Origin: Sporosarcina sp. P33
GTDB taxonomy: Bacteria; Bacillota; Bacilli; Bacillales_A; Planococcaceae
Length of the DNA stretch: 64,000 nt
Reading direction: 5' to 3'
Assembly: GCF_002077155.1 (NCBI RefSeq)
Contig: NZ_CP015027.1
Span: forward strand, 1,590,501-1,654,500
Made by a program: the position numbers and the translations under genes
In this document: positions 1 to 64,000 of the stretch, piece by piece
Layout of the letters: each line of letters opens with the position of its first letter
How positions within the stretch are numbered: position 1 is the stretch's first letter
The notes under the pieces: generated by a model
What the model was told of the DNA's origin: nothing
What the model saw: only the letters and a program-made list of their open reading frames with translations
The model's database searches: none

Positions 1-1084
1 AATCGTCATCCATTGCCGTTTCAAATGAAGTAATCTGCTCGCTGATTCGGTCAAGCCACGGCTGTGAATCCTCCGCCAAGTCCGCTGAAATCGTCAGACG
101 GTGCTGCAGATTGCTGTAAGCAGTTCGGATCCGTTCCAATCCGTTTGCCGCGCTTTCTACCAAATCCTGTGCAAAGTTGACCGGATGTCGATAGTGGACA
201 GATAGCATGAAAAAACGAAGTACTTTCGGATCGATTTGCTTTCGGATATCATGGACCAAAATAAAGTTTCCGAGTGATTTGGACATCTTCTCGTTATCGA
301 TATTAATATAACCGTTATGCATCCAGTAGTTAGCGAATGTCTTGCCGGTAGCCGCTTCGGATTGGGCGATTTCATTCTCATGGTGCGGGAACGTCAGATC
401 CTGTCCGCCAGCATGAATATCTATCGTGTCGCCGAGAAGCTCTTTCGCCATAACCGAACATTCAATATGCCAGCCCGGACGGCCTTTCCCCCACGGACTG
501 TCCCACGCAATTTCTCCTTCTTTCGCCGCTTTCCATAGCGCGAAATCAAGCGGATCGGTTTTGATCGCGTTTTCTTCCACACGCGCCCCTACTTTCAATT
601 CATCAATCGACTGGTGAGACAGTTTCCCGTAACCGTCAAATTTACGTGTATGGAAATAGACATCTCCCTCGGATTCATAGGCGAATCCTTTATCCATCAG
701 AAGTTGGATGAACTCCACAATGTCATCAATATGCTCGGTCACCCGCGGATGGGCTGTCGCTTCTTCGCAGCCGAGTGCACTGACATCTTCGTGAAACGCA
801 GCGATAAAACGCTCGGTTAATTCTCCCACCTCTTCATTCAGTTCATTGGCCGCTTTAATAATTTTATCGTCCACGTCCGTGAAATTCGATACGTAATTCA
901 CCTCATAGCCGCGGTATTCCAAGTACCGTCGAATTGTATCAAATACAATAACGGGACGCGCATTTCCTATATGAATATAATTATAAACAGTAGGGCCGCA
1001 GACATACATTTTGACCTTACCTTCTTCTATCGGAACGAATGCCTCTTTTTTACGTGTTAATGTATTATAAAGTTGAATGCTCAT
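1..1084 (-). CDS. cysS: Cysteinyl-tRNA synthetase, 3' end cut by window edge
   Basis: Charges tRNA-Cys with cysteine in the cytoplasm. The visible N-terminal 361 codons read as a class Ia synthetase. The HIGH-type motif HIGN is at residues 38-41 just after the zinc ligand Cys29 (YVCGPTVY). Further zinc-site elements follow (GWHIECS, then HHENE), and the KMSKS signature is at 266-270. A full protein is normally about 465 residues, so roughly 100 C-terminal residues lie outside the window. The ATG at 1084 overlaps the 3' end of cysE by 20 nt, so the pair is likely translationally coupled. A Cys-specific T-box upstream of cysE should control both. Identity is very secure. Confidence 0.97.
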
Positions 1085-1739
1085 GTAAATCTCCTTTTTC
1101 TCCATTCATAGTTTCCAACTGCTGCGTCCGCACGTTCAACTCTTGAATTTGCTGTTCCAGACGTTTGATTTCATCCGCAATTGGATCGGATGTGGAGTGC
1201 TCCAGCTTATCATTTACGCGAACGCCGTTAGATATAACAATTTTCCCTGGTATGCCTACTACCGTTGAATTCGGCGGGACTTCTTTCAAGACAACTGAAC
1301 CGGCACCGACTTTACTATTTTCCCCGATTGTAATCGAGCCAAGCACTTTTGCTCCAGATGCCACCAGAACATTATCATGCAGTGTCGGATGCCGCTTACC
1401 GCCTTCTTTACCCGTTCCGCCAAGCGTTACTCCTTGGTACAACGTTACGTCATCTCCAATTTCACAAGTTTCCCCTATCACTACACCCATTCCGTGGTCA
1501 ATAAAAAGACGTCTGCCTATCACTGCTCCCGGATGAATTTCAATACCTGTAAAAAACCTGCTGATCTGCGAAACAACACGAGCAAGAAAGCGAAGATTCC
1601 TTTTATAAAATACATGCGCGATACGGTGCATCCAGATAGCATGCAATCCCGAATATGTTAAGACCACTTCCATTGTACTGCGGGCTGCCGGATCCTGATC
1701 AAAAATACAGCGGATATCTTCTTTCATACGTTTGAACAA
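1065..1739 (-). CDS. cysE: Serine O-acetyltransferase
   Basis: Acetylates L-serine with acetyl-CoA to give O-acetylserine, the first step of cysteine synthesis. The 224 residues have the family layout: an N-terminal helical region (FDQDPAARS) followed by a left-handed beta-helix of hexapeptide repeats. Hallmark segments are [19 protein letters not shown] (catalytic Asp/His region) and [15 protein letters not shown]. The start is a TTG at 1739, preceded by GGGGG about 7 nt upstream. It gives an N-terminus (MFKRMKEDI) that agrees with Bacillus CysE, whereas the next ATG is 12 nt further in and too far from the ribosome-binding site. It is the first gene after the Cys T-box and overlaps cysS by 20 nt. 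Confidence 0.96.
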
Positions 1740-1771
1740 TGAACTTCCCCCTTTTTTCTTTTTATAAAGAT

Positions 1772-2030
1772 AAAAAAAGCGCCCCCGTCACCGATGATGA
1801 CAGAGACGCATGATTTGCGTGGTTCCACTCCGCTTGGGAGATATGGAATCTCCCCGCTTAATGTCTTTAACGCAGACGATACGTATGGCCTACTAACAGT
1901 TTCGGCTCATCGCTCAAAGGTGCATTTCGATAGTGAACAGCTCGGGTCATTTCCAGCCAAGATGACCTTCTCTAGAGAGTCTCCACTACGTACTTTCCTT
2001 CTCAACGCTTTTTATACGACGCTTCATATT
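1772..2030 (-). promoter_or_regulatory. T-box riboswitch, tRNA-Cys specific
   Basis: The leader of cysE-cysS on the minus strand carries the T-box core GTGGAACCACG (plus-strand 1817-1828) and a terminator hairpin ending in a T-run at about 1772-1810. The specifier reads GAAATGCACC with codon TGC (Cys) at 1924-1922. The antiterminator bulge is TGGA, whose fourth base would pair with U73, the discriminator of bacterial tRNA-Cys. By family knowledge, uncharged tRNA-Cys binding stabilises the antiterminator and turns on the two downstream genes. Confidence 0.93.
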
Positions 2031-2036
2031 AGGTTC

Positions 2037-2064
2037 ATTTTACACAAAATCACCGAAATGTCAA
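2037..2064 (-). promoter_or_regulatory. SigA-type promoter of the cysE-cysS T-box leader
   Basis: A consensus -35 TTGACA (plus 2059-2064) and -10 TAAAAT (plus 2037-2042) are separated by 16 nt. The site sits directly upstream of the T-box leader and just inside the 3' end of gltX, so cysE-cysS can be transcribed independently of the upstream operon. Confidence 0.7.
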
Positions 2065-2070
2065 TATTGA

Positions 2071-3531
2071 TTATTTTGCAAATCTTTCGACACGCTTAAT
2101 AATTTTCTCCTTGCCGATCAAGGCAATTGCGTCTGGAAGTTCAGGTCCGGAAGTTTCACCGGTCGCTACTACGCGTACAGGCATAAATAAGTTCTTGCCT
2201 TTATGGCCTGTTTCTTTTTGAACTGCTTTAATCGCCGCTTTGATGGAAGGTGCGTCGAATGTTTCTAATTCTTCCAGGTGCTTTTTAAGTGAAGTCATCA
2301 CTTCCGGCACTTGTTCACCTGCCAAAATTTCCGATGCTGCTTCATCATATTCAACCGTATCGTGGAAGAACTGGGCGGACAGCTCGACAATTTCAGCGCC
2401 AAAGCTTAACTGCCCATGATATAACGCGATCAGGTCATGCACCCACGCCTGTTCTTCAGCCGACATGTTTTCAGAAACTAATTCCGCTGCTTGCAGATGA
2501 GGCAATGTTAATTCAATAACTTCTTCAAGTGACAGCTTCTTAATGTATTGGTTATTCATCCACGTTAATTTATTCGTATCGAACATAGAAGGGGATTTGG
2601 ACAGCCGGGATTCATCAAATTGCTGAACGAGTTCGTCGTGGGAGAAAATCTCTTCTTCTCCAACCGGCGACCATCCCAGCAAAGCAAAGAAATTGAACAT
2701 CGCTTCCGGCAAATAACCCAAATCTTTATATTGTGTGATGAATTGAATGATTGACTCATCGCGTTTGGACAGTTTTTTACGCTCTTCGTTAACAATGAGC
2801 GTCATATGACCAAAACGCGGGTGGTCCCAGCCGAATACGTCGAATACCATCAACTGTTTCGGTGTGTTTGTCAAGTGCTCTTCTCCGCGGAAAACGTGGG
2901 TGATTTTCATTAAATGATCATCCACTACTACTGCAAAGTTATACGTTGGAATGCCGTTAGTCTTGACCATGACCCAGTCACCGATGTCTTTTGATTCGAA
3001 GGTGACCGTGCCGCGCACAAGGTCTTCGATTGTATAGGTTGTGTCTTCAGGCACACGCATACGGATAGTATAAGGCTGACCGGCCGCCTCTTTTTCCGCC
3101 ACTTGTTCCGCCGTCAAATGACGGCATGTCCCGTCGTACATCGGCGCAGCGATTCCCGATTCTTTTTGTGCGTCCCGTTTCGCTTCCAATTCTTCAGGTG
3201 TACAGAAACATTTGTATGCATGCCCTTTTTCCAGCATCTGATCCGCATAGTCTTTGTACAGATCCAGTCGTTCCGTTTGACGATACGGTCCGTACTCCCC
3301 GCCTACGTCAATGGATTCGTCGTGATGGATACCAAGCCATGTAAGATTTTCAAGCTGTGACAGCTCACCGCTCTCGATATTTCGTTCCGTATCAGTGTCT
3401 TCAATTCGAATAATGAATTTCCCGTTATAATGACGGGCGAATAAATAGTTGAATAATGCAGTCCGCGCCCCGCCGATATGCAGTTGGCCCGTTGGACTCG
3501 GTGCGTAGCGCACACGTACTTCTTGTGTCAT
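2071..3531 (-). CDS. gltX: Glutamyl-tRNA synthetase
   Basis: Class Ib synthetase that attaches glutamate to tRNA-Glu. In Gram-positive bacteria lacking GlnRS it also mischarges tRNA-Gln for later amidation; this is family knowledge. The protein has 486 residues, the normal length. The HIGH motif is HIGG at 18-21 after YAPSPTG, and the KMSKS-equivalent KLSKR is at 253-257. The C-terminal anticodon-binding helical domain is complete. It follows ispF by about 83 nt on the same strand, the usual Bacillales order. No T-box is visible ahead of it; the T-box lies after it and serves cysE-cysS. Confidence 0.97.
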
Positions 3532-3614
3532 AATGAATACCTCTCCGTTCTGAGTCGATTACGTTCTTATATAATTTCCTATTCATTTTATCATTGAACC
3601 GGATATTTTAACAG

Positions 3615-4094
3615 TCAGCCGTTTTTCATCAATAAAATAGTTGCCATAGCGGCAATTCCTTCTTCACGTCCCGGAAAACCAAGCCGTTCAGTCGTCGTTG
3701 CCTTTACATTCACTTGTGAGAGATCCGCTTCAAGCAGCTCCGCTACACGTTCACGAATATCGCCGATATACGGTGCCATCTTCGGACGCTGTGCAATAAT
3801 CGTACAATCGATATTGCCTAAGCGATACCCCTCTTCTTTCACCATTGCCCACACCTTCTCCAACAAAACCGCGGAGTCCGCGTCTTTGAACGCTTCATCC
3901 GTGTCTGGAAAATGCGTGCCGATATCTACTTTGCCGATTGCGCCAAGCGCAGCATCCGTAACTGTATGCAATAATACATCAGCATCTGAGTGGCCAATCA
4001 ATCCTTTAGTATGCGGGATCGTAATACCGCCGATAATCAGCGGCCGGTCTTCAGCAAATGCATGTACGTCAAAACCCTGTCCAATTCGAAACAT
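3615..4094 (-). CDS. ispF: 2-C-methyl-D-erythritol 2,4-cyclodiphosphate synthase
   Basis: Fifth enzyme of the non-mevalonate (MEP) isoprenoid pathway. It cyclises CDP-ME 2-phosphate, releasing CMP. The 159 residues match the small trimeric family. Metal ligands are visible in GFDVHAF (Asp9, His11) and in the HSDADVLLH segment, and the C-terminal signature [16 protein letters not shown] is intact. The ATG at 4094 was chosen because AGGAGG lies about 8 nt upstream and the [11 protein letters not shown] start is typical. A longer in-frame extension to 4145 overlaps ispD and has no ribosome-binding site. It follows ispD by 13 nt, so the two consecutive pathway steps are co-transcribed. Confidence 0.96.
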
Positions 4095-4107
4095 GAAACA
4101 ATTCCTC

Positions 4108-4797
4108 CTATTTTCTTCTAGCCAGCAAGATCTCACCAATTGCAAGGTCTTCCCGGGTGGTCATCTTGACATTATCATATGAACTTTCCACCACTTGTAC
4201 GCTGTGGCCCAGCCGTTCAACCAGCATCGATTCATCCGTCCCGAGAAAGCCGTCACGAACAGCAGACTCAGAGGCCTCTTTCAGTAATTCATAGCGAAAA
4301 GCCTGCGGCGTCTGTACGAGCCACAGCTTTTCACGTTCCAGCGTCTCCCGCACAGTGCCGTCTTCTGCATACTTGATTGTGTCTTTCGCTTTAACCGCAG
4401 CAATCGCCGCACCTTTTTCGCTCGCCGTGCGTACCAGCTCGCTGATGACGGATGAATTCAGGAACGGTCTCGCCGCGTCATGAACGAGTACAATGCCATT
4501 TCCTTTATACGCGTCAATGCAGGCCGCTACACTGTTTTGCCGTTCACCGCCGCCTTCCACAAACGTAACGGGCTTCGCGTGTTTCCGCTGTCCAAGTATT
4601 TTTTGAATCGTATCCTGCTCTTCCGGTTTTACAGCCATTATCACTTCTTCACAATTGGGGTCTTCCTGAAATATTCCTGCTGTATGATACAAAATGGGAT
4701 GCTCTCCGATTTTCAGGAAGAGCTTGTTTTGTCCGGCACCCATACGTTTGCCGCTTCCCGCAGCAGGAATCATCACTGTATACTTCACATTCGTCAC
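4108..4797 (-). CDS. ispD: 2-C-methyl-D-erythritol 4-phosphate cytidylyltransferase
   Basis: Third MEP-pathway enzyme, forming CDP-methylerythritol from CTP and MEP. The 229-residue protein carries the nucleotidyltransferase signature [11 protein letters not shown] near the N-terminus (about residues 10-20) and the HDAARPF segment that contributes active-site residues. The start is a GTG at 4797 with only a weak purine-rich stretch ahead. It lies 12 nt after yacL, so it probably relies on coupling to upstream translation. A second in-frame GTG three codons later would leave all motifs intact. Its pathway partner ispF follows directly. Confidence 0.95.
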
Positions 4798-4809
4798 TCT
4801 GCTTTCTGT

Positions 4810-5898
4810 TTACCGCCCTTTTGGTTTCGCGAAAATCATTCGTCCGGCAGATGTCTGAAGGACACTTGTCACCACTACGTCAATCGCATCCCCAATATGG
4901 GATCGGCCATCTTCTATTACAATCATCGTACCGTCATCTAAGTATGCGACACCCTGATTATGTTCTTTTCCATCCTTAATTACGACAACGTGCATTTCTT
5001 CACCGGGGATGACGACCGGTTTTACCGCATTCGCAAGGTCATTGATGTTCAATACGGCAACACCGTGCAAATCGGATACTTTATTCAAGTTAAAATCATT
5101 CGTCACTACAAGTCCGTCCATTTTCTTCGCCAGCTTCACCAGCTTCAGATCCACTTCCGCTACATTCGGGATGTCCTCATCTGTAATAAGCACTTGAGGA
5201 CCTTCATCATTTTGCAGACGTTTCAAAATATCCAGCCCGCGTCTGCCCTTCGTCCGTTTCAATGTGTCAGAAGAATCGGCTATGTGCTGTAATTCTGTCA
5301 GCACAAACTGCGGCACCACCAATATTCCCTGAAGGAATCCCGTGGCGACAATATCGGCAATACGCCCGTCGATAATAACACTCGTATCCAGCAATTTATA
5401 GACGTCTTTTTTCGGCGGTGCGGCAACAGGCTCTGCTGAATCCTTCTTTTTTACCGACGTATTACGCAGAGCGGAAAAGGCATTGATGAACTCTTCCCAT
5501 TTTTTAAAACCTACCTGGAACCCTAAATAACCGAGCAGGATGGACAGTAAGACCGGCAAAACAGATGAAATGACCGGAAAGTCAATTGCATTTAATCCAA
5601 AACTGAATAAAAATGCAACACTTAACCCGACGACCAGCCCCACTGTTCCGAATAACAAATCCATGATCGGCGCTTTAAGAAGCCGTTCTTCAATCCATTT
5701 AACGAAATTCACAATCGGTTCTGTTAAAAATATGCTCAATAAAAATAGAATGATAGCACCTATAATAGCCTCTACATAGGGATTTTCTATAATAGGGCGA
5801 GACGTAAACTCGAACATAACAAATAAGTACGGTAAAAATAATACACCGAGAGTTCCTCCGATTAACAGGAATGAAACTTGAACTACGCTTTTCAACAT
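4810..5898 (-). CDS. yacL: YacL-type membrane PIN-TRAM protein
   Basis: Membrane-anchored protein of unsettled role. The first ~140 residues hold about four hydrophobic segments. A PIN-like nuclease domain follows, with conserved acidic residues in LLDTSVIIDGR, LTELQ and VTNDFN, and the C-terminus (from EEMHVVVIKDGKEH) looks like a TRAM RNA-binding domain. Family knowledge suggests an RNA-directed activity at the membrane; the substrate cannot be read from sequence. The ATG at 5898 is preceded by GGAGG; a longer reading to 5931 lacks one. In Bacillus subtilis, disA normally lies between radA and this gene, and here it is missing. Confidence 0.88.
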   Translation of the reverse strand: MLKSVVQVSFLLIGGTLGVLFLPYLFVMFEFTSRPIIENPYVEAIIGAIILFLLSIFLTEPIVNFVKWIEERLLKAPIMDLLFGTVGLVVGLSVAFLFSFGLNAIDFPVISSVLPVLLSILLGYLGFQVGFKKWEEFINAFSALRNTSVKKKDSAEPVAAPPKKDVYKLLDTSVIIDGRIADIVATGFLQGILVVPQFVLTELQHIADSSDTLKRTKGRRGLDILKRLQNDEGPQVLITDEDIPNVAEVDLKLVKLAKKMDGLVVTNDFNLNKVSDLHGVAVLNINDLANAVKPVVIPGEEMHVVVIKDGKEHNQGVAYLDDGTMIVIEDGRSHIGDAIDVVVTSVLQTSAGRMIFAKPKGR

Positions 5899-5957
5899 AT
5901 TCTTCCACCTCCTTTTCTTAATAGTATACAACGAATCATCGTCGCCCGCTTAGGTTT

Positions 5958-5987
5958 AGTGAGGAATTTCTGAAAATTCCTCACTGT
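5958..5987. other. Inverted repeat in the radA-yacL gap
   Basis: GTGAGGAATTT and its complement flank a short loop in the 167-nt space between radA and yacL. No T-run follows on the minus strand, so it is not a convincing terminator. It could be an RNA stability hairpin or a scar of the missing gene. Confidence 0.4.
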
Positions 5988-6065
5988 GCCTACTAGGACC
6001 TTATAAACACTGGTAAAGTTTCATGGGCTTTTCAGCGGTATTTATCGGCAGTCTGAAGGTCAGGT

Positions 6066-7436
6066 TTATCTGAACGCCACTCCTAAAGCTTCCATAATTG
6101 TCTCTACCCCCACCACTTCAATACCGGATGGAATATCCCAGCCGCCAAGATTGGAAGACGGAATGATTATCCGGTCAAAGCCCAGCTTCGCTGCTTCTGT
6201 CACGCGCTGCTCTATTCTGGATACCCTTCTGACCTCACCCGTCAATCCTACTTCTCCGACAAAACAATCCCTCGCGCCGACAGCCGTATCTTTATAGCTG
6301 GATACAATGCTTAATAACACCGCTAAATCAATAGCCGGCTCATCCAGTTTTACGCCGCCGGCCACCTTAATATACGCATCTTGGGTCTGCAGTAGCATCC
6401 CGGCACGTTTTTCGAGAACTGCCATCAATAAAGATACGCGGTTTTGGTCCAGCCCCGTTGCCATCCGTTTCGGGTAATTGAAGCTCGAAGGAGTCATCAG
6501 CGCCTGAATTTCTACCAGTATTGGCCTCGTTCCTTCCATTGACGCTACAATGGTCGAACCCGCTCCCCCCTGCGAGCGTTCCCGCAAGAACAGCTCGGAC
6601 GGATTCAGGACTTCTTTCAGCCCCGATTGCAGCATCTCGAATATGGCGATTTCATTGGTCGATCCAAAACGGTTTTTTACACTTCTTAAAATACGGTAAG
6701 TATGGTGGCGTTCTCCTTCAAAATACAGCACGGTGTCTACCATATGCTCGAGCAGCCGCGGCCCCGCAATCTGACCTTCTTTAGTTACATGACCAACGAT
6801 GAATATTGCGATGTTTTGCGTCTTCGCAATGCGCATTAATTCCGCAGTACATTCCCGGACCTGGGACACACTTCCCGGTGCCGACGATACTTCGGGATGA
6901 TGCACAGTTTGAATAGAGTCAACGATGACAAACTTCGGTTTTACGTCGTCTACCGTTTCGTGGATCATGCCAAGATCGGTTTCTGCATAGATATACAGCT
7001 CGTCTGATTTTACGCCTAATCGTTCCGCCCGTAATTTTGTTTGCCTGATTGATTCTTCCCCTGATATATACAATACACGCTGCTGCTGATTCGCAAGCAA
7101 TGACGATACTTGCAGCAGCAATGTGGATTTCCCGATCCCCGGATCTCCGCCAATCAGAATGAGCGAACCGGGCACAATCCCGCCGCCAAGCACACGGTTT
7201 AATTCTTCCAGTTCCGTTTTCACACGCGGCTCTTCAACCATTTCAACGGCACTGATCGGCAACGCTTTCTGCTTTACTTTATCACCGTGCTGAAATGCAG
7301 CACGGGGGCCCTTTTGTACAATTTCCACTTCCTCATCCATCGTGTTCCATTCACCGCATCCCGGACAGCGCCCCATCCACTTAGGTGACTCATATCCGCA
7401 AGAACGGCACATGAACTTTGATTTACGCTTAGCCAT
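6066..7436 (-). CDS. radA: DNA repair protein RadA
   Basis: RecA-related ATPase that promotes branch migration during recombinational repair. The 456 residues show a C4 zinc finger (Cys10, Cys13, Cys24, Cys27), Walker [11 protein letters not shown] at 97-105 and the family hallmark KNRFG near 255. The C-terminus is a Lon-protease-like domain that lacks peptidase function in this family. It lies 90 nt downstream of clpC on the same strand, as in Bacillus. The intergenic stretch holds an imperfect GC-rich hairpin (about 7468-7512) that could attenuate read-through from clpC. disA, the usual next gene, is absent. Confidence 0.97.
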
Positions 7437-7525
7437 ATACTCTCTCCCTGTATGAAATACGAAAAGGACAGCCCGCTGCGCTTTTTAAAAATCTAAGCGA
7501 GCGAGCTATCCTGACATTCATTTAA

Positions 7526-9973
7526 TTATTTTTCTGCCAAAACCGTCTGCTTCTCCGTACGCACTATGAACTTTTCATCTTCTACGTCAATAATTACTTT
7601 TTCACCCATCAGAACTTTACCTTCCAGCAATTCTTCAGATAAACGATCTTCCACGTGTTTCTGTAATGCACGGCGCAGCGGACGGGCTCCATACTCTGGA
7701 TCATATCCTTGATCAGTGATCTTATCTTTAGCAGCTTCTGTTAATACCAACTCGATGTCCTGCTCAACAAGACGCTTCGCAAGATCTTCACTCATCAAGC
7801 TGACAATTTCACGCAAGTGATCTTTCTCCAATGAATGGAAAACAATCATATCGTCCACACGATTCAAGAACTCAGGACGGAATGCTTTTTTCAATTCTGC
7901 AAGCATTTTTTCCTTCATGTCGTCGTAATCAGACTCGCCATCCTGGATATTAAAGCCGACATATCGGTTTTTCTTCAATTCAGTTGCTCCGACGTTGGAA
8001 GTCATGATAACTACTGTGTTACGGAAATCAACTGTACGGCCTTTTGAATCTGTTAAACGTCCGTCTTCCAATACTTGCAGCAGGATATTAAATACATCCG
8101 GATGCGCTTTTTCAATCTCATCAAGCAATACAACAGAGTAAGGCTTACGGCGAACTTTCTCTGTTAACTGGCCGCCCTCATCGTAGCCTACATAGCCTGG
8201 AGGTGATCCGACTAAACGGGATGTCGCATGTTTCTCCATATACTCTGACATGTCGATACGGATCATCGCGTCTTCATCGCCAAACATTACTTCCGCCAAT
8301 GCACGGGCCAGCTCGGTTTTACCTACACCTGTAGGACCAAGGAAGATGAATGAGCCAATCGGACGTTTCGGATCTTTTAATCCGGCACGCGCACGGCGTA
8401 TCGCTTTAGAGATCGCATTGACCGCTTCATTTTGCCCAATGACACGCTCATGCAGTATTTCTTCCATGTTCAGCAGTTTAACGGATTCTGTTTCTGCAAT
8501 CTTGTCAACAGGAACTCCCGTCCACATCGCTACCACGGACGCAATGTCATTGACCGTTACTTCTGACTCTGTTTTTCCTTGTTTTTCTTTCCATGCCGCT
8601 TTCGTTTTTTCCAGTTCATCTTTCATTTTCTGCTCTTTATCCCGGTAGGAAGCAGCTTTTTCGAATTCCTGACTTTGAACGGCTGCATTTTTCTCCGAGC
8701 GGATTGCTTCAAGCTTCACTTCAAGCTCCTTCAGATTTGGAGGAGTTGTGTAAGAGCGCAAGCGAACTTTTGATCCCGCTTCATCAATTAAGTCTATCGC
8801 TTTATCCGGTAAGAAACGGTCTGAAATATAGCGGTCGGACAATTTCGCAGCCGCCTCGACAGCCTCATCCGTAATTTTCACGCGATGGTGCGCTTCATAA
8901 CGATCACGAAGTCCTTTGATAATCTGAATGGTTTCTTCTACAGACGGCTCATCTACCTGAATCGGCTGAAAACGGCGTTCAAGCGCTGCGTCTTTTTCAA
9001 TATATTTACGGTACTCATCAAGCGTTGTAGCGCCGATACATTGCAGTTCACCGCGAGCCAAGGATGGCTTTAAGATGTTCGATGCATCAATTGCACCTTC
9101 CGCTCCGCCAGCCCCGATTAATGTGTGCAGTTCATCGATGAACAAGATGATATTCCCCGCCTGACGAATCTCTTCCATCACTTTTTTCATACGGTCTTCA
9201 AATTCTCCGCGGTATTTCGTCCCCGCTACAACCGTACCCATATCCAGTGTCATTACACGCTTATCGCGCAGAATTTCTGGCACTTCATTATTGACAACTT
9301 GCTGTGCCAAGCCTTCTGCGATTGCCGTTTTACCGACACCCGGCTCACCAATCAGCACCGGATTATTCTTTGTACGGCGTGCCAGCACTTCAATCACCCG
9401 CGTAATTTCTTTGCTTCGTCCAATTACTGGATCCAGTGTTCCTTCACGTGCGATTTCAGTTAAATCACGCGCCAGGCTGTCAAGTGTCGGTGTCGCTGCG
9501 GATGCCGAGTTCGCCGGATTTCCGGCAGAGCTTTCGTCATTGCCAAGCAATTGAAGTACTTGCTGGCGGGCTTTGTTCAAGCTGACTCCGGCGTTATTAA
9601 GAACGCGCGCTGCCACGCCTTCTCCTTCACGGATCAGTGCCAGTAAAATATGCTCTGTGCCGATATAAGAATGGCCCAGCTTACGTGACTCATCGACAGA
9701 CAGTTCGATGACACGTTTGGCCCGAGGTGTATAATGAACGATCGGACCGACATCTTTAGAGCCTACACCCACCAAAATTTCCACTTCACGTTCGATGGTA
9801 TCCGCACTCACATTAATCGCTTCTAAAGCTTTTGCTGCAATGCCTCCGCCTTCTCGAATCAAGCCCAGCAGAATGTGTTCAGTACCGATAGATTCGTGCT
9901 TCAGACGAATGGCCTCTTCTTGAGCAAGCTGTAAAACTTTTTGTGCACGTTGTGTAAATCGATTAAACATCAT
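7526..9973 (-). CDS. clpC: ATP-dependent Clp protease ATPase subunit ClpC
   Basis: Hsp100/AAA+ unfoldase that feeds proteins marked by arginine phosphorylation to ClpP. The order is: two N-terminal Clp repeats (each containing GTEHILL or a variant), AAA-1 with Walker A GEPGVGKT, a middle domain with UVR-like coiled coil (about 420-470), and AAA-2 with Walker [10 protein letters not shown] start at ATG 9973 (MMFNRFT, as in Bacillus ClpC), 7 nt after GAGGGG; the upstream ATG at 9979 is too close to that site. Its adaptor McsB is the preceding gene. The 184-nt gap between them carries a separate promoter with a CtsR operator, so clpC can be induced independently. Confidence 0.97.
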
Positions 9974-10101
9974 ATTCATTCCCCTCTTTCCTTTATCAGT
10001 AGATATATTCTATGTTATGCCAAGTAACGCATCATTGCCTTGTTTCATATCACTATATATATTCATGTCAGATTACGATACAACCTGATTGGCATATTGA
10101 C

Positions 10102-10118
10102 TTTGACTATCTTTGATT
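10102..10118 (-). promoter_or_regulatory. CtsR operator of clpC
   Basis: The minus strand reads AATCAAA-GAT-AGTCAAA, a tandem heptad matching the CtsR consensus RGTCAAA-N3-RGTCAAA with one mismatch. Twenty bases around it (10097-10116) are identical to the operator ahead of ctsR at 12300-12319. It lies immediately downstream of a -10 box, as expected for a repressor site. Confidence 0.88.
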
Positions 10119-10119
10119 A

Positions 10120-10148
10120 ATTATAAATGTTTTCCGCACCTCTTGCAA
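10120..10148 (-). promoter_or_regulatory. SigA-type promoter of clpC
   Basis: -35 TTGCAA (plus 10143-10148), a 17-nt spacer and a perfect -10 TATAAT (plus 10120-10125). The -10 abuts the CtsR operator. The implied 5' leader to clpC is about 140 nt. Confidence 0.8.
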
Positions 10149-10157
10149 AACCTTTGC

Positions 10158-11246
10158 TCACGAAAGTTCTTGATCCCCGTCCGGTTCAGCCGACCGTTCG
10201 ATCTTCAGCCGGTCACGGAATAATTGCGCGCGGAGAATATCACGTTCATCCGATGTTAATTCTGTACCTGCATATTGCTGCAGATAGCCGGGCTGCATGA
10301 AAATCATCAATTCATTCAAAACACTCATGTCTATATTTTCTATGATATTTAAATCAATACCCAAACGGACGTCAGACAAACATTTTGCCGCTTCTGCCGA
10401 TGGAAGGATGCGCGCATGGGTCAGCGTCCCCAATGACCGGAATAATCTGTTCTCCAAGTGAACTTCTGATTTGGCGAGTAATAGTTCACGCGATTTCCTC
10501 TCGTGGGCAATCAGGCGCGCCGAAATGCTCTTCAAATCTTTCAGGATCTCCTCTTCGGATTTACCAAGCGTTATTTGATTGGAAATCTGATAAATATTCC
10601 CGAGAGCCTCACTGCCTTCCCCGTAACTCCCGCGCACAACCATTCCAAGACGCGAGATGGCAGGGATAATCCGCTCAATCTGTTTCGTGATTGTCAGTGC
10701 AGGCAAATGCATCATGACCGAAGCACGCATTCCTGTTCCGGTATTAGACGGACAGCTTGTCAAATAACCAAATGTCTCATCGAATGCATAATCGATGTTT
10801 TTTTCCATCTCGCTGTCGACCCGGTCGGCAAGTTCGTACGCCTCATCAATTTGAAAGCCCGGGTAAATGCATTGAATGCGGATATGATCTTCTTCATTAA
10901 CCATTATGCTGATCGTTTCATCTTCGGAAAGAAGAACAGAACCATGCTTTTCGGGATCAATCAACTGCGGGCTGACCAAGTGTTTCTCGACCAGTATTTG
11001 CCTCTGCAGCGGAGTCAAATCCACCATTGCTGTGCCCGTAAAGTGCTGATCCCGCATTTTACTGACCGCCTGATGTACCGCTTCATCCACTGCGGCGGCA
11101 TCTTCTTGTGATGCGCAGACAGGGAACAGATGATCCTGAAGATTGCGTGCCAGCCTGATTCTCGTAGACAGAACAATATCTGCATGTTCTCCTTCGGCTA
11201 CCATCCATCCCGTTAATTCCTGATTGATGAATTTCTCAAATGACAT
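10158..11246 (-). CDS. mcsB: Protein-arginine kinase McsB
   Basis: Phosphorylates arginine residues of misfolded proteins and of CtsR, tagging them for ClpC-ClpP. The 362-residue protein is homologous to phosphagen kinases: the N-terminal signature STRIRLARN binds phosphate, and CPSNTGTGMRASV contains the catalytic-loop cysteine region. The C-terminal part holds the segment thought to read phosphoarginine. The ATG at 11246 lies 8 nt after GGGGTGA and gives MSFEKFI, like the Bacillus protein; an upstream GTG at 11258 lacks such spacing. It overlaps mcsA by 11 nt, consistent with the kinase needing McsA as activator. Confidence 0.96.
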   Translation of the reverse strand: MSFEKFINQELTGWMVAEGEHADIVLSTRIRLARNLQDHLFPVCASQEDAAAVDEAVHQAVSKMRDQHFTGTAMVDLTPLQRQILVEKHLVSPQLIDPEKHGSVLLSEDETISIMVNEEDHIRIQCIYPGFQIDEAYELADRVDSEMEKNIDYAFDETFGYLTSCPSNTGTGMRASVMMHLPALTITKQIERIIPAISRLGMVVRGSYGEGSEALGNIYQISNQITLGKSEEEILKDLKSISARLIAHERKSRELLLAKSEVHLENRLFRSLGTLTHARILPSAEAAKCLSDVRLGIDLNIIENIDMSVLNELMIFMQPGYLQQYAGTELTSDERDILRAQLFRDRLKIERSAEPDGDQELS

Positions 11247-11787
11247 GCTGATCGTCACCCCCGTCGTCCAATTGCTGTTTCACCAGGTTTGCCTCATCCC
11301 GCAATGCCGCCGCTTCTTCAAAACGCTCTTCTTCCACGGCTTCTCGCATTTTCGTACGGATATCTTCGAGTTTTCTCTTTAAAGCAAAACGCTCATTCAG
11401 CGATACAGGGATCTTTCCTCCATGTTGTGTATGTCCATTATGCAGCTTGGCAAACACTCTCGGCAGCTGCTGACGGAAAGCATCGTAGCATGTCGCACAG
11501 CCGAACTTCCCTACATCGAGAAAACGATGGAAGGTCAGGCCGCAATTCGGACATTTAGGGCCATCCGGTAATTTTTCATCTGCCTTCTGTTCTGAAAACA
11601 GCTCTGATCCGCCAAGCCAATGTGCTAAAAACTGTTGAATCGATAAAGGTTCCTGGCCGGGGCTGAAAGAAAATGTTTGCGAATAAAATGCGCATTTATC
11701 ACATAAATGCCGCTCTGTTATGCCGGTTGGCGTCTCTTGCTTAAACACGACAGTCGCAGGCCGTTCTTTACAATTTTCACAAAGCAT
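11236..11787 (-). CDS. mcsA: McsA, zinc-binding activator of McsB
   Basis: Activator of the McsB arginine kinase in the CtsR heat-shock regulon. The 183 residues contain two pairs of CxxC motifs near the N-terminus (Cys3/Cys6 and Cys29/Cys32), two more in the middle (CPNC and CATC), and a C-terminal UVR domain (LKRKLEDIRTKMREAVEEE). The start ATG at 11787 follows a GAGGTGA ribosome-binding site. It lies 11 nt downstream of ctsR and overlaps mcsB, so all three are one transcription and translation unit. Confidence 0.95.
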   Translation of the reverse strand: MLCENCKERPATVVFKQETPTGITERHLCDKCAFYSQTFSFSPGQEPLSIQQFLAHWLGGSELFSEQKADEKLPDGPKCPNCGLTFHRFLDVGKFGCATCYDAFRQQLPRVFAKLHNGHTQHGGKIPVSLNERFALKRKLEDIRTKMREAVEEERFEEAAALRDEANLVKQQLDDGGDDQHVI

Positions 11788-11798
11788 GGTGATTCACC

Positions 11799-12269
11799 TC
11801 ATTCTATCTCTTCATAAATTAATGTGATTAACATAGCGCGAAGGATACGCGAACGCAGTGCATCGCGTTCAGGCAGCATATAACGCAATGTGGAACGGCC
11901 GACAGCTGCGAGCATCAGCTTGGCTTCACGCTCTGTAATCACTTCTTCTTCTATTAAACGGATGATGACGTCTTCAGCCATGGTGGAGGAGGCTTCCGTC
12001 TCCAGGACTTCCAATGCCTGTTCAAGCAATTCTTTACGGGAGTTAGTCTGTACGCGGTATATCCGGATATAGCCGCCGCCTCCGCGCTTCGATTCCACCG
12101 CATAACCTCTTTCGACTGTAAAGCGGGTTTTGATTACGTAGTTAATCTGCGAAGGTACGCATTGGAACTTTTCAGCTATTTCATTTCGTTTAATTTCTAT
12201 AGAAGCACTATCTTCCTTTTCGATAATGGACTTCAAATACCCTTCAATAATGTCAGAAATATTCCGCAT
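11799..12269 (-). CDS. ctsR: Transcriptional repressor CtsR
   Basis: Class III heat-shock repressor. The 156 residues include the winged helix-turn-helix: FQCVPSQINYVIKTRF as the helix-turn-helix and the glycine-rich wing ESKRGGGGYIRI, whose glycines act as the thermosensor in the family. The C-terminal dimerisation domain (TEREAKLMLAA) is complete. It heads the ctsR-mcsA-mcsB unit and is preceded by a perfect CtsR operator, so it represses itself. The MRNISDIIE start and the GAGGTGACGAG ribosome-binding site are typical. Confidence 0.97.
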   Translation of the reverse strand: MRNISDIIEGYLKSIIEKEDSASIEIKRNEIAEKFQCVPSQINYVIKTRFTVERGYAVESKRGGGGYIRIYRVQTNSRKELLEQALEVLETEASSTMAEDVIIRLIEEEVITEREAKLMLAAVGRSTLRYMLPERDALRSRILRAMLITLIYEEIE

Positions 12270-12304
12270 CTCGTCACCTCGTTTCGCTCAATCTTCCAGT
12301 TGAC

Positions 12305-12321
12305 TTTGACTATCTTTGACT
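12305..12321 (-). promoter_or_regulatory. CtsR operator of the ctsR operon
   Basis: The minus strand reads AGTCAAA-GAT-AGTCAAA, a perfect tandem heptad with 3-nt spacer. A third partial heptad (GTCAA) follows. It begins just after the -10 box of the ctsR promoter, so binding would block initiation. Confidence 0.93.
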
Positions 12322-12323
12322 TG

Positions 12324-12353
12324 ATTGTATCGCAGAAAACGGGCTGGATGCAA
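12324..12353 (-). promoter_or_regulatory. SigA-type promoter of ctsR-mcsA-mcsB
   Basis: -35 TTGCAT (plus 12348-12353), an 18-nt spacer and -10 TACAAT (plus 12324-12329), directly followed by the CtsR operator. The remainder of the ctsR-bioB gap (about 12360-12540) shows nothing recognisable. Confidence 0.75.
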
Positions 12354-12545
12354 TTGATTTGTTTGTATGTATACCTCAAGAAGCTAAAAGTTAATCTGAT
12401 GCTAGGTTGTCACTGTCGGCTGCTGATTATTCAATTTAACTCTAGACAAAATGCAAGAAGAGTACCGCAACGCCGCTGACAGGCATTCCAGTCAACAGCA
12501 GCTGCCGCAGCGGATGGAGTGCCCGCTCCCCCCTTCAGTCAAAAA

Positions 12546-12577
12546 AACTGTCACCGGAAGCTGATTCCGGGACAGTT
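12546..12577 (-). terminator. Terminator after bioB
   Basis: Stem AACTGTC/GACAGTT with an inner CCGGAA/TTCCGG arm. On the minus strand it is followed by TTTTTT just after the end of bioB. Confidence 0.85.
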
Positions 12578-12586
12578 CTTTTCGCG

Positions 12587-13588
12587 TTATATAGTTACGG
12601 GTTGTTGCCGCAATGGTTCCAAGTCTACTTCAAAGCCCATGTCTTCGAGCATTTTTCGATCCTGATCGTTTTCTTGGCCTGCTGTTGTCAGGTAGTCACC
12701 GATGAAGATGGAGTTGGCGGCGTAGAGGCCCAGCGGCTGGAGACTCCGCAAGTTTACTTCACGTCCGCCGGATAGGCGGATTTCTTTGCTAGGATTGATA
12801 AAGCGGAATAAGCAAAGGACTTTCAGGCAATAGCGCGGATCCAATTCAGATGTTCCTTCCAGCGGTGTCCCATCCACCGCGTGCAGAAAGTTTACAGGTA
12901 TCGAATCGGCATCGAGCGCGCGAAGGCTGTGCGCCATGGATATCACATCCTGTTTTGTTTCACGCATACCGATAATTACGCCCGAACACGGAGAAATTCC
13001 TGCTTCTTTGGCATGTCCGACAGTATTTACGCGATCATCATATGTATGTGATGTCGTGATATTCTCATGATGTTCCGCGGACGTGTTTAAGTTGTGGTTA
13101 TAGCGGTCAACTCCCGCTTCTTTCAGACGGACCGCCTGTTCAGGTTTTAAAATACCGAGACAAGCACAAACTGTCATCCCTTTGTGTTTTTCCTTGATCT
13201 GTCTGACGGAATCAATGACAATATCAAGTTCTTTTTCCCTCGGTCCGCGCCCGCTTGCCACGATACAATAGGTGCCCGCTTTATTGGCCGCGGCACGTTC
13301 TGCACCTTCAAGAATTTCTTCCGATTTCATCATGGCGTATTTCTCGACCGGCGCCTTAGAAACTATGGACTGCGCGCAGTAGCCGCAGTTCTCTGGACAA
13401 AGACCTGATTTCGTATTAATGATCATGTTTAACTTTACTTTGTTCCCAAAATAATGTGATCGAAGTGAGTAAGTCGCGTGCAGTAATAATAGCAGATCTT
13501 CGTCAGGGCTGTTTAATATTGCGAGCGCTTCCTCATCATTCAGCACGTGCCCCTCAAGAACTTTATTAGCCAATTGTTGATAATCCAT
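12587..13588 (-). CDS. bioB: Biotin synthase
   Basis: Radical-SAM enzyme that inserts sulfur into dethiobiotin to give biotin. The 333 residues contain the [4Fe-4S] cluster motif CPENCGYC (Cys64, Cys68, Cys71), the YNHNLNTS segment and RLSGGREVNL near the C-terminus, all diagnostic. The start ATG at 13588 overlaps the bioY stop codon (TAATG); a longer frame to 13735 runs back inside bioY and lacks family similarity. No other biotin-synthesis gene is nearby, so pimeloyl and dethiobiotin steps must be elsewhere or the cell salvages precursors. The pair is probably BirA-regulated. Confidence 0.96.
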   Translation of the reverse strand: MDYQQLANKVLEGHVLNDEEALAILNSPDEDLLLLLHATYSLRSHYFGNKVKLNMIINTKSGLCPENCGYCAQSIVSKAPVEKYAMMKSEEILEGAERAAANKAGTYCIVASGRGPREKELDIVIDSVRQIKEKHKGMTVCACLGILKPEQAVRLKEAGVDRYNHNLNTSAEHHENITTSHTYDDRVNTVGHAKEAGISPCSGVIIGMRETKQDVISMAHSLRALDADSIPVNFLHAVDGTPLEGTSELDPRYCLKVLCLFRFINPSKEIRLSGGREVNLRSLQPLGLYAANSIFIGDYLTTAGQENDQDRKMLEDMGFEVDLEPLRQQPVTI

Positions 13589-14187
13589 TATAATGTACGC
13601 CTCACTTTCAAATGTTTTGAAATCCTGAATGCAAAGATACCTGCCAGCGCTGCCAGAAGAAGATCTTTCGGTAACGGCGGAACCATCCACAGCCAGGCTA
13701 TTTTGTAGGTGAATACTTCCGGCGCAGCAGCCCACATTTTATAGGCCAAATACATCCAGTTCGTGCCCAGTATGTAATTGATTGCTGTTGCGACGTATGC
13801 TGCAATAATAAATGCAGGCAGTGAATGATTTTTCTCTACGATTTTTCCGGCTACATAGGCTATTAAAATGAACGTTACGATAAAACCAAATGTAGGACTC
13901 AAAATTTGGCCAAAGCCGCCCGAAAATTTAGCGAAAACCGGTGCGCCTGCCAGCCCGATTAACATATACACTGTCATGGACAGAGCGCCAAGACGGCTGC
14001 CTAGTAATAAACCTGACAGGATGGCAAAAAACGTCTGCAAAGTGATGGGGACGCCTCCGACCACCAAAAACGGTACGAATGAAGTGATGTTCGCTCCAAT
14101 CATCATCAAAGCTGCAAACATCCCGCTGTATACAATCGTCAGTGCACTGAATTTGCTCACGGGACGTCTTTCTGTTGCTGTTGTCAT
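13588..14187 (-). CDS. bioY: BioY biotin transporter (ECF S component)
   Basis: Substrate-binding membrane component of an energy-coupling-factor biotin importer. The 199 residues contain about six hydrophobic segments and the family features LLLGSRLGALSM and IGLAGAPVFAKFSGG. The energising EcfA/EcfT components are not in the window; BioY can work with shared ones. The ATG at 14187 follows AGAGGTGTC. It is translationally coupled to bioB through TAATG. Import and the last biosynthetic step are thus co-expressed under a biotin-responsive operator. Confidence 0.94.
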   Translation of the reverse strand: MTTATERRPVSKFSALTIVYSGMFAALMMIGANITSFVPFLVVGGVPITLQTFFAILSGLLLGSRLGALSMTVYMLIGLAGAPVFAKFSGGFGQILSPTFGFIVTFILIAYVAGKIVEKNHSLPAFIIAAYVATAINYILGTNWMYLAYKMWAAAPEVFTYKIAWLWMVPPLPKDLLLAALAGIFAFRISKHLKVRRTL

Positions 14188-14208
14188 TATGACACCTCTT
14201 TTTTCTTT

Positions 14209-14242
14209 TAGTTACTAGTAAAATGATAATGGTTAACTCAAT
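14209..14242 (-). promoter_or_regulatory. Probable BirA operator
   Basis: The minus strand carries TTGAGTTAACC, about 15 nt, then AGTAACTAAA, an imperfect match to the BirA-type palindrome TTGTTAACC-N15-GGTTAACAA. It overlaps the -10 of the bioY promoter. The left half-site is good and the right one degenerate. Confidence 0.65.
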
Positions 14243-14251
14243 TTGTGTCAA
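14223..14251 (-). promoter_or_regulatory. SigA-type promoter of bioY-bioB
   Basis: -35 TTGACA (plus 14246-14251), 17-nt spacer, -10 TATCAT (plus 14223-14228), overlapping the probable BirA operator. Confidence 0.75.
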
Positions 14252-14288
14252 TAACATATTTTTATAGGTTGACATAAAACAAAGCAAA

Positions 14289-14318
14289 AAAAAAGACCGC
14301 CAGCACAGCGCTGTCAGC
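14289..14318 (-). terminator. Terminator after small membrane protein gene
   Basis: A short imperfect GC-rich stem (GACAGC/GCGGTC) followed on the minus strand by nine T. It lies directly after the stop codon of the small gene at 14320. Confidence 0.65.
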
Positions 14319-14319
14319 C

Positions 14320-14517
14320 TTACTTTTTTTCGTCAATCTGTTCTTCTTTTTCTTTGCGGAATAAAATGGAGGAAAGCAGACCGCTGAATATAGCAGCTCC
14401 GATCGTAATGTACACCCGCATATCATAAGCAACTTCTTCGTAACTGTTGCCGAGCATAATCCAGGCAAGTGTGCCTACAAGAACAGCGATCGGAAAAGAG
14501 TATTTAAAAAACCGCAT
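14320..14517 (-). CDS. Small two-helix membrane protein, unknown function
   Basis: Not recognised as a named family. The 65 residues contain two hydrophobic stretches (about 8-24 and 36-53), separated by a short acidic loop (NSYEEVAYDMR), and end in a charged tail (FRKEKEEQIDEKK). A good ribosome-binding site, AAGGTGAGG, lies about 5 nt before the ATG, and a T-rich terminator follows, which supports a real gene. It is transcribed toward bioY but has its own terminator, so it is probably a separate unit. No function is proposed. Confidence 0.7.
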   Translation of the reverse strand: MRFFKYSFPIAVLVGTLAWIMLGNSYEEVAYDMRVYITIGAAIFSGLLSSILFRKEKEEQIDEKK

Positions 14518-14615
14518 AATACCTCACCTTTTCAAGTTATTCTTTCAATTTTATCATATCTGCAGCAGTTTCTCTATGAAACGAACCATCTTTATGAACT
14601 TCACTAATCGTTCAC

Positions 14616-14644
14616 TTGACGATGACCGACAAAGCCGCTATGAT
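14616..14644 (+). promoter_or_regulatory. SigA-type promoter of the S-box operon
   Basis: -35 TTGACG (14616-14621), 17-nt spacer, -10 TATGAT (14639-14644), about 35 nt upstream of the SAM riboswitch. Confidence 0.8.
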
Positions 14645-14680
14645 ATGGTTAGAATTATCGAAATAATTTAATAAGATCGT

Positions 14681-14845
14681 ATCTTATCAAGAGAAGCTGA
14701 GGGACTGGCCCGTCGACGCTTCAGCAACCAGCCATTTAGGCAAGGTGCTACTTCCAGCAGTATGTGATGTTGTCATACTGAAAAGATGAGAGGGAACTAG
14801 TCATTGAGATTACAAAGCCTTCTAATATACTTGAAGGCTTTTTTT
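14681..14845 (+). promoter_or_regulatory. SAM-I (S-box) riboswitch with terminator
   Basis: Aptamer signatures in order are CTTATCAAGAGAAGCTGAGGG, GCTTCAGCAACC, AAGGTGCTA and GATGAGAGG. An intrinsic terminator follows (AAAGCCTTC/GAAGGCTTT then T-run, 14814-14845). By family knowledge, SAM binding favours the terminator, so the downstream methionine genes are expressed when SAM is low. Confidence 0.96.
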
Positions 14846-14874
14846 AATTATAACGGTAAAGGGGAGACGGGATT

Positions 14875-16734
14875 ATGTCATTGCTGGAGAAACTTCAAAC
14901 AAATGTCCTCACTGCAGATGGGGCTATGGGAACCATTTTATATTCTTATGGAATTGATTATTGTTATGAAGAACTGAATATAGAAAAGCCTGAAATTATA
15001 GAAAAGATTCACCAGGATTATATTGAGGCAGGAGCAGATATCATTCAAACGAATACGTACAGTGCGAACGCTATTAAGCTGGCACGTTACGGGCTGGAGA
15101 ACCGCGTAACAGATTACAATAAAGCCGCCATTCAAATTGCCAAGCGCGCAGCTGCACCAGGCGGACAGTTTGTTTTAGGGACAATCGGCGGTCTGCGCGG
15201 TATTCGCAAAAGCGATGCGACGTTAGACGAAATTAAGAAAGTCGTTCTTGAACAGGCAGATGCATTATTGACCGGTGATCCGGACGGTCTGCTGTTGGAG
15301 ACGTACTATGATTTCGAGGAACTGTCTTCAGTTGTAACCACGTTGCGCGAGATTACAGATGTTCCATTGATTGCCCAAGTATCCATGCATGATCCCGGCG
15401 TTTTACAAAACGGACTTTCCTTGAATGATGCACTGCATCAGCTCGATTCACTCGGCGCTGAAATCGTAGGAGTCAACTGCCGCCTCGGTCCGTATCATAC
15501 AATTCAGGCATTCGAAAACGTCACCTTGCCGGAAAAAGCATTTTTATCCGCTTATCCAAACGCCAGCCTGCTGGATGTTGAAGACGGGCGAATTGTGTAT
15601 GAATCAGAAGCAGAGTATTTCGGCCGCGCCGCCGTGCTGCTGCGTGACCAGGGAGTTCGGCTGATCGGCGGATGCTGCGGTACAACGCCTAAACATATTA
15701 AAGCTGCCAAAACACGATTAGAAGGGCTGTCACCTGTTACTAAAAAAGTTGTACAGCCATCAAAACCGATTGTGATTCAGGAAGCCGGCCCTGTAAAGCA
15801 TCAGCCGCTCCATGAAAAGGCTAAAACAGAACGGACAGTGATTGTGGAACTGGATACACCGCGCCATCTGGAGACTGAAGATTACATTAAAGGGGCGAAC
15901 CTGCTGTATGATGCAGGCGTAGATGCAATTACGATGGCGGATAATTCACTGGCTTCCCCGCGGATCAGCAATATGGCGATGGGCTCTATTATAAAAATGC
16001 AGCATAATGTCCGTCCCCTTGTACACTTAACTTGCCGTGACCATAACTTAATCGGTCTGCAGTCACATTTAATGGGACTTGATGCTCTGGGCATACACGA
16101 TATCCTGGCCGTTACAGGTGACCCGACAAAAGTTGGCGACTTCCCGGGCGCAACAAGCGTCTACGATGTATCAAGCATGGAATTGCTGCAGCTGATCAAG
16201 AAACTGAATGAAGGAATTTCATTCTCCGGTAAACCATTGCGGAAAAAAGCGAATTTCTCTATTTCAGCGGCCTTCAATCCGAACGTGCGCGTCGTTGAAC
16301 GGGCCGTGCAGCGGCTGGAGAAGAAGATTGAAGCCGGTGCCGACTACTTCATTACGCAGCCAGTTTACACAAAAGAGAAAATCATCGAAGTATACGAGGC
16401 AACTAAACATTTGGATACACCAATATTCATTGGAATTATGCCATTGACGAATATACGGAATGCGGAATTCCTGCATCATGAAGTACCTGGAATTAAGCTG
16501 TCTGACGAAGTATTGGAAAGAATGCGCGAGTGCGGTGATGACCGGAAAAAAGCAACTGAAACAGGCATTGAAATTGCCAAGGAACTTATTGACACTGCGG
16601 CAAAGTATTTTAACGGCCTGTACCTCATCACCCCATTCCTGCGTTACGACATGACCTTAGAGCTGTATGAATATATTAAAGAAATAGATGAGAAGAAGGA
16701 GAGGGAATTAACACATGCAGAGACATCCTATTGA
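14875..16734 (+). CDS. yitJ: Homocysteine S-methyltransferase / methylenetetrahydrofolate reductase fusion (YitJ type)
   Basis: Two-domain enzyme of the methionine pathway. Residues 1-290 are a homocysteine-binding methyltransferase barrel with zinc ligands Cys202 (GVNCRLGP) and Cys267/Cys268 (GGCCGTTP). Residues about 320-600 are an MTHFR-type FAD barrel that makes 5-methyl-THF (LTCRDHNLIGLQ, AVTGDPTK, ITQPVYT). The length of 619 matches the Bacillus fusion. GGGGAGA precedes the ATG by 7 nt. It overlaps metH by 20 nt, so the reductase supplies methyl-THF directly to the downstream methionine synthase. Expression is under the S-box riboswitch. Confidence 0.95.
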   Translation: MSLLEKLQTNVLTADGAMGTILYSYGIDYCYEELNIEKPEIIEKIHQDYIEAGADIIQTNTYSANAIKLARYGLENRVTDYNKAAIQIAKRAAAPGGQFVLGTIGGLRGIRKSDATLDEIKKVVLEQADALLTGDPDGLLLETYYDFEELSSVVTTLREITDVPLIAQVSMHDPGVLQNGLSLNDALHQLDSLGAEIVGVNCRLGPYHTIQAFENVTLPEKAFLSAYPNASLLDVEDGRIVYESEAEYFGRAAVLLRDQGVRLIGGCCGTTPKHIKAAKTRLEGLSPVTKKVVQPSKPIVIQEAGPVKHQPLHEKAKTERTVIVELDTPRHLETEDYIKGANLLYDAGVDAITMADNSLASPRISNMAMGSIIKMQHNVRPLVHLTCRDHNLIGLQSHLMGLDALGIHDILAVTGDPTKVGDFPGATSVYDVSSMELLQLIKKLNEGISFSGKPLRKKANFSISAAFNPNVRVVERAVQRLEKKIEAGADYFITQPVYTKEKIIEVYEATKHLDTPIFIGIMPLTNIRNAEFLHHEVPGIKLSDEVLERMRECGDDRKKATETGIEIAKELIDTAAKYFNGLYLITPFLRYDMTLELYEYIKEIDEKKERELTHAETSY

Positions 16735-19700
16735 AGAACAACTAGAGAAACGAATCCTTATCATTGATGGCGCGATGGGAACCATGCTGCAAGCGGAAGA
16801 CCTCTCGACGGAAGACTTCGGCGGAGAAGAATACGATGGATGCAACGAATACCTCAGTGTGCTGCGGCCCGACATTTTAGAAAGAATCCATGACGAGTAC
16901 TTGGAAGCAGGCGCAGATATCATTTGCACCAATACTTTCGGCGGCACCCCGCTTGTATTAAACGAGTTCTCACTGGGGCACCGTGCAGATGAAATCAATG
17001 CAAAGTCGGTAGAAATCGCGAAAAAAAGTGCGGCAAAATACTCTACGCCGGAATGGCCGCGCTTCGTCGCAGGCGCAATCGGACCTACGACCAAGACACT
17101 TTCTGTCACCGGCGGCATTACGTTTGATGAGCTGTCCAATGATTTCTACGTACAGGCAAAAGCCCTTGTGGAGGCAGGAAGCGACCTGATCCTGATGGAA
17201 ACGAGCCAGGATATGCTAAACGTCAAAGCCGGCACCATCGGAATTAAAAAAGCATTTGAAGAACTTGGACGCGAAATACCCATTATGATTTCAGGTACAA
17301 TCGAGCCGATGGGTACAACGCTTGCGGGACAAAGTATCGAAGCATTCTATATTTCAATCGAACATACCAGCCCTCTTTCCGTCGGCCTGAACTGCGCAAC
17401 AGGCCCTGAATTCATGACGGATCACTTGCGTTCATTATCTGAATTGGCAACGAGCTATGTCACGTGCTACCCAAACGCCGGATTGCCCGACGAGGAAGGT
17501 CATTATCATGAATCGCCCGAGTCATTATCGAAAAAGCTGGAAGGCTTCGCTGAGAAAGGCTGGCTGAATATGGTCGGCGGATGCTGCGGCACAACACCTG
17601 ACCATATACGCGCAATACGGGAAGCAGTGAAAGATAAAGCTCCCCGTCAAATGCCCGAGTCTCCTCAAGGACACGCAGTTTCAGGTATTGAGCCCCTGTT
17701 ATACGATGATACATTGCGTCCGCTGCTGATCGGCGAACGCACAAACGTGATTGGCTCCCGTAAGTTTAAACAATTAATTGTGGAAGAAAAGTTTGAGGAA
17801 GCTTCTGAAATCGCACGCGCACAAGTGAAGCGCGGAGCCCATGTTCTTGATATCTGTCTTGCAAATCCAGATCGTGATGAGTTACTCGACATGACACGCT
17901 TTATGAAGGAAGTCGTGAAAAAAGTCAAAGTTCCGCTCGTCATCGACTCTACAGATGAAAATGTTATTGCAGAAGCATTGAAATTTTCTCAAGGTAAAGC
18001 AATCATTAACTCTATTAACCTGGAAGACGGTGAAGAGCGCTTCGACGCGGTTCTTCCATTGGTGAAGAAATATGGAGCCGCAGTTGTCGTCGGGACAATC
18101 GATGAAACTGGAATGGCGGTCACAAGAGAGCGTAAATTGGAAGTCGCGCTGCGATCCTATGACCTGTTAGTCAATAAATGGGGGATCCGCCCCGAGGATA
18201 TTATTTTCGATCCGCTGGTCTTCCCTGTCGGCACAGGAGATGAGCAGTATATTGGCTCGGCTGTAGAAACAATTGAAGGAATTCGCATGATCAAAGAAAA
18301 ACTTCCACGCACTCTTACGACCCTGGGCGTCAGTAACGTGTCATTCGGATTGCCGCCGGTTGGCCGTGAAGTGCTGAACGCAGTATATTTATATCACTGT
18401 ACACAAGCAGGCTTGGATTATGCGATTGTTAATACAGAGAAGCTGGAGCGTTACGCCTCCATTCCAGAGGATGAAATCAAGCTGGCGAACGACTTGCTGT
18501 TTACAACAACTGATGAGACGCTTGCGGATTTCACAGCTTTCTACAGAGGAAAGAAAAAAGAAAAGACGGAAAATGACATACCAAAAACCGTATCTGAACG
18601 CTTGGCTTACTATGTAGTGGAAGGCACGAAAGAAGGTCTGATTCCTGACTTGGATGCCGCTTTACAAACGTACGATGCACCGCTTGATATTATTAATGGA
18701 CCTTTAATGAAAGGAATGGCGGAAGTCGGAAGGCTGTTTAACGACAACCAGCTCATCGTAGCGGAAGTTCTGCAAAGCGCAGAAGTTATGAAAGCGTCTG
18801 TTTCATATCTGGAGCAGTTTATGGATAAGAAAGAAGACGACAGCGGAAAAGGCAAGATCGTACTGGCCACGGTAAAAGGCGATGTGCATGATATCGGGAA
18901 AAACCTGGTGGAAATTATTTTAAGTAATAATGGATTCAAAGTAATCGATATCGGAATCAAAGTGACACCTGCCGCTTTAATCGAAGTAATTCGGGAAGAA
19001 AAGCCCGACATTGTCGGTTTATCCGGCCTGCTCGTTAAGTCCGCGCAGCAAATGGTCTTGACCGCACAGGACTTCAAAGCGGCTGGCATCGATACACCTG
19101 TAATGGTCGGCGGAGCGGCACTGACAAGACGTTTTACTGAAACTAAAATTGCTCCTGAATATGACGGTCCCGTTATTTTTGCGAAAGATGCGATGCAGGG
19201 CCTTGATTTGGCAAACCGGCTGCAAAGTGAAGGCAAAGAAGCATTACTTGTAGAGCTTGCTGAAAGCATTGAAAAGCGGGAAACTAATGACGCGATTAAA
19301 GCAAGCCGCGGCGCTACTGCAGTCGCAGTCAAGCCGCGTCCTGTGAAAACTGTACGTTCTGACGTTCCAGTGTTCACGCCGACAGATTTGCGCCGGCGTG
19401 TAGTAAAAGATTATTCCGTTGCCCATTTACACCCTTATGTTAATATGCGCACATTGATTGGCCATCACCTCGGATTACGGGGAAATGTCGCCAAGATGCT
19501 TGAAAATAAAGATGAGCGGGCTGTGCAACTTCATGAAATGGTCACAGAGTTCCTGCAATCAGATAAAATGACCGCTTCCGGTATTTATCAGTTCTTCCCT
19601 GCCCAGGCAGACGGCGATGACGTGATCATTTACGACCCTGAAGATTCCAAAACGGAAATCGAGCGATTCACGTTCCCGCGCCAGGACAAAGAGCCATTCC

Positions 19701-20155
19701 TTTGCTTGGCTGATTACTTGAAAACGGTGGACAGCGGCGAGATGGATTACGTTGCTTTCATGCAAGTAACTGCCGGCAAGGGAGTTCGTGATTACGCAAA
19801 TAAACTGAAGGAAGAAGGGAAATTCCTTGAAAGCCATGCATTCCAGGCGACTGCTTTAGAACTGGCTGAAGGATTTGCCGAACGGATTCACCAGGAAATT
19901 CGAGATCAGTGGGGTTTCCCTGACCCGACAGACTTCACCATGCGCGAACGTTTCGCAGCCAAATACCAGGGGCAGCGATTCTCTTTCGGCTATCCGGCTT
20001 GTCCGAATCTGGAAGACCAGGCGAAACTCTTCAAACTCATCAAACCAGAAGATCACGGCGTCATCCTGACCGAAGAATTCATGATGGAACCAGAAGCATC
20101 CGTATCCGCCATCGTCTTCGCACACCCCGACGCACGATACTTCAACGTGGAATAA
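16715..20155 (+). CDS. metH: Cobalamin-dependent methionine synthase
   Basis: Transfers a methyl group from 5-methyl-THF to homocysteine via methylcobalamin. The full-length protein (1146 residues) has four modules: a homocysteine domain with zinc ligands Cys227, Cys290 and Cys291; a pterin-binding domain (about 350-610, [15 protein letters not shown]); a B12 module with the DxHxxG motif (Asp723, His725, Gly728), where His725 is the lower cobalt ligand; and a C-terminal SAM-dependent reactivation domain ([12 protein letters not shown] to end). The start ATG lies inside the end of yitJ. The organism therefore needs B12 or makes it, unlike B. subtilis, which relies on MetE. Confidence 0.97.
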
Positions 20156-20253
20156 CAAAAGCGGAAAACGCCGGATAGACTCGACAGGCGTTGGAAGAAC
20201 TGACAGAAAGGCGCTCTTTGCCTTTTTGACAGGTCTGAAACGTCCCGAGAGTC
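20154..20253 (+). repeat. Structured direct repeat, copy 1
   Basis: About 100 bp starting immediately after the metH stop codon (AACAAAAGCGGAAAACGCCGG). The ends are partly self-complementary (AGACTC ... GAGTCT). The centre folds as CTGACAGAAAGGC / GCCTTTTTGACAG (11 of 13 paired). A second copy begins 121 bp downstream. Confidence 0.85.
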
Positions 20254-20274
20254 TGGCGTTTGGATCTGGATGAG

Positions 20275-20374
20275 AACAAAAGCGGAAAACGCCGGGCAGA
20301 CTCGACAGGCGTTGGAAGAACTGACAGAAAGGCGCTCTTTGCCTTTTTGACAGGTCTGAAACGTCCCGAGAGTC
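20275..20374 (+). repeat. Structured direct repeat, copy 2
   Basis: Nearly identical to the copy at 20154-20253, with a few substitutions (for example GGATAGAC to GGGCAGAC). It keeps the same inner hairpin and the AGACTC/GAGTCC outer arm. The pair resembles short dispersed palindromic elements of Bacillales, but I cannot search for others. Confidence 0.85.
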
Positions 20375-20387
20375 CGGACACATAAAG

Positions 20388-20428
20388 AACTCCGCTATCT
20401 CTGACAAACCGGAGATAGCGGAGTTTTT
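20388..20428 (+). terminator. Terminator after metH
   Basis: Perfect 14-bp stem AACTCCGCTATCTC/GAGATAGCGGAGTT with a short loop, followed by TTTTT. It also lies beyond the 3' end of the convergent coat-protein gene, so it may work in both directions. Confidence 0.9.
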
Positions 20429-20442
20429 ATTCTACAAACTGA

Positions 20443-20832
20443 TTAGCGGCATCTTCTGCGACGGTGACAACCTCCGCCGCCCCACATGCCTCCTTGACCC
20501 GGTCCAAAGCCTGGCCCAAAACCTGGTCCCATGCCTCCGAATCCCGGTCCTCTGCCCGGCATAATAGTAGAGCCCATTACATCTTCAGTTGTCTCTGTAT
20601 AGTAGTGCTGTGGTACCCCCACAACGTGATGACGATTTACGTTCACGATTGGGTGAATAAAAGGCATTTCTTGTTTAGTATAGCAGTCATTAAAACGATA
20701 CTGCGTCGGACAAACAACCGGTTGAAAACCCGGATGCTGCTGTCCGCCCGGCATTCCCGGCTGACCAGGCATACCAGGTTGGCCATGCCATCCGTGCTGA
20801 TGTCCATACATTCCACAATGTCCTTGATTCAT
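20443..20832 (-). CDS. CotD-family inner spore coat protein
   Basis: Predicted spore coat component. The 129-residue protein has a low-complexity N-terminus rich in His, Gly, Met and Pro (GQPGMPGQPGMPGGQQ) and a central conserved block running from VVCPTQYRFNDCYT through HPIVNVNRHHVVG to HYYTETTEDV, which resembles the CotD family. A second Gly/Pro/Phe repeat region (GFGPGFGPG) is followed by a Cys/Arg-rich end (GGGGCHRRRRCR). GGAGGTGGAG precedes the ATG. Composition and motif support a coat protein. Mother-cell (SigK) control is likely from family knowledge, but I did not identify the promoter. Confidence 0.8.
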   Translation of the reverse strand: MNQGHCGMYGHQHGWHGQPGMPGQPGMPGGQQHPGFQPVVCPTQYRFNDCYTKQEMPFIHPIVNVNRHHVVGVPQHYYTETTEDVMGSTIMPGRGPGFGGMGPGFGPGFGPGQGGMWGGGGCHRRRRCR

Positions 20833-20908
20833 TTCTCCACCTCCTTATACCCTATTACATGCAAGCCGGCTAAGTTGTTACGGGCTTGCGCCACAGTACA
20901 ATCAAAAA

Positions 20909-20953
20909 TAAAAAAGCAGCGCCTCTTATCCGCAACAGATAAGAGTCACTGCT
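20909..20953 (-). terminator. Terminator after the 66-residue gene
   Basis: Stem AGCAG..CTCTTATC / GATAAGAG..CTGCT with a 7-nt loop, followed on the minus strand by a T-run. It lies 19 nt beyond the stop codon of the gene at 20972. Confidence 0.8.
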
Positions 20954-20971
20954 ATATTTATAATATAAGAT

Positions 20972-21172
20972 TCACAACTCACAGCTTCTGGGTTTTCCAG
21001 GCTTTTCATATCCATGACTGTTCTCAATTTCCTCAAGCTTTTTCACTACAATTTCACACTCGTTTAATGCATTGCGGACCGGTGCACCTTCGCCTACCAT
21101 ATTCAGAGAGCGTAAAAAGTCTGGATCTTTGCGCAGCTCCAACTCCGCTGGATCAATAAACGTACGTTCCAT
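20972..21172 (-). CDS. Small soluble protein, unknown function
   Basis: Not recognised. The 66-residue protein begins MERTFIDPAELELRKDPDFL and continues with a predicted amphipathic helix (NALNECEIVVKKLEEIEN), with no hydrophobic segment or signal peptide. The ATG at 21172 is preceded by AAGGGGTGAG; a longer frame to 21226 lacks a ribosome-binding site. A good terminator follows. It could be a small helical adaptor or sporulation-related protein given the coat gene next door, but that is a guess from position only. Confidence 0.65.
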   Translation of the reverse strand: MERTFIDPAELELRKDPDFLRSLNMVGEGAPVRNALNECEIVVKKLEEIENSHGYEKPGKPRSCEL

Positions 21173-21344
21173 CTTTCTCACCCCTTCTATCAGATATGAT
21201 ACACAAGACCAAACACGCCTATTCACCTTCTATTATACACTAGTTCACCGATCATTCAAATTATTCAGTTTATTATAAGCGAGTGAAACCGCCGACAATT
21301 GGGTATAGTACGATATACCAATATTTCCGAAGGAGCGAATTTGA

Positions 21345-21746
21345 ATGAAACGAAATAGAATCATATTATTTGACGGCGAATGTAATTTTTGCGATGCGAG
21401 CGTACAGTTTATCATTAAGCGCGACCCTTACAGGCATTTTTCATTCGCGTCCTTACAGGATGATGTGGGAAAAGAACTTCGGCAAAAATATCAAATTGCG
21501 GATGATGTGGATAGTTTAGTGCTGATTGAAAACGGCAAAGCCTATACGAAATCCGGCGCCGCTTTACGAATTGCAAAAAAACTGGACGGATTATGGCATC
21601 TTGCCTTTTTATTCATCATCATCCCGCCGGCCATCCGGGACCGGGTATATGACTTTATTGCAGCAAACCGTTATAAATGGTTCGGTAAAAAAGAGTTATC
21701 ATGTATGCTGCCGACACCCGAAGAACGTCAACGTTTTATAGCATAA
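21345..21746 (+). CDS. DCC-family thiol-disulfide oxidoreductase-like protein (DUF393)
   Basis: Small protein of the DCC (DUF393) family, named for a conserved DxxCxxC near the N-terminus. Here it is FDGECNFCDASVQF with Cys14 and Cys17, suggesting thioredoxin-like redox chemistry. The 133 residues are typical length. The later part contains a hydrophobic stretch (LAFLFIIIPPAIRDRVYDFI). A GAAGGAGCG ribosome-binding site lies 9 nt before the ATG. It is a single-gene unit, divergent from the 66-residue gene and followed by two terminators. The physiological substrate is unknown. Confidence 0.88.
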   Translation: MKRNRIILFDGECNFCDASVQFIIKRDPYRHFSFASLQDDVGKELRQKYQIADDVDSLVLIENGKAYTKSGAALRIAKKLDGLWHLAFLFIIIPPAIRDRVYDFIAANRYKWFGKKELSCMLPTPEERQRFIA

Positions 21747-21750
21747 AAAA

Positions 21751-21790
21751 ACTGAAAACGCACCCGCATTTTCTCCGGGACGTTTTCAGT
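21751..21790 (+). terminator. Hairpin after the DCC-family gene
   Basis: 10-bp perfect inverted repeat ACTGAAAACG/CGTTTTCAGT just after the stop codon. On the plus strand no T-run follows. On the minus strand the second arm is followed by TTTTTT, so it may also stop transcripts from the right. Confidence 0.65.
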
Positions 21791-21793
21791 CTG

Positions 21794-21823
21794 AGCCTTC
21801 CCAAACCCGGGAAGGCTTTTTTT
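21794..21823 (+). terminator. Terminator after the DCC-family gene
   Basis: AGCCTTCCC/GGGAAGGCT stem followed by TTTTTTT, ending at the stop codon of the convergent DUF779 gene. Confidence 0.88.
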
Positions 21824-22178
21824 ATGAGGATAATTCTTTGTATTCCTCATCCGTAAATGCACGGGATCTGGTTAGGAATCGTTTTCCTTCCACACCTTCG
21901 AGCGAAAACATCCCGCCGCGTCCGTCGACTACGTCAATAATCAGCTGTGTATGTTTCCAGTATTCAAACTGGCTTTTCATCATATAGAACGGCATGCCGC
22001 CAATATGACCGAGCAGTATATCCTGATTGCCTACGATTAAATCCCCGTCTTCGTAACACATCGGGGATGACCCGTCACAGCAGCCGCCAGACTGATGAAA
22101 CATCAAAGGACCGTGCTTTTCCTTCAACAGTTCTATTAAATCCAATGCTTCTTTTGTTGCGATTACGCGATCCGGCAT
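21822..22178 (-). CDS. DUF779 protein, aldehyde dehydrogenase partner
   Basis: The 118-residue protein belongs to the DUF779 family, which in many bacteria is encoded next to acetaldehyde-type dehydrogenases and has been described as an accessory factor. Its hallmark is HQSGGCCDGSSPMCYEDG, a cysteine-rich block that could bind a metal or act in redox chemistry. The ATG at 22178 follows GGAGG by 7 nt; an upstream in-frame ATG at 22196 lacks spacing. It lies 42 nt after the dehydrogenase on the same strand, so they are co-transcribed. Its biochemical role is unproven. Confidence 0.85.
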   Translation of the reverse strand: MPDRVIATKEALDLIELLKEKHGPLMFHQSGGCCDGSSPMCYEDGDLIVGNQDILLGHIGGMPFYMMKSQFEYWKHTQLIIDVVDGRGGMFSLEGVEGKRFLTRSRAFTDEEYKELSS

Positions 22179-22220
22179 ATGAATTCCTCCATTCACTTCG
22201 GATCTTCCAGACAGATTCGA

Positions 22221-23762
22221 TTAAAAGAATCCTTGTTTGCTTTCATCATAACTTACCAGCATGTTTTTCGTCTGCTGGTAATGTGCAAGCATCTGCAAGT
22301 GGTTTTCACGGCCGATGCCTGAAGCTTTGTAGCCTCCGAATGCAGCATGCGCAGGATATGCATGATAGCAGTTTGTCCATACGCGCCCTGCCTGGATGCC
22401 GCGCCCGAAGCGGTACGCCGTATTCATATCACGCGTCCATACACCTGAACCCAGTCCATATAATGTGTCGTTCGCGATTTCCAGCGCTTCTTCTTTATCT
22501 TTGAATGTCGTAACTGCCACCACAGGACCAAAGATCTCCTCCTGGAAGATACGCATTTTATTATGTCCTTTAAATACCGTCGGCTTCACGTAGTAACCGT
22601 CTGCGAGATCGCCTTCCAGTTTGTTCTGCTCTCCGCCCGTCAGACATTCTGCGCCTTCTTGTTTTCCGATATCTAAGTAGGAAAGAATTTTCTCCAATTG
22701 TTCAGTAGACGCCTGCGCACCCATCATGACCGTTGGATCCAGTGGATTTCCTGTCTTGATTGCTTTAACACGCTCAAGTGCACGTTCCATGAACTTATCG
22801 TAAATGGATTCCTGAATCAGTGCTCGCGATGGACATGTACAGACTTCCCCCTGGTTCAAGGCAAACATAACAAAACCTTCAACTGCTTTATCGAGGAATG
22901 CATCATCTTCCGCCATCACGTCTTCAAAGAAAATATTCGGGGATTTCCCGCCGAGCTCCAATGTAACCGGAATTAAGTTTTGAGAAGCGTATTGCATGAT
23001 CAGACGGCCTGTTGTTGTCTCCCCTGTGAAGGCAACTTTATTGATGCGCGGATTGGACGCCAGCGGCTTTCCTGCTTCTAGTCCAAAACCGTTGACAACA
23101 TTCAGAACACCTGCCGGCAGTAAGTCTTCAATTAACTCCACCAGCACCAAAATAGATGCAGGCGTTTGTTCAGCCGGTTTTAATACGATACAGTTGCCTG
23201 CCGCCAGCGCCGGAGCAAGCTTCCATACTGCCATCAGAATCGGGAAGTTCCAAGGGATAATCTGCCCCACGACTCCCAGCGGCTCATGGAAATGGTAGGC
23301 TACAGTGTCATTATCGATTTGACTGACTCCGCCTTCTTGCGCACGGATAGCCGAAGCAAAGTATCTAAAATGATCTATTGCAAGCGGAAGATCCGCATTT
23401 AACGTTTCACGTACAGCTTTTCCGTTATCCCATGTTTCAGCTACGGCAAGCATTTCAAGATTCTCTTCCATGCGATCCGCGATCTTCAGCAAAATATTCG
23501 AACGTTCAGTGACTGATGTCTTTCCCCATGCATCTTTTGCTGCGTGGGCTGCATCCAAAGCCAGTTCAATATCTTCTTCTGTCGATCTAGCAACCTGGGT
23601 AAATACCTTACCTGTAACTGGCGTTGAATTATCAAAATACTGGCCTTTTACAGGCGCCGTCCACTTACCGCCGATAAAGTTTTCATAGCGCTCTTTGAAC
23701 TGAACCTTTGAACCTTCTGTATTTGGGTTTGCATAAACCTGACTTTCTGAAGCTTGTACCAT
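22221..23762 (-). CDS. NAD-dependent aldehyde dehydrogenase (acetaldehyde dehydrogenase type)
   Basis: Oxidises aldehydes, probably acetaldehyde or chloroacetaldehyde-like short chains, to carboxylates. The 513 residues contain the cofactor-fold segment FTGETTTGR, the general-base region ELGGKSPN and the catalytic cysteine in NQGEVCTC (Cys308). The C-terminal segment [12 protein letters not shown] is typical of the AldB/ExaC/DhaS group. The start [15 protein letters not shown] follows AGGGAGTG. The next gene is its DUF779 companion. A cre-like box and an inverted repeat lie upstream, suggesting catabolite and substrate control. The exact substrate cannot be settled from sequence. Confidence 0.92.
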
Positions 23763-23825
23763 ACTGCGTCACACTCCCTGTTCTCTCATTTTTTCTTCTA
23801 TTTCAGTGCAATCGTTTTTGCACAC

Positions 23826-23846
23826 AGAGATACTATACGAATCTCT
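23826..23846. promoter_or_regulatory. Inverted repeat upstream of the aldehyde dehydrogenase
   Basis: AGAGAT and ATCTCT flank a 9-nt centre (ACTATACGA), 64 nt before the start codon. A regulator site is plausible, but no family is assigned. The rest of the gap (23880-24040) shows nothing recognisable. Confidence 0.4.
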
Positions 23847-23864
23847 AACCGGCTTTATGCAAAT

Positions 23865-23878
23865 TGAATGCGCTTACA
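23865..23878 (-). promoter_or_regulatory. Candidate cre (CcpA) site
   Basis: The minus strand reads TGTAAGCGCATTCA, one mismatch from TGWAANCGNTNWCA. It lies about 100 nt upstream of the aldehyde dehydrogenase start. Confidence 0.55.
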
Positions 23879-24047
23879 TAGATTACCTTTAATTCTATCG
23901 GAATATTACCGTTTTATCAACTAATAGCTTTTAAATGCAAATAATCGGGGGAAGCGTCACCATTTGCATAAGGAGATTTAAATCACTGCCTGGCTGCACG
24001 TTAAAAGACATTCCATGTTCGTGATTTTTACGCTGCATATTCGACAG

Positions 24048-24094
24048 ATTAAAACCCTGACTTCGCCTATACAAGGAGAGATTCAGGGTTTAAC
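24048..24094 (-). terminator. Possible terminator of the ger operon
   Basis: Inverted repeat AAACCCTGA/TCAGGGTTT with a 22-nt loop, about 60 nt beyond the gerC stop codon. The minus-strand tail (GGGTTTTAAT) is only moderately T-rich. Confidence 0.5.
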
Positions 24095-24154
24095 ATTTTC
24101 ATTACGGGAAGTATGGATACCATGAGGGAAATACAAAGGCCGGCCGCAGCCAGT

Positions 24155-25309
24155 TTACTCTTCAACCGTCTCTTTATATGATTTTCTGTCTGAAGCCAGC
24201 TTTGTAACACGTACTTTCAAGTTTCGGATAGAATCCTCAGTCAATTCTAATTTCCCGTCTTTATGATACTTTTTCCATTCTTTAACGTTTTTCCTGTATA
24301 GCTTTTCTGAAAGATGATAAATATCAACGTTCTTTTCCAAAGCTTCCTCATATGTTTCCTTAATTTCTCTCTCCACCACTTTTATTATCTCTTTTCGTAT
24401 TCGGTCTGTCGATACATCTTGTTCAACGCTACTGATAGTTGCCCACAATTCGACGTCAATATCAAACTTTACTTCTGTCTTGCCGATAACCGGCTTGATC
24501 TTGACTTTCACTTTATCAATAGTCACTGTAGAACGATTTCCGCTATCCAAGTCAAAAGCGACTAATCCTCGTTTCGTATTATTCGACATCCACTGTATCC
24601 CTCGCGCTTTGTCCCCTGAGATGAATCCTTTAAAGCTCGTCGGGGTAATTACACCTACCCCTGACAGTACCGGAGCTTTAATGGGACCTTTATCGGATTG
24701 CCAGTTTTCCTCCACTGAAATTAATGGAATCATCGCTTCGTGGCTTGGTTCATCCAGTCCGATTAGCAGCTGCCGAATATTAAGCGGCTGAACGAAAGAT
24801 TCTTGTTCGTAAGAGTTTCTGGGATCACCGAGCTTGGACAATGTCATGGATTTATTAAGAACCGGCCTGACTAACAAAACATCTTGCACGGGATCTTTCG
24901 TAGTATACAGCCAAACTTGATACCGCGTTTCATGATAGCGGATAAAATTATCGATCACCGGACTGAACTTGCCGTTAACCATTACTTCTTCTGATGCGAC
25001 AATATAATTAAAATGCCCCCAATACACTTTTTGATCTACGGAATGATATAATTCAAAAAGCGCTTCATCCAAAGTTTTGCCCTTGGCATGTCCAACTTCC
25101 GCTTGTGTGGCTCCCGGATCAACAGGCTGATCGCTTTTTGCCGTATTGGCAAAACTGATGAACTGCGCATATAACTCGTATTTTCCATCCCTATAGTCTA
25201 CTCCGACTCCATTGATATACAGCATCCTCTCCGGCTCATTAGAGTCCATACATCCTGAAAGGACTGCTGAAAGAATTGCCAATAGCAGCACAAGTATGCG
25301 TGTAGTCAT
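24155..25309 (-). CDS. Ger(x)C-family spore germination lipoprotein
   Basis: C subunit of a germinant receptor in the spore inner membrane. The 384 residues begin with a lipoprotein signal (LLAILSAVLSGC, lipobox cysteine at about 20). The body follows the Ger(x)C pattern (RMLYINGVGVDY, WGHFNYIVASEE, RYHETRYQVWLYTTKD) and ends in a charged alpha/beta domain. The ATG overlaps the gerA-type stop codon (ATGA) and follows AAGGTGAA, so subunits are made in coupled fashion. It is last in the B-A-C operon. Germinant specificity cannot be inferred. Confidence 0.93.
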   Translation of the reverse strand: MTTRILVLLLAILSAVLSGCMDSNEPERMLYINGVGVDYRDGKYELYAQFISFANTAKSDQPVDPGATQAEVGHAKGKTLDEALFELYHSVDQKVYWGHFNYIVASEEVMVNGKFSPVIDNFIRYHETRYQVWLYTTKDPVQDVLLVRPVLNKSMTLSKLGDPRNSYEQESFVQPLNIRQLLIGLDEPSHEAMIPLISVEENWQSDKGPIKAPVLSGVGVITPTSFKGFISGDKARGIQWMSNNTKRGLVAFDLDSGNRSTVTIDKVKVKIKPVIGKTEVKFDIDVELWATISSVEQDVSTDRIRKEIIKVVEREIKETYEEALEKNVDIYHLSEKLYRKNVKEWKKYHKDGKLELTEDSIRNLKVRVTKLASDRKSYKETVEE

Positions 25310-26760
25310 TGTTCACCTTCTTTGCTCCGTGTTTGATCCTTAGGATTTAACGCATTCGGGCGCTCTTTATATTGTCTGGGGTTTAAGCGCAAAAGCGTCT
25401 TGGCGATTGTCTTCCAGCTTAAATCCGCCGCAAGATTCATGTATGGCACTCCGAACGTACGAATGCCCGCTAAGTACTGGACGGTAAAATACAGTGACAT
25501 AAGAAATCCAAAAAGGCCAAAAAAGGCTGTTAAGATAATGAAAAAGACGCGCAGTATGCTTACCGAGCCCACGAGTGACTGGTTAACCAAAGTAAAGGTC
25601 GAAATCGTCGAAGCAGCGATCACGACAATCATCGCGGGGCTGGTGATTCCTGCCCGAATGGCGGCATCACCAATAATTAGCCCGCCCACTACGCCAATCG
25701 TCCCTCCAAGCGCAGTAGGAAGACGCAAGCCCGCTTCACGGAATAATTCAAACATGAGCAGCATAAGCAGCATTTCTACCGACGAAGGCAATGGCAGACC
25801 CGTATTCGCTTGTACGACGGTAGCTAATAACAGAAGGGGCAGTTGATCTTGGTGATACGTCGTTAAAGCAAGCCAAAATGCCGGCAAAGTTATACCTATC
25901 GACATACCCATAATCCGCAATAGCCGTTCCATCGAACCAAACACAGAAGGATTTTCATTGTCATCACTTGTTTTTAGCAGTAAAAACAAATTCACCGGCA
26001 AAATGACGCCATAGGCTACCCCGTCAACAAAAATTAAAAAACGTCCTCTTGCCAATGATTGAACCGCATTATCCGGACGTCCTGTATAAGCGGTCCTCGG
26101 GAAGATTGCTCCAGTAATCCCCATACTTTCCAACAGTAAATCGCCGCTGAAAATAATATCCGTATCGACTTTTTTCATTTGTCTTTTTATACCGTATAAC
26201 GTTTCTTTACTGGCGATATCGTCAAAATATAAAAGAGCTACCGTCGTTTTGGTCCGTTTCCCCAATTCAAATTTTTCCACACATAATGAATTCGTCGGCA
26301 ACCGCTTCCGGATAATTGCTATATTCACTGAAACGTCTTCAATAAAATTATCTCTCGGACCTTTAACTGGCACTTCTAATTTTGTTTCTTCAGGGCTTCG
26401 GTTCGGCTTTTCTGCAATATTACTTGAAAAAAGAAGACCTTCATCCTCGAAATATAGAAGTAAGTTGCCGGTGTATATAAGCGTCCCGATTTCCTGTATG
26501 TTTTCTACTTTTTTCAAATCCGGAATGTGCAGCTGTTCCGCTACTGCGTCTTCTATCGTTCCGTCCTTCAAATTGCTCATCATGTGCTGAACACGCTGAA
26601 CAATGACTCCATTCAGCAGTTGCTGATTCACCATGTCATCGCAGGTGATGAATACTACTTGACGTTGTTCGAACGTGTACGATTGAAACTTAACATCTGC
26701 GGACTTTAGAAATATTTGTTTCAAGGAATGTAAATTTATTTCTGTTTCATCCGGCTGCAT
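25306..26760 (-). CDS. GerA-family spore germination protein (A subunit)
   Basis: A subunit of a nutrient germinant receptor, 484 residues. The soluble N-terminal domain (1-240) contains family segments such as EAVIRGPRDNF-like PVKGPRDNFIEDV. About five transmembrane helices follow (roughly 245-440), with the conserved DGVAYGVILP and PSSVEMLLMLLMFELFREAGLRLP segments. A basic C-terminal tail ends the protein. It overlaps gerC by 4 nt and lies 27 nt after the B subunit. Known receptors of this type form an ion-conducting complex; this is family knowledge. Confidence 0.95.
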   Translation of the reverse strand: MQPDETEINLHSLKQIFLKSADVKFQSYTFEQRQVVFITCDDMVNQQLLNGVIVQRVQHMMSNLKDGTIEDAVAEQLHIPDLKKVENIQEIGTLIYTGNLLLYFEDEGLLFSSNIAEKPNRSPEETKLEVPVKGPRDNFIEDVSVNIAIIRKRLPTNSLCVEKFELGKRTKTTVALLYFDDIASKETLYGIKRQMKKVDTDIIFSGDLLLESMGITGAIFPRTAYTGRPDNAVQSLARGRFLIFVDGVAYGVILPVNLFLLLKTSDDNENPSVFGSMERLLRIMGMSIGITLPAFWLALTTYHQDQLPLLLLATVVQANTGLPLPSSVEMLLMLLMFELFREAGLRLPTALGGTIGVVGGLIIGDAAIRAGITSPAMIVVIAASTISTFTLVNQSLVGSVSILRVFFIILTAFFGLFGFLMSLYFTVQYLAGIRTFGVPYMNLAADLSWKTIAKTLLRLNPRQYKERPNALNPKDQTRSKEGEQ

Positions 26761-26787
26761 GGCTGTTCACCATTTTCTGTATAGATT

Positions 26788-27882
26788 TTATGTTTTGATC
26801 TTCTTAGGTGATTTTCCTGAAATCAAGGCAATAATGACTAAAAAGAGAGACAAGAAAAGCATGAAGAAAAAGGTAGTAGTTAATAAATAGTCCCCTTTAA
26901 TTTTAAAAAAGAGGTGATCCTCTAGTAGATTTAATGACAATGTCATAAAGAAAAAAGCAGGAGCGAGTATTTTCCAAATACGCTGTTTGTCTCCTCTCAT
27001 TTTTAATAAATCCGCTGCTATAAATAAAAGAAGACTCACTCTGATAAATGCGCCTGACAGCCATTGATAAATCGAAGCAAAATCAAAATGCTCAATAAAC
27101 CGCCCGACCGAACCAATTCCCCATTCTTCATAAGCCGGAAATCTTTGTTTCACCACTTCAGCTGGGCCGAACTCTGTGATGGCCCCAACGGTGGGACCCA
27201 TAGTCAACCCCATTAAAATGAACAGCATGACTGCAAAGTGATACCATCGAAACTGATCTTTTACTTGCTGCTGAATGAATAGGAATAACAGGATCTCGAC
27301 AAATCCTGATGCCGGAAATACCGCTGTGGCAAGAACAGGCTGAAATCCATGCTCAAAAAACGGCTGAAGCAGCTCATAATTTTTCACTTGCATATTAGTG
27401 AACGCAATAAAAAATCCCAAAATGGTGATCCAAAATAGAATAATGACATTCACCATTGCAATTGTTTGTAAGTTTGCGGTTGCAAACAGAATACACAAAA
27501 CGGTATAAATGATGATCAGCGGCAGCACAGGCGTTTTAGGTAAAAAAGTCGATACGATCCATAATAAAGTCTCTCCCATTGTAAATGCCGCCAGAACAAG
27601 AAGGAAGAAGGCTGTTACGTACCTGATGACAGCTGCAGCAACTTTTCCGATAGTTTCTTCCAGCCACTCTGTCATTGGCTGCCGATTGGACTTTTTGTGA
27701 ATGTAAAGCACCAGAAGAAGCCAAGGAAAGATTGCGACAACAGCCACCAGAATAGATATCCACCCGTCCCTGCCAGCCCCTTTTACAAGCGATGGAATAA
27801 TGGTCACATGGTTTTTCAAGCCAATCATAGTCATGGACAGGAAAATAACATGTAAGACACTTATTGAACCTGTTTTTGTCAT
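26788..27882 (-). CDS. GerB-family spore germination permease (B subunit)
   Basis: B subunit of the receptor, related to amino-acid/polyamine/organocation permeases and thought to bind the germinant. The 364-residue protein has about ten hydrophobic helices, with family segments near the N-terminus (SVLHVIFLSMTMIGLKNHVTIIPSL broken across helix 1) and ERIFPALEIV-like FPASGFVEILLFLF in the middle. The ATG at 27882 follows AGAGGG by 7 nt; a TTG 14 codons upstream is possible but weaker. It is the first gene of the operon, giving order B-A-C rather than the common A-B-C. Confidence 0.93.
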   Translation of the reverse strand: MTKTGSISVLHVIFLSMTMIGLKNHVTIIPSLVKGAGRDGWISILVAVVAIFPWLLLVLYIHKKSNRQPMTEWLEETIGKVAAAVIRYVTAFFLLVLAAFTMGETLLWIVSTFLPKTPVLPLIIIYTVLCILFATANLQTIAMVNVIILFWITILGFFIAFTNMQVKNYELLQPFFEHGFQPVLATAVFPASGFVEILLFLFIQQQVKDQFRWYHFAVMLFILMGLTMGPTVGAITEFGPAEVVKQRFPAYEEWGIGSVGRFIEHFDFASIYQWLSGAFIRVSLLLFIAADLLKMRGDKQRIWKILAPAFFFMTLSLNLLEDHLFFKIKGDYLLTTTFFFMLFLSLFLVIIALISGKSPKKIKT

Positions 27883-28025
27883 ATAGAAACCCTCTAACGT
27901 TTTTATATCATTCAGCTTTGACAAAAACAGATAGATTTATACTTGCGGACCAATAGAATAGGGATCAGGGATGCCGCTGTTGTCAAGCGCTCTTCGTTAC
28001 ACTATTTCGCGCATTTATAACCGCA

Positions 28026-29222
28026 TTAATTACATGTCATATAACGCCAATAATTATCTCCGAGCACACCTGATAAATACGCCAATCCTTCACTTTCCGT
28101 GCGATGCACAGCGCGCCAGTCTTCATCGTCAAGGGACAAATAAACTTCATGATGGGGTGCATCGTTATGATAACCGATGAGATCCACGTTTCCTTGCTGA
28201 TCCAAATGTGCTTTCACTTCATAATGAATAGGCGGTGAAGCTGTTAATGGATTTCCTACATCATGGTTAATTGCAAAATGCACTTCTGACGATTTGCCTT
28301 CTAATCGTCTGATGTCTATACCGTCTACAGAAGCGTGGTCATGACGCTTATACCGCTTCATGTAATTCAAGCCGATAGACGGCCCGGTCGCTTTTGTAAA
28401 TTGCAGCGTACTGTCCCCGCCGATAAACTCTCCTTCTATATCCACACGGGTACGGAAGCTTTTTCCTTCGGGGCTGAAATCGCGGTCATCTCCTGTAAAG
28501 TACGGAATCGGCGAAAAGAGATTTGGGTTTTTTATAATGTCTTCCTTTAAAAATGTCGCATAGCGAAATTTCCATTTCTCTGCTTCTTTTGATTTTTTCC
28601 TGTCCGCCACCGGTTTCAGTAATTGATCCCGCTGCTTTACCCGTACAGAAAAAGTATAGGTTTCTTCCGTCGGTTTATTGTCAGGAACTGGCGGCATTAT
28701 CACTTCATACACTTTGGATGCAATGGATTTACTGACATTCATTTTCTGGTTGCTGTCTATCAGCGGACGCGTTGCAGAGACACTGTACACTGCCGGCTCA
28801 GAGAGTTCTTCTCTGCGATCAATAAATCGATTGTCTGTGACGGTTTCGATGTAGTGCCCGTTACGGTAAATATCAAATTTTTCCACGTCCTTAATCCACT
28901 CCCACGACAGAGCGACTTGAGAGGAAGCAACAATTGTTGTAATTACTAACCGCGCCAAAGGGTGTTCATCTTCCTCTACTTTTGTCAGGGCAGATGTTTG
29001 GATTACAATTACATCTTTAACGCGCCCCTCCTCCACCCGTTCAATTGTATAGTGAAAAGGATGAGACGGATCCAGCTCCCCATCCGTAAATTTCGGAGCT
29101 GTCCCTTCATATACTTGCCGTTCGTTTTTATACACACGGTAATAGCCGCCTGTATCACTCCATGTAAATGATATATCCTCCAGTGTATGTTCCATCTGTT
29201 GAACTTCGAATAATTTCTCCAT
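28026..29222 (-). CDS. Fibronectin type III-like protein with DUF3238-like C-terminus
   Basis: Function unknown. The first ~170 residues look like two tandem FN3-type beta-sandwich modules (ISFTWSDTGGYYRVYKNERQ and VALSWEWIKDVEKFDIYRNG start matching strands). The C-terminal part (about 190-398, FSVRVKQRDQLL through the end) resembles DUF3238. No signal peptide or membrane segment is visible, so the protein appears cytoplasmic or forespore-enclosed. GGAGCAGATCGC precedes the ATG. It is a monocistronic gene next to the ger operon. DUF3238 proteins are common in spore formers, but the role is unproven. Confidence 0.75.
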   Translation of the reverse strand: MEKLFEVQQMEHTLEDISFTWSDTGGYYRVYKNERQVYEGTAPKFTDGELDPSHPFHYTIERVEEGRVKDVIVIQTSALTKVEEDEHPLARLVITTIVASSQVALSWEWIKDVEKFDIYRNGHYIETVTDNRFIDRREELSEPAVYSVSATRPLIDSNQKMNVSKSIASKVYEVIMPPVPDNKPTEETYTFSVRVKQRDQLLKPVADRKKSKEAEKWKFRYATFLKEDIIKNPNLFSPIPYFTGDDRDFSPEGKSFRTRVDIEGEFIGGDSTLQFTKATGPSIGLNYMKRYKRHDHASVDGIDIRRLEGKSSEVHFAINHDVGNPLTASPPIHYEVKAHLDQQGNVDLIGYHNDAPHHEVYLSLDDEDWRAVHRTESEGLAYLSGVLGDNYWRYMTCN

Positions 29223-29391
29223 ATGCGATCTGCTCCTTTTTGTCTATTTAATCTGAAACAGTTATACGCCTTCAGATAGTTATGCAACATTCGGCATATA
29301 GTTATACTTGGTTTTCTATGCGCAAACACACATTTTCATCCGCTCTAAACCGGTACTTCCAGTATTATTTCTACCTTTTCCATCTGTATGA

Positions 29392-29397
29392 TATAAT
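29392..29397 (+). promoter_or_regulatory. Extended -10 promoter of the thi operon
   Basis: TATAAT preceded by TGA, forming an extended -10 (TGNTATAAT). The -35 region (TTTCTA) is weak. It lies about 25 nt before the TPP aptamer. Confidence 0.65.
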
Positions 29398-29415
29398 TAG
29401 CCTGTCTGATACATA

Positions 29416-29547
29416 GTCACCACTGGGGGTGCCTCCACTTTGGCTGAGATGCAATTAAGCAAACCCTTTGAACCTGATCTAGTCTGTACTAGCGGAGGGA
29501 AGTGGGTAGTTTTCATACCCAACCGCCCATCCATGCATGGGCTTTTT
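29416..29547 (+). promoter_or_regulatory. TPP (THI-box) riboswitch with terminator
   Basis: The aptamer contains CACTGGGGGTGCC, GGCTGAGATG, ACCCTTTGAACCTGATCT and GTACTAGCGGAGGGAAGTGG, all in order. A GCCCAT/ATGGGC hairpin with TTTTT follows (29525-29547), ahead of the thiM ribosome-binding site. By family knowledge, TPP binding terminates transcription. Confidence 0.96.
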
Positions 29548-29579
29548 GTATATATACCTTTACAGGAAGGAAGAGAAAC

Positions 29580-30350
29580 ATGCGGCTTATTCAACAGCTT
29601 CGGCAAACACAACCACTCGTTCACTGCATCACAAATTTCGTCGTGGCAAATTTCCAGGCGAATGGGTTACTCGCAATAGGCGCCTCCCCCGTAATGGCTG
29701 ATGCGGCGGAAGAAGCGGAAGATATCGCAAAAATTGCCGCTTGCAGCATTTTAAATATTGGCACGTTAAAGCAACAGACGGTGGATTCAATGATTTTGGC
29801 GGGAAACAGCGCCCGCGCAGCAGGAAAACCTGTCGTATTGGATCCAGTCGGAGCAGGTGCGACACCTTTTCGTAAAGCGAGCGTCCTGAAAGTACTGGAC
29901 GAAGTAGATATCACATTGATTCGCTGTAATGCAGGTGAACTGGCTGCGATCGCAGATGTACCCTGGAACGCAAAGGGGGTCGATGCGGGAGAAGGCACGG
30001 CGGACATCGAAAGTACAGCGAAACAAACAGCCCGCAAGTATAACTGTCTGGTGGCGGTCTCAGGCGAAGTCGACATCGTGACAGACGGCTATTCCACATT
30101 GTCCATTACAGGCGGCCACCCGATGATGACTGCGATTACCGGAACGGGATGCTTACTCAGTTCTGTCACAGGCGCCTTTCTCGCAGTAGGAATGGACCGT
30201 CCGTTAGCAGCCGTGGCAGATGCACTTTCATTTTATAAGCGGGCCGGCGAACTGACAGCAGAAATTTCCCGCGGTCCCGGAGACTTTGCCGTGAACTTCC
30301 TAAATACTTTACATACATTGGATCGGGAAACAAAAACATTTTTAGTATAA
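29580..30350 (+). CDS. thiM: Hydroxyethylthiazole kinase
   Basis: Phosphorylates 4-methyl-5-(2-hydroxyethyl)thiazole, the salvage branch for the thiazole half of thiamine. The 256 residues contain VHCITNFV, ASPVMADA, VLDPVGAGATPFR and the anion-hole segment ITGTGCLLSS. The ATG at 29580 follows AGGAAGGAAGAG; the longer frame from 29502 runs through the riboswitch terminator and is not translated. It heads thiM-thiD-thiE-thiW. Confidence 0.96.
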   Translation: MRLIQQLRQTQPLVHCITNFVVANFQANGLLAIGASPVMADAAEEAEDIAKIAACSILNIGTLKQQTVDSMILAGNSARAAGKPVVLDPVGAGATPFRKASVLKVLDEVDITLIRCNAGELAAIADVPWNAKGVDAGEGTADIESTAKQTARKYNCLVAVSGEVDIVTDGYSTLSITGGHPMMTAITGTGCLLSSVTGAFLAVGMDRPLAAVADALSFYKRAGELTAEISRGPGDFAVNFLNTLHTLDRETKTFLV

Positions 30351-30369
30351 TTGACAGGAGGTTTTTCAA

Positions 30370-31185
30370 TTGACAGTACAAGTAGCATTGACCATTGCTG
30401 GTTCGGATAGCGGAGGAGGCGCAGGAATTCAGGCTGACCTGAAGACATTTCAGGAGCTTGGCGTCTTTGGCACTTCTGCCATAACTGCTGTGACTGCGCA
30501 GAATACACACGGCGTTCACGGTGTGTATCCAATTCAGACAGATGGAGTAACAGCACAAATCCGTGCCGTGCTGGATGATTTTGACGTAAAAGCATGTAAA
30601 ACTGGTATGCTGTTTTCGGCAGAAATCATTACAGCTGTAGCTGATCTATTAAAAGAATATCCCCCGATTCCTTTAGTCATTGACCCGGTCATGATCGCCA
30701 AAGGCGGACAATCATTATTGCAGCAGCAGGCGATTCAGGCGCTGAAAGAACATTTACTGCCGCTGGCAACGATTGTGACGCCGAATATTCCTGAAGCAGA
30801 AGTGCTGACTGGGATGCGTATACAGACAGACGAAGATATTCAGCAGGCTGCGGCTGCTTTTATCGAGATGGGAGCGAAGGCCGTCGTTATGAAAGGCGGG
30901 CACCGCTGCGACATGCTGGATGCAAAGGATTACTACGCAGATAATGAAGGCCAGTCATTCACTGTGACAACACCTTGGATCCAAACGAAAGACACACATG
31001 GAACTGGCTGCACATTTGCGGCTGCTTTGACCAGTTTCCTCGCAAAAGGCTGTTCGATGCCGGATGCAGTAGCTGAAGCGAAGCAATTCATACAGGCTGC
31101 CATTGAAGACGGCCTGCAGATCGGTTCAGGTCACGGGCCGACGAATCACTGGGCATACGGTGAGCGGAAAAAGGAGATGCACTGA
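30370..31185 (+). CDS. thiD: Hydroxymethylpyrimidine / phosphomethylpyrimidine kinase
   Basis: Phosphorylates HMP and HMP-phosphate to give HMP-PP for thiamine synthesis. The 271-residue ribokinase-like protein has the N-terminal ALTIAGSDSGGGAGIQADLK, the segment VIDPVMIAKGG and the C-terminal TKDTHGTGCTFAAAL anion hole. The start codon is TTG at 30370, 7 nt after GGAGG; no ATG lies nearby. The paralogous PdxK/ThiD2 type is possible, but the thiamine operon context favours ThiD. Its last base pair overlaps thiE (TGATG). Confidence 0.95.
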   Translation: MTVQVALTIAGSDSGGGAGIQADLKTFQELGVFGTSAITAVTAQNTHGVHGVYPIQTDGVTAQIRAVLDDFDVKACKTGMLFSAEIITAVADLLKEYPPIPLVIDPVMIAKGGQSLLQQQAIQALKEHLLPLATIVTPNIPEAEVLTGMRIQTDEDIQQAAAAFIEMGAKAVVMKGGHRCDMLDAKDYYADNEGQSFTVTTPWIQTKDTHGTGCTFAAALTSFLAKGCSMPDAVAEAKQFIQAAIEDGLQIGSGHGPTNHWAYGERKKEMH

Positions 31186-31844
31186 TGCGAGCAGAGGAAG
31201 TAAGGAAAGCATTAGGCGTGTATTTCGTTATGGGCACGCCAAACGCAGGAAATAAGGAGCCATTAGCAATAGTAGAAGCGGCTCTTCGCGGTGGCGTCAC
31301 ATGTTTTCAGCTGCGGGAAAAGGGATTGAATGCACTTGAAGGCGAGGCTTTGCTGGGGTTCGCCAAAAAGTGTCAGGCGCTTTGCCGATTGTACCGCGTT
31401 CCTTTCATCGTCAATGACGATGTTGATCTGGCGCTGGCGATTAATGCAGACGGAGTTCATGTCGGACAGGATGATGAACAGGCGGACAGAGTGCGCGAAC
31501 GGATTGGTCCGGACAAATGGCTCGGTGTTTCGACTCATAATGCACGTGAAGTACAGCTCGCACAATCCATTGGCGCCGATTATGTAGGACTTGGCCCAAT
31601 CTTTCCGACGTCCACCAAGCCTGACGCATCAGCTGTTGTAGGTATCCCTTTGGTGGAAGAAATTCATACTTCATTCCCTGATATGCCGATGGTTGCCATA
31701 GGCGGCATTACACCAGCTGACACTGGCTCCATTATCCAGGCTGGAGCTGACGGGGTAGCCGTTGTTTCTGCTATTGCATCGGCTAAAGATCCGCAGCATG
31801 CAGCAAGAAACTTACTGAATACGATTCAATCCAATTTGAAATGA
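31185..31844 (+). CDS. thiE: Thiamine-phosphate synthase
   Basis: Joins HMP-PP and thiazole phosphate to thiamine monophosphate. The 219-residue TIM barrel contains CFQLREKG, FIVNDDVDLAL, GVHVGQDD, GVSTHNAREV, YVGLGPIFPTSTKPDA and the phosphate-binding AIGGIT. Start and stop overlap with thiD (TGATG), and thiW starts at or near its stop codon, showing a tightly coupled operon. The order kinase-kinase-synthase means the operon is a salvage route for both precursors. Confidence 0.97.
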   Translation: MRAEEVRKALGVYFVMGTPNAGNKEPLAIVEAALRGGVTCFQLREKGLNALEGEALLGFAKKCQALCRLYRVPFIVNDDVDLALAINADGVHVGQDDEQADRVRERIGPDKWLGVSTHNAREVQLAQSIGADYVGLGPIFPTSTKPDASAVVGIPLVEEIHTSFPDMPMVAIGGITPADTGSIIQAGADGVAVVSAIASAKDPQHAARNLLNTIQSNLK

Positions 31845-31855
31845 ATGAGGTTCCT

Positions 31856-32344
31856 ATGAATACACGTAAAATGGTTTTCATGACGATGTTTGTCGCGATC
31901 GCAGTTGCCGGCTCTGCATTCGTTTCGTTCCCTGCCGGTATCGCCAGAGCATATCCCATACAGCACGCAGTGAATGTCATTGTGGCAATTGTAATGGGAC
32001 CGGGTGCCGCAGTCACTGTAGCGTTTGTGACGGGACTCTTACGCGTGCTGACGGGAACAGGTTCACTGCTCGCATTTCCAGGCGGGATGATTGGCGCTTT
32101 TTTTGCCGGTATATTGTATCAGCGTTTCAATAGGAATTGGAGTGCAGGTGTCGGGGAAGTTATCGGCACCGGCTTGATCGCTCCTTTGTTTGCGGTGCCT
32201 TATGCAAAAATTTTGATGGGCACAACCGTCACCGCATTCTTCTTCCTGCCTCCGTTTCTCGTGTCGACAGTGAGCGGAACAATTATCGGTCTGTTGCTTG
32301 CTCCAAGGCTTTTGAAATTGAAGCTGTTTAAAGACCTGCACTAA
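31856..32344 (+). CDS. thiW: ThiW, predicted thiazole-precursor transporter (ECF S component)
   Basis: Integral membrane protein of about 162 residues with five or six hydrophobic segments. The pattern AYPIQHAVNVIVAIVMGPG and LTGTGSLLAFPGGMIGA matches the ThiW family, predicted from riboswitch and operon context to import hydroxyethylthiazole. I favour the ATG at 31856, 5 nt after TGAGG; an ATG at 31841 overlapping the thiE stop is an alternative. As an S component it needs shared EcfA/T, not present here. The position after thiM agrees with thiazole salvage. Confidence 0.88.
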   Translation: MNTRKMVFMTMFVAIAVAGSAFVSFPAGIARAYPIQHAVNVIVAIVMGPGAAVTVAFVTGLLRVLTGTGSLLAFPGGMIGAFFAGILYQRFNRNWSAGVGEVIGTGLIAPLFAVPYAKILMGTTVTAFFFLPPFLVSTVSGTIIGLLLAPRLLKLKLFKDLH

Positions 32345-32419
32345 AGAAGTTCAAACGCATCGGCCTGGAACGGAAAGGAACGGTGAACAGAGGGATTTTA
32401 TCTCCTTTCTATGAAAAAA

Positions 32420-32475
32420 GGGCTGTCATAGAAAATCAGTTTTTTTCACTGACTTTCTGGACAGCCCCATCTTTT
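32420..32475. terminator. Bidirectional terminator between thiW and dsdA
   Basis: GGGCTGTC/GACAGCCC outer stem with an inner TCAGT/ACTGA arm, between two convergent genes. T-rich tracts follow on the plus strand (CATCTTTTG) and on the minus strand (TTTTTTC). Confidence 0.85.
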
Positions 32476-32501
32476 GTCGATTTCCCGGGAAATGACGTGT
32501 T

Positions 32502-33806
32502 TTATTTCCCCGTATAATTGTAATACCTCTTCATTTCGTCTTCAGGCACCATATTTCCGCCTGTTCCCCATACAAGATGTGTCGTGTTTTCGGAGCCGGC
32601 TGACGGCAGTTTCGACTTGATCGCATGCACAGGACCTGTCATACCCGCAAGTGCGGAAGGTTCCAGCCAGATATCTTCACAGTCTGCCAGTTCTTTCAGC
32701 AGCGTGAATAATGTCTGATCTTCTACCGTATAGCAACCTGTGAGGAAAGGCTCCATCGTTTTTCCGACAAATGCAGAAGCTGTACCCACTGCCAAACCAT
32801 CAGCTGCGGTTTTATTATCCAGACCAAAGTCTGCTACTGATACTTGGTCATGCATTCCTGTCATCATGCCAATCATCATGCAAGGTGAGTGCGTCGGCTC
32901 CGCGAAGAAGCAATGTACATGATCGCCGAATGCCAGTTTCAACCCAAATGCTACGCCACCCGGTCCGCCCCCTACACCGCATGGTAAATAGACGAATAAC
33001 GGATGCGCTTCATCGACGGTAATATTTTGCTCTTTCAGCTGCGTGGCAACACGCTCCCCTGCGACCGCATATCCCATAAACAAGTCCGTGGAGTTTTCAT
33101 CATCCACAAAGTGACAGGACGGATCTGCCTCTGCCTGACGGCGCCCTTCTTCTACCGCTTTGCTGTAATCGTCCGTATACTCTACCACCCGGACGCCTTT
33201 TGAACGCAGTAAATCTTTTTTCCACTGCTTGGCATCCGCGGACATATGCACTGTCACATCGAAGCCGAGCTTTGCACTCATGATGCCGATGCTCAGTCCC
33301 AGATTACCCGTCGAGCCTACAGCGATTTTATGCTTTGCAAATAACTCGCGGAAAGCCGGCGCATTAAACTGGCTGTAGTCCTTTGTGTCATCCAGCAGCT
33401 GATGATTCATCGCAAGTGCTTCTGCATGCTTCAGGACTTCATAAATACCTCCGCGTGCCTTGATGGAGCCTGAGATCGGCAAAGCATTATCTTGCTTCAA
33501 TAAAAGCTTGCCTGGGATATTGACAGCATAGGCGGTTTCAAGAACATGCTTCATCTTCGGAATCGGAGTCAAGGGGGATTCAATGATCCCTTCATCGGTT
33601 TCAGGAAAGACGTTCGCCAAATAAGGAGCGAACCTTTTCAGCCGATCAGCCGCATCTGCCACGTCCTCTTCAGATAAGCGCGTTTTCAACAGACCCGCCA
33701 CTGCGGATTCGGCAGAAGGATTGCACCACAGCACTTCCTTCTTATCTATTACACTCTGTAACAAGGGCAATTTTACAAGCCACTCACTTTGCGTATTCTT
33801 ATTCAT
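32502..33806 (-). CDS. dsdA: D-serine dehydratase
   Basis: PLP enzyme converting D-serine to pyruvate and ammonia, used in detoxification and as a nitrogen source. The 434-residue protein has the PLP-lysine segment [12 protein letters not shown] (Lys116), [20 protein letters not shown] and [11 protein letters not shown], typical of the DsdA fold-type II group. GGGAGTG precedes the ATG. It appears monocistronic; no DsdC regulator or DsdX permease is adjacent. D-serine could come from peptidoglycan or the environment. Confidence 0.94.
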
Positions 33807-33849
33807 TCACCAATCACTCCCCTGTTATGAATGTATGCCTGTGCAAATT

Positions 33850-34461
33850 TCATTGGAACCAGCCTTTTTCATTAAATAACGTGATAGCCTCAATCCGGTT
33901 ACGCACACCCAGTTTATCCAATATTGTGGAAACGTAGTTACGGACAGTGCCCGGCGATAAAAACAGTTCTGCGGCAATCTGTTTTGTAGTCTTTCCCTCC
34001 GATATCAGCTTGAGCACTTGCACTTCCCTCTCAGTCAGCGGATTCTTTTCTTCTTCTTTCAAATCAAATGCCAGATCAATCAATTCGGGTGCATAAATCC
34101 GGCGTCCCTTAATGATCGAATGAATCGATTTAACAAGCTCTTCAATGGGATTATCTTTTAATAAATATCCGCGGACTCCTGCATTGCGCGCCCGTTCAAA
34201 ATAGCCTGCCCTTGCAAATGTCGTTAAAATAATAATTTGACAATCCATATGCTGCAGCTCTTCCGCTGCGTCCAAACCGGTTTTGATTGGCATTTCAATA
34301 TCCATAATACAGATGTCAGGCTCAAGGCTCTTGACCAAGTCCACTGCTTCTTGACCGTTTTTAGCCATTCCCACTACTTCCATGTCTTCTTCCAAATTCA
34401 ATAACGACCCGAGTGCACCGAGCATCATCCCTTGATCTTCTGCTATTACAATGCGGATCAT
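33850..34461 (-). CDS. desR: Response regulator DesR
   Basis: NarL/LuxR-type response regulator of the membrane-fluidity pathway. The receiver domain (1-120) has acidic residues Glu8/Asp9, phosphoacceptor Asp54 (CIMDIEMP), Thr at TTF and Lys in LKDN. The C-terminal LuxR helix-turn-helix (NPLTEREVQVLKLISEGKT to the end) is complete. Asp54 is the position used in B. subtilis DesR. It lies 3 nt after desK. When phosphorylated, such regulators activate des, which is the upstream gene here. Confidence 0.94.
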   Translation of the reverse strand: MIRIVIAEDQGMMLGALGSLLNLEEDMEVVGMAKNGQEAVDLVKSLEPDICIMDIEMPIKTGLDAAEELQHMDCQIIILTTFARAGYFERARNAGVRGYLLKDNPIEELVKSIHSIIKGRRIYAPELIDLAFDLKEEEKNPLTEREVQVLKLISEGKTTKQIAAELFLSPGTVRNYVSTILDKLGVRNRIEAITLFNEKGWFQ

Positions 34462-34464
34462 ACG

Positions 34465-35592
34465 TCATCCCTCCTTTATTTGTTTCAAAACTGCAGGAAC
34501 CGTTATTTTAACTTGTGTTCCCTGATCACTCGTAATCGAAAGTTTTCCATTCACGAACTCCAGCCGCTCTCCCATACCGTCAAGCCCGTTGCCCGGAAGG
34601 TTTACACCATTTTTTGCGATGCCGATTCCGTTGTCTTTCACTTTGATTACAAACTCTTTATCCGTTCGTTCAAAAAGAATACAGCAATATTTGGCGTAGC
34701 TGTGTTTTACGACATTATTAATCGCCTCTTTCAAACACATGACTAACACATTTTCTACAATAGGAGACATATCAGGAAAGTTTGGATCCCCTTTTAGTTC
34801 GTATTCGATTTCAGCCGCATTCAGTAATTCTTGGACGCGCACCAGCTCATCTTTCAGCTTCACACGGCGCATCCCGCTGACAAGAACACGCACTTCTTTT
34901 AATGCTGTGCTGGAAATTTGCCGGATATCCTGAATTTCTGCTTTTGCCGACTCCATATCCCGGTCCATTAATCGTGTAGCCAAATCACTTTTTAAGCCAA
35001 TCATTGATAATTTCTGTCCCAGCGTATCATGCAGGTCACGTGCAATCCGCTCGCGTTCTTGGATAATTGTGAGCTCCGAGATCCGCTGTCTGGCAACTTC
35101 CAGCTGATCTTGCAACAGATCCCGTTTTTGCCGGTTATACAGGTTGAAAGGCAGCAGAACCACTCCGATAACCGAGATAATTATAAAATGTATTTGCGGT
35201 AAAAATAAATCAATTTCAACGAAGAATCCTGCAACTATTGCCCCAATTAATATCGCAATATGTAAGCCATAAATTATGAAAAAACCTACCGGGTTCCGTA
35301 TATTTCCAATAAAGAATGCAATAAACAGCGACAGATAAACATAGCCGAACATCAGCGTCATCACTACGGAAATGACGATTTCAAAGCTGATCCACATATA
35401 CATGAGACCGCTTTTTGATTTAGCAGAGAAATAATAAGAAAGGAAAAAGAGTACCAGCAGTCCCACACCAATCATTAAATTTAGCGGAGACGCACTTCGC
35501 AATATAAAAAAGAAAGGTAATATACAAAACACAACCCAGGCATAAATGCTGAGCCATGGACTTTTCGGAAAAATACTATACCAACTGTACAT
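34465..35592 (-). CDS. desK: Thermosensor histidine kinase DesK
   Basis: Membrane kinase/phosphatase that senses membrane thickness or order at low temperature. The 375 residues contain five hydrophobic segments in the first ~150 residues, then a two-helix DHp domain with ERIARDLHDTLGQK (His188, the same position as in B. subtilis DesK). The HATPase_c domain follows (EAINNVVKHS, KDNGIGI, GNGLDGMGERL). A short charged N-terminal cap (SWYSIFPKSPW) precedes helix 1. It forms an operon with desR, 115 nt after des and its terminator. Confidence 0.95.
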   Translation of the reverse strand: MYSWYSIFPKSPWLSIYAWVVFCILPFFFILRSASPLNLMIGVGLLVLFFLSYYFSAKSKSGLMYMWISFEIVISVVMTLMFGYVYLSLFIAFFIGNIRNPVGFFIIYGLHIAILIGAIVAGFFVEIDLFLPQIHFIIISVIGVVLLPFNLYNRQKRDLLQDQLEVARQRISELTIIQERERIARDLHDTLGQKLSMIGLKSDLATRLMDRDMESAKAEIQDIRQISSTALKEVRVLVSGMRRVKLKDELVRVQELLNAAEIEYELKGDPNFPDMSPIVENVLVMCLKEAINNVVKHSYAKYCCILFERTDKEFVIKVKDNGIGIAKNGVNLPGNGLDGMGERLEFVNGKLSITSDQGTQVKITVPAVLKQIKEG

Positions 35593-35670
35593 CAGCTTTT
35601 ATCACCGTCCTTTTTATTCTATTGTAACAAATATTTACACAACTGACTCCGCAGAGATAGTTATGCAAAA

Positions 35671-35706
35671 TAAAAAGGCGGAGAAGGATAGTCCTTCTCA
35701 CGCCAT
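35671..35706 (-). terminator. Terminator after des
   Basis: GGCGTGAGAAGGA / TCCTTCTCCGCC stem followed on the minus strand by TTTTTATTTT. It partially insulates des from desKR. Confidence 0.85.
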
Positions 35707-35707
35707 T

Positions 35708-36754
35708 TTATTGTAAACGTGTACGTTTCGGTTTTAAATCGATTGAAAGTTTTTCTCTTACTGCATGTTGTTTTGCTTCTTTAAATGTAATGAATTTCTT
35801 ATTTGCCGGATCATACAAGCGGTAGCGCAATGATTCCAGGCTGGTCTTGATTGTGATAGTTGTTGCTTTTTGCAATGGCGGCGTCAATTCATGCGCCATT
35901 TCCAAGTTGTAGTTCGGTACACGCGGCGCCAAGTGATGCACGTGGTGGAAACCAATATTACCTGTTGCCCATTGCAGAACACGCGGCAGTTGATAGTAAG
36001 AGCTTCCTTCAACAGCTGCTTTTACATAATCCCAGTCAGATTCCTCTTCAAAGTAAGAATCTTCAAACGTGTGCTGAATGTAAAACAGCCAAATCCCAAG
36101 TGCAGCCGCTGTAAACATCATCGTGCCCTGAATCAGCAAGAAAGCCTTCCAGCCGATCACCACGATCAATACCGCATATACAGCCACTAAGATCATGTTA
36201 ATCAAATACGTATTCAAGCGCTCTTTCTTACGCGCATCTTTGCGATTGAAACGGCCTGCGATCAGTACCAAATATAAAGGCCCCAATCCAAACAGAACCA
36301 GAGGATTACGGTACATACGATATCCCAGACGCTCAAACTTTGAAGCATTTTGATATTCTTCAACTGTCATGACCCAGATATCACCTACACCGCGTTTATC
36401 CAGATTGGAGCTGGATGCGTGGTGGATGGAGTGCTCTCTTTTCCATTTTTCATAAGGGAATAATGTCAAGACGCCAGTAATTGTTCCAACAATAGTGTTC
36501 GCTTTCTTATTGCGGAAGAAAGAACCGTGCGTGCAGTCATGGAAAATGATGAATGTGCGGACTACGAAGAACGCCGCAACGATTGCTAATGCCACCGTCA
36601 GTGTCACTGATACGCTTAAGCTTTGGTATGCCAGGAACCATAAGATGAATACTGGCGGAATCGTGTTGATCAACTGAATAATACTTTTTTTCAGATCAGA
36701 TTTCGCGAAAGGCGCGACATCTTTGTGCAGTTGTTTCGTTTTCTCTTTACTCAT
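35708..36754 (-). CDS. des: Membrane fatty acid desaturase
   Basis: Introduces a double bond into membrane phospholipid acyl chains when temperature drops. The 348 residues carry three histidine boxes: HDCTH (72-76), HSIHH (108-112) and HHVHH (270-274), which bind the di-iron centre, with hydrophobic helices around 30-70 and 180-230. The position specificity (delta-5 in B. subtilis) cannot be read here. GGAGGGAAATTC precedes the ATG. The neighbouring desK-desR genes make the regulatory link very likely, and a palindromic DesR-type site lies upstream. Confidence 0.95.
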   Translation of the reverse strand: MSKEKTKQLHKDVAPFAKSDLKKSIIQLINTIPPVFILWFLAYQSLSVSVTLTVALAIVAAFFVVRTFIIFHDCTHGSFFRNKKANTIVGTITGVLTLFPYEKWKREHSIHHASSSNLDKRGVGDIWVMTVEEYQNASKFERLGYRMYRNPLVLFGLGPLYLVLIAGRFNRKDARKKERLNTYLINMILVAVYAVLIVVIGWKAFLLIQGTMMFTAAALGIWLFYIQHTFEDSYFEEESDWDYVKAAVEGSSYYQLPRVLQWATGNIGFHHVHHLAPRVPNYNLEMAHELTPPLQKATTITIKTSLESLRYRLYDPANKKFITFKEAKQHAVREKLSIDLKPKRTRLQ

Positions 36755-36828
36755 GTTTGAATTTCCCTCCTAGTGGGGTTGCTAATACATTAAGGATAAC
36801 TTTTATGCAGCGGGAGGGGTAGGCATAG

Positions 36829-36858
36829 ATGTCATGACTTTGAGATGACAAATGTCAT
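36829..36858 (-). promoter_or_regulatory. Candidate DesR operator
   Basis: A perfect inverted repeat ATGACA-AA-TGTCAT (36845-36858) is preceded by a second ATGTCATGAC half (36829-36838). It lies 75-105 nt upstream of the des start codon, where DesR would be expected to bind. No promoter was called with confidence. Confidence 0.6.
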
Positions 36859-36930
36859 ATGTTTTGGGACATGTCTGCTTTGGGTATAGTCAATGGGATT
36901 GGATTGTGCTTTGTGCAGAAGGGATTGGGT

Positions 36931-37329
36931 CTTAGCCATCCGCCAGCGCTGCAGTGAGTTCAATGCCGTTTTTGCTCTGGTTTTAGGGTCGTTGCTCGAC
37001 TTTTTGTCGGGGATTGGAGTTAGCGAGTGTCCGCTCTTAAGACCCGCGCAGGCACGTGGGGGATTGCCTTTCGTCATGAGCCAGCTGGCGATAGTGCGTG
37101 CCAGTTGTCTCATGACTTCCGCCGACCCCGCAGTTGTGCCTGCGCTGCTGAATGGAGCCAATTCAGGTTACTTTTTTAAAAGAGAAGAAGTGCAGTGACT
37201 CGTTGCCGACTGGCATATGCTTTGGCAAATGATGTGTCTTAATTGCTTCCCCCTCACTAAACGGAGGCGCCTTACAAGCGGTCGGCGAAGTGATGAGACT
37301 GACAGGCGATCTTCCTGTCTGGCTCATTG
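36931..37329. repeat. Tandem 400-bp structured repeat, copy 1
   Basis: First of three units. It contains a nested inverted repeat: outer arms GCGCAGGCAC (37046-37055) / GTGCCTGCGC (37136-37145), and inner arms GTCATGAG (37073-37080) / CTCATGAC (37109-37116) extended by CAGCTGGC/GCCAGTTG. A second hairpin GACAGG/CCTGTC sits at 37301-37319. Open frames of about 100 codons occur but have no ribosome-binding site or family features. Confidence 0.85.
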
Positions 37330-37728
37330 CGTAGCCATCCGCCAGCGCCGCAGTGAGTTCAATGCCGTTTTGTCTCTGGTTTTGTGGTCGTTGCTCGATC
37401 GGTTATCAGGGATTGAAGTCAGCAAGTGTCAACCTTTAGGACCCGCGCAGGCACGTGGGGGATTGCCTTTCGTCATGAGCCAGCTGGCGATAGTGCGTGC
37501 CAGTTGTCTCATGACTTCCGCCGACCCCGCAGTTGTGCCTGCGCTGCTGAGTGGAGCCAATTCAGGTTACTTTTTTAAAAGAGAAGAAGTGCAGTGACTC
37601 GTTGCCGACTGGCATATGCTTTGGCAAATGATGTGTTTTAATTGCTTCCCCCTCACTAAACGGAGGCGCCTTACAAGCGGTCGGCGAAGTGATGAGACTG
37701 ACAGGCGATCTTCCTGTCTGGCTCATTG
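37330..37728. repeat. Tandem 400-bp structured repeat, copy 2
   Basis: About 95 percent similar by eye to copy 1 at a spacing of exactly 399 bp. The outer arms are at 37445-37454 and 37535-37544, the second hairpin at 37700-37718. The stretch from GTGGGGGATTGCC through the TTTTTTAAAAGAGAAG tract is almost unchanged. Confidence 0.85.
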
Positions 37729-38130
37729 CGTAGCCATCCGCCAGCGCCGCAGTGACTTCAATATCGTTTTGTCTCTGGTTTTGTGGTCGTTGCTCGATCG
37801 GTTATCAGGGATTGAAGTCAGCAAGTGTCCACTCTTAAGACCCGCGCAGGCACGTGGGGGATTGCCTTTCGTCATGAGCCAGCTGGCGAGGTGCGTGCCA
37901 GTTGTCTCATGACTTCGGCCGACCCCGCAGTTGTGCCTGCGCTGCTGAGTGGAGCCAATTCAGGTTATTTTTTTAAAAGGGAAGAAGTGCAGTGACTGGT
38001 AGACGACTGGCGTGTGCTTTGGCAAAAGACGTGTCATCCTCCGCTTCCCTCCTTACTAAACGAAGGCGCCTTACAAGCGGTCGGCGAAGTGATGAGACTG
38101 ACAGGGCGCACTTCCCTGTCTGGCTCATTG
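37729..38130. repeat. Tandem 400-bp structured repeat, copy 3
   Basis: More diverged third unit (spacing about 402 bp). The outer arms (37844-37853 / 37933-37942) are retained exactly. The second hairpin gained matching bases on both arms: GACAGGG (38100-38106) with CCCTGTC (38114-38120). Confidence 0.85.
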
Positions 38131-38163
38131 CGTAGCCATCCGCCAGCGCCGCAGTGAGTTCAA
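38131..38163. repeat. Partial fourth repeat unit
   Basis: About 33 bp (TAGCCATCCGCCAGCGCC and following) identical to the start of the preceding units; similarity stops at about 38163. From there to about 38400 nothing recognisable is seen. Confidence 0.8.
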
Positions 38164-38419
38164 AGCTGTTCCCCTTCTTCTCTCGCAATGACAGCAACTG
38201 GTGTAATCCAGATATGATGCAGAAGACCAGAACAAGATCTGTATACCTGAACAGGATAGGCTTTTTCAGTATGAAACACCCAACTCCGCATGCAGCTTGC
38301 CGGCGGGATTATCGCTTACCGTATCTTCACTCGTATGGGATTGTGATTTAGCTTGCGCAACGTGATATATCATTGGACATTTCTAAAAAAACGTTCAAAA
38401 TATATAAAAGTAGAAAGGG

Positions 38420-39085
38420 GTGTTTATCATACGCGAATTATCGCTTCGTTTATTATCCGTTTGGATTATTTGCACCATATTCACCGGACTGTTCGCTTTT
38501 ATTGCAAGGGCAATTCATTTACATACGATCAACAGTTTTGATGAACCTATCATTGATTTTGTTCAAGGAGCAGAGGCTCCATGGCTGACGTCGGTTATGA
38601 AAATGTTCACAACCATCGGCTCCACTTCAGCGGTCGCATTCATCAGCCTGATGGCGCTTGGACTTCTTTTATGGAAGAAACACCGCGCACAAGCCATGCT
38701 GTTCATTGCAGTGATTGCTGGGACAGGCATCCTCAATCAGGTGCTGAAATTTATCTTCAAACGGCAGCGGCCTGATTTTAACCGCCTGATCGAAATTGGC
38801 GGGTACAGTTTTCCAAGCGGTCATACGATGATGGCGTTTAGTTTGTACACGATACTTGCCTATATCGTATGGCGGAATCTCATGCACTCATGGACTCGTG
38901 TTGTCATTCCATTGGCGGCGGGCGTCATGATTGTGATGATTGCAGTCAGCAGAATCTATTTAGGTGTACATTTCCCAAGTGATATTGTCGGGGGTGTACT
39001 TGCCAGTGCGCTGTGGCTGATTGCATCAATTGCTATGTATCAGCGATTTCAGCGACAAAAACAGGCGAATGCAGCAAAGGTATAA
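38420..39085 (+). CDS. PAP2-family membrane phosphatase
   Basis: Integral membrane phosphatase of the PAP2 superfamily, probably acting on undecaprenyl diphosphate or phosphatidylglycerol-type lipids at the outer face. The 221 residues have about five hydrophobic helices and all three catalytic motifs: KFIFKRQRP, SFPSGH and SRIYLGVHFPSD. The start is uncertain: the only canonical codon is a GTG at 38420, placed inside or too near the ribosome-binding site AGAAAGGGG, while ATC/ATA codons sit at ideal spacing. It is 35 nt upstream of mscL on the same strand. Confidence 0.9.
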   Translation: MFIIRELSLRLLSVWIICTIFTGLFAFIARAIHLHTINSFDEPIIDFVQGAEAPWLTSVMKMFTTIGSTSAVAFISLMALGLLLWKKHRAQAMLFIAVIAGTGILNQVLKFIFKRQRPDFNRLIEIGGYSFPSGHTMMAFSLYTILAYIVWRNLMHSWTRVVIPLAAGVMIVMIAVSRIYLGVHFPSDIVGGVLASALWLIASIAMYQRFQRQKQANAAKV

Positions 39086-39120
39086 AAAGTTACGGAATCA
39101 TTAAAGAGGAGCCGTTGTGT

Positions 39121-39507
39121 ATGTGGAAGGATTTTAAGGAATTTGCGTTTAAAGGAAATATCTTTGACTTGGCAATTGGTGTTGTCATCGGTGCCGCATT
39201 TGGTACGATCGTTTCTTCACTTGTAGAAAATGTGATGACGCCGATTATCGGTATTTTATTGGGAGGGCTCGATTTTTCATCATTAAGCTATACATTTGAG
39301 GACGCTGAAATTAAGTACGGTCTATTCATTCAATCTATCATTGATTTCTTGATTGTCGCAGGTTCCATCTTCATCTTCCTGCGGGTGCTTATGAAGCTGA
39401 AGATGAAGCCGGCAGATCCAGCTGAAGAAGAGCCTGAAGAAAAACCGCTGGATATGAAAGAGGAACTGCTGACTGAAATCCGTGATTTATTGAAAAAGGA
39501 ACAATAA
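39121..39507 (+). CDS. mscL: Large-conductance mechanosensitive channel
   Basis: Homopentameric channel that opens on membrane tension, releasing solutes in osmotic downshock. The 128-residue protein has the short N-terminal amphipathic helix (WKDFKEFAFKGN), TM1 starting FDLAIGVVIGAAFG, TM2 (FLIVAGSIFIFLRVLM) and a cytoplasmic helix rich in acidic residues (PAEEEPEEKP). The ATG at 39121 follows GAGGAGCCG; longer frames run back into the phosphatase gene. It may be co-transcribed with the upstream phosphatase, as no terminator intervenes. Confidence 0.96.
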   Translation: MWKDFKEFAFKGNIFDLAIGVVIGAAFGTIVSSLVENVMTPIIGILLGGLDFSSLSYTFEDAEIKYGLFIQSIIDFLIVAGSIFIFLRVLMKLKMKPADPAEEEPEEKPLDMKEELLTEIRDLLKKEQ

Positions 39508-39565
39508 TATACAAATTCCACGTTTATTTGGTCGTAGAGCCGACACAGTTGACCTGTAAACGCCA

Positions 39566-39594
39566 TTGCAACGCGCCTGTCAAGGTGTTACAAT
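39566..39594 (+). promoter_or_regulatory. SigA-type promoter of the 30-residue miniprotein gene
   Basis: -35 TTGCAA (39566-39571), 17-nt spacer and -10 TACAAT (39589-39594), starting a transcript about 30 nt before the small gene. Confidence 0.75.
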
Positions 39595-39629
39595 GATAGG
39601 CAGGATACTGATCAAAGGAGTGGATATTC

Positions 39630-39722
39630 ATGTGGTTCATCTATATCATGTATGCATTGTTCGCATTTATTCTTGGTGGAACTGTACTTGGACTAGTCCG
39701 TACGTTCAGCAGCGATAACTAA
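39630..39722 (+). CDS. 30-residue single-span membrane miniprotein
   Basis: A short gene of 30 codons. The product starts MWFIYIMYALFAFILGG and ends LVRTFSSDN, giving one hydrophobic helix of about 20 residues with a short polar C-terminus. Supporting evidence is strong for such a small frame: AAAGGAGTGG 6-8 nt before the ATG, a good SigA promoter upstream and a long perfect terminator 8 nt after the stop codon. No family recognised. It could be a regulatory subunit of a membrane complex (for example a transporter or cytochrome oxidase), but nothing in the sequence decides this. Confidence 0.75.
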   Translation: MWFIYIMYALFAFILGGTVLGLVRTFSSDN

Positions 39723-39730
39723 TACAACCA

Positions 39731-39780
39731 AACAGCAGTGAATGAGCGGGCCAAGGCCTGTTCATTCACTGCTGTTTTTA
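39731..39780 (+). terminator. Terminator after the miniprotein gene
   Basis: Perfect 15-bp stem AACAGCAGTGAATGA/TCATTCACTGCTGTT followed by TTTT. Confidence 0.9.
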
Positions 39781-39883
39781 TCTATGCAATTATCACTTCT
39801 GAAAAAGAAAGATCATCCGCTGTCTCAGGCGATCAATCTTGACTGCTGACAGCGGAATGAATAAGTTAATTAATTCTTTAAAA

Positions 39884-39924
39884 AGCGCAAAAAAGAAACG
39901 AACACGCCGTTTCTTCCGTGCGCT
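39884..39924 (-). terminator. Terminator after the thioesterase gene
   Basis: GCGCA..AAGAAACG / CGTTTCTT..TGCGC stem just beyond the stop codon, with T-rich sequence (CTTTTTAAAG) following on the minus strand. Confidence 0.75.
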
Positions 39925-39928
39925 GCAG

Positions 39929-40408
39929 TTAACGTTTCATCATGCGGCGCTGCTGACGCAATTCACGCCGTGCCGGTGCAGAATCAAACAGTCTTCGTTC
40001 TGCTTCCGTTTCAGGATACACATCCGCGACCGGGATTGGCCGATTCGCGTCGTCCACCGCCACCATCGTACAAAATGATTCCGTCGTCAGCTTCACTTCA
40101 CCTGTCACCAGATTTTTTGAATGGACGGACACAAAGACTTCCATCGATGTACGGCCTACTGACGTAACGATCGCTTCGAGTTCAATCATATCACCGAGCA
40201 AAGCCGGTGAAACGAAGTCCACGGAGTCAATAGACGCAGTAATCGCTGCCCGTGTGCCTCCGTGCTTCATTGCACAGATTGCGGCGATCTCATCGATATA
40301 AGCGAGGACCTTTCCTCCAAATATCGATTGTATATGGTTCGTATCGGGCGGCAGAACCAACTTACTTTGGATAGTTCTTGACTCACCCATTGGTTTTCGT
40401 TCAGACAT
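39929..40408 (-). CDS. Acyl-CoA thioesterase (hotdog fold, YkhA type)
   Basis: Hydrolyses acyl-CoA thioesters, probably medium or long chain. The 159-residue hotdog protein matches the YkhA/BACH type: LVLPPDTNHIQSIFGGKVLAYIDE contains the catalytic Asn/Asp region (segment described in two parts, LVLPPDTNH and FGGKVLAYIDE), and TASIDSVDFVSP begins the next strands. The ATG at 40408 follows AAAGGGAG; a longer frame to 40486 lacks a site. The C-terminus is basic (RRELRQQRRMMKR). It lies 90 nt downstream of ykfC on the same strand. Confidence 0.92.
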   Translation of the reverse strand: MSERKPMGESRTIQSKLVLPPDTNHIQSIFGGKVLAYIDEIAAICAMKHGGTRAAITASIDSVDFVSPALLGDMIELEAIVTSVGRTSMEVFVSVHSKNLVTGEVKLTTESFCTMVAVDDANRPIPVADVYPETEAERRLFDSAPARRELRQQRRMMKR

Positions 40409-40497
40409 TGCGACAGCTCCCTTTTTAGTATCTTCTTTTAGTATACCTAAAACAAGGGAGACAGCGCTAATACTTACAAGCTGCATCTTTTATTGCA

Positions 40498-41388
40498 TCA
40501 GACAACTCTGCGGACGGCTGACACTTTGTTTGCATACACAGACTCCTTCAACGGAATTTGTTCAATCAGTTTTCCCGTAGAAGGCGCGTGCAAGATCTGG
40601 CCGTTGCCTGCGTACAGCGCCACGTGATGGATAGATTCATTATCGTTTTGGAAAAATACCAAATCACCTTTTTCCCACTCGCTTGTATCGAGCGAAACAG
40701 GTCTGCCGGCTTCTGCCTGATCAGCTGCATCGCGCGGCAAATCAATACCGCATGCTTTCCAGATATTATGGATGAATCCTGAGCAGTCATAGCCCCACGC
40801 AGACATGCCGCCCCATAAATACGGCAAGCCGAGGAAACGCCGGCCTACAGTCAACGGACGATCAGTGGATTCTTCTCCTAGGCGCACAGTATCAGATGCG
40901 TTCAGCAGTTTCCATCCATGCGGTGTCCAGACACGGATTTTCTTGCCGCGCTGCCCGCCGGCCGGAAAGACCGTGTTAAATGATACACGCAAGAAAAGCT
41001 GACCCGACTCATCCAACAGTCTGGCCTTTTGGGCTGTGACTCGGACAAATTCTTCTGTTCTCGCTTGTTCACGCATGGACAGCTGCACAAGCGGCACCCA
41101 TCCGGGATAACCGCGCGGATCCTTTTTAGTAGGCTGCGCGCTCGCAATGACCCGAGCCCAGTCCCCAATCACTTCTTCTACAATTACCGGTTCCCCGTAC
41201 AAAAGCTGCGTCTGAATTTGATCCGTATCACTCAGCGCCAAGCGTTCTTCATAAGATAACTGGGAAAGCCATTTATCTATCTGTACCGGATGATCGAGCG
41301 CAGGCAGATCCGCCACACGGGGAGAGTCGGGATCTGTCCACACTGTCGCTACACTGACTGCACACATCCACTGCTCATTCATATGCAT
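40498..41388 (-). CDS. ykfC: Gamma-D-glutamyl-L-diamino acid endopeptidase, NlpC/P60 (YkfC type)
   Basis: Cleaves the gamma-D-Glu to diamino acid bond of cell-wall peptides that have a free N-terminal L-Ala. The 296 residues comprise two N-terminal SH3-like regions (about 10-170) and a C-terminal NlpC/P60 domain with catalytic Cys202 (YDCSGF), His255 (HHVALY) and His267 (ILHAPS). No signal peptide is present, so it acts in the cytoplasm on imported peptides, as expected for YkfC. The ATG at 41388 follows GGGTGA; it overlaps the end of ykfB. With ykfA and ykfB it forms a murein-peptide recycling operon. Confidence 0.94.
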   Translation of the reverse strand: MHMNEQWMCAVSVATVWTDPDSPRVADLPALDHPVQIDKWLSQLSYEERLALSDTDQIQTQLLYGEPVIVEEVIGDWARVIASAQPTKKDPRGYPGWVPLVQLSMREQARTEEFVRVTAQKARLLDESGQLFLRVSFNTVFPAGGQRGKKIRVWTPHGWKLLNASDTVRLGEESTDRPLTVGRRFLGLPYLWGGMSAWGYDCSGFIHNIWKACGIDLPRDAADQAEAGRPVSLDTSEWEKGDLVFFQNDNESIHHVALYAGNGQILHAPSTGKLIEQIPLKESVYANKVSAVRRVV

Positions 41389-42483
41389 GCTTTTTCACCC
41401 ACTGCATCATCCGTTTCCGATCAAATCCCAGCCCGTGTGCACTGTCAAACTCCAGCTGCGCTCTGTTATAACGTACGCCGCCTGCATCAAATTCCTGTTT
41501 AAGTAATAGCGGTGCATCCAAATCTACACGTGTAATGTTCGGCTGACTTGCCGCCGCATGAGCAGCTGCAGTTACGCCCACCGCCGTTTCCATCATGCTG
41601 CCCATCATACACTCGACTCCATTTGCTTCAGCCAATGCATTGATTTTCAAGGCTTCACGGATCCCCCCGACTTCATCAATTTGATATTTAGTACATCCAC
41701 TGCGCGCATCTTCAGCAGCTTGACTGCGTCCATTGCGGAAAACAATGATTCATCCGCCATAATCGGCGTGCTTGTCTGTCTCGTGACATCTCTCAAGCCT
41801 TCTACATCATATGCGGCAACGGGCTGTTCTATTAACTCCAAATTAAATCCGTCGTCTTCCATCTGGCGGATCAGCCGGATGGCTTCTTTCGAGCTCCATC
41901 CCTGATTGGCATCCAGGCGAATTGCAATATGCGGCCCTACCGCCTGACGAATCGCTTGAATACGTTCTCTTTCTTGCTGCAAACTTCCTGTCCCGACTTT
42001 TACTTTCAGTATTCGGAACCCCTTGGCTGCGTGTTCTGCAGCTTCATTTGCCATCTCCGCGGGTGAGCCCACACTGACAGTCAGATCAGTAGTCAGGTTA
42101 CAATGATAGCCGCCAAGTGCATTCATTAGCGGCAATCCGCAAAACTGCGCGAATAAATCATAGATTGCCATGTCAACCGCCGCTTTTGCACTTGTGTTAC
42201 CGATAATGGACTGCTGCACTTTCTCCAACAGCAGTTCCCGCCGGCTTATATCCTGTCCGGCTAATAGCGGCGTAAATACATGAGTGATCACATGGCGAAT
42301 ACCGCCAAGTGAATCGCCGGTGATGACATGTGTCGGCACGGCTTCACCCCAGCCAGTCCGTCCATCGTTCGCTGTGATTTTTACAATCACGGACTGTATG
42401 TCATGAACAGTCCGCAATGCCGTACTAAATGGTTTTCTCAAAGACGATGAAACAACAAATGTTTCCACCGTGCATATTTGCAT
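41375..42483 (-). pseudogene. ykfB: L-Ala-D/L-Glu epimerase, broken by a frameshift
   Basis: Enolase-superfamily epimerase that converts L-Ala-D-Glu from murein into L-Ala-L-Glu. The reading frame from 42483 gives 278 residues with the catalytic KxK (LKVKVG) and metal ligands (RLDANQG, LIEQP, MADES), then ends prematurely after LMKSGG. The remainder continues in another frame (41650 to 41375: ALKINALAEANG, CMMGSMMET). The shift coincides with a run of six G on the minus strand (plus 41663-41668); seven would restore a normal ~369-residue protein. It is either a mutation, a slippage site or a sequencing error. The start is adjacent to the ykfA stop. Confidence 0.9.
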
Positions 42484-43404
42484 TTATTCCACTCCCGGTA
42501 AAATGGTCAATGTCTTATGATCAGCATCCAAACGTCCCTTCACCCCTAATGGAATCGCAATATTCGGCTCGCAGTGGCCTATTTGGAAGCCTTTTACGAC
42601 AGGCTGACTGAGGTTGCCGAAATAATGCGCAAATACGTCATCCATTGTAAGTGTAACTCCGGGTTTTGCCGGTGACGCTTTCGCAAAATTACCGATCACC
42701 ACTCCCGCCGCTTCCCGGAGTTTTCCGGCAAGACGCAACTGATTTAACAGACGGTCTACTTTATATGGTTCTTCACCCACATCTTCAATGACGAGCAATC
42801 GTTTATTCGTCTGGATCTCAAATTCACTTCCAAGACTGTTGACCAGCTGTGTTAAGTTTCCGCCGACCACTTCCCCTTCAGCCACACCGCCGACCAGCGT
42901 TTCAAGCGGCGAAATAGCTTCAGAGTAATGAACTTCTACAGGGTTAAACAGCTGTCCAAACATCTTTCCGGACAGTTCATGAAATTCATCCTGTGCAACG
43001 CAGGACGCGAGCATCGGTCCATGAAATGTCACCAGACCCGCTCCCTGACGTATAGCGGTATGCAGATATGTAATATCACTGAATCCCCAAAACACTTTTG
43101 GATTTTCGTGAATTACATCCATATCAAGCTGCTCAGCATAACGAGCAGAGCCGTAGCCGCCCCCGGCGCAAATAATCCCTTTTACTTCAGGGTCTTTGAA
43201 CATCGCATGCAAATCGGCAAGCCGCTCTTCATCGGTTCCTGCCAAATAGCCATGTTTCTTATACACAGACTCTCCTATTTTATAGCGGAGCCCTAATTGC
43301 TCCAGGAACGAAAATGAGCGCTCCAATACTTCCCGTTCTACAGGACTGGCAGGTGCCACAATTCCTATTACATCACCTGCTGTAATACGTGCTGGACGAA
43401 TCAT
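42484..43404 (-). CDS. ykfA: Murein tetrapeptide LD-carboxypeptidase (LdcA/YkfA family)
   Basis: Serine carboxypeptidase of the S66 family that trims the terminal D-amino acid from murein peptides in the cytoplasm. The 306-residue protein has the nucleophile region ICAGGGYGSARYAEQL, with WGFSDITYLH, VTFHGPM and the C-terminal catalytic Glu/His region (LLVIEDVGEEPYKVDR, QIGHCEPN). I start at ATG 43404 (MIRPARITAGD), 8 nt after GGGTGA; two upstream in-frame starts (43413, 43416) overlap that site. It is first in the ykfABC operon, so peptide trimming, epimerisation and cleavage are co-encoded. Confidence 0.92.
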   Translation of the reverse strand: MIRPARITAGDVIGIVAPASPVEREVLERSFSFLEQLGLRYKIGESVYKKHGYLAGTDEERLADLHAMFKDPEVKGIICAGGGYGSARYAEQLDMDVIHENPKVFWGFSDITYLHTAIRQGAGLVTFHGPMLASCVAQDEFHELSGKMFGQLFNPVEVHYSEAISPLETLVGGVAEGEVVGGNLTQLVNSLGSEFEIQTNKRLLVIEDVGEEPYKVDRLLNQLRLAGKLREAAGVVIGNFAKASPAKPGVTLTMDDVFAHYFGNLSQPVVKGFQIGHCEPNIAIPLGVKGRLDADHKTLTILPGVE

Positions 43405-43482
43405 TCTAGTCATCACCCTTTCTATGTCCTACTTTATCATATTCACAAAAGCGCATCGTCATCACGGGATCTCAAAATCAAA

Positions 43483-43613
43483 TGTGGATAGCCGCCAAGT
43501 TATCCCCGTTATGAACAACTAATACACAAATATTGTGCATATACCACATAAAATAACTCAAAATACAGAAAAAGTTATTCACAATTCGTTACCTGTGGAT
43601 AGTTTTATCCGCA
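43483..43613. other. Cluster of DnaA-box-like 9-mers
   Basis: Relative to TTATCCACA, this intergenic stretch contains TGTGGATAG (43483-43491 and 43594-43602, each one mismatch on the opposite strand), TTATTCACA (43575-43583, one mismatch), TTATCCGCA (43605-43613, one mismatch) and TTATCCCCG (43500-43508, two mismatches). Five near matches in 131 bp of non-coding, A+T-rich DNA is unusual. Confidence 0.55.
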
Positions 43614-43618
43614 AAAAA

Positions 43619-43648
43619 CCGAATAACTGAAATTCATCAGTTATTCGG
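43619..43648 (-). terminator. Terminator of the trp operon
   Basis: Perfect 12-bp stem CCGAATAACTGA/TCAGTTATTCGG, followed by TTTTTTG on the minus strand, directly after trpA. Confidence 0.9.
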
Positions 43649-43655
43649 TCAGTCG

Positions 43656-44447
43656 TCAGCTATTTGGCACTTGATTTTTTGATGCATCAATCAGATGACG
43701 CACCGTTTCGCGGTCACCTTCATGAAGCGCCTGCACGATGGCACTCCCGACGATTACGCCATCAGCGAGTGCACCGAGAGATCGCACGTGTTCCGGCGTA
43801 GATATCCCGAACCCTGCGAGAACCGGAACGGAACTTGCTGCTTTCAAACGCTCCAAGTGACCTTCTAGCCCTTCGGTGAATGAAGAACGAACGCCTGTTA
43901 TACCGTTCACAGTCACTGCATAAATGAAGCCCTCTGCCGCTTTGGCAATCGCCTCAATACGCTCGGCAGGACTCGTTAGCGAAACCAATTGAATTAACGC
44001 CACATCACTGTCTTTCAACGCGTCTTTCAGCAAATCGCTTTCTTCAAGCGGCAGATCGGGCACGATAAGGCCATAAACGCCGCTTGCTTCGCAGTCTGCA
44101 GCAATCACCTGTAAACCGTAGCTCAGCACAGGATTCAAATACGTCATAATAACGAGAGGCACAGTAACTTCGTCTTTGAATGAGGCAAGTTCTTTCATGA
44201 CTTTGCGCAGCGTGACGCCTTCTGCCAAAGCGCGCTCTCCAGCCTTCTGGATCACTTCCCCGTCTGCAACCGGATCAGAAAACGGAATTCCCACTTCAAT
44301 GGCTGTTGCACCCGCCTCCTGTAAGAAAAGAATATTCTCCTTCAGTGTCTGCAATCCGCCGTCGCCTGCCATGATGTAAGGAACGAATGCTTTACCGCCC
44401 TGATCATTACATTGTAAAATTGCTTGTGTCACTTGTTTTTTCGTCAT
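43656..44447 (-). CDS. trpA: Tryptophan synthase alpha chain
   Basis: Cleaves indole-3-glycerol phosphate to indole, which passes to TrpB. The 263-residue barrel has the catalytic Glu in [15 protein letters not shown], the Asp in VPDLPLEES and the phosphate-binding GFGIS and GVIVGSAIV. The ATG overlaps the trpB stop by 4 nt (ATGA), coupling synthesis of the two subunits. It is the last gene of trpEDCFBA. Confidence 0.97.
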
Positions 44448-45634
44448 TTTGATTGACCTCCCAACGCATCACGCACCGTTTGCATATCCTTGTCGCCGCG
44501 GCCGGACAGGCAGATGACGAGCACTTCATCTTCTTTCATTTCTTTTGCCAGCTCCACCGCATAATACACGGCATGCGCACTTTCAAGGGCAGGAATAATT
44601 CCTTCCACACGGGACAGCAGCTGTACTCCTTCAAGTGCCTGCTGATCTGTCACGGAATCATATTTCACCCGTTTAATATCATGTAAATAACAATGCTCAG
44701 GCCCAACCGCAGGATAATCCAGACCCGCTGAGATTGAATGCGCTTCTTGAATGAACCCATCCTCGTCCTGCAGTACGTACATATATGCACCGTGCAGCAC
44801 GCCTTCTTGTTTGCCCGCAATTGCGGCCGCATGTTTGCCGGTTGAAATGCCGCTTCCCGCCGCTTCTACTCCATATAATTTTACATCCTGATCGTCAACG
44901 AATGGATGGAACATACCGATTGCGTTGCTTCCGCCGCCGATACATGCGATAACGGCATCCGGCAGACGGCCTTCGTGCGCCAGAATCTGCTGGCGTGTCT
45001 CATCACCGATTACACGCTGAAAATCACGTACAATTTGCGGAAACGGATGCGGACCAAGAGCGGACCCAAGAATATAATGCGTATCTTCCACGTTCGCAAC
45101 CCAGTAACGCAACGCTTCATTGACCGCATCTTTTAATGTACCCGCACCTTTATCCACAGACACAACTTTTGTACCCAGCAGCTCCATACGGAAAACATTC
45201 AATTCCTGGCGGCGGACATCTTCCTTCCCCATGAATACTACACATTCCAGACCGAGCAATGCACAAGCCGTTGCTGTAGCGACACCATGCTGTCCAGCTC
45301 CTGTTTCCGCTACAATTTTCTTCTTGCCCATACGAGCAGCTAACAGTGCCTGACCGAGTGAGTTATTAATTTTATGCGCACCTGTGTGGTTCAAATCTTC
45401 CCGCTTCAGATAGATCTTTGCGCCGCCCGCATGCTTCGTCAGACGTTCCGCAAAAAATAACGGCGTTTCACGGCCCACATATTCTTTTAAATAATAATCC
45501 AGTTCTTTTGAAAACTCCGGATCTTGCTGCGCATCTTCATAAGCCTGTTCTAATTCGGCCAATGCAGTCATCAGCGTTTCCGGTACGAATTGTCCGCCAA
45601 ATCTTCCGTAACGTCCTTTAGTTTCTGTTGTCAT
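44444..45634 (-). CDS. trpB: Tryptophan synthase beta chain
   Basis: PLP enzyme that joins indole and serine to tryptophan. The 396 residues have the PLP lysine in [10 protein letters not shown] (Lys88), [18 protein letters not shown] (phosphate cup) and the C-terminal SGRGDKD. It is the TrpB1 type expected with TrpA. The N-terminal [14 protein letters not shown] is characteristic. It overlaps trpF by 17 nt and trpA by 4 nt. Confidence 0.98.
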
Positions 45635-46253
45635 CTTGATTTCTCCTGCCCTTCGCTGTATGGATAAATGTCCGAATGCGTTCTGTGTCTTTTTGTTTTT
45701 CTATTTCCACTCCACTTGATACATCCACCATATATGGATTCACTTGCCGGACAGCTTCCTGCACGTTTCTTGCATGCAAGCCGCCAGCCAGAATAATTTG
45801 TTCTTTTGAAACACCTGCATTTTCAAGTAACGACCAGTCAAACGTTTTCCCGCTGCCGCCCTTATACTCAACGCCCGGTGTATCGAATAGATAATAATCT
45901 ACATCATATGAAGCCGCCCTGGCCGCGTCTTCTTCATTTTCAACAGCCAGCGCTTTAATGGAAGGCAATCCAACCTCTTGAATGAAAGCCGGCGTCTCGT
46001 CTCCGTGATACTGGATGTAATCGAGGGACACTTCTTTAAACGTCCTGTGCAATTGTTCCCTTGATGCATCTGTAAACACACCAATTTTCCATACCGAATC
46101 TGGTATATGCTTCGCCAATTCCTGCGCCTGCTCAACCGTCACTTCCCTGCGGCTTGGCGCAAATACAAAACCGATGGCATCCGCACCTGCTTCAACAGCT
46201 GCACGCACATGTTCCGGCTGCGTCAGGCCGCATATCTTCACTTTTATTGTCAT
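45618..46253 (-). CDS. trpF: Phosphoribosylanthranilate isomerase
   Basis: Isomerises PRA to CdRP in tryptophan synthesis. The 211-residue barrel has [12 protein letters not shown] with the general-base cysteine, [24 protein letters not shown] and [10 protein letters not shown]. Its ATG overlaps the trpC stop (ATGA). The C-terminal 17 nt overlap trpB. It is a stand-alone gene here, not fused to trpC. Confidence 0.96.
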
Positions 46254-47038
46254 GGACGAATCACTTTCTTCTCTACTTGCAACGCCTGCAGCGCTTCTTT
46301 TACCGAATCACTGCGCATCAGCGATTCTCCCACCAGAACTGCACTGGCACCTGCTTCTGCAGCACGTTTCGCATCTTCAGGTCCCCAGATTCCGCTTTCA
46401 CTGATGAACACACGCTCTTCATCAAACGGGAAGTGTGCTGCAACCAGTTCCGTCTGCGCGAGATCCACCTCAAATGTATGCAGATCCCGGTTATTTACTC
46501 CGATGATTTTTGCATCAATCGCCAGTGCGCGGTGCAGTTCTTCCACGTTGTGCACTTCAACCAGCACGTCTAATCCCTGTTCGTTGGCATACGTGTAGAG
46601 ACTGCCAAGTGCTTTGTCGTCAAGCGCAGCGACAATCAGCAGAATGACGGATGCACCCGCACTTTTCGCCTGGTCAATTTGAATTTGATGAATGATGAAG
46701 TCTTTACATAACAACGCAATAGGAACAGCGTCTGCAACAGCTGACAAGTCTTCAAACGATCCCTTGAAAAATTCACGGTCAGTGAGTACAGATATACATG
46801 CAGCACCCGCCTCATAATATGCAGTCGCCTGTCTTACAGGGTTTGCTCCTTCCGCAATCAATCCTTTGGAAGGAGAGGCACGCTTCATTTCGGAAATGAC
46901 TTGAAGCTGTCTGGCTTTTCGAAGTGTACGATACAGTGACGGCCGTATAATTTCTCTTTCCGGAAATGTTGTATGATTCTTTACTAACTGATCTACCTCT
47001 ATTTTCTTCTGTGCAATAATTTTATCTAAAATGGTCAT
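46250..47038 (-). CDS. trpC: Indole-3-glycerol phosphate synthase
   Basis: Closes the indole ring from CdRP with release of CO2. The 262-residue barrel shows VISEMKRASPSKG (catalytic Lys), SVLTDREFFKG, LLCKDFIIHQIQID, VEVHNVEEL, IGVNNRDLHTF and FISESGI. ATGA overlaps occur at both ends (with trpD and trpF). Nothing unusual. Confidence 0.97.
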   Translation of the reverse strand: MTILDKIIAQKKIEVDQLVKNHTTFPEREIIRPSLYRTLRKARQLQVISEMKRASPSKGLIAEGANPVRQATAYYEAGAACISVLTDREFFKGSFEDLSAVADAVPIALLCKDFIIHQIQIDQAKSAGASVILLIVAALDDKALGSLYTYANEQGLDVLVEVHNVEELHRALAIDAKIIGVNNRDLHTFEVDLAQTELVAAHFPFDEERVFISESGIWGPEDAKRAAEAGASAVLVGESLMRSDSVKEALQALQVEKKVIRP

Positions 47039-48066
47039 CTGACACCCGCCTCTTGCCGAATCCGATCGCTGAACGCGACGACGGCTTCTAATTTTTCTAA
47101 AGCTTTCCCTGACAAAATACTTTCAGTCGCCATCTTGACGCCTTCTTGTATCGTTGCCGCTTGGCCGTTGGCAAATAAACCAATGCCCGCATTCAACACG
47201 ACCGTGTCAAACTTCGGCCCGCGTTCTCCTGCCAGAATCGAACGGGTCGTTGCGGCATTTTCCACTGCGTCTCCGCCTCTAATCGCAGACAGCGGCGCAT
47301 ATTCCAATCCTACGTCATCTGCGGTCAAGGAAAACGGAATTAGATCACCCCGGTCCAATAATACAAACTCATTCTGACCTGCAAGCGACGCCTCATCCAT
47401 ACCGCCCGCTCCGCTTACTACGATAGCCCGTTCGCGGCCAAGCATCCGCAGAACAGATGCATATTCCATAATGAAGTCCGGACGGTTGATGCCCGTGAAC
47501 TGGGTTTCCAGTGATACAGGATTTGTCAGAGGTCCGACCAAGTTGAAGATCGTTGTCTTGCCGATTTTATTTCGAATAGCTCCGATCCGTTTCATTTTCG
47601 GATGAATAGCCGGTGCAAATAAGAACGCAATACCTTGTTCTTCAAGCAGTTCCTGCATATCCGCAAGCTGAAAGTCCGTATGAATGCCGAGTGCATCGAG
47701 TACATCTTGGCTGCCGGCTGCGCTGGATATTTTACGGTTTCCGTGTTTTGCAACCTGGACACCCGCACCCGCCAGTACGAAGGCTGCTGTTGTACTGATG
47801 TTAAATGTGTTCACGCCATCCCCGCCTGTTCCGCAGTTATCTAAGTAACGTGCAGCGGCTGGTGTCAAGTCGTTAGCGTAAGATTTCATCACAGCTGCCA
47901 GTGCGGCTACTTCATGTGAAGTTTCCCCTTTTTTTGACAAGGCAATAAGGAATTGCGCGATTAGCTCTTCATCTGTTTCTTCATTAAACAATAATTCAGC
48001 TGCTTCTCTCATCTCTTCATACATGAGATGGCGCTGCTTCTCTACTATACTTAGGAATTTCTCCAT
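47035..48066 (-). CDS. trpD: Anthranilate phosphoribosyltransferase
   Basis: Transfers phosphoribosyl from PRPP to anthranilate. The 343-residue protein has the PRPP-binding DNCGTGGDGVNTFNIS, KHGNRKISSAAGSQDVL and the N-terminal helical domain. I start at ATG 48066 (MEKFLSIV), preceded by GGGAAGAG; an upstream ATG at 48093 has no site. It lies 68 nt after trpE; no trpG (amidotransferase) gene lies between, so the glutamine amidotransferase must be supplied elsewhere, as in Bacillus pabA. Confidence 0.96.
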   Translation of the reverse strand: MEKFLSIVEKQRHLMYEEMREAAELLFNEETDEELIAQFLIALSKKGETSHEVAALAAVMKSYANDLTPAAARYLDNCGTGGDGVNTFNISTTAAFVLAGAGVQVAKHGNRKISSAAGSQDVLDALGIHTDFQLADMQELLEEQGIAFLFAPAIHPKMKRIGAIRNKIGKTTIFNLVGPLTNPVSLETQFTGINRPDFIMEYASVLRMLGRERAIVVSGAGGMDEASLAGQNEFVLLDRGDLIPFSLTADDVGLEYAPLSAIRGGDAVENAATTRSILAGERGPKFDTVVLNAGIGLFANGQAATIQEGVKMATESILSGKALEKLEAVVAFSDRIRQEAGVR

Positions 48067-48134
48067 ACTCGTCTCTTCCCTTCTCATCTGCATACTGCGT
48101 TTCTGTTTTCTTTTGGTCAGCCGCTCCTTGACAG

Positions 48135-49517
48135 TCAGCTGATTGTTTCCGTTGCTTCCAGTAAGGAACGCGCTTTATTGGATGTTTCTTTATATTCTAA
48201 TGAAGGAACAGATGCTTCCACTATGCCGGCACCTGCCTGAACGTAGGCTTTCCCTTCTTTTACAAGCATGGTGCGGATTGTCAGCGCAAAGTCGATATTA
48301 CCGTTCAGTCCGATATAGCCGATTGCGCCTCCATAAATTCCGCGGTGCTGATCTTCAAGTTCATCAATGATCTCCATGGCTGCGGGTTTTGGTGATCCAG
48401 TTACTGTTCCTGCCGGCATTGTTGCTTTCAGTGCATCCAGTGCATGGAGTCCGGGAGCCAGCTCGCCTTCCACTTCAGATACCAAGTGCATGACGTGTTC
48501 ATAGCGCACCGTCTCAAGATAGTTTGCGACATCAATGGTTTCCGGACGACAGATTTGCCCCAGTTCTTTTTTGCTTACTTCGACGAGCATGTCGTGTTCG
48601 GAAAGTTCTTTCGGATCATTTCGCAATTCTGTTTCAAGCGCTTGATCTTCCGCTTCATCACGGCCTCTTCTGCGTGTTCCCGCAATCGGATTCGTCAATA
48701 CTTTGTTTCCTGTGACGCTGACGAGACTTTCAGGCGATGTGCCGATGACCGTATGATCTTCAAACTCCATGTAATACATATAAGGGGACGGATTGCGGCG
48801 GCGCAGTTTACGGTATAACGCAAATGGATCGCCCGTAATATCTGCTTCGAGCCGGCGCGACAGGACGACCTGTTCCGCCTGACCTTCTTTAATTGCATCG
48901 ATGACAATCTGTACCCTGCGCTCAAACTCTTCCTTGGATATCGCACAGCGGTAGTCAGAAATAGAAACACTTTCTTCTTTGCCGATTGATCCGTTGATGA
49001 TCATGTCTTCAATTTCATCCAAGTCAGGCGCTTCGTATACCGGATTGATTTCTGTGTGCAATAACGTGACGTCATGCAGTTTATGATCATAAATAACAAT
49101 CGTATCGTAAATATTGAAGTAAACATCAGGTATGTTCAGGTCATCAGCGCTGCGCATTTCACCGTTTCTCGCTGCACCGTACCCGACATAACCGACTGCT
49201 CCGCCCGTGAAAGGGAAACCTGCATCCTCTGTAATACGGGGCATCAGCCGCTTCAATAATGTGTAAAGGTCACCTTCATGCGTATACGTTTTATTCGTTG
49301 AATAGACGATTTCTTCCACAACGCCATCACGGCCGCGGTACGCCTTTTGGGGATTTAGTCCAATGAATGAATAACGTCCTGACCCGCCCGCCTGCGAAGA
49401 GCTTTCTAGGAGAAACTTATGCTTTCCTTTCAGCCTCCTGAAAATCAAAATCGGCGTCAGTGAATCGCCTTCAATCTTTCGTGTGGTCACCCGTAAATTC
49501 TTCTGCTCTGTCATCAT
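48135..49517 (-). CDS. trpE: Anthranilate synthase component I
   Basis: Makes anthranilate from chorismate. The 460-residue protein has the tryptophan feedback site region (LLESSSQAGGSGRYSF, i.e. LLES near the N-terminus) and the chorismate-binding C-terminal domain with EGQAEQVVLSRR, SPYMYYMEF, GTSPESLV, NPIAGTRRRG and MPAGTVTGSPK. I favour ATG 49517, 7 nt after GGGG; the ATG at 49523 is too close. It is the first structural gene after the Trp T-box leader. Confidence 0.96.
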   Translation of the reverse strand: MMTEQKNLRVTTRKIEGDSLTPILIFRRLKGKHKFLLESSSQAGGSGRYSFIGLNPQKAYRGRDGVVEEIVYSTNKTYTHEGDLYTLLKRLMPRITEDAGFPFTGGAVGYVGYGAARNGEMRSADDLNIPDVYFNIYDTIVIYDHKLHDVTLLHTEINPVYEAPDLDEIEDMIINGSIGKEESVSISDYRCAISKEEFERRVQIVIDAIKEGQAEQVVLSRRLEADITGDPFALYRKLRRRNPSPYMYYMEFEDHTVIGTSPESLVSVTGNKVLTNPIAGTRRRGRDEAEDQALETELRNDPKELSEHDMLVEVSKKELGQICRPETIDVANYLETVRYEHVMHLVSEVEGELAPGLHALDALKATMPAGTVTGSPKPAAMEIIDELEDQHRGIYGGAIGYIGLNGNIDFALTIRTMLVKEGKAYVQAGAGIVEASVPSLEYKETSNKARSLLEATETIS

Positions 49518-49569
49518 GTTCATTCCCCTTTTCTATATGGACTGTTTCACGGACTTTCATATACCGAAA

Positions 49570-49790
49570 ATAAAAAAAGTCCTCTGCAAACAGAGCCAGT
49601 CAGCCTGTTGCAGAGGACGATTAAATAACCGCGTTGCCACCTCAAATTGAAGCGCCTGAGCACTCCCACTTTATGTGTTTTCACACTGCCCTTAACGCGG
49701 GCACACGTCTGTTTTGAAACAAAACAGCTGCCATAAGTCCATTCACGAATGCCGTGTATCAGTTCCCACCCGCCACTGACTCTCTAGCAA
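49570..49790 (-). promoter_or_regulatory. T-box riboswitch, tRNA-Trp specific
   Basis: The trpE leader has the T-box core GAGGTGGCAACGCGG (plus 49629-49641 region) and a long terminator GTCCTCTGCAAAC.../GTTGCAGAGGAC with T-run at 49570-49620. The specifier context is GTGAATGGACTT, with TGG (Trp) on the minus strand at plus 49741-49739. The bulge TGGC would pair with G73, the discriminator of tRNA-Trp. Uncharged tRNA-Trp should activate the operon. Confidence 0.92.
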
Positions 49791-49912
49791 GCACGTGCAA
49801 TCGCTACTCTTCTTATTCTGATCTTTTCGCTATTCTCTTCTATGCTGACTCTGCTCATCTAACGTGGACGACTTCGCTCCCGAAATCTTCTGTCCGTCTA
49901 GTAATTACATTT

Positions 49913-49941
49913 ATCTTAATATGCAGAATCTTTAATGTCAA
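49913..49941 (-). promoter_or_regulatory. SigA-type promoter of the trp operon
   Basis: -35 TTGACA (plus 49936-49941), 17-nt spacer, -10 TAAGAT (plus 49913-49918), upstream of the T-box leader and back to back with the rluF-type gene at 50005. Confidence 0.75.
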
Positions 49942-50004
49942 CAAATTCTTACGGCAAAAATGCTATAATTAATGTAATGTGACAAGTTCGGAAGGAGAGT
50001 CATT

Positions 50005-50709
50005 ATGCGTATTAATAAATTTTTAAGCGGAGCGGGCATTGTATCAAGGCGCGGCGCGGACCAGTGGATTGCCGACGGCCGTGTCAAAATCAACGGAGAG
50101 CTTGCGGAACTCGGCAGCAAAGTCGAAGCCGGTGATCAAGTGGAGGTAGACGGAAAACTGGTTGAGCAGGAAGAACAGCTTGTCTATATCGCACTCAATA
50201 AGCCTGTCGGAATCACCAGTACAACAGAGCGCCACATCGAAGGAAATGTCGTGGATTTCGTTAATCATCCGCTGCGGATTTTCCATATCGGAAGGCTCGA
50301 CAAAGATTCAGACGGACTGTTGCTGTTAACGAATGACGGAGATATCGTCAATGAAATTCTAAGGGAAGAATATGGGCACGAGAAGGAATATATCGTGACC
50401 GTTGACAGCCCGATCACTTCTTCTTTCATTGAACAGATGGAATCGGGTGTGAAAATTCTTGATACCGTAACGAAACCCTGCACTGTTACGAAGCTCGGAC
50501 CTAAAACATTTTCCATCATACTGACCCAGGGCTTAAACCGCCAAATCCGCAGAATGTGTGCAGCGCTCGGCTATCATATCCGCCGGCTGCAGCGGGTCCG
50601 GATCCTGAATATTGAGCTGGGTGACCTGGCGATCGGCGAATGGCGGGAGCTGACGGATTCCGAACGCAAAAAACTGTTTCAAACATTGAACTATCAGCCG
50701 AAAAGATAA
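50005..50709 (+). CDS. RluF/RsuA-family rRNA pseudouridine synthase
   Basis: Converts specific uridines of rRNA to pseudouridine. The 234-residue protein has an N-terminal S4 RNA-binding domain (1-60, MRINKFLSGAGIVSRRGAD) and the RsuA-type catalytic domain with Asp99 in GRLDKDSDGLLLLTNDG. The C-terminal GLNRQIRRMC is typical. It resembles RluF (23S U2604) more than RsuA because of GITSTTERH, but the exact target cannot be assigned. AAGGAGAG precedes the ATG. Monocistronic with its own terminator. Confidence 0.88.
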   Translation: MRINKFLSGAGIVSRRGADQWIADGRVKINGELAELGSKVEAGDQVEVDGKLVEQEEQLVYIALNKPVGITSTTERHIEGNVVDFVNHPLRIFHIGRLDKDSDGLLLLTNDGDIVNEILREEYGHEKEYIVTVDSPITSSFIEQMESGVKILDTVTKPCTVTKLGPKTFSIILTQGLNRQIRRMCAALGYHIRRLQRVRILNIELGDLAIGEWRELTDSERKKLFQTLNYQPKR

Positions 50710-50746
50710 GATAGGCAGCGATATTCCATACAGCTGCTGTGATGAG

Positions 50747-50792
50747 GACCGAAGACAGCCCAGTAATGCCAGGGACTGATCTTCGGTCTTTT
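50747..50792 (+). terminator. Terminator after the pseudouridine synthase gene
   Basis: GACCGAAGA/TCTTCGGTC stem followed by TTTTG. The remaining gap up to 51000 shows nothing recognisable. Confidence 0.85.
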
Positions 50793-51000
50793 GCTGCTCA
50801 GTATTACAAGGAATTATATCTGCCGGCTACCTATCGAATGCTGAGGCTCATGCGGCTACACCATAATGCGTATTCGTGAAAACGCCAATTCCACTCATCT
50901 GCAGCCTTAATTTATACTTTCTCAATATCTTTTACTTCTTATAAACCTTATGTGCTGACGGTACTTCCAAAAACCTACATAATATTCTTTTTTGATCTAG

Positions 51001-51028
51001 TTCAAAACTCTCTTATATATGATATAAT
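51001..51028 (+). promoter_or_regulatory. Possible promoter of the PAS-GGDEF-EAL gene
   Basis: Perfect -10 TATAAT (51023-51028) with extended TGA, and a weak -35 TTCAAA (51001-51006) at 16-nt spacing. It would give a leader of about 115 nt. Confidence 0.55.
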
Positions 51029-51148
51029 TAGTAATATTTCAAACGCTTCATGACTTATTAATTATGTTCATATAAAACATCAATGCGAAAATTCCCATAT
51101 AACTAATTTGCTGTTTTTACAATCACTCAAAAGAAAGGATGTGCTATC

Positions 51149-53566
51149 ATGCCGTTACACGCCCCCAGCATCCATCCGCATCTATCAAAACTGCTGGATG
51201 AACAATTTTGCATATCCCTAATTGACTTGAACGGTCATCTCACCTATGTGAATCAGAATTTCTGTGAGTTAACAGGCTACCAGGAAGAAGAGCTGCTAGG
51301 AAGCACTTGGGAACTGCTGAACAGAGGGCTCTCCGTCGAGAAGACACTTCATATGCTCAGAGAACATTTCATCCGGGATAATGTGTATCAGGAATCTGTG
51401 CGGATTTTATCCAAAAACAATACAGAGCACTGGCTGGATATAACCATCGTGCCTATTTATGACTCCGCAGGTCATTTAACAAATTACTTATCGCTCGATA
51501 TTGATGTCACACGATCTAAACTGGTTTCAAAGGAATTCGCAAAAACGCGAACAGACTTGCATAATTTTAAATATGCTCTTGATGAAGCGGCAGTAGTAGT
51601 CATCACGAATGCCCAAGGCGTCATCAGCTATGTTAACGACCATTTTTGTAAACTATCCGGATATTCGCGTGAGGAGCTCATCGGGAAAACACATCGAGTA
51701 GTTAATTCAGGGACACATCCAAAAAGTTTTTTTGAGAATATGTGGTCGACGATTCAATCGGGACAAGTATGGCGCGGAGTCATCCGGAATAAATCAAAGT
51801 CCGGCAACCATTACTGGGTCCATACAACGATTGTTCCGTTTATCGGATCTGACGGAAAACCATTTCAATATATTTCAATCAGACAAGACGTGACATCACA
51901 CAAAGCCGCAGAAAAGTCACTTGAAACGGCAGTGAAAAATGACTTTTCAACGACTGTTAAAAATCTGCAAAATGCTATTTTCAAATATTCGTTTGATGAA
52001 AATCTTCAAATCAAAATAACATTGCTGGAAGGTAAAGCGGTGCAAAGACTGGGAATCAACAAAGATATACTGAATCAATTGACGGCTGACAAACAGTTTA
52101 ATTTGTCTACGATTAAGCGTCAGCTCTTAGGCGCACTGCTTGGCCGTGTTGCCCAGTTTGAAATCCAGTATCAGTCCCATACATTTCTAGTTTATCTTTC
52201 TCCTATTTTTGACGGGGAAAATGTAGTGGAAGTCGTCGGCACCGCAATCGATATTACCGATCGTAAAGAAGCGGAACGGCAAGTCGAATATATGGCGTTT
52301 CACGATCACCTGACAGGATTGCCGAACCGCCGATTATTAAAACAGACGGTGGAAGACTTGATTGAGAGCCGCCTGCATAATCAGCAGCCTTTCGCTTTGC
52401 TCTACATGGATTTGGACAGATTTAAAAATATTAATGATTCTATGGGGCACTATATAGGGGACCAATTGCTAAAGGCAGTAGGCGCACGCCTGCAGACACT
52501 TGTCCGTCAAAATGATTTAGTCGGGCGGCTCAGCGGGGACGAGTTTCTCATACTCTGTTCCTCTACTACAAAACAAGGGGCAAAAATGGTTGCTCAGCGC
52601 ATCGTGGATGAAGTCTCGAAGTCCTTTCTCATCGATCATTTGGAAATATTCATCGCACCAAGCATAGGCATCAGCATGTTTCCTGAAGATGGAGCACATT
52701 ATGATACACTCATCAGAAATGCCGATTCTGCCATGTATCTGGCTAAGCAATCTGGTAAGAGTACGTATCAATTCTTTACAGAGGAACTGTATAACGATCT
52801 GATGCAGCGGACATTAATCGAGATGGAGTTAAGACAAGTTCTTAAAAAGGAAGAATTATTCCTTCATTACCAGCCTCAATTTGAATTTAAAACAGGAAAA
52901 GTAATAGGTGTAGAAGCACTAGTGCGCTGGCAGCATCCGACGCGCGGCCTAGTTTCACCCGGCCGGTTCATACCGATTGCAGAAGAAACGGGCATGATTC
53001 TGCCTATTGGCTTGTGGGTGTTAGAAACGGCCTGCAGACAGGCAAAAGAGTGGCAGGACATGGGATACACCTCCTTGCTGATGAGCGTCAACGTATCGCT
53101 TCGACAATTCAAAAGCGCAAACTTTGTAGCAGACGTCAAAAACACCTTGCATAAAACGGGGCTGCAGCCGCAGTTCTTGAATATAGAAATTACGGAGAGC
53201 ATGACGTCCGACGTCACCTATTGCCAAAACATACTGCAGCAGCTGCGGGACATCGGCATTAAAATCAGTATTGATGACTTCGGAACCGGCTATTCTTCAC
53301 TGAGTTATTTAAGCACATTCCCTCTTACACATCTAAAAATTGATCAGTCGTTCGTAAGAGATTTGACGAAGAACTCGGTAATTGTCAAGGCGATTATTGA
53401 CTTGGCGAAAAATCTCCATTTGCGTGTGGTCGCAGAGGGAGTCGAAACAGACGAACAGGCAGCGTTTCTGAAAACCCTGGCCTGCGATGAAGCGCAAGGC
53501 TTCTTATATTCCAGACCTGTGCCTTGCGGGCAGTTGCTGGAGTTATTAAAAAGAACAGAGCTATAA
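51149..53566 (+). CDS. PAS-PAS-GGDEF-EAL c-di-GMP signalling protein
   Basis: Cytoplasmic bifunctional c-di-GMP protein of 805 residues with no membrane segment. Two PAS domains (about 12-130, 135-255) are followed by a possibly third degenerate PAS-like region (265-375), a GGDEF domain and an EAL domain. The GGDEF signature is SGDEF at 462-466, so cyclase activity is doubtful. The EAL domain looks intact: Glu589 in VEALVRW, NVSLRQF, EITES, IDDFGTG (Asp709/Asp710) and EGVET. The likely net role is a sensory phosphodiesterase. Monocistronic, with AAAGGATGTG before the ATG. Confidence 0.93.
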   Translation: MPLHAPSIHPHLSKLLDEQFCISLIDLNGHLTYVNQNFCELTGYQEEELLGSTWELLNRGLSVEKTLHMLREHFIRDNVYQESVRILSKNNTEHWLDITIVPIYDSAGHLTNYLSLDIDVTRSKLVSKEFAKTRTDLHNFKYALDEAAVVVITNAQGVISYVNDHFCKLSGYSREELIGKTHRVVNSGTHPKSFFENMWSTIQSGQVWRGVIRNKSKSGNHYWVHTTIVPFIGSDGKPFQYISIRQDVTSHKAAEKSLETAVKNDFSTTVKNLQNAIFKYSFDENLQIKITLLEGKAVQRLGINKDILNQLTADKQFNLSTIKRQLLGALLGRVAQFEIQYQSHTFLVYLSPIFDGENVVEVVGTAIDITDRKEAERQVEYMAFHDHLTGLPNRRLLKQTVEDLIESRLHNQQPFALLYMDLDRFKNINDSMGHYIGDQLLKAVGARLQTLVRQNDLVGRLSGDEFLILCSSTTKQGAKMVAQRIVDEVSKSFLIDHLEIFIAPSIGISMFPEDGAHYDTLIRNADSAMYLAKQSGKSTYQFFTEELYNDLMQRTLIEMELRQVLKKEELFLHYQPQFEFKTGKVIGVEALVRWQHPTRGLVSPGRFIPIAEETGMILPIGLWVLETACRQAKEWQDMGYTSLLMSVNVSLRQFKSANFVADVKNTLHKTGLQPQFLNIEITESMTSDVTYCQNILQQLRDIGIKISIDDFGTGYSSLSYLSTFPLTHLKIDQSFVRDLTKNSVIVKAIIDLAKNLHLRVVAEGVETDEQAAFLKTLACDEAQGFLYSRPVPCGQLLELLKRTEL

Positions 53567-53568
53567 AA

Positions 53569-53627
53569 ACAGGGCTGTACAAGAAGCTGGGATTCAACGG
53601 CTTCCTGTTGCAGCCCTGTTTATTTTT
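53569..53627 (+). terminator. Terminator after the PAS-GGDEF-EAL gene
   Basis: ACAGGGCTG/CAGCCCTGT outer stem with an inner partially paired arm, followed by TTTATTTTT. Confidence 0.82.
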
Positions 53628-53804
53628 ACATCGCGAGCGGTTATTTTTCTGTTCTCCCTTTTAACTGTCGCAGAAGAAAACTCTATCTTTCTTAACAATT
53701 TTATAAGTATATTATTATTTCAATTAATAGTGTGCTATAGTTCTCTCTATATTTGAACTTTTTCGACATACGTCAGCACAGAGTTTTTCAAGGGGGATTT
53801 ATGG

Positions 53805-55112
53805 ATGGGAACTAACCAGATGCGCCACTCTATTACCGCATTAGCAGGATTTCAATGGCTATTTTTTATGTTTGCCAATACTGTAGTCATTCCGATTTCA
53901 GTCGGTACAGCCTTTGAACTGGAACAGATTGAAATCGTTTCAGCGATACAGCGCTCATTTATCTACACAGGAATTGCATGTTTACTGCAAGGTATATTTG
54001 GGCATCGGCTGGCCTTGATGGAAGGTCAATCTGGTTTATGGTGGGGTGTCGTTCTCAGTTTGGCAGGAACCGCCAGTGCGATGGGCTTAAGTTTGACGGC
54101 GGTCGGCGGAAGCATCGCAGTGGGGGCTATGATTTCAGGCGCACTTGTAGCGTTCTTGGGGATGCTCGGCATGGGAGAAATATTGAAGAAGTGGTTCACA
54201 CCCGCTGTCATGTTTGTCTTTCTGTTATTACTGGCGAATCAGTTAATTACTATTTTCTTAAAAGGTATGATTGGTCTTAATGACGGGGAATATATCAGCC
54301 CGTCGAAAACGCTGTTCTCATTTGCATTGGCGGGATTGACCATTCTCGTGCATGTTAAAGGGAAAGGAATCGTCAGCAGCCTGAATCTGCTGATTGGCAT
54401 GACCGTTGGATGGATCAGTGCCGTGCTAATTTTCCCTGCGGAGGCTGCAGATACGATTAAAACAACTCCTTTCATTCAGTGGTTCCCATGGGGTGAACCG
54501 ACGCTTGAGATCGGTATCGTCATTACCGTAGTAATTACAGGACTGCTGAATACAACAAATACTATTGCCACGCTTAAAGGCGCAGAAGATATTTTTGAAA
54601 AAGAAACAACGAAATCACAATACAAAACTTCTTTCTTTATTACAGGCGGATTAAATGTGGGAGCAGGCGCCCTCGGTCTCGTCCCTTATGCACCTTACGC
54701 GTCGTCAATTGGTTTTCTGCAGTCCAGCGGAATAAAGGATAAAGCACCGTTCTTCATCGGCTCACTATTATTCATTATTCTCGGGCTCGTCCCGCCGTTA
54801 AGTGCCTTTTTCTCTACTATTCCTCAAAGCGTAGGAAATACCGTATTATTCGTAGCCTATTTACAATTATTCCGTTCTGCGCTGCGCAATGTGGAAGGGT
54901 TAACATTTGAGCCTAAAACGATCTACCGTGTCGCATTGCCTTCATTGCTCGGTTTATCCATCATGACATTGCCCGCTGCTGTATTTTCTCAAATGCCCGA
55001 ACTCGTGCAGCCGCTCCTCTCAAGCGGTTTACTCGTTGGAATTTTAGCCGCACTGCTGATGGAGTTAATATTTTGGATGGGCCGGCGATTCGGCACTCCT
55101 GCCCGCATATAG
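53805..55112 (+). CDS. NCS2-family nucleobase permease (uracil/xanthine type)
   Basis: Membrane transporter of 435 residues with about 12-14 hydrophobic helices, of the nucleobase:cation symporter-2 family. Family features include the N-terminal FQWLFFMFANTVVIP, the central GLNTTNTIATLKGAEDI-like segment (LLNTTNTIATLKG) and a helix with VPPLSAFFSTIPQSVGN. Candidate substrates are xanthine, uric acid or uracil; sequence does not decide. GGGGG lies 8 nt before the ATG at 53805; another ATG 4 nt upstream is out of frame. No purine riboswitch or operator was seen upstream. Monocistronic. Confidence 0.88.
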   Translation: MGTNQMRHSITALAGFQWLFFMFANTVVIPISVGTAFELEQIEIVSAIQRSFIYTGIACLLQGIFGHRLALMEGQSGLWWGVVLSLAGTASAMGLSLTAVGGSIAVGAMISGALVAFLGMLGMGEILKKWFTPAVMFVFLLLLANQLITIFLKGMIGLNDGEYISPSKTLFSFALAGLTILVHVKGKGIVSSLNLLIGMTVGWISAVLIFPAEAADTIKTTPFIQWFPWGEPTLEIGIVITVVITGLLNTTNTIATLKGAEDIFEKETTKSQYKTSFFITGGLNVGAGALGLVPYAPYASSIGFLQSSGIKDKAPFFIGSLLFIILGLVPPLSAFFSTIPQSVGNTVLFVAYLQLFRSALRNVEGLTFEPKTIYRVALPSLLGLSIMTLPAAVFSQMPELVQPLLSSGLLVGILAALLMELIFWMGRRFGTPARI

Positions 55113-55116
55113 ACTT

Positions 55117-55149
55117 CAGCCCTGATCCGCGCCGATCAGGGCTGTTTAT
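55117..55149. terminator. Terminator between convergent permease and methyltransferase genes
   Basis: Perfect 11-bp stem CAGCCCTGATC/GATCAGGGCTG followed by TTTATA on the plus strand. It overlaps the 3' end of the methyltransferase gene. Confidence 0.85.
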
Positions 55150-55747
55150 ATGTGTACACTAAAAACCGCTCTGCTTTATCGTGTACTTGCAGATGGGTAA
55201 TTGGAATCTCCGCGGTCTTTTCAAACAATGGATGATGATGTAAAAAATACACGTATTCATCAGTCGGATAATATAAAATTACTTCCATTGCACGCGGCGT
55301 ATTCTCCGCAGATTTCAAAATACGCTGAATGACCGAACGAAAAATCTCCAAAGAAAAGGGATTAAAAAAATAGAAAGTAACAGCATCCGAGGGAATGATA
55401 TAGTGCTCTGCCTTACAGCATTCAAACGAGATGGAACCGTACCGTTTCGGGAATGCCTGCCCATAGTCCATCAAATTGGTCATCGCGTCTTGATGCAGCA
55501 CGCTATTCATTTCGATGCCTACTGTGTCGAGCGAAAAAAGATGATTTATATAAAAAGGAACACGGCCTTTACCGCACCCAAAGTCAATCAGGCTGCCCTC
55601 TTTCAGAAGATCGTGCTGGGCAAATAAATAATCCAGCATTTCATAGGGGGTCGCTTCATAGCGATTATAATGGGAGGATTGATGTGCCCACTCCCTGACA
55701 CCTATTGTTTTAATATGTAAACGTTTATCCATCATTTGTTCTTCCAT
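55136..55747 (-). CDS. Class I SAM-dependent methyltransferase, substrate unknown
   Basis: The 203 residues show a Rossmann-type SAM-binding motif I, LIDFGCGKGRVPF, and a following acidic position (VGIEMN), so a methyltransferase is likely. The middle motif FYFFNPFS takes the position of the usual D/N-PPF-type segment. The substrate is not deducible. The ATG at 55747 follows AAAGGGG. It is 51 nt downstream of the diguanylate cyclase gene on the same strand and may be co-transcribed with it. Confidence 0.78.
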   Translation of the reverse strand: MEEQMMDKRLHIKTIGVREWAHQSSHYNRYEATPYEMLDYLFAQHDLLKEGSLIDFGCGKGRVPFYINHLFSLDTVGIEMNSVLHQDAMTNLMDYGQAFPKRYGSISFECCKAEHYIIPSDAVTFYFFNPFSLEIFRSVIQRILKSAENTPRAMEVILYYPTDEYVYFLHHHPLFEKTAEIPITHLQVHDKAERFLVYTYKQP

Positions 55748-55798
55748 ACCGTCGCCCCTTTCTTTTCGCGCCGCACCTGCGAGGAGAACCTCGGCATA

Positions 55799-57370
55799 TT
55801 ATTCATGCCGAGGTTCATCAGATGCAACGATTGTTTTATTACGGCCTGTGCGCTTTGCTTCATACAGGCTTTGATCCGCCAATTCCAGAAGCCTCGCGGG
55901 GTGGTCGGCATGCTCCGGAAAGGCAGCGACACCTAATGAAATCGTTACGACTTCTCCGCATGGACTTATGGTATCTTCCATTTTTTCTCGAAGTCTTTCC
56001 GCCGTCAGATAGGCAGTTACTTTATCGGCTTTCGGCAACAGAATAACAAACTCCTCGCCGCCATACCGGCAGCAAATATCCTGTTTTCTCACAGCGCGCT
56101 GCATCAAATCCGACAGATAAATCAGTACTTCATCGCCTGTTGCGTGTCCGTACCGGTCATTGACACGCTTAAATTTGTCTATGTCCAGGATGATGATAGA
56201 GAATGGCGTCTTATTCTCTACCCATTGTTTCATAAAATCATCCATCGTACGTCGATTGGTTAATTTCGTTAAGGGATCTGTCGTAGATTGATGAATGAAA
56301 TAATTCATCTCATTCTTGAAATAATCTAAGCTATGCAGCATAGCACCTTTTAGCTGCCTGGCTTCGTAATACCAATCCGGAACCTCTACCATTTTCTCTT
56401 GTTCATTAGATTTAATACTGTTCTCCGCATAATAAGCCAACTTTTGAAGCGGCAGTGCAATTTTTTTTGATAAAACATATACAAGAAGGAATGCCAAAAC
56501 TAACAAAGGGAGTGATTTCCACGCCATTTCCAGAACCATCTCTTTCGCTGGTTCAACCGAAGTATCTACTTGGCGCTGAGAAACAATCCCCCAATCCGCA
56601 ATAGATAAATAAGAGTATCCAGCCAGCATCGGCACCCCTTTTGTATTAATGAGCTGCATGGAGCCGGTTTCACCTTTGATTACTTTTTGTACAGCTTCAT
56701 TGCCTGCGACATTGTCTTTTAAACGCTCCTCCTGCTGATGATAGATTAACTTTCCGTCAGAATCCACCACATACACATACGAGCCGTCTTCATAAAAGTG
56801 ATCACCTAATATTTTCTCCAGTACATTAGGTTTGTTCAGGTAAATTGCACCGCCTAAAAACCCTCTGTATTCACCGTCTTTTATTAAGGGAACACTGATG
56901 AAAATGAGTAATTCTCCCGTAATTCCAGTGTAAGGCTGCGAAATGACCGGTTTCATTTCATTGATAGCCTGCCTTGCACCAATAGATGTTAATTTTTCTC
57001 CAAGTATCTCCAGGCTTGGCGGTGAAACGCCAAGGACGATACCGTCTTCGGAGGAAACGGCAACTGAATTGAATGTGCTCGTCTGTGTGCGGATCCGTTC
57101 GACAATTTGATTCAACTTCTGCTGTGCTTCTTCATCATCAAGAAGAGGCAGAACTTCTTCCGCATTGACTTCAAGCGTCCTCAATGTTTCGCGTAAAAAA
57201 ATATCAGTTGTAGAAGACAATTTCTCTGCATAGGCATAATTCGTTTCTAAGGTGGTCTTTATTAAAGCTTGCTTATTCACACGAAAGCCAGCCGTAGTAC
57301 TGGTTAGAAAAGTTAAAATGATCGCTACTAATGCTACGACTTGAATTAAGTTTTTCAAGGACCATCTCAT
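55799..57370 (-). CDS. Membrane diguanylate cyclase, Cache-GGDEF
   Basis: Makes c-di-GMP in response to an external signal. The 523 residues contain TM1 (about 10-28), an extracellular dCache-type sensor domain (35-275), TM2 (about 285-303), and a cytoplasmic GGDEF domain. The active signature is GGEEF at 437-441, and the product-inhibition I-site RKQD lies five residues before it. It should therefore be catalytically competent. It is the only clearly active cyclase in the window, and contrasts with the SGDEF protein at 51149. Confidence 0.94.
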   Translation of the reverse strand: MRWSLKNLIQVVALVAIILTFLTSTTAGFRVNKQALIKTTLETNYAYAEKLSSTTDIFLRETLRTLEVNAEEVLPLLDDEEAQQKLNQIVERIRTQTSTFNSVAVSSEDGIVLGVSPPSLEILGEKLTSIGARQAINEMKPVISQPYTGITGELLIFISVPLIKDGEYRGFLGGAIYLNKPNVLEKILGDHFYEDGSYVYVVDSDGKLIYHQQEERLKDNVAGNEAVQKVIKGETGSMQLINTKGVPMLAGYSYLSIADWGIVSQRQVDTSVEPAKEMVLEMAWKSLPLLVLAFLLVYVLSKKIALPLQKLAYYAENSIKSNEQEKMVEVPDWYYEARQLKGAMLHSLDYFKNEMNYFIHQSTTDPLTKLTNRRTMDDFMKQWVENKTPFSIIILDIDKFKRVNDRYGHATGDEVLIYLSDLMQRAVRKQDICCRYGGEEFVILLPKADKVTAYLTAERLREKMEDTISPCGEVVTISLGVAAFPEHADHPARLLELADQSLYEAKRTGRNKTIVASDEPRHE

Positions 57371-57497
57371 TTGTCTTCCTGTCTCCTTTTCCGTATGGTG
57401 CTATTAACCTATTATATCACAGGAAAAGGAAACAACTACGGAATTTCTCAATTTATTCCGTTTAACTAGTACGTTTTCATTACTTGTAACCTGACTA

Positions 57498-58115
57498 TTA
57501 ATAGGACAACCCGACCCGATAGCCGATATGCTCATTCTTGCTTAATTCATCATAGGCAAACGCCGCGGTATCTCCCGTGGTAATTCGGGCACCTTCTTCA
57601 GGCAGTACATCACGTTCCACCCGATAATTGCCCGTCGCTTCTCCGTCAGGCAAATACGTTGGGCAAACGATCGTCCAATCAAGTCCTGAGCCCTGCAACA
57701 TTTCGAATACTTTATGATGCTCTTCTGCTGCAAATGTTAATTTACGGTGTGACTCGCTTGATTGATAGCGCAGCTTTGATGGTTCAGTTCTGCTCTGAAG
57801 TATGCCTGCCGTGCCGATTGTGACGATTCTGGATACCCCATGTTCTTTCATGCCTTCTATAATCGCAGCTGCTGCCTCTGTCAATGTCGTTGTTTTGTCT
57901 GTACCCAGTGCGCTCACCACTGCATCAGCACCCGCTACTGCCTTTTTCACGGAATCTGCATCCCGCACATTCCCTTCTAGTACCGTCAATTGCTCGTGCG
58001 GCTCACATTTTTCAGGTGAACGGACAAATGCAGTGACTTCATGTCCGTCTTGCAATGCACGGCGAACAATCTCACTTCCTGTACGTCCAGTCGCTCCAAA
58101 TATTATAATTTTCAT
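57498..58115 (-). CDS. NAD(P)-binding Rossmann protein (atypical SDR, NmrA-like)
   Basis: The 205-residue protein begins with the dinucleotide-binding motif FGATGRTGSEIVRRAL, followed by VTAFVRSPEK and the AVVSALG strand, typical of atypical short-chain dehydrogenase-like or NAD(P)H-binding epimerase-like proteins (flavin reductase/NmrA types). A classical YxxxK catalytic pair is not evident. Substrate unknown. GGAGGGATAACAG precedes the ATG. It appears to be a single-gene unit. Confidence 0.85.
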   Translation of the reverse strand: MKIIIFGATGRTGSEIVRRALQDGHEVTAFVRSPEKCEPHEQLTVLEGNVRDADSVKKAVAGADAVVSALGTDKTTTLTEAAAAIIEGMKEHGVSRIVTIGTAGILQSRTEPSKLRYQSSESHRKLTFAAEEHHKVFEMLQGSGLDWTIVCPTYLPDGEATGNYRVERDVLPEEGARITTGDTAAFAYDELSKNEHIGYRVGLSY

Positions 58116-58333
58116 CTGTTATCCCTCCATAAATTAAGTTTACATGAGATATTGTTGTTGTTCTACGCAGACCGTTTCAGCAAACTCTTTTGATTCATTT
58201 GTTTTTTGCAATTGTTCCAAGCATTTATCACATCGTCATGACCTATTCAGCAGAATAATGAGGCCGATTAATAGAAGTGCAAAAAGAGATGCCGGCTTAT
58301 TTACCTCCCTTTTCATTCCCTCCCTATATAAAG

Positions 58334-58366
58334 AAAAGCGCCGTTCGCAATAAACGGCGCTTTTTC
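58334..58366. terminator. Terminator after the phospholipase D family gene
   Basis: GCGCCGTT/AACGGCGC stem with flanking A- and T-runs, so it can act on both strands. It lies 6 nt beyond the stop codon at 58372. The rest of 58116-58330 holds nothing recognisable. Confidence 0.85.
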
Positions 58367-58371
58367 TATAC

Positions 58372-59823
58372 TCAATAAGTTGTCAGCTTAGCCCATCGCT
58401 GCAATGCGTATATGCCTCGCTGGAAGAACGTCAGGTTGTTTTGATACTCTTCTACATCAAGCGTATACAGCGCATCTTCATTATTCCAGATCCGATCAAA
58501 GTATGCATTAATTTCTTCGGTCAGCTCGCTGTCAGCCGGGGCAATGATGCGCAAATTCGCTTCCAAATTATAATCACGCAATGTGCGTTCCGTTATATTG
58601 GATGAACCATTTGTAATAAACGTCTGATCAGCAGTCTGTACTGTCACCAGCTTCGTATGATACTGACCGATGACCGTATTATACCAGCGCACTTTGATCT
58701 GATCGTCTGTATTTTCCCGGATTTCCTGAACGACCGGGCGATTCGGCAGACCGGATTTTTTACTGCCAAATGAATTTTCATTTGGATCCAGGACGATCTC
58801 TACTTTTACGCCTCTATTGGCGGCGTCTTCCAGCGGCTGAATCACTTCCTGCTCAGACAGGTAAAACATGCCCATTCGGATGCGGTCACCCTTTTTCGCT
58901 TTCCCGATATCACTTACCAACGCGTCCAGCACTTTGCTCTCGGTCAAGTACTGAACCTGGTACGGACCTTTTTGCTCTGCGGCATTTTCTGCACGGGGCA
59001 ATTTTCCGCCCGCTGAATATTGAAGAACCGCTTCTTCTGACTCCAATATATCATTTTGAATCGGACCTTTAACTTTAAATGCTGCGTTGCCGTGTCGCCC
59101 GCTTGCTGCATGAGGATTTGAAGATGTAACTAACGCTGCCTGGTCTGTTACAAGCGTTTTACGATGATTCGCTTTCACATTCAGCAGCTTCAAATAGGAA
59201 GTGAATTTCACGTCAGGTGCATCGCTTGCCAGAAAGTTCGGGAAAATATTGTTCCCGTCAAAATCAAACCATTGAAGAAATATGCGGTAGATTCCTGAAT
59301 AAAGAGGCGTCGAATCCCGCAACGGCTCAAGATCCGTATAGACCACTTGTACTCCAGCTGCCTCAAGTGCCTTAAACCACTCAGATTCATAAGACCCGTA
59401 GCCAGTGTTCACCGGATCAGTTATGTACACAATCAGCATATCCGGATTCCTCTGTTTTTTCTTTACGAGAACTTCCGTCAGCTGGTCAGCTATCTGCGGA
59501 AAATTTTCATTTTCGTCGTAATAATCATCCATTAAAAAGAAGTCCAGAACGACAAATTCCTTCGCTTCTTCAATCATCCGAAATACTTCTTTAAAAATAC
59601 GCAATTCCGATTGGTAGTGATCTTTTGATTTCGTTTTGGAGTACGTCAAATCATAAATAAATTCCACATCTTCCACCTGATGAAGTTCACCTTTGTAGGA
59701 GATTCCGGGCGGCAGTGGCTTATAAGTCTGCCATAGCATAACCCCCGCGTAAAGCAATGCAAAGAACAGGAGCACATAGGAAGCTATACGCTTTTTGGTC
59801 ATCTTACGCTTCTGTTTCGCCAC
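58372..59823 (-). CDS. Phospholipase D-family protein, cardiolipin synthase-like
   Basis: Membrane-anchored phosphatidyltransferase or phosphodiesterase with two PLD motifs. The 483 residues have an N-terminal basic stretch and one TM helix (about 12-30). The first HKD motif is complete (His220, HRKTLVTD, followed by SSNPHAASGRHGN). The second is HTKLVTVQ at His389 with NGSSNITERTLRDYN; the usual Asp is Gln there. The start is GTG at 59823 after GGAGGAG. It is probably a lipid-processing enzyme, but not a canonical ClsA because it has only one TM helix. Confidence 0.85.
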   Translation of the reverse strand: MAKQKRKMTKKRIASYVLLFFALLYAGVMLWQTYKPLPPGISYKGELHQVEDVEFIYDLTYSKTKSKDHYQSELRIFKEVFRMIEEAKEFVVLDFFLMDDYYDENENFPQIADQLTEVLVKKKQRNPDMLIVYITDPVNTGYGSYESEWFKALEAAGVQVVYTDLEPLRDSTPLYSGIYRIFLQWFDFDGNNIFPNFLASDAPDVKFTSYLKLLNVKANHRKTLVTDQAALVTSSNPHAASGRHGNAAFKVKGPIQNDILESEEAVLQYSAGGKLPRAENAAEQKGPYQVQYLTESKVLDALVSDIGKAKKGDRIRMGMFYLSEQEVIQPLEDAANRGVKVEIVLDPNENSFGSKKSGLPNRPVVQEIRENTDDQIKVRWYNTVIGQYHTKLVTVQTADQTFITNGSSNITERTLRDYNLEANLRIIAPADSELTEEINAYFDRIWNNEDALYTLDVEEYQNNLTFFQRGIYALQRWAKLTTY

Positions 59824-59947
59824 CCGCCCTCTCCTCCTTATCGAACGTTACCAAATAATTATACTAGTACCGGCTCCGTTCCTTCCGCGATTCGTTATAG
59901 TCTATAACATTCCCTTTAAACCGCTCCGCAAACTGTGCCCGTATACT

Positions 59948-60724
59948 TTATTTAACTGAAAGATACGGGCGGTCTGAACGCCATTCAATTGCCACGGGAA
60001 CTTGGTAGGTTTCTGAGAGTAATTCGTCAGTCAGCACTTCCTTTTTCGGCCCCGCCGCAATCACTTTCCCTTCTTTCAATAATAATACATGTGTAATTTC
60101 GGGTACCAGCTCTTCAATATGGTGGGTGACATACACCAGGTGTGTGTCATTCTCTGCCGCAATCTCAAGCGCTTCAAGAAACTGCTCTCTTGCCAAAACA
60201 TCGAGACCTGAGCATGGTTCGTCTAAAATCAATAGATTCGGTTTCCCCATCAGCGCACGTGCTATTAACACCCGGCGCTTCTCCCCTTCAGACAAAACTT
60301 TGAATGTATACCCTTTGACATGATCGAGACGGAATTCTTTCACCAAGTATTCTGCACGTGCCCAGTCCTCATCCATAATTTTGTCGTAGATCCCGAAGCT
60401 CGCAAACTTCCCGCTAATAATAATGCGCTCAATAGATTCGTTCCAGAAATAGTCCGAGAACTTCTCTAAAGAACTGCTGACATAGCCGATTTTCTTGCGA
60501 ATCTCGGGCAAGTACGCACTGCCAAACTTCTTTCCGAGAACCTCCACTTCACCTGATGAAGGAATTTCATAAGTGGAAATAATAGACAATAAAGATGTTT
60601 TGCCGGATCCGTTTAACCCGAGTATCCCCCATTGCTGTCCTTGCTCAATTTCCCAATTCACGTCTTGCAGAATCTGATTGTCTCCTCTTTTGAACTGTAT
60701 ATCTTCTACTTTTACAACTGACAT
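59948..60724 (-). CDS. ABC transporter ATP-binding protein (YlmA type)
   Basis: The 258-residue protein is an ABC ATPase: Walker A GLNGSGKTS (36-44), signature LSEGEKRRVLIARAL, Walker B LLILDEPCSGLD and the switch histidine in VYVTHHIEEL. It resembles B. subtilis YlmA. No permease gene is adjacent (the next gene is a BCCT carrier), so it may act without a membrane partner or with one encoded elsewhere. GGGGAGAATATTT precedes the ATG. Confidence 0.9.
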   Translation of the reverse strand: MSVVKVEDIQFKRGDNQILQDVNWEIEQGQQWGILGLNGSGKTSLLSIISTYEIPSSGEVEVLGKKFGSAYLPEIRKKIGYVSSSLEKFSDYFWNESIERIIISGKFASFGIYDKIMDEDWARAEYLVKEFRLDHVKGYTFKVLSEGEKRRVLIARALMGKPNLLILDEPCSGLDVLAREQFLEALEIAAENDTHLVYVTHHIEELVPEITHVLLLKEGKVIAAGPKKEVLTDELLSETYQVPVAIEWRSDRPYLSVK

Positions 60725-60785
60725 AAATATTCTCCCCCTTGCTGTAAAAACCGGTTCGTGCTACACGCAGCGAACCGGCACTATT

Positions 60786-62477
60786 TTATTTCTTTTTCTC
60801 TTTTTCTTTCTCTACTTCCTGATACTTTTTCTTTTCCAGCTCTTGATACTTTCTATTGCTTTTTTCCCTTGCTCTTCTTGCTCTTTCTTTCTCTCTGCGC
60901 TCTCTTTTCTCTTTTTCGCTTTCTTTCCGTCTGCGTCTCTTTTTAACTTCACCTTCGACATGCTCAAATTGACGTATGTCAGTCGGCCTGACTGTAATTG
61001 GTTCCCTCACAAGCAGCTTGGCCAGCGAGAAAATCAGCAATACCATCAGTAAAGTAAACGGCAGTGCAGATACAAGGGAAGCTGACTGCAATGCCTCCAA
61101 TCCGCCCGCATACAGCAAGACGGCTGCAATCGCAGTCATCAGAAAGCCCCAGATGAATTTAACTACGAGCGGCGGGAATAAACTGCCCCGCGTGGTCATG
61201 CTGGCTAAAATATACGTCGCGGAATCCGCAGATGTGATCAAAAATGTAAAGATCAGCACAATCGCTAAAAATGACACGACATTCGTCATCGGCAAGTGCT
61301 GGAGCGTCGCAAAGATGGCAGACGTGACATCTTTATCGACTTCCTGTGCAATTTGGGTTCCATTGCGCAAATCACTATACAGTGCCGTTCCGCCAAGTGT
61401 CGCTATCCACATACAAGAAAATGCCGGCGGAATAACTAAGACACCCATGATGAATTCGCGGATAGTCCGTCCTTTTGATACACGAGCGACGAATGCACCG
61501 ACGAACGGTGACCAGGCAATCGTCCACGCCCAGTAGAAGATTGTCCAGTCTTTTACCCAGGTGCCTCCCTGATATGGCTGTAGACGCAAGCTATACGTAA
61601 TGAAGTTATTAATATAATCTCCAATTGCCAAAGTAAAGGTTTCAAGAATAAACACTTTCGGTCCCACTATGAAGAAAAATACGAGCAATGCGATTGCCAT
61701 ACCTAAGTTAAAGTTCCCAAGATAGGCAATTCCCTTACTCAAGCCTGTTGTAGCAGAGGTCATATACGCCACGAATACAACTGCTATAATTACGAGCTGG
61801 ATAGTGAATGTGCTTTTTAGATCAAAGACATATTCCATACCGCCGCTCATCTGAAGAACACCCATCCCGAGAGAAGTCGCGATACCCATTACCGTTGCTA
61901 CTACGGCAAATGAATCAATACCGGTCTTCACGTATCGATTGCTTCCGATTAACGGTTCCAATGCTGTTGAAATCAGACCGTCTTTTTTCTTCCGGAACTG
62001 AAGAAATCCAATTACAAGCCCGACAATTCCAAAGATCGCCCACTGAGAAATGCCCCAGTGGAAGAATGAATAGCCCATTGCTACACGCGCCGCTTCTTCT
62101 GTCTGCGCTTCAATACCCTGGAGCGGCGACTTGAAGTAATGGCTCATCGGTTCTGCCACACCCCAAAAGACCAGCCCCACACCAAAACCGGCAGAGAAAA
62201 GCATGCCAATCCAAGTGAAGAATGGATATTCCGGACGTTCCGTATCGCCGCCCAGACGTATAGCCCCGAACTTACTGATCGCTAATCCGAACAGGAATAT
62301 GACGACGACAAACACAGCCAGCAAGTAAAACCAGCCAAAATTATCTGTTGTGTAATGATAAAGCCTTTCAGAAACTACTCCAAACGGCCCTGGAATGACC
62401 GCTCCTAATACAACAAGGATAAAAATGAATACGGCAGAAATAGAAAATACGGGGTTTTTCCAGAATTTTTTGTCCAC
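60786..62477 (-). CDS. BCCT-family betaine/choline/carnitine transporter
   Basis: Secondary transporter for compatible solutes such as glycine betaine. The 563 residues have about 12 hydrophobic helices. Signature segments are GMLFSAGFGVGLVFWGVAEP and WTIFYWAWTIAWSPFVG, the aromatic betaine-binding region. An unusual tail (residues 511-563) is almost entirely Lys, Arg and Glu (KKRRRRKESEKEKRERREK and onward). The start is GTG at 62477 with GGAG upstream. In family members the C-terminal tail senses osmotic stress; the same is inferred here. Confidence 0.93.
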   Translation of the reverse strand: MDKKFWKNPVFSISAVFIFILVVLGAVIPGPFGVVSERLYHYTTDNFGWFYLLAVFVVVIFLFGLAISKFGAIRLGGDTERPEYPFFTWIGMLFSAGFGVGLVFWGVAEPMSHYFKSPLQGIEAQTEEAARVAMGYSFFHWGISQWAIFGIVGLVIGFLQFRKKKDGLISTALEPLIGSNRYVKTGIDSFAVVATVMGIATSLGMGVLQMSGGMEYVFDLKSTFTIQLVIIAVVFVAYMTSATTGLSKGIAYLGNFNLGMAIALLVFFFIVGPKVFILETFTLAIGDYINNFITYSLRLQPYQGGTWVKDWTIFYWAWTIAWSPFVGAFVARVSKGRTIREFIMGVLVIPPAFSCMWIATLGGTALYSDLRNGTQIAQEVDKDVTSAIFATLQHLPMTNVVSFLAIVLIFTFLITSADSATYILASMTTRGSLFPPLVVKFIWGFLMTAIAAVLLYAGGLEALQSASLVSALPFTLLMVLLIFSLAKLLVREPITVRPTDIRQFEHVEGEVKKRRRRKESEKEKRERREKERARRAREKSNRKYQELEKKKYQEVEKEKEKKK

Positions 62478-62619
62478 ACCTATCGACTCCTAGTGTTCAT
62501 TTGGTAACTCTCTTACTACACTTCATACCCTAATTTGAACGGATATAACGTATTTCTGCCACTGCGTATTACAGAACTAAAAGTTACCAAACAGATTATA
62601 AATGTTTATATTACACATC

Positions 62620-62654
62620 AAAAAAGGCATCTTCAAGCGAAAATGCCTTTTTGA
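62620..62654 (-). terminator. Terminator after the EAL-HDOD gene
   Basis: AAAAAGGCAT/ATGCCTTTTT stem with T-run on the minus strand, 8 nt after the stop codon. Confidence 0.85.
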
Positions 62655-62661
62655 TGTATAT

Positions 62662-63909
62662 TCAATCCATTTCTTCTTCAATTCCCTGTGACCAGCGCAT
62701 TGCCTGAAGAAAGATGGAACTCAGCTCTTTTTTCGGGATCGCCAACTCGCCAGACAATTGTTCGACCTGCTCCCAGTCGAAGCTCTCTACAGCTTTAATC
62801 AACTGTAAATAAGGTGTGATTTCTGTTCTTCTGCCGTTCAGTGTATCGATAATGATATCAGACAGTGATAGCAGGGGCAGGATATCTTCCCACTTTCTGC
62901 GCATTACCGCATCGATTAATGAAAACATTCCCGTCAGGAAGTATTCGTCCTTATTCGCTTTCCCTTTATACTTTGCCAGCAGTTCACAGGCTCTTGCACG
63001 CCGGAGCGATAATTCAATGAGTGCTTTTACCCGTCCGTCTTTAAGATCTTTCCCCAAATCGTGCAGCATCAGCACCTGGAGCCACTTCTTTGTATCCCGT
63101 AAACCGATCATCATTATCGCTTGTTTAATGGAGCTGATTTGACGCGGTATATCGAATGCTAATGAGTTTATAAAGCGTAATAACTTATAGGAAATCGATA
63201 CATCCCGCATGATCAAATCAGACAGCTGATTAATAGACTGGGAATCTTTTTGGAAATAATCAATAATCTGCATATGAATTAGTGTATTGGACGGAATTTC
63301 GGCGCTCTTAATGATATCAGGCTTGGCGAAAAAATAGCCTTGAAACAAATCATAGCCGCTCTTTAATGCAAGCTGGTAATCTGCCTCTGTCTCAATCTTT
63401 TCAGCCAACAAAATAATTGAAGGATACTTTTTCAAAAATGACGTGATGCGATGTTTCTCCACAATGCTTGTCTGCATGAAATCCACTTTAATAATATCTA
63501 CGAGTTCAAATAACTGAGAATACGTTACATATTGTTCCTGCAGAATGAAGTCATCCAGCGCCAGCGTGAAACCAGCTTCTTTAAACATCCTCAGCCGGTG
63601 CAGCAGAGCGGGCGTTATTTCAACATCTTCCAGAATCTCAATTACCACTTGATCGGGATTCAAACTCATGAACACATCCTGAGCCAGCAATTCCCCTGAA
63701 AAGTTTATGAATGAACGCGCGCCGCTCGTCACCTGATCAATCCCGACAGAAAGAAATGTGTTGATTAATAGGCTGATTGTGGCCTGTTCAGGATTTATAT
63801 CAGGAAAGTAATTTTCCTCGCTGTTTCGGTACAGCAGCTCATATGCATAAATATCGCCTGACCGGCTAAGAATCGGCTGCCTTCCGATAAATATGGAGTA
63901 ATCATCCAT
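62662..63909 (-). CDS. EAL-HDOD signalling protein (YuxH type)
   Basis: The 415-residue protein combines a degenerate EAL domain (1-205) and an HDOD domain (about 205-400). The EAL signature reads ELL (24-26, YAYELLYRN), the acidic segment is LALDDF, and AEKIETEAD is retained, but several catalytic positions differ. It is therefore likely a c-di-GMP effector or inactive phosphodiesterase rather than a strong enzyme. B. subtilis YuxH has the same architecture. GGAGA lies 9 nt before the ATG. Confidence 0.9.
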   Translation of the reverse strand: MDDYSIFIGRQPILSRSGDIYAYELLYRNSEENYFPDINPEQATISLLINTFLSVGIDQVTSGARSFINFSGELLAQDVFMSLNPDQVVIEILEDVEITPALLHRLRMFKEAGFTLALDDFILQEQYVTYSQLFELVDIIKVDFMQTSIVEKHRITSFLKKYPSIILLAEKIETEADYQLALKSGYDLFQGYFFAKPDIIKSAEIPSNTLIHMQIIDYFQKDSQSINQLSDLIMRDVSISYKLLRFINSLAFDIPRQISSIKQAIMMIGLRDTKKWLQVLMLHDLGKDLKDGRVKALIELSLRRARACELLAKYKGKANKDEYFLTGMFSLIDAVMRRKWEDILPLLSLSDIIIDTLNGRRTEITPYLQLIKAVESFDWEQVEQLSGELAIPKKELSSIFLQAMRWSQGIEEEMD

Positions 63910-64000
63910 TCATTCCATCTCCGCGTCTCATTTGAACGTCTCCTTCAATGTATGTATTCGTACCAGAGAACTACTGAATCTGCAAATATACTATATAAAT

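Follow-up and report, generated by a model that had tools for sequence, protein, structure and literature searches.

The tandem repeat at positions 36931 to 38170 (plus strand) of a 64,000-nucleotide stretch of DNA from Sporosarcina sp. P33, referred to here as the window, is composed of two large hairpin modules, A and B, which are inverted homologues of one another and which stand, by TRF and module annotation, in the intact order A B A B A B. The same modules occur in dispersed arrays elsewhere in this genome and in the genomes of its relatives. We read them, with slightly more confidence than doubt, as a mosaic repeat of the BIME/REPIN kind, made of giant hairpins that would be old, vertically inherited, dispersed by a hairpin-recognizing process, and reshaped by recombination. 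The array sites that several species share offer a natural set for measuring array growth, loss, and within-genome homogenization. The family also opens two questions to testing: what moves and equalizes hairpin repeats that have no RAYT linked to them, and the reason for their persistence.

Architecture of the Array in the Window

An earlier note on this DNA had described three tandem repeats of about 400 bp, and the TRF result (36933 to 38170, period 399, 3.1 copies, 93% matches) and the direct-repeat spacings of 399, 399, and 402 agree with that description. By BLAST, the two outer unit copies match the middle one at 95% and 92% identity, and these identities, together with the 109 matches to the genome in the same search, exclude chance as the source of the repeat. 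Three covariance models were used for the modules: R1, built from A, R2, built from B, and R3, built from more diverse copies. Module A is a forward stem-loop of about 115 nt that lies at 37041 to 37156 (A1, R1 score 136.2 bits), 37440 to 37555 (A2, 138 bits), and 37839 to 37953 (A3, 138.7 bits). Module B, a stem-loop of about 93 nt and the inverted homologue of A, lies at 37263 to 37355 (B1, R2 score 111.6 bits), 37662 to 37754 (B2, 111.6 bits), and 38062 to 38156 (B3, 103.7 bits, with a GACAGGG/CCCTGTC tip read from the sequence). All six are annotated on the plus strand.

The arms to which the earlier note had drawn attention, GCGCAGGCAC/GTGCCTGCGC and GTCATGAG/CTCATGAC, are indeed present, but they are pieces of the single long stem-loop of module A, and the supposedly separate GACAGG/CCTGTC hairpin turns out to be the mere tip of the second long stem-loop, module B. 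What had been taken for one element with two unrelated hairpins is instead a pair of mutually inverted homologous hairpins. Module B, whose base is GGCGC...GCGCC, crosses the unit boundary as originally drawn. The 33-bp stretch regarded as a partial fourth unit belongs to the third B, of which it forms the 3' half. At the left end of the array, the first unit opens (36933 to 36958, plus strand) with the leftover 3' half of a lost B, the array match beginning at position 1 of the unit. Since B straddles the drawn boundary, the content of the window array is ABABAB plus a left half-B remnant. The first A is preceded by a leader (36985 to 37040, plus strand, from comparison of the 5' flanks) containing GTCGTTGCTCGAC and GTCCGCTCTTAAGAC, which may form small hairpins; a similar leader opens most arrays of the P33 genome, as judged by eye from the 5' flanks. 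The last B is followed by a 3' tail (38157 to 38225, plus strand) that, again by eye from the 3' flanks, resembles the sequence after the last B in many of the genome's arrays.

In copy 3, the gain of a G on one arm of the B tip and of a matching C on the other had been put forward as a compensatory change. The change is real, but paralogues at L038:3798, L031:5335, and L044:3908 carry the extra C with no matching G, so the copy-3 event is weak evidence; it was downgraded from key evidence, and the argument for structure is carried by family-wide covariation. Elsewhere in the window, a tandem repeat at 20154 to 20374 (period 121, 1.8 copies, 98% matches), which lies at or just past the end of the ORF at 16715 to 20155, looks like a recent duplication.

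Fold, Homology, and Covariation of the Hairpin Modules

Module A (A2) folds with a minimum free energy of -60.9 kcal/mol (z -4.6), and module B (B2) with one of -41.6 (z -2.9). The reverse complement of B aligns locally to A with a score of 69.5, whereas the best of 300 shuffles reaches 49.8; the direct alignment of B to A scores 48.5, since both modules are palindromes. At 43 other loci, from other groups, 57 of the 58 R1 matches overlap an opposite-strand R2 match, and 57 of the 59 R2 matches overlap an opposite-strand R1 match. As the two models match the same places on opposite strands, A and B constitute one hairpin family in two orientations. The forward consensus of this family, read by eye from the alignment, is CGCTTCGGCGC-TT-GnGGATGCCTCCCGCnATAAGCC, a variable stem and loop, GTCTTATnGCTTCGGCTACCnC, and GGCGCC. 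The motif GTAG is present in 109 of 143 sequences, mainly (by eye) inside an internal loop of the stem-loop.

The paired structure of the hairpin is under selection. Among 143 distinct sequences, 96.0% of the cells of a 25-pair structure are paired, and 18 of the 25 pairs change on both sides (506 cells). The covariation score is 0.388 against 0.140 for shuffled alignments, none of the 500 shuffles reaching 0.388, and it is at most 0.086 when the partners are slid, with up to 12 of the 25 pairs still changing on both sides in these slid controls; fitting the alignment to the structure favors the score, yet the controls fall far below it. Selection for paired structure, which the earlier note had suspected and proposed to pursue through covariation among homologues, is thus borne out across the family, by a form of the test other than R-scape.

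Searches of Rfam gave no match to the array, whether in the window and five relative loci at the gathering score or in the array region at E values up to 1. By Rfam, the window contains T-box leaders at 1799 to 2014 and 49610 to 49829, a SAM riboswitch at 14681 to 14792, and a TPP riboswitch at 29415 to 29517.

Distribution in the Genome and Among Relatives

Copies elsewhere in the genome, for which the earlier note had proposed to look, are numerous: grouped by position, the 109 BLAST matches in the 3.24 Mb genome form 19 dispersed arrays, that of the window included. These arrays occur in both orientations, and in several of them the last units are short, about 240 nt, and carry B only. Among 68 Sporosarcina genomes, 26 hold the unit by DNA search and 41 match the R2 model; 25 of the 68 have no module by R2 (E 1e-3) or R3 (E 1e-5), so the arrays are not essential in the genus. 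The R1 model matches 74 of 261 genomes of the family. The R3 model matches 103 of 261 genomes of the order, in 7 of 19 genera; this order-level search drew the same number of genomes as that of the family, and all matches listed belong to that family. In a class-wide sample, 20 of 398 genomes match at E 1e-5, all from this family, the searches of more than 40 genomes having used stricter filters by which weak matches were lost. Planococcus salinus is among the carriers outside Sporosarcina. The repeat periods in relatives are 248, 278, 283, 268, 217, and 208 nt. A distant blastn search with a 445-nt query found no match in phage and plasmid collections.

Several further observations concern the records themselves. 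Three records titled Arthrobacter beigongshangensis (L227, L247, and L258) carry the hairpins; the title looks mislabelled, with Sporosarcina (G002) as the apparent source. In draft genomes, module matches lie at contig ends (e.g., G030:C39, G066:C9, and G066:C15), so the arrays may break short-read assemblies. About one to three modules are left in G029 and G031, which suggests near-total array loss in one lineage. At about 1655 to 1790 of locus L119 (G005), the hairpin modules have another intergenic repeat beside them, GC-rich and palindrome-like, CTCCTGCGGAAT...GAGGAGGCT...CCGCGGAACGCG; this locus has no Rfam match, and repeats of this type are known from Bacillaceae genomes.

Module Order and Copy Number

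Module order is polar, with A followed by B. In a survey of 56 arrays from five genomes (19 from P33, 17 from G065, 8 from G064, 6 from G032, and 6 from G063), 55 begin with A, 49 end with B, and none contains a module flipped relative to the rest of its own array. All 37 arrays of the other four genomes have the order A+B*, the extremes being A, AAAAAABBB, and ABBBBBBBB, and three of the 56 arrays consist of a single A. In P33, whole A-B pairs have been multiplied, as in ABABABABB; all 19 of its arrays end with B, but only two are strictly A*B*, a point against the BIME-like reading. Across other Sporosarcina and a few relatives, where neighbor order was counted at 74 of 80 loci, forward-then-inverted neighbors within 450 nt number 21 and inverted-then-forward neighbors 5, and the order A*B* holds in 29 of 33 clusters.

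Shared Sites, Loss, and Homogenization

Many array sites have been inherited vertically, as their sharing in place and orientation demonstrates. By tblastx of both flanks, thirteen sites hold an array in two or in three of the five genomes, and no partner at a shared site has the opposite orientation. Ten of the 19 P33 arrays have a partner at the same site in the sampled species, partners having been sought only among arrays retrieved from relatives. A purely local duplication, as the earlier note had entertained, does not account for an array that is one of 19 in its genome, ten of them at such common sites.

The window array lies between a fatty-acid desaturase gene (PF00487) and a PAP2 gene (PF01569). 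Modules occur at this site in 6 of 30 loci, P33 counted: ABABAB in P33, ABBB in G062, A in G063, AABB in G065, AAABB in G066, and B, at a contig start, in G030. The array is absent from the near relatives G029, G031, and G064, in which, by eye, a leader-like vestige is kept. Because of this vestige, the empty sites are taken as losses and not gains, and their use as insertion targets was rejected. Two further sites, compared in up to 15 genomes, are likewise filled in some and empty in others. Evidence of loss in place of gain at the empty window sites, together with the lack of a defined target duplication, weighs against the BIME-like reading. Upstream of the desaturase gene and near a DesK gene (34465 to 35592, DesK_N), a palindrome-like stretch at 36828 to 36861 is conserved, apart from small changes, in the eight relatives compared; we take it to be a possible DesR site.

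Within the P33 genome, the dispersed copies show a pattern of homogenization. In a tree of first-A-plus-leader sequences, which has no branch support values, five P33 copies form one group, and three of these five sit at sites common to other species. Two copies from one genome are on average 80.6% identical (46 pairs). For copies from different genomes, the mean is 73.1% where the site is the same (35 pairs) and 74.3% where it differs (325 pairs), so that a shared site gives no added likeness. The pattern is clear in P33, but in the tree the copies from G030, G062, and G063 are intermixed, and this, like the missing effect of a shared site on identity, also tells against the BIME-like reading; the same-site identity among these three, up to 92%, is expected from their recent splits.

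Proposed Origin and Spread

In the reading that we favor, that of a BIME-like mosaic, the ancestral element would have been an inverted doublet of one large hairpin, with A forward and B inverted. In an ancestor of the bacterial family, a putative enzyme recognizing one strand of the folded hairpin may have dispersed this doublet, and many of the sites would then have been passed on vertically, in keeping with the sites and orientations now shared. The observed differences from site to site would have arisen through tandem duplication and deletion of A, B, or A-B pairs, and recombination or gene conversion would have made the dispersed copies alike within a genome, as the P33 pattern suggests. 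The flavor of a palindromic mobile element, which was among the roles first considered, is supported in this respect.

The RAYT/Y1_Tnp transposase was considered as the mover but is not supported. Y1_Tnp occurs in 51 of the 68 genus genomes, namely in 29 of the 41 module-positive and 22 of the 27 module-negative ones (p 0.40), and no module was found at 30 Y1_Tnp loci, a subset of the Y1 matches whose stretches were searched with R1 and R2. No dispersal enzyme emerged from the Y1_Tnp search of the 68 genus genomes, which counts against the BIME-like reading. At 2403018 to 2405103 of the P33 genome (L334:19-2104), a Y1-type transposase-like ORF of 217 aa overlaps with the end of a pair of consecutive ORFs resembling one split ATPase, presumably ComM-like.

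Gene Setting, Strand Signal, and Alternative Readings

Convergent gene pairs surround 19 of the 56 arrays and make up 6 of 77 background pairs (p 2e-4), the background being other neighboring pairs in the same loci with gaps of 100 to 1500 nt, and gene calls around arrays being longest-ORF heuristics. The window array is one of 6 among the 56 that lie between divergent genes. Of the 69 flanks that face a gene 3' end, 36 have a terminator-like signal between the gene and the array, compared with 3 of the 43 that face a gene start. Since convergent pairs and gene 3' ends are favored, about half of the latter beyond a terminator-like signal, the arrays today most likely affect DNA structure and local recombination, not coding; long retention is the one sign that would point to a benefit for the host. 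Among co-directional gene pairs, the B side is at the gene 3' end in 21 and the A side in 10 (p 0.07), and a bias in array direction is not claimed. Replication-strand orientation, judged by eye from the coordinates with an assumed origin position, is mixed on both halves and was set aside.

In B modules, G.U outnumbers A.C by 120:10 on the plus strand of the array (98 distinct rows), but 98 of the 120 G.U cells come from two pairs and the remainder is 22:10 (p 0.05). In the B orientation of other groups, the ratio is 53:10 (p 3e-8), and in a larger set 106:42. In A modules, it is 283:48 (117 distinct rows), with 276 of the 283 from three pairs, outside which it is 7:29 and favors the opposite strand (p 3e-4); all these p values are optimistic, as cells count sequences and not events. 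Each hairpin may have one preferred strand, A and B on opposite strands. The contradiction between the A and B signals counts against the BIME-like reading. The strand signal is not decisive, and it would fit recognition of single-stranded hairpins, by analogy with TnpA-REP, at least as well as one transcript.

Such a transcript is the basis of the leading alternative, an unlikely one in our estimate, in which the array is a structured non-coding RNA: the A-to-B strand would be transcribed and the hairpins would act as RNA, through protein binding, as sRNA precursors, or as RNase III substrates. The very stable folds and the covarying pairs suit it, as do the G.U excess in the B modules and in the other groups, the three A pairs that are G.U-rich on the same strand as B, and internal loops that read from the alignment as purine-rich on the B strand. 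A single transcript was convincing as the source of the G.U excess in small alignments and was weakened by the larger count. Most of the B excess comes from the two pairs, the A modules outside their three pairs would have A and B fold on opposite strands, and in 29 of the 56 arrays it is the A side that lies toward a co-directional gene end. The placement of terminator-like signals at gene 3' ends and the lack of an Rfam match to the array also count against this alternative.

A more speculative scheme, to which we assign a somewhat lower probability, is a bacterial "satellite" system of polar A(n)B(m) hairpin arrays at fixed sites. Their genome-wide homogenization would be the work of a dedicated single-strand hairpin recombinase independent of RAYT, or of a chromosome-organizing protein of this bacterial family, with the A and B ends as distinct boundary elements. 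Lower still we place a transcription insulator or DNA-topology site, where gyrase, SMC, or nucleoid proteins would bind at cruciforms and the array would be selected as DNA. The excess at convergent gene pairs, the retention of sites and orientation, and the fact that A forward and B inverted present the same look from both sides would agree with such a role, as would the binding of gyrase and IHF by E. coli BIMEs reported in the available text of PMC2817692. Against it stand the single-A arrays, the lack of the window array in three near relatives, the 25 genus genomes with no module, and the B strand bias, which favors single-strand folding. Finally, a coding repeat for a small or repetitive protein is highly improbable even though 399 is a multiple of three and a 126-aa ORF lies inside the array: elsewhere in the genome, near-full units are matched over 394 to 402 nt, which shifts the frame and leaves no shared reading frame, Pfam has no match for any of the four open frames within the array (in keeping with the earlier note, which saw no recognizable gene), the periods in relatives are 208 to 283 nt, and the base-pair changes are compensatory.

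Comparison with Known Repeat Systems

The bcr1 and BOX repeats of Gram-positive bacteria resemble the modules in being dispersed, structured, intergenic, and possibly mobile; no sequence relation between them and the modules is known. Eukaryotic satellite and rDNA arrays are likewise tandem and undergo concerted evolution across dispersed sites. The modules differ from these in being bacterial, with few copies per array and hairpin-paired units. In the open-access literature, no description of the module family was found, which is weak evidence as subscription journals were mostly outside the scope, and the available text of a comparative-genomics paper on Sporosarcina (PMC5930826) has no mention of intergenic, non-coding, or palindromic and a single, unrelated use of "repeat".

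The STAR elements of Staphylococcus, as presented in the available text of PMC3532100, are similar to the modules in that they are interspersed intergenic direct repeats of the Bacillales with copy number that varies at fixed loci. Unlike the modules, STAR elements are built of 14-bp repeats separated by spacers of 40 bp or more, and that text has no mention of stem-loops or secondary structure. It also argues against inter-locus exchange (PMC3532100), whereas the module copies of P33 look homogenized.

With the REP, BIME, and REPIN systems, as far as the available texts describe them (PMC2817692, PMC8266576, PMC8049555), the modules share imperfect intergenic palindromes with stem mismatches, inverted doublets and tandem arrays with strand polarity, and long persistence without clear horizontal transfer. 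Like those systems, the family is a many-copy intergenic palindrome in which each unit holds two inverted copies and the units are in tandem. In the same available texts, REP systems are described as a palindrome after GTAG with a linked RAYT (PMC8266576, PMC2817692), the REP palindrome being 20-50 nt long and most often preceded by GTAG, and TnpA-REP as recognizing folded single strands in a strand-specific manner (PMC8266576). The modules, at about 90-116 nt, are about twice the REP length or more, and GTAG, where present, lies inside the stem-loop and not in front of the hairpin. In contrast to RAYT systems, in which the RAYT gene lies between two inverted repeats, the tested Y1 loci hold no module and Y1_Tnp shows no correlation with the modules; in contrast to REPs and BIMEs, the order is fixed as A then B, and A and B expand separately. 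On account of their length, the position of GTAG, and the lack of a linked RAYT, the modules are not a REP system by published description, but their architecture is BIME-like, and they would represent a Gram-positive counterpart to BIMEs in which the hairpins are far larger.
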